Shown here: piece after piece, positions 1-13,428 of the stretch
Layout of the letters: every line of letters starts with the position of its first letter
Position numbering within the stretch: position 1 is the stretch's first letter
Origin: a bacterium
GTDB lineage: Bacteria > Eremiobacterota > Eremiobacteria > Baltobacterales > Baltobacteraceae
DNA length: 13,428 nt
Reading direction: 5' to 3'
NCBI GenBank assembly: GCA_021781095.1
Contig: JAJXXM010000116.1
Coordinates: forward strand, 1-13,428
Program-made: the position numbers and the translations under genes
The notes under the pieces: model-generated
What the model was told of the DNA's origin: nothing
The model's database searches: none
The model's input: only the letters and a program-made list of their open reading frames with translations

Positions 1-51
1 GGCTGCGACGATCGCAGCGGCGCCGGTGACGAGGCGACGAAAAACGAGCAT
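1..51 (-). CDS. N-terminal fragment of an exported or membrane protein (cut by window edge)
   Basis: An ATG at 51-49 on the minus strand opens a frame that stays open for all 17 codons to the window edge. It is preceded by GGAG at 61-58 with a 6-nt spacer, a well-placed ribosome binding site. The visible peptide begins MLVFRRLVTGAAAIVAA: two arginines followed by a small hydrophobic Ala/Val stretch, as expected for the start of a signal peptide or membrane anchor. Nothing can be said about function. The gene lies downstream of tnaA on the same strand, beyond a possible terminator, so it may be a separate transcription unit. The call rests only on the ribosome binding site and the signal-like start. 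Confidence 0.45.
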   Translation of the reverse strand, partial: MLVFRRLVTGAAAIVAA

Positions 52-87
52 AGTGGGCTCCAGTAGGATGACGGGTGAGAAAGCGCA

Positions 88-104
88 CGGAGCCGATGGC
101 TCCG
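88..104 (-). terminator. possible intrinsic terminator after tnaA
   Basis: A perfect 7-bp inverted repeat (CGGAGCC / GGCTCCG) with a GAT loop starts 14 nt past the tnaA stop codon. On the minus-strand transcript it is followed by a weak pyrimidine-rich tract (CTTTCTC) rather than a clean U-run. The position fits a terminator, but the T-tract is poor, so efficiency is uncertain. Confidence 0.45.
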
Positions 105-118
105 AAAGCCTCATCCGG

Positions 119-1540
119 TTAGGGTTTGAGCTCCAATGCTCCTTCCGATAGAGGGCTCTCCTGGTGAAGCCGCTCGAAGCGAGCGGTGAAGTGGCGCAGG
201 GGCGGAGCCTGCCAGAGCATGCGCAGCCCCACGATCCGTTCGCGCCGCGCGTAGAGCTCCTCGCAGACCTCGCCGACGTAATCGATGTGGCTCTGCGTGT
301 AGACCCGGCGCGGAATCGCGAGGCGGACCAGTTCCATCGGGGCGGTGCGCTCCTCGCCGCTGAGCGGGTCGGTCGAGCCGAACATGACCGTGCCGATCTC
401 GACCGCGCGAATGCCGCCTTCGAGATAGAGCTCGCCGACGAGCGCTTGCCCCGGATACTCCTGCGGACGCAGGTGGGCGAGCATCGCGCCGGCATCGATG
501 TAGATGGCGTGCCCGCCGGGCGGCTGCACGATCGGAATGCCGATCTCGGTGAGGCGACGCCCCAAATACGCGGTCGAGGCGATACGGTAGTGGAGATAAT
601 CCTCGTCGAGCGCCTCGTTGAGCCCCGTCGCCATCGCTTCTAAATCGCGCCCCGCGAGGCCGCCGTAGGTGGTGAAGCCTTCGGTGAGGATCAGCAGGCG
701 CGATTCCGCACTCGCCAGCGCGGCATCGTTGCTCGCGAGAAATCCGCCGATGTTCACTAAGCCATCTTTCTTCGCCGACATCGTGCAGCCGTCGGCGTAG
801 GAGAAGAGTTCGCGCGCGATCTCGCGCGGCGAGCGCCCCGCATAGCCGGGCTCTCGTTCGCGAATGAACCAGCAGTTCTCCGCGTAACGACAGGCATCGA
901 TATAGAGCGGTATGCCGTGCTCGCGGCAGATTGCGTGAATCGCTTTGACGTTCGCCATCGAGACCGGCTGGCCGCCGCCGGAATTATTCGTGACCGTCAG
1001 CATGACCAACGGCACGCGCTTCGCGCCGACCTCGGCGACGAGCGCGCGCAGCGCCTCGACATCCATATTGCCTTTGAACGGATGCTGCGTCGCCGGGGAG
1101 CGCCCCTCGGGAATCGGCAGGTCGACGGCGCGCGCGCCGACGCTCTCGACGTGCGCGCGCGTGGTATCGAAGTGCGTGTTGTTCGGAACGACGTCGCCGG
1201 GTTTGCAGAGCGTCGTGAAGAGAATGCGCTCCGCCGCGCGTCCTTGATGCGTCGGCAACACGTGTTGGAAGCCGAAGATCTCGCGCACCGTTTCGGCGAA
1301 GCGGTAGAAGGAGCGCGCCCCGGCGTACGATTCGTCGCCGCGCATGATGGAGGCCCACTGGTCGGCGCTCATCGCACCGGTCCCACTATCGGTGAGGAGA
1401 TCGATCAGCACGTCCTCGGCGCGGAGTAAGAACGGGTTGAAGGCGGCCTCCCGTAGGTAGCCCTCGCGTTCCTCGCGCGTGGTCATGCGGATCGGTTCGA
1501 CGGATTTAATTCGAAATGGCTCGATAATCGACCGAGGCAT
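119..1540 (-). CDS. tnaA: tryptophanase (L-tryptophan indole-lyase), PLP-dependent
   Basis: This 473-aa beta-eliminating lyase would cleave L-tryptophan to indole, pyruvate and ammonia in the cytosol. Family hallmarks are the IDLLTDSGTGAMS segment (about residues 46-58), GDESYAG (68-74), THQGR (97-101), GGQPVSMAN (189-197) and the PLP lysine in SAKKD (K258). Tryptophanase and tyrosine phenol-lyase share this fold. Three specificity positions point to tryptophanase: Asp125 (E. coli TnaA Asp137; Thr in tyrosine phenol-lyase), Ile382 (TnaA Ile394; Arg381 in tyrosine phenol-lyase) and His450 (TnaA His463; Phe in tyrosine phenol-lyase). Length matches the family (E. coli 471 aa), with a short extra C-terminal tail. 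The ATG at 1540 was chosen because AAGGAG lies 5 nt upstream; a longer in-frame extension would run through the divergent maoC gene. There is no tnaC-like leader: only 31 nt separate it from maoC. Confidence 0.92.
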   Translation of the reverse strand: MPRSIIEPFRIKSVEPIRMTTREEREGYLREAAFNPFLLRAEDVLIDLLTDSGTGAMSADQWASIMRGDESYAGARSFYRFAETVREIFGFQHVLPTHQGRAAERILFTTLCKPGDVVPNNTHFDTTRAHVESVGARAVDLPIPEGRSPATQHPFKGNMDVEALRALVAEVGAKRVPLVMLTVTNNSGGGQPVSMANVKAIHAICREHGIPLYIDACRYAENCWFIREREPGYAGRSPREIARELFSYADGCTMSAKKDGLVNIGGFLASNDAALASAESRLLILTEGFTTYGGLAGRDLEAMATGLNEALDEDYLHYRIASTAYLGRRLTEIGIPIVQPPGGHAIYIDAGAMLAHLRPQEYPGQALVGELYLEGGIRAVEIGTVMFGSTDPLSGEERTAPMELVRLAIPRRVYTQSHIDYVGEVCEELYARRERIVGLRMLWQAPPLRHFTARFERLHQESPLSEGALELKP

Positions 1541-1571
1541 CGTGGCTCCTTTTGCGAAGAGAGATGGCGAA

Positions 1572-2126
1572 ATGGCAGCGAGAATCGTGCACGGTTTTTC
1601 CGGCCTCCGCGCGCTCGAAGGGATCGAACTCGTCTCGGCGCCATGGCTGCGCATCGACCAGCGACGGATCGATGCGTTCGCCGCCTGCACCGACGACCGC
1701 CAATGGATTCATGTCGATCCGGTCCGTGCGGCGAAGAGCGCGTACGGGGGCACCATCGCGCACGGCTATCTTCTGCTCGCGCTCGTTCCGGCGCTCTGGC
1801 ACCGCGCCTGCGATATTCGCGAGATCGGATCGGTGTTGAATTACGGGCTCGATCGCGTGCGTTTTCTCGCGCCGGTCCGTTCGGGTTCGCGCGTGCGCGC
1901 ACGATTTTCGATCTCCGGCGTCCGTGCCGCCGCTTCGGGGCTCCGCGTCGCCCTGCATGTCACGATCGAAGCGTTCGGCAGCGAGGAGCCCGTCTGCGTC
2001 GCCGATGCCATTTTGTTGTATCGCGCAGCGCCGGCTATACCCGAACAAGCAGAGCGTCCCAACGGCGTAAGTCGGCGATCGAGCGGTGCTCCTCGTCGGG
2101 ATCGGCGATCTTCCAGCGCTCGATAA
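1572..2126 (+). CDS. MaoC-like (R)-specific enoyl-CoA hydratase
   Basis: This 184-aa hot-dog-fold protein belongs to the MaoC/NodN dehydratase family, which hydrates trans-2-enoyl-CoA to (R)-3-hydroxyacyl-CoA or catalyses the reverse. The hydratase motif Asp-x4-His is intact as Asp42 and His47 within DDRQWIHVD (41-49), followed by YGGTIAHGYLL (58-68), which normally lies along the acyl-CoA site. The core ends near residue 154. The last 30 residues are Arg/Ser-rich, and this tail plus the end of the core is antisense to the 3' end of the hemerythrin gene, so the tail may have no structural role. The ATG at 1572 matches the usual N-terminus of the family; longer starts would enter tnaA, and the ribosome binding site is weak. 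It is the only complete plus-strand gene, so it is not part of the benzoyl-CoA operon. Its acyl-CoA substrate is unknown. Confidence 0.82.
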   Translation: MAARIVHGFSGLRALEGIELVSAPWLRIDQRRIDAFAACTDDRQWIHVDPVRAAKSAYGGTIAHGYLLLALVPALWHRACDIREIGSVLNYGLDRVRFLAPVRSGSRVRARFSISGVRAAASGLRVALHVTIEAFGSEEPVCVADAILLYRAAPAIPEQAERPNGVSRRSSGAPRRDRRSSSAR

Positions 2127-2574
2127 CTTCGCGTTCGATCTCGGCGAATCGCGCCGCAAGGTCGCTACCCGAGAAATCGTCGAGCGCTTGTTCGATCGAA
2201 AGGAAGACCGCCTCGTTCTCCCGCGCGATGTGCTCGCGCAGGTATGCAATGAAGCTTCGCAACTCGGCGATCCCCGATTGCCCTCGCTCGCGCGCGCAGA
2301 CGACGGCGCGCACGAGTCCGCGTCCTTCTTCGTGCTGTTCGTTCAACAAGAGTGCGAAGCCGCTTAACCACGGATGGGCCTCGGTGGCGCGAAAGAGCGC
2401 ACGCTCTTCCTTTCCGTGATGGTTGGCATCGATGAAGATGTGGATGAACGCCAAGAGCTCGTCGAGGTATTCGGGCGAGAGCTCTTCCCCTGCCGCACTC
2501 CGTTGCTCGAAACGATCGAAGACGTCGAGTATGCGGCGATGCTCGTCGCGAAGGACGTCGAGTGCGCCGGTCAC
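2035..2574 (-). CDS. hemerythrin-like domain protein, last gene of the bzd operon
   Basis: This 179-aa protein contains a hemerythrin HHE domain (about residues 5-130), a four-helix bundle with an oxo-bridged di-iron site that binds or reacts with O2 or NO. Candidate iron ligands are His12 in DEHRRI, His45, His52 or His53 and Glu56 in ANHHGKEE, His81 in NEQHEEG, and His115 plus Glu119 in REHIARE. There is no signal peptide or membrane segment, so it is cytosolic. The start is GTG at 2574, overlapping the bzdQ stop as GTGA, which implies translational coupling; a much longer open frame upstream is a shadow of bzdQ. Its place at the end of an operon for an O2-sensitive reductase suggests O2 scavenging or sensing (inference). 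The C-terminal 50 residues lie beyond the hemerythrin fold and have no recognised motif. Confidence 0.88.
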   Translation of the reverse strand: MTGALDVLRDEHRRILDVFDRFEQRSAAGEELSPEYLDELLAFIHIFIDANHHGKEERALFRATEAHPWLSGFALLLNEQHEEGRGLVRAVVCARERGQSGIAELRSFIAYLREHIARENEAVFLSIEQALDDFSGSDLAARFAEIEREVIERWKIADPDEEHRSIADLRRWDALLVRV

Positions 2575-3362
2575 GCAGCGCTCTTCTCGATCCGTCGCTT
2601 CGAGAGTAGCGCTGCGCCGAGTGCGCCGGCCATCTCCGGCTGCGGCGCGCAGTTGATCGGCACCTCGAGCGCCTCTTGGAGCGCGCGAATCATTCCCGCC
2701 TGGTAGCCCATGCCGCCGACGAGCGTCACTTCCTCTTCGATGCCGATGCGTTTGACCAGCAGCACCGCACGCTCCGCGAGCGACTGGTGAACGCCGCGCA
2801 AAATGTTCTCGCGCGTCTCGCCCCGGCTGACGTGGTTGATAATCTCCGATTCCGCCAGCACGGCGCAGACGCTCGAGATCGCGACCGGATTCTCGCCGTT
2901 CATCGAAAGGCCGCCGACCTCCGCGAGCTCGGTTTCGAGATACTTGGCAGCGCGCTCGACGAAGCCACCGGCTCCGGCGGCGCATTTTTCGTTCGATTTG
3001 AATTCGCGGACGCGCCCGCCCGGTGCGATCTTCACCGCGCGCGAACTCTGCGCCCCGATATCGAGAACGCAGCGCGTTCCGGGGAAGAGCGCGGCCGCCC
3101 CGTACGCCGCCGCGGTTACTTCCGTGAGTTGGAGATCGCGTTCGGGGTAGCTCGAGCGGCCGAAGCCCGTCGTCGCGATATAGTGGAGGTCGCCGCGCTC
3201 GGCGCCGATGCTCGCGAGCGCTTCGTCGACGGCGCGGTCGACGAGTTCGATCAACGGCGGGCGCGTGCGCGTCGTATGTGCGTGGAGCTGCTTCCCGTCA
3301 CGATCGATGAGCACCACCTTCGTGCTGCGCGAGCCCAAATCGACGCCGGCAATGATCTGCAT
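2571..3362 (-). CDS. bzdQ: benzoyl-CoA reductase ATPase subunit, BzdQ/BcrD type
   Basis: This 263-aa protein is a BadF/BadG/BcrA/BcrD-family ATPase with the ASKHA fold. It hydrolyses ATP to push electrons from a [4Fe-4S] cluster into the catalytic subunits of class I benzoyl-CoA reductase. Visible motifs are DLGSRSTK (phosphate-1, residues 8-15), DIGAQSSRAVK (101-111), the cluster cysteine in NEKCAAGAG (Cys127), the second in SSVCAVLAESE (Cys166), and LVGGMG (214-219). Cys127 and Cys166 have the spacing of the HgdC cluster ligands. The Arg in DIGAQSSR and the CAVLAE...INHVSRG stretch resemble BcrD/BadG, which supports the delta-subunit assignment, as does its position as fourth reductase gene. 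ATG at 3362 has AAAGGAG 7 nt upstream and follows the bzdP stop by 12 nt. Its own stop overlaps the hemerythrin start. Confidence 0.88.
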   Translation of the reverse strand: MQIIAGVDLGSRSTKVVLIDRDGKQLHAHTTRTRPPLIELVDRAVDEALASIGAERGDLHYIATTGFGRSSYPERDLQLTEVTAAAYGAAALFPGTRCVLDIGAQSSRAVKIAPGGRVREFKSNEKCAAGAGGFVERAAKYLETELAEVGGLSMNGENPVAISSVCAVLAESEIINHVSRGETRENILRGVHQSLAERAVLLVKRIGIEEEVTLVGGMGYQAGMIRALQEALEVPINCAPQPEMAGALGAALLSKRRIEKSAA

Positions 3363-3374
3363 CTGCGTTCTCCT

Positions 3375-4169
3375 TTACGAAGCGGCGGCGGCCGAGAGTG
3401 CGTGTTCGAGTGCAAACACCGCAGCACCGATCGCGCCCATGTAGTGTGAATCGGGGCTCACGTTGAGCGGGGCTCCGAGCTTCTCTTCGAGCATCTTCAC
3501 CATGCCGACGTTGAGCGATACGCCGCCGGTGAACGTATAGTTCGGTTTCAGGCCGACGCGCCGAACGAGCGCGATCGTTCGCGCCGCGATCGCGCTGTGG
3601 ATGCCGCCGAGAATATCCTCGGTCTTCTTTCCCTGCGCGACGTACGACATGATGTCGGATTCGACGAAGACCGTGCAAACGGTCGAGAGGCGCACGGGAT
3701 TGCGCGCTTGCAGCGAGATCGCGCCGATTTCGTCGAGCGAGAGGCCGAGCGTTTCGGCGGCGGTGGAGAGAAAACGCCCCGTCCCGGCGGCGCACTTATC
3801 GTTCATAACGAAATCGACGACCTCGCCGTTCTGAACGCTGATGCCCTTCGCATCTTGGCCGCCCATATCGATCACGGTCGCGGTATCGGGGAAGAGCAAG
3901 CTCGCGCCCTTGGCGTGACAGGTGATCTCGGTGATCTGCAGATCGCCGAACGAGACTTTGAAGCGGCCGTACCCGGTGCCCACGACGCAGAGCACGTCCT
4001 CGCGGGCGATGCCGCCGGCGGCGAGCACCGCTTCGTAGCCGCGCTCGCCGGCGCGGGTGATGTTCGCCCCGGTATCGGTGAGCGCGCGCGCGACGATCTG
4101 CTTGTTTTCGTCGATGATGATGCACTTGGTCTGCGTCGAGCCGACGTCGATGCCCGCTGCATATTTCAT
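3375..4169 (-). CDS. bzdP: benzoyl-CoA reductase ATPase subunit, BzdP/BcrA type
   Basis: This 264-aa ASKHA ATPase is paralogous to the next gene and is the expected partner in the reductase's ATP-driven electron-activating module. It keeps the canonical activator motifs: DVGSTQTK (8-15), [10 protein letters not shown] (101-110), [11 protein letters not shown] with Cys126, [11 protein letters not shown] with Cys165, and FTGGVSLN (213-220). The two Cys would supply ligands for the [4Fe-4S] cluster shared across the ATPase pair. At 264 aa it matches the short BzdP form; Thauera BcrA is about 438 aa, which argues for an Azoarcus-type enzyme. ATG at 4169 overlaps the bzdO stop as ATGA, and AAGGAG sits 7 nt upstream inside bzdO. 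Taken alone it could also be a 2-hydroxyacyl-CoA dehydratase activator, but two ATPases beside two HgdB-like subunits plus dch and had make benzoyl-CoA reductase much more likely. Confidence 0.88.
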
Positions 4170-5431
4170 GCCGTTACTCCTTCTCGTGTCGGGCGATGGG
4201 CGATGGATTCGAAGAACGCGTCGATGCGGTTGCGCATCTGCGCCTCCGAGAAATAGCGTGGATCTTCAAGATCGGATTCCACGAGCAACGTCGGCACGCC
4301 GCGCTTGGTGAAATATTCGCGCATATCGCCCTGCCCGGCGGAGAACAGGCGGCAGCTCTTCACCGAATGGATGATGAGGGCGTTCGCGTTCCACTCCTCG
4401 AGGTAGCGTTCGATCTGTTCGTAACGCTGCAAGAAGTTGCGGTTGGTGAGGTTCCACTCCAGAAGGTGGCGCGCGATCGATTCCAACGGATGGTCGGGAT
4501 CGTGGGTGAAGCCGAATTCCCAGAGCCCGCCGACGGTGGAGTAGGTCGAGGCGACGGCGACCGCGTCCCAGCGCGAGAACATATCGCGGAACGCTCGAAG
4601 GTGCGGCCAGGGCGGCGGCCCCTCGATCACGTAGCGGAAGCGCTCTTTTTCGAGCGGCCCGACGCCGGCCTCGGCCTTCGCGAGCAGTTCGGCGTATGCG
4701 GTCTCGAAAAATTCGAGCCCCTGCGGCGTGCCGCGCAGGCAATAGAGCGGCGCCATCATGGTGACGGAATCGAAATAGGCGTCGTAGGGCGCCGGGGTGC
4801 GCTTGGTGAGATGTTTGATTTTCGCCCAGAGATCGCCGGTGAGCGACGAGAGGCGCACCGCCTCGCGGAGCTTTTCTTCGTTGAGCTTGCGCCCGGTAAT
4901 CTCTTCGCAACGCCCGATGAGGTGGTGGAGCTGGCGCAGGACGTAGGCGATATCTTCTTTCGACGGTTTCCCGGAGGCCGTTCGAATGAACGGAATATCG
5001 AGCTGGAACGCCGATTGCCCGGTGAATTCTGCGAGGTGCCCGAACCAATCGAGATAGACGTTGCAGCCGACGTAATTGCACAGCAGGAGCGATGGTTCGG
5101 GGATCGTGGCGAAGGGCGTCTGCCGCCCACCGAAATACATCCCGATATCGGCTTTGACGTAGGCGCAATTATCCGACGAGTAGCCCATGAATTCGGCGGA
5201 CTGAATGAATGGCAGCGACTGTTTGCGCACCGCGAGTTGCAGCGCGTTGACCTCCGGAAAGACCGGAAGAATATCGAACGCGCGCAGCAGCTCCACCGGG
5301 TTCCCGCCGATCAGCAGATACGCAGCGGGGACGCCGCTGCCGTTCGCCGATGCGGTAAGCGCCGCATAGTACTCCGACATCAGCTCTTTTTGCAGATGGT
5401 GAAGCTTTCCCTGATAGTGGGTCTCGGTCAT
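4166..5431 (-). CDS. bzdO: benzoyl-CoA reductase catalytic subunit, BzdO/BcrB type
   Basis: This 421-aa protein belongs to the 2-hydroxyacyl-CoA dehydratase D-component (HgdB) family. As the larger catalytic subunit of class I benzoyl-CoA reductase it would help bind benzoyl-CoA and a [4Fe-4S] cluster for ring reduction to cyclohexa-1,5-diene-1-carbonyl-CoA. Visible traits are an N-terminal [14 protein letters not shown] region (39-52), conserved cysteines at SSDNCAYVK (Cys89), CNYVGCN (Cys118, Cys123) and VKSCRLFS (Cys360), the EGPPPWP motif (270-276), and the C-terminal [14 protein letters not shown] segment (385-398) typical of the family. ATG at 5431 was chosen because TAGGAG lies 8 nt upstream; the G-A-rich site includes the bzdN stop codon. 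The gap to bzdN is 11 nt and its stop overlaps bzdP. Which Cys are true ligands cannot be proven from sequence. Confidence 0.88.
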
Positions 5432-5442
5432 CGCACGTACTC

Positions 5443-6621
5443 CTAATCGAAAAGAAGGGACTCGACGAACGTTTCGATCTCGCCTTTGATCCGATCGAAC
5501 ATCCACATTTTTTCTTCGAACTCCAAGAAGAGATGCGGGATGCCGGCTTCTTGCAACGTCTTGCGGTAGGTCGGATAAGCGAAGAGGGATGGTTCGCAAA
5601 ATTTCGCGCAGAGCACGATGACGGCATCGGCTCGGTGCGAGCGGGCGCGCTCGACGAGAAGGCGAGCGGGCGAAACGCGCATGTCGTGCTTCACGGGCGA
5701 CGGCAGCGAGGCATCGAGGTAGGCTTCGGCGAGCGCGAGCAGCGGGTCGCCGGTGTTTTCGGGGACGTCGCCGGTAAACCAGCGGCGACCGATGAGAAAA
5801 TCGTCATCGACGAGATAGCAGCCCGCGTCTTCGATCGCCGCGATTAAATCGAGCGGCGGTTGTTCGCAGAACGATCCGGTGAGCACGACGCGAATGCGGT
5901 CGCGCTCCCGTCCTTCGCGCGTCGCGGCGGCGTGCAATGCGTCGGCGAGCAACTCGGCGTGCTCTTCGGGCGGCAGGAGATGGCCGACGCGGACGAGCGG
6001 ATAGAGCTCGCGCGTGCGCAACAAGTGCGGGGAATCGCGCCGTAGTGCGTAGAGGCGACGGATCGTATCGCGAACGCGATTGTAGATGCGAATCGCCGCG
6101 CGGAGATCCTCGGTCGTCATGCTCCGCCCACTCAGCTCGGCGGCGAAGCGCGCGACGCGCTCGTACTCGTCGCGGAGATACCGCGGTGCCTCTTCGGCCT
6201 CGAAATTCTGCGGAAAGTGGATGTATTCGACCGGGGTGTTCGGGAAGTTGCGCGAGTAGACGCTCGCGAGATTGCGAGCGGGGTCGCATATGGAATGGAA
6301 GACGACGCCGTCGAGATCGTCGAGCAGCCCGGTCATCCCTTGCTCGAGCGTGCTTTTGATGATGGAACAGATGAACGATTGAAAGCGCGAGTCGGCGTGC
6401 GCGATCTCCATGCGGTTGCCGCCGCCCGCGAGCCCGACCGGTAGCACGCCGGAGGCGTAAAAAACTTCGGCGGGCGTATAGACCGGGAAGCACCCGATCG
6501 CCGCGCGATTCGGAGCGGCGTTCTTCCAAGCGACGGCGGGTGCGAAGCCGGGCTCTTCGATGAGGCGATCGCAACGCTCGACGAGTGCATCGATGGTTGG
6601 AGAGAGGGTCTGCGTGCTCAT
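5443..6621 (-). CDS. bzdN: benzoyl-CoA reductase catalytic subunit, BzdN/BcrC type
   Basis: This 392-aa HgdB-family protein is the smaller catalytic partner of BzdO. The N-terminal half has the family signature GCFPVYTPAEVFYASGVLPV (43-62), then FICSIIKS (Cys85) and HSICDPARN (Cys112). The C-terminal half carries LTGSFCE (Cys252) and LCAKFCEPSLF (Cys338, Cys342), near the usual cluster or active-site region, and ends in FLEFEEKMW (365-373). Length fits BcrC/BzdN (about 380-390 aa). ATG at 6621 follows AGGAAGG with suitable spacing and lies 12 nt past the had stop. The order N-O-P-Q here is the same as in Azoarcus. The alternative, a 2-hydroxyacyl-CoA dehydratase subunit, is less likely given the downstream-pathway genes upstream in the same operon. 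Confidence 0.88.
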   Translation of the reverse strand: MSTQTLSPTIDALVERCDRLIEEPGFAPAVAWKNAAPNRAAIGCFPVYTPAEVFYASGVLPVGLAGGGNRMEIAHADSRFQSFICSIIKSTLEQGMTGLLDDLDGVVFHSICDPARNLASVYSRNFPNTPVEYIHFPQNFEAEEAPRYLRDEYERVARFAAELSGRSMTTEDLRAAIRIYNRVRDTIRRLYALRRDSPHLLRTRELYPLVRVGHLLPPEEHAELLADALHAAATREGRERDRIRVVLTGSFCEQPPLDLIAAIEDAGCYLVDDDFLIGRRWFTGDVPENTGDPLLALAEAYLDASLPSPVKHDMRVSPARLLVERARSHRADAVIVLCAKFCEPSLFAYPTYRKTLQEAGIPHLFLEFEEKMWMFDRIKGEIETFVESLLFD

Positions 6622-6633
6622 AGCGCTTCCTTC

Positions 6634-7662
6634 CTATTGCGAGGGAACGACGATCGTACGCAGGCCGATGCCGGCGCGTAAAAAGTCGAGGCCGCGATTG
6701 ATATCTTGGAGCGAGACGCGTTCGCTCACCAATTCCGTGATGCGAATGCGCCCGCGCCGCGCGAGTTCGATGATGCGCGGATAATCGACGGGGCGGCAGC
6801 CGAGCGAGCCGCGGATCTCCAATTCGGTAAACATCACTTTGCCCGCCGGAATCTCCGCCGGTTCCGAGCAGAAACCGACGACGACGATGCGGCCGCCGCG
6901 CCGAACGCTCTCGATTGCGGTGCGAACCGTCTTGGGATTGCCGATCGCTTCGAAGGCGATGTCGGCGCCGCCGTCGGTCGCACGGCGCACCGCGCGCGCG
7001 ACGTCGGGTGCGGCGCTCGCGTCGATAACGTGAGCGGCACCGAATTGCAGCGCGAATTCCAAACGCTCGGGTTTCATATCGACCGCCCACACCTCGGCGC
7101 CCGCGGCGACGGCGATCTGAATGACGTTGATTCCGACGCCGCCGCAGCCGAAGACGACCACGCGGTCTCCGGGGCGCACCTCCCCGCGATTGACGACGGC
7201 GTGATAGGGCGTCGAGACGGCGTCGGCGATGAGGCAGGCTTCGATGAGCGGCAGCTCCGGCGGGAGCGACAAGACGTCTTTTGCCGGGACTTTGAGAAAT
7301 TCGGCGTAGGCGCCGTCGATATGGTTGCCGAGCATCACGCCGTTCGCGCAGATGTTTTCGCGCCCGCGTCGGCAGGCTTCGCAGCGGCCGCAGGAGAGGA
7401 CGGCGGGAACGAGCACGCGATCGCCGACGTGCCGTTCGGTAACGCCATCGCCGACGGCGAAGACCGTTCCGGAGGCCTCGTGCCCGAGAACCAAGGGCGG
7501 CGGCGCGAAGGTCGGCACGCCGTGATCGATATAGTGCAGATCGGTGTGGCAGAGGCCGCACGCCGCAACTTTTATGACGATCTCGCCGTACTCGGGGACC
7601 GGAATCGGGCGCTCTTGGATTTCGAGCGGCCGATTCGGCCCGATGAAAACCGCGGCTTTCAT
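6634..7662 (-). CDS. had: zinc alcohol dehydrogenase, likely 6-hydroxycyclohex-1-ene-1-carbonyl-CoA dehydrogenase
   Basis: This 342-aa medium-chain zinc dehydrogenase would oxidise 6-hydroxycyclohex-1-ene-1-carbonyl-CoA to the 6-oxo compound with NAD+. Catalytic zinc candidates are Cys38 in GLCHTD and His61-Glu62 in LGHEASG. The structural zinc site is complete (Cys91, Cys94, Cys97, Cys105). The Rossmann motif GCGGVG (172-177) is followed by Asp195 at the end of the second strand, which favours NAD over NADP. The protein alone would only be called a zinc-dependent alcohol dehydrogenase. Its placement between an Oah-like hydrolase and bzdN makes the Had/BzdX role the best call. Length is slightly below Thauera Had (about 368 aa). 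ATG at 7662 overlaps the upstream stop as ATGA. Confidence 0.82.
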   Translation of the reverse strand: MKAAVFIGPNRPLEIQERPIPVPEYGEIVIKVAACGLCHTDLHYIDHGVPTFAPPPLVLGHEASGTVFAVGDGVTERHVGDRVLVPAVLSCGRCEACRRGRENICANGVMLGNHIDGAYAEFLKVPAKDVLSLPPELPLIEACLIADAVSTPYHAVVNRGEVRPGDRVVVFGCGGVGINVIQIAVAAGAEVWAVDMKPERLEFALQFGAAHVIDASAAPDVARAVRRATDGGADIAFEAIGNPKTVRTAIESVRRGGRIVVVGFCSEPAEIPAGKVMFTELEIRGSLGCRPVDYPRIIELARRGRIRITELVSERVSLQDINRGLDFLRAGIGLRTIVVPSQ

Positions 7663-8489
7663 CGACGCGAGCGCCGGATTCCGGCGTAATCGGGTTCGCG
7701 CTTTTCAACGAAGGCGCGCATGCCTTCGGCGGTTTCGGCGCCGGCGAAATGCGATGCCAGCCATTCGCGGGCGTGCCCGATCGTCGCGTACCACGATTGG
7801 TCTTTCCAATAATTCACCTGGCACTGCGTGTAACTCAAGCACTGCGGGAACTTATCGAGCAGCTTGTTGCAGAGGTCGCGCACGACGTCGTCGAGTTGCT
7901 CGTACGGCGCGACGCGGTTGACGAGTCCCCAATCGAGCGCTTGCGCGGCGGTGATCGGCTCGCAGAGGAAGAGCATCTCACGCGCTCGGCGGTCGCCGAC
8001 GATGATCGGCAGCCATTGCGTGCCGCCGCCCGCCGCGACGCTGCCGACCCGCGTGCCGACCTGTCGGATCGTCGCGTGTTCGGCTGCGACCGCGAGATCG
8101 CAGGCCATATTCATCTCGTTTCCGCCGCCGACCGCCATGCCGTTGATGCGCGCGATCGTCGGTTTGCCCATATTGCGAATGGAATCGAGGCAATCTTGGA
8201 AGAGCACCATGTACTTCCAAAACTGTTCGGGATGCTCGACGTAGCGTTCCGCGTACTCTTTCACGTCGCCGCCGGTGCAAAACGCTTTGCGGCCGGCACC
8301 GGTGAGCACTACGACGCCGACTTCGTCGTCCCACATCGCGCGCCGGAGCGCGTCGTGCAGGCGCCCGAGCGTCTCGGTCGTGTAGGCGTTATAGGCATGC
8401 GGGCGATTGAAGGTAATCGTCGCCACGCGGTCGTCGACGGAATAGAGAACGTCTTCTTGCGCGGTGCTCGCTTCGGTAGTCGCGGTCAT
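7659..8489 (-). CDS. oah: crotonase-family ring hydrolase, compact Oah-like (6-oxocyclohex-1-ene-1-carbonyl-CoA hydrolase)
   Basis: This 276-aa crotonase-fold protein would add water twice and open the ring of 6-oxocyclohex-1-ene-1-carbonyl-CoA to 3-hydroxypimelyl-CoA. Oah-like stretches include NAYTTE (34-39), AFCTGGDVKEYAERY (69-83) followed by a long helix, INGMAVGGGNEMNMACD (115-131, oxyanion hole), GTRVGSVAAGGGT (145-157) and LCEP (175-178). Known Oah/BamA proteins are about 360-380 aa; this one lacks the roughly 50-residue insertion after the LVNRVAP region and ends with an EGMRAFVEKREPDY segment that resembles the ends of BadI and other short crotonases. It may therefore be a compact Oah or an intermediate between Oah and BadI. 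The ATG at 8489 overlaps the dch stop as ATGA, with AGGAG 10 nt upstream. Confidence 0.75.
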   Translation of the reverse strand: MTATTEASTAQEDVLYSVDDRVATITFNRPHAYNAYTTETLGRLHDALRRAMWDDEVGVVVLTGAGRKAFCTGGDVKEYAERYVEHPEQFWKYMVLFQDCLDSIRNMGKPTIARINGMAVGGGNEMNMACDLAVAAEHATIRQVGTRVGSVAAGGGTQWLPIIVGDRRAREMLFLCEPITAAQALDWGLVNRVAPYEQLDDVVRDLCNKLLDKFPQCLSYTQCQVNYWKDQSWYATIGHAREWLASHFAGAETAEGMRAFVEKREPDYAGIRRSRR

Positions 8490-9247
8490 CGATAGTCATC
8501 TCCTGTGGGAAGGGTGTGCGCCCAAACGGGAGAGCGCTTTTCAAGGAATGCCGCTATGCCCTCGGCCCCGTCGCGGCTCGGTAAAAGCTCGTCGCGATAC
8601 GCGCGCATCGCCAGCGATAGATCGTCGAGCCGAATCGCGCGCTTACAGGCGCGAACGGCGACCGCCGAATAGCCCAAGAGCCGTTCGCAGAGCGCTTCGG
8701 TCGCGGCGGAGAGCTCCTCGGGAGCGACGACCTCGCTCACCACGCCCCACGCAAGCGCGCTCTGCGCGTCGATTTTTCGTCCGGTGAGGATCGCGTTGAA
8801 CGCGCGTTGCGTCCCGATCGCGCGCGGCAACAACGCGCAGGCGATCGGCGGAAGAGCGGCGAGCTGCACCTCGGGGAGCGAGAAAAACGCGCGCGTCGAA
8901 CAGAGTGCGATGTCGGCGAGCAGGAGCAACTCGAAGCCGCCGCCCATCGCGGGTGCGTTCGCGGCGCAGACGATCGCCGGTGAGGCGGAGAGAAACGCGC
9001 TCGCCATCTCTTCGAACGCCGCCAACATCTCCGGCGCCTTCTCGGGCACGTGATCGCCGACTTCGACGCCCGCGCAGAACGCGCGTTCGCCGGCGGCTTC
9101 GATGCTGACGACGGTGCAGCGCTCGCTCTCGCGGATCGCTGCGGTCAGCGCGCGAATATCGGCGATGCCCAACACGTTGAGCGCCCCGGCTTGCAGCGTG
9201 ATGCGGGCGCGGCGTTCGTCGCGCGCCACGGCGATGCGCTCGCTCAC
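8486..9247 (-). CDS. dch: crotonase-family hydratase, likely cyclohexa-1,5-dienecarbonyl-CoA hydratase
   Basis: This 253-aa enoyl-CoA hydratase/isomerase family protein probably adds water to the diene released by benzoyl-CoA reductase, giving 6-hydroxycyclohex-1-ene-1-carbonyl-CoA. Features are FCAGVEVGDHVPEKAPEML (57-75), similar to the ASVEEHLP region remembered from Dch rather than the usual AGAD of fatty-acid hydratases, MGGGFELLLLAD (101-112, oxyanion hole), and FSLPEVQLAALPPIACALLPR (start 122), which matches the Dch-type PEI..GVF.P segment. Length equals the Dch family (about 250-258 aa). The start is GTG at 9247, forming a GTGA overlap with the tetR stop; open frame upstream of that is a shadow of tetR. 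A general enoyl-CoA hydratase role is possible, but the operon context favours Dch. Confidence 0.78.
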   Translation of the reverse strand: MSERIAVARDERRARITLQAGALNVLGIADIRALTAAIRESERCTVVSIEAAGERAFCAGVEVGDHVPEKAPEMLAAFEEMASAFLSASPAIVCAANAPAMGGGFELLLLADIALCSTRAFFSLPEVQLAALPPIACALLPRAIGTQRAFNAILTGRKIDAQSALAWGVVSEVVAPEELSAATEALCERLLGYSAVAVRACKRAIRLDDLSLAMRAYRDELLPSRDGAEGIAAFLEKRSPVWAHTLPTGDDYR

Positions 9248-9834
9248 CGCGATGCCCGCGCGACGAGCGCGCCGCTGCGAAAGCCGTGAAGAAAGAGCTC
9301 GGTGAGCCGCTCGGCGGCGGCGTCGACATCGCCGTCGGCCTCTTCGCGATACCAGGTCGGCGCCCAATTCAACATGCCGAAGAGCGCGCCCGCCGCCATG
9401 CGCGCGTTCTCTTCCGCGTGCGGATCGAGTGCCGCGAGGAGATCGACGAGCGATTGAAAGTAGCGACGGCGGCGCGCGCGCGTGCTGCCGCTCGAATCGC
9501 GGTCGAGCGCCTGAAGATCGTGCAACAGGACGCGGTACGAACGACTGTTGGTTAATAGATAGCGCAGGTGGCCGCGCACGAAGGCGGCGAGCCGCTCGTG
9601 CGGATCGGAGAGCCGAGCGCTCTCGGCCGTTCCCGCTTCGAGCCGGTCGAAAATGCGTTCGCAGACGAACGAGAGCGCTTGTTGCTTGCTCGGGAGGTAG
9701 TAGTAGAGCCCGGCGACGCTGATACACGAGGCGCGCGCGATATCGCGCATGCTGGTCGCGTGGAAGCCCTGCTGTGCGAAGAGCGCCTCGGCGCTGTCGA
9801 GAATATCTTCGTACCGTTGGTCGTAGGCCTGCAC
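9244..9834 (-). CDS. TetR-family transcriptional regulator, first gene of the bzd operon
   Basis: This 196-aa protein has an N-terminal TetR helix-turn-helix (about residues 8-54) with FAQQGFHATSMRDIA and the typical SVAGLYYYLPSKQQAL recognition and connector segment. The C-terminal half is the variable, all-helical ligand and dimer domain, with no recognisable ligand motif. It is read first in the operon and its stop overlaps the dch start (GTGA), so it should be autoregulated with the pathway. The inverted repeats at 9856-9892, just upstream of its ATG, are the likely binding sites. A CoA-thioester such as benzoyl-CoA would be a logical inducer (inference). Known benzoyl-CoA operons use BzdR or BadR regulators of other families. 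ATG at 9834 has a purine-rich GAGGGGG 8 nt upstream. Confidence 0.88.
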   Translation of the reverse strand: MQAYDQRYEDILDSAEALFAQQGFHATSMRDIARASCISVAGLYYYLPSKQQALSFVCERIFDRLEAGTAESARLSDPHERLAAFVRGHLRYLLTNSRSYRVLLHDLQALDRDSSGSTRARRRRYFQSLVDLLAALDPHAEENARMAAGALFGMLNWAPTWYREEADGDVDAAAERLTELFLHGFRSGALVARASR

Positions 9835-9855
9835 CGGTTCCGCCCCCTCATCGGC

Positions 9856-9892
9856 TCGAATCGTTCTATCGAACGTTCATTCGATTCGAATG
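9856..9892 (-). promoter_or_regulatory. nested inverted repeats upstream of tetR, putative operator
   Basis: The 104-bp gap between the LuxR-type gene and tetR holds several overlapping dyads. The best is CATTCGA-T-TCGAATG at 9878-9892, a perfect 7-bp inverted repeat around one base. GAACGTTC at 9871-9878 is a perfect 8-bp palindrome. TCGAATCG (9856-9863) and CGATTCGA (9882-9889) form an 8-bp outer inverted repeat, and CGTTC/GAACG arms lie at 9862-9866 and 9871-9875. Dyads of this size beside a TetR gene are typical operators. No confident -35/-10 pair is visible. Confidence 0.6.
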
Positions 9893-9938
9893 TACGGGAA
9901 TGGCGCTCGGGCGGCCAGAGACGAGAATACCGATTTTT

Positions 9939-10571
9939 CTAGGTCAAATGAATCAGGCCACGCTGCAGCGCGAGGACGACCGCTTCGGCGCGCGAGTGGG
10001 CGCCGAGCTTCTGCAGCAGATTGCCGATGTGGTTGCGGGCGGTCGCCGGGGCGAGCTGCAGCTCCTCGGCGATCTGGGTGGTCCGGAGCCCCTGCGAGAG
10101 CAGGCGAAGGACGTCGCGCTCGCGCCCGGTGAGGGCGACCGCCGGCATGGAGGGCGGCGGCGGGCTCGGTTGACGATCGCGTTGCATGCCCGCGGCGATC
10201 CGCTTAAGGTGGCGCGCGGCGACGCTCTCGCAGAGCAGGTGGAGGGCGATGGGGCGGCCGCGCTCGTCGGGGACGACGCAGGTGACCGCATCGAGCCAGA
10301 GATCGCTGCCGTCGGGGTGCGGAATGACGATTTCGAAACGGCGCGGCGCCCGAAATTGCGCGCAGCTCTTTTGCACCGCGCAGCCGGGCATGCAGAGGTG
10401 CGAACCCGAGGGGGTTCGCCCGGCGAGGACCTCGTGGCAGGGGCGCCCGAGCGCCTCTGCTTCGCTGCGGCCGAGTAAGGCAGCGGCGGCGCTATTCCAA
10501 AGGACGATCGTTCCGCTCTCGTCGATGCCGACGAGCGCGTCGGCGCTCTGCCCGAGGCGTAGCGACGACAT
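9939..10571 (-). CDS. PAS domain LuxR/GerE-type transcriptional regulator with Cys-rich sensor
   Basis: This 210-aa protein has an N-terminal PAS domain (about residues 6-118, with SADALVGIDESGTIVLWN at 9-26) and a C-terminal LuxR/GerE helix-turn-helix (about 145-206, LTGRERDVLRLLSQG and the ATARNHIGNLLQKLG recognition helix), joined by a Pro-rich linker (135-143). The PAS domain carries four closely spaced cysteines, Cys45, Cys60, Cys64 and Cys70, possibly a metal, Fe-S or redox site (inference). There is no receiver domain, so it is not a standard response regulator. The ATG at 10571 follows directly on the stop codon of the chemoreceptor gene (TAGATG) with no ribosome binding site, implying translational coupling and a shared function. 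The targets are unknown; the bzd operon immediately downstream is a plausible one. Confidence 0.87.
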   Translation of the reverse strand: MSSLRLGQSADALVGIDESGTIVLWNSAAAALLGRSEAEALGRPCHEVLAGRTPSGSHLCMPGCAVQKSCAQFRAPRRFEIVIPHPDGSDLWLDAVTCVVPDERGRPIALHLLCESVAARHLKRIAAGMQRDRQPSPPPPSMPAVALTGRERDVLRLLSQGLRTTQIAEELQLAPATARNHIGNLLQKLGAHSRAEAVVLALQRGLIHLT

Positions 10572-13238
10572 CTATTGTGCCGATGCGAAGAGCCGGTTGC
10601 GTTCGCGTTCGAGACGGTCGGCGGTCTCGATCGCTTCGGAGCATTCGTTGGCGTATTCGTGGATGAGCTCGGCCATCTGCATGTAGTCGCCGTACATTGC
10701 ATATGCGCGCTGCGCTGCGGCGCGCGATTCGCGTTCGGCATCTCCGAGCGTGGTGTTCGCCGCAGCGACGAACCCGCCGATGCGTTCGAACGCCGCTTGC
10801 GCGGCACGCGCGTGCCGACCGCTCGCCTCGGCTTTGCTGACGTCGGAGGCGATGGCGCCCGCGGTCGCTTTGCTGCGCTTGTCGAGATCGGCGAGCACCG
10901 AGCGTATCTCTTGCGTCGAGGATTTCGTTTTATCCGCGAGCTTGCGCACTTCGGTCGCAACGACGGAGAAGCCGCGTCCGTGTTCGCCGGCACGCGCCGC
11001 TTCGATCGCGGCGTTGAGGGCGAGCAGGTTCGTTTTGTCGGAGACCGCGCGGACCAGTCCGACGATATCGACGATTTGATTCATCGACTTCGCGAACTTT
11101 CCGAGCGCGTCGCGGCTCTGCATCGCCATCGCGGCGAGCGCGTCGATCGTGGAGAAGAGCCGCTCGACGATACGGTCGGCGTCGCCGAGTTGCGCCTGCG
11201 CCTGCGCGCAGCGCTCCCCAAGTGATGCGAAGCGGTCGGCGAGCCCGTTGCTGATCTCCGACATGCCGTGCGATTGCCCGGCGAGGCTCTTGAGCGAGCT
11301 CACGATCTCCGTCTGGGCGTTCTTGCCGATGCGCCCCGCCGAATTCCGCACCACCGCGACCGAGGTGTCGATCGCGTGGATGACTTCGTCGACCGAAAAC
11401 GCGCGCGTGTGCCGGGCGTCGATGGTGGCGCGTTGGTTGCTCCACGAATGCAGCTCGCGCGAGAGCAGCGCTTGGTAGATATCGGGCGGGAAGAGCGGCT
11501 CCATGCGCTCCCATACGAAGGTCGCGGCCTCGATAAATTGCTCGCGCTCGCTATCGGTGAAGCGATGCACCTCCAGGTGGCGCTGCAATTCGGAGAGCGC
11601 TTCGGCCTCTTGTTCGGCCGCGATCGCGCGGTGCATGTTGCGCGCCTCTTCGAACGCTTGGGCGAGCGCGTTGCGATCCTCCGGCGCGATTTGGCGCAAG
11701 CGATCGGTGTTTCCGAGCACGATCTGCGTGTTGTACGCGTGCGCGGTTAAGGTGAGATAACGCTGCCCTTCGTAGAGCTTCGCTCCAACGATATTCGCAA
11801 GTGGGTTCTCTTGTGCGTCGACGTCCTTCGCGACGAGTGCGTCGTGCACGCGGTTGAACGGAATCACTTTGGGGATCGAGCCGAACGCATGCATGAGCGC
11901 GAGGTAGACGACCGAATCTTGAATGCGCACGCGCATGCGTTTGAGATCGTCGGGCTGCGTGACGGGATGCAGCGAGTTGGTGAAATGCCGCATGCCGTTT
12001 TCGAGAAATCCGAGCCCCGTCAGGCCGAACGGGGCGAACGATTGCAGCACGTGGCGCCCGAGCGGGCCGTCGATCACGGCGTGCGCTTCGGCGGGCGTGC
12101 TGAAAACAAACGGGAGATCGAAGAGCTGGACTAACGGCGAGATCGAGCCGGCGACGAACGTCGTGACGCTGACGATATCGAGTTCGCCGGAGCGCACGCG
12201 CAGGAGCTCTTCTTGTTCGGTTCCGCCCTCGAACGGGATGTGCAATTCGATACGCAGGCGACCGGAGGTAAGTTCTTCGATGCGCTTCTGCACGTACTGC
12301 AGCGCGCGCGCCGGCGGATACCCGGGCGGCAGAAGCGTCGCGCAACGGAGCGTGGCCCCTTCGGAGCGGTGCACCGTACCCGAGCGCGAGAGATAGGCCA
12401 TCTCGGCGCCGTAATAGGAAAGACGCTGCGTTGCGAACGCCGCCTCGAGCGCTTCGCGCCCCTCTTCGGCCATCATCGTCGAGAGCGAGGCGGTGCGTTC
12501 GATCATTTTGTTCGACTGATCGCTCTGCTGCCCGCTCGCCTGCACCGCGCCGTCGATCGCGTGCGAGAGATCGGTCGAGAGCGAGGCGACCACCTGGATC
12601 GCTTCTTGCGCTTGCCGCGCGAGCGGCGCCGATTCCGCGGATTGCTCCGCGCTCGCCCGCACCGCCGCGATCGTCGCTTCCGCTTCGCGGCGCACTTCGA
12701 CGACGAGCCCGGTGATGACGGAGGTCGATTCGCCGGTGGTTTTCGCAAGCCGGCCGACTTCGCCGGCGACGACCGCGAAACCGAGCCCGTGCTTTCCCGC
12801 GCGCGCCGCCTCGATTGCGGCGTTGAGCGCGAGCAACTGCGTTTCGTCGGAGACATCTTCAACGAAGGCGGCCATGCGCCCGATCTCGCTCATCAGGCGA
12901 CCGAATTCATCCATCGCCGCGGCGGTCTGCCCGGAGAGCTCCGCGAGTTGTTGGACCGAGGTGAGGAGTTCGCCGACGACCTGAACGGATTCGGCGAGCG
13001 CGCTGGTGGTGGCGTGCGCTTGGGTCTGTGCCTGTTGGAGGCGCGAGGCGGTCGTCCAGGAATCGCGCGAGAGCAGATCCGCGGTCTCGGCGAGTGCGAC
13101 CATGAGCGTGGTCTGCTCCTGGGCCGTCGCCGCGATCGATTCCGAGATGCTCCGGACCGACTCGACGGCGTGGGAGATCGATTCGGAGAACTGCTCGAAC
13201 GAGGGGTCGAGCGCTGGGGCCGCGGACGCATCGATCAT
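10572..13238 (-). CDS. soluble chemoreceptor with a TRAP/DctP solute-binding domain between two MCP signalling domains
   Basis: This 888-aa protein has three parts. Residues ~15-275 form a methyl-accepting signalling domain with a tip at [17 protein letters not shown] (135-151). Residues ~290-600 match the DctP/SiaP solute-binding family of TRAP transporters: LPPGYP (303-308), a FDLPFVF hinge (373-379), Arg438 at the position of the carboxylate-binding arginine, and [11 protein letters not shown] (473-483). Residues ~605-885 form a second signalling domain with a tip at [19 protein letters not shown] (738-756). No signal peptide, transmembrane segment or HAMP domain is visible, so both the ligand domain and the signalling helices should be cytosolic. 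Output normally needs CheA/CheW, which are not in the window. ATG at 13238 was chosen because an upstream start at 13355 lies inside the repeat array. No clear ribosome binding site precedes it. Confidence 0.9.
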
Positions 13239-13281
13239 CAGAGGGCGGAAGTTAGGAGAGGCGCGGCGGAGGGCCTGCCAT
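13239..13281. other. short spacer between receptor gene and repeat array
   Basis: These 43 bases separate the chosen receptor start from the first repeat. An ATG at 13281 on the minus strand opens a frame that stops within about ten codons. No convincing promoter or ribosome binding site was seen, so the promoter may lie in or beyond the repeats. Confidence 0.4.
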
Positions 13282-13428
13282 GTCACCCCGAGTAGCTGCG
13301 CTCTGTCACCCCGAGTAGCTGCCGAAGGCAGCGTATCGAGGGGCGATCTTGTCACCCCGAGTAGCTGCCGAAGGCAGCGTATCGAGGGGCAATGTTTGTC
13401 ATCCCGAGTAGCTGCCGAAGGCAGCGTA
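13282..13428. repeat. tandem REP-like hairpin repeat array (4 copies, last cut by window edge)
   Basis: Four direct copies of a 40-bp core begin at 13282 (5' part only, about 18 bp), 13305, 13351 and 13398 (truncated by the edge), with 6-7 nt linkers (GATCTT, AATGTTT) between the full ones. Each full core contains a perfect 6-bp stem GCTGCC-GAA-GGCAGC flanked by GTA on both sides. Outer arms CCCCGA and TCGAGGGG can pair with a single bulged A. The copies are nearly identical, apart from GTCACC versus GTCATCC at the fourth copy. The structure fits an extragenic palindromic element. It could act as a terminator, an mRNA-stability element or a mobile REP family member. No transposase is visible in the window. 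Confidence 0.85.

Follow-up and report, generated by a model that had tools for sequence, protein, structure and literature searches.

The stretch of DNA considered here (the window, 13,428 nucleotides from a bacterium of the Baltobacteraceae) carries, on its minus strand, a gene for a chemoreceptor in which a DctP-type binding-protein domain stands between two MCP signalling hairpins, followed by a regulator gene and a cluster of metabolic genes. Its features are the following:

2571..9834, minus strand: context genes (TetR regulator, crotonases, had-like dehydrogenase, BcrC/BcrB-like proteins, two BcrA/D-like activase genes)
9939..10571, minus strand: PAS-LuxR regulator, whose ATG abuts the receptor stop with no gap
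10572..13238, minus strand: MCP-DctP-MCP receptor gene, 888 codons, with the same frame in loci L001-L007
10578..11393, minus strand: hairpin 2 (MCP2), residues 616-887, from PF00015 and AlphaFold2 secondary structure
10929..11030, minus strand: hairpin 2 tip, residues 737-770, with canonical N737, R755 and R765
11439..12353, minus strand: DctP sensor domain, residues 296-600, with the TRAP binding-protein fold
11925..11927, minus strand: R438, the conserved DctP arginine, from alignment with solved TRAP binding proteins
12384..13205, minus strand: hairpin 1 (MCP1), residues 12-285, from AlphaFold2 secondary structure and PF00015
12738..12839, minus strand: hairpin 1 tip, residues 134-167, where Q134, L152 and G162 replace Tsr N376, R394 and R404

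The receptor gene and its domains

The receptor is encoded by one uninterrupted frame, with its ATG at 13238 and its stop at 10574-10572; the plus strand of 10572..13238 contains stops in frame 1. The earlier note had described a single 888-codon frame holding two MCP hairpins and a DctP domain, and this layout is borne out, on the minus strand, by the open reading frame, by Pfam, which detects MCPsignal (PF00015) in two stretches (E 1.6e-55 for the whole protein) and DctP (PF03480) at residues 302-579 (E 1.4e-63), within the segment 290-600 that had been assigned to it, and by TIGR00787 (dctP), whose match lies above its cut-off. Both hairpin tips are complete, as had been claimed, with motifs at approximately residues 133-154 and 736-757, a few residues from the places first given. 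A frameshift or assembly join within the gene is unlikely, because contigs L001-L007, which come from other MAGs (some of them from one study), share the frame with 0 stops, and because each of the three domains has a pN/pS of 0.03-0.12 against L004, L005 and L006, pointing to purifying selection; the hairpin 1 tip has zero amino-acid changes in these three comparisons.

Conservation was followed in an alignment of 116 rows (the window protein, 83 database proteins of 830-910 aa and 32 proteins from two-tip loci), which represent 97 distinct sequences and an effective number of 79 at 95% identity. A HAMP domain is absent by Pfam search and, judged by hydropathy alone, so are a signal peptide and a membrane helix, in agreement with the soluble protein first proposed. 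The highest Kyte-Doolittle 19-residue mean of the window protein is 1.66 and falls within DctP, the first 60 residues have a mean of at most 1.21 in all 116 rows, and the only row to reach at least 1.9 anywhere is P0002 (1.95, again within DctP). The findings that the earlier note had named as fatal to its proposal (a frameshift or join, failure of PF03480, a signal peptide or membrane helix) were thus each looked for, and none appeared.

In the AlphaFold2 secondary structure, the arms of the two hairpins are nearly equal in length (137/136 and 136/135 residues), and across the 116 rows hairpin 1 has no insertion and hairpin 2 a single one-residue difference. The link between DctP and hairpin 2 spans approximately 15 residues and is of low predicted confidence. 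The mean pLDDT of hairpin 1 is 82.7 when hairpin 2 is present and 68.8 when it is left out, in two runs whose alignments differ in depth (71 and 24 rows), which confounds the comparison; that of DctP in the same runs is 90.6 and 89.6. The methylation-site consensus has no match in the window protein in its strict form and one match per hairpin in a looser form. DctP-type nutrient-binding domains normally work outside the cell; the domain found here shares their fold, the best 50 matches listed in each fold search all being TRAP binding proteins, as are the best PDB sequence matches.

Asymmetry of the two hairpin tips

Residues of the tips are given in Tsr numbering, for which E402, R404 and R394 were taken from PMC6746300 and PMC6954272 and fitted to an alignment with solved MCPs, while N376, N381, E385 and R388 were derived by counting. 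Both hairpins have the marks of an MCP, namely a PF00015 stretch each and a tip in which N381, E385 and R388, together with E402, are invariant in all 116 rows. The tips diverge at three other positions. Hairpin 2 has N376 and R404 in every row, and at position 394 Lys in 92, Arg in 19 and another residue in 5, such that a basic residue at 394 is combined with R404 in 111 of 116. In hairpin 1, position 376 is Gln in 104 rows and Glu in 12, and Leu394 with Gly404 is found in 116/116 rows (97/97 distinct sequences), leaving the arginine pair that contacts CheW in 0/116.

The pattern can be set against other receptors. N376, R394 and R404 are present in 39 of the 39 readable sequences among 40 other MCPs of related genomes, a control set taken from the upper part of the PF00015 match list and therefore biased towards high scores. 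Single-hairpin MCP-DctP relatives, chosen from the matches, have R394 in 22/22 and R404 in 20/22, the two exceptions (P0094 and P0102) having Gly at 404, as does P0122 of Sporomusa. In six membrane-anchored relatives, position 394 is Ala in five and Lys in one, and R404 is present in five. The Leu-Gly pair is hence confined to hairpin 1 among the sequences compared, and single departures occur elsewhere.

The invariance of N381, E385, R388 and E402 across both hairpins makes hairpin 1 look like a specialised hairpin rather than a decaying one. In the E. coli core unit, according to simulations, R394, R404 and E402 of the outer dimer subunits contact CheW strongly (PMC6954272). Two further roles are reported for these arginines: R404 takes part in an E402-R404 salt bridge between receptors within the trimer (PMC6954272, PMC6746300), and Tsr R394 also contacts CheA P3 and P4 (PMC6746300). 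The earlier note had envisaged two helical bundles docking separately to one or two arrays, an arrangement that finds no support here because hairpin 1 is without both CheW-contact arginines in all 116 rows.

Family, distribution and origin

A scan of genome contigs yielded 24 loci, 20 of which (L001-L020) encode tandem receptors, complete or truncated where a contig ends; every one of the 20 comes from a MAG whose label is Candidatus Eremiobacterota or simply 'bacterium'. A protein search gave 96 matches, and a second one, run with alignment A1, returned 5190, the top 120 being listed. Among 149 Eremiobacterota genomes, 32 match A1 at E <= 1e-80, and 25 hold the tandem receptor: 23 in full length, assigned by reading the match rows, one split over two contigs (G001) and one partial (G004); the remaining A1 matches are single-hairpin types or fragments. 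The receptor belongs to a conserved Eremiobacterota family.

The single-hairpin relatives are approximately 600 aa long, with the hairpin first and DctP after it. P0122 of Sporomusa is membrane-anchored and has HAMP, MCP and then DctP. P0122 and P0123-P0125 have N-terminal hydrophobic segments with DctP past the signalling hairpin, such that DctP probably faces the cytosol; for P0122, it is this topology that leads to the expectation. The existence of membrane-anchored and single-hairpin MCP-DctP forms suggests that a cytosolic DctP sensor is probably a theme wider than this window. One genome (G127) has both a full tandem receptor and a match of the single-hairpin type, on separate contigs, and allows the two forms to be compared.

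In the best trees, hairpins 1 and 2 are sisters (support 95/88 and 92/50) beside a single-hairpin clade, on long branches, and the AU test does not reject trees that pair either hairpin with the single ones (p-AU 0.351 and 0.372). Our best guess is that the tandem may have arisen by internal duplication.

Chemotaxis and transport genes in genomes that carry the receptor

The tandem receptor is found in 14 of 60 related genomes, including the split and partial copies of G001 and G004; of the genomes compared, G001 is the nearest to the window. Flagellin is present in 14/14 carriers, CheA and CheW each in 12/14 and CheR in 13/14, counts that are to be read in the light of the carriers' shared ancestry. 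Most have one CheA and one CheW. The misses are CheA and CheW in G002 and G004, and CheR in G004, genomes that are 88% and 61% complete. In G008, CheA shares its gene row with FlhA, a PilZ protein, a CheY-like receiver-domain protein, CheC and CheW, and the two CheW-domain matches of this genome fall in a 171-aa single-domain CheW and in CheA. From these counts and the G008 gene row it follows that a flagellar chemotaxis system is present.

No transporter that this DctP could serve is recognisable. DctM, the TRAP permease, was found in 0/10 genomes of the genus (some incomplete), and among the 14 carriers (genomes partly incomplete) it has no strong match and one weak one (G036, E 3.3e-5); strong matches occur in 11 other relatives, all non-carriers. 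A TRAP subunit is exported or periplasmic and partnered with DctQ/DctM, whereas the domain described here has the DctP fold and the conserved arginine with no signal peptide or helix by hydropathy and no strong DctM. The recruitment of DctP as an intracellular sensor, as first suggested, is supported by this lack of export and membrane signals. Given the flagellar and Che genes of the carriers, and a TRAP permease search without any strong match among them, we read the DctP fold as a sensor put to a new use, apparently inside the cell.

Ligand and neighbouring genes

R438, which we take, like the earlier note, to be the carboxylate-binding arginine of the DctP family, falls in the alignment at the position where the four solved TRAP binding proteins listed have their Arg, and it is Arg in 116/116 rows. 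Together with a motif that begins ENGx (13 protein letters not shown), DxQENPL and HxYNTQ, all of which presumably lie at the DctP pocket, it is 95-100% conserved over the 116 rows. From family knowledge, the ligand is likely an organic acid. Of the organic or aromatic acid first proposed, the unspecified organic acid fits R438, and the aromatic part is not supported: R438 and the motifs are nearly identical in carriers with and without bcrB. A link to benzoate or to aromatic degradation likewise finds no support, the bcr cluster being specific to the window's genus among the loci compared, and three carriers that are at least 94% complete (G019, G021 and G023) having near-identical pocket motifs and no bcrB.

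Among the loci compared, whose neighbouring genes were picked by codon-usage scoring, both the PAS-LuxR gene and the bcr-type cluster lie next to the receptor in the window's genus and in no other. The neighbours in other genera resemble murI, topA and trmFO, judged by eye from protein starts, with a murI-like gene at 13 loci, one contig being counted twice (L017 and L068). The PAS domain of the regulator (9939-10571, minus strand) has a cysteine group, C-M-P-G-C, followed by a third Cys. The genes at 2571-9247 (minus strand) form a divergent cluster of the benzoyl-CoA reductase type, in which the BcrC- and BcrB-like proteins do not reach the NCBIfam cut-offs and the two activase subunits, at 264 and 263 aa, are almost the same size; bcrB is found in 8/10 genomes of the genus. 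This gene row ends (119-1486, minus strand) with an enzyme of the tryptophanase / tyrosine phenol-lyase type, above the tryptophanase subfamily cut-off and below three equivalog cut-offs. Upstream of the receptor, at 13304-13428, is a 46-base tandem repeat with the palindromic core CTGCCTTCGGCAG; four genomes of the genus that were searched each contain between 5 and 10 exact copies of the repeat's 26-base core, and an exact-copy search found none in G021 and G036.

A proposed single-chain receptor dimer

Ordinary MCPs build a four-helix bundle from two chains. The explanation that we favour, with a probability of roughly 0.57, is that the protein is a natural soluble single-chain receptor with a putative pairing of its own hairpins, hairpin 1 in the inner and hairpin 2 in the outer place, and one sensor that serves as the linker. 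The division of labour is proposed on account of the clean conservation pattern and the published array structure: one hairpin with the CheW arginines and one without both fits a single-chain dimer with fixed inner and outer halves. The two hairpins of one chain would fold together into a four-helix bundle, hairpin 1 being placed towards the trimer axis and hairpin 2 gripping CheW, and DctP at the base would connect the helix that ends hairpin 1 with the helix that opens hairpin 2. When an organic acid from the cytosol binds, the DctP cleft could close and move these two helices relative to each other, and this shift would in turn alter CheA activity and steer the flagella. The feasibility of such a chain is indicated by the engineered single-chain Tsr~Tsr, which is reported to sense and signal (PMC4692393).

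The asymmetry of the tips, the matched arms, the rise in pLDDT when the partner hairpin is present, purifying selection and the flagellar genes all count for the single-chain dimer. Against it count the occurrence of G404 alone in 2/22 single-hairpin relatives and in P0122, and of Ala394 in 5/6 membrane-anchored ones, as well as the retention of N381, E385, R388 and E402 by both hairpins. A weaker alternative is that hairpin 1 could have lost R404 through a change in contacts within the trimer, not through the inner place as such, because R404 also makes the E402-R404 bridge between receptors. Covariation between the hairpins was analysed by MI-APC and mean-field DCA (116 rows, effective number 47), and the positive controls within hairpins failed, a limit that applies to all its outcomes: in mean-field DCA the pooled in-register pairs score above all 104 slid offsets, in MI 18 of the 104 offsets are as high as the in-register pairs, and the top 50 pooled pairs have no in-register enrichment.

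Two-chain or strand-swapped assemblies are possible and form the strongest competitor, albeit an unlikely one. Here, hairpins would pair 1-1' and 2-2' (or in a swapped manner), only the hairpin 2 bundle would dock CheW, and the hairpin 1 bundle would be otherwise employed. Single-hairpin MCP-DctP relatives, which as MCPs are expected to form two-chain dimers, speak for such an assembly, as does the subunit swapping that happens in engineered single-chain receptors (PMC4692393); however, the retention of N381, E385, R388 and E402 in hairpin 1 in 116/116 rows is hard to explain in the absence of an array role, and the hairpin arms are matched in length. Considerably less probable is a bridge like that of DosM, a soluble receptor with two signalling domains that spans two layers (PMC7534058, PMC9321776), in which opposed hairpins would connect the two CheA/CheW layers of an array in the cytoplasm, with DctP mid-way; hairpin 1 is without the CheW arginines in all 116 rows, the concatenated triple CheW that marks DosM and the F9 class was not found in the genus genomes, each of which has 0 or 2 CheW-domain matches, and 98% of DosM homologues in one survey have no sensory domain (PMC9321776). 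Least probable of all is a cytosolic sensor outside motility that would control the neighbouring aromatic-acid cluster through PAS-LuxR, for although this regulator begins immediately past the end of the receptor gene and, wherever a contig of the genus extends far enough, bcr-type genes come next on that strand, the other genera compared have different receptor neighbours and no PAS-LuxR, three carriers at least 94% complete are without bcrB, and the pocket motifs are nearly unchanged.

The single-chain dimer can be taken one step further, tentatively and at slightly less than even odds, to a pseudo-heterodimer in which inner and outer roles are split between the hairpins, an asymmetric CheW surface fixes the orientation in the array, and one intracellular binding-protein domain, in the place of two sensors, is both sensor and linker. 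In an ordinary chemoreceptor dimer the subunits are identical, and the inner and outer roles are therefore difficult to probe by experiment; with single-chain Tsr, Mowery et al. made a tool for testing subunit roles and met subunit swapping (PMC4692393). If the pseudo-heterodimer holds, the receptor would be nature's own experiment, with the CheW arginines on one hairpin of one chain, conserved in an Eremiobacterota receptor family, and would offer a ready tool for the study of array asymmetry. The TRAP binding-protein fold serves in it as a sensor, in genomes with no recognised TRAP permease.

Comparison with known systems

The nearest solved structure to the sensor domain is the TRAP binding protein 4p47 (DctP, PF03480), with which it shares the fold, the conserved Arg and the QENP motif; unlike TRAP DctP, it has no signal peptide by hydropathy and is fused to MCP hairpins, in a genus whose 10 genomes yielded no DctM. 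Single-hairpin MCP-DctP proteins (the P0103 type and the membrane-anchored P0122) likewise have an MCP hairpin followed by a C-terminal DctP that is expected to be cytosolic, but carry one hairpin per chain, and the P0103 type keeps R394 and mostly R404. Searches of open-licence papers turned up no account of receptors with a DctP-MCP or MCP-DctP-MCP layout, in keeping with the earlier note, to which no described receptor of this layout was known; this has to be qualified, because soluble single-chain MCPs and DosM are already in print.

DosM (VC1403, F9 chemosensory class) is likewise soluble, and two signalling domains in a soluble chain are found in the receptor described here as well; in DosM, 98% of surveyed homologues are without a sensory domain, CheW is concatenated, and two array layers are bridged, as reported in PMC9321776 and PMC7534058. 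Engineered Tsr~Tsr also has covalently joined subunits, such that one chain can supply both, but as presented in PMC4692393 it is transmembrane and consists of two copies of one receptor, each with its ligand domain, connected by a synthetic linker. Natural soluble single-chain MCPs likewise have two MCP signalling hairpins in one chain; compared by description only, they come with no mention of a sensor domain, whereas the present receptor has a DctP linker and differing tips. Their function is called unknown in PMC4692393, where it is asked whether they evolved ways around swapping.

Since export and permease features were not found, the receptor is not a TRAP component, and by its CheW genes it is not a DosM; it is best described as a soluble single-chain MCP whose sensor is a repurposed binding-protein domain. 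MCPs of a single chain, and DosM with its two signalling domains, are already known, and the new point is the asymmetry of the tips.
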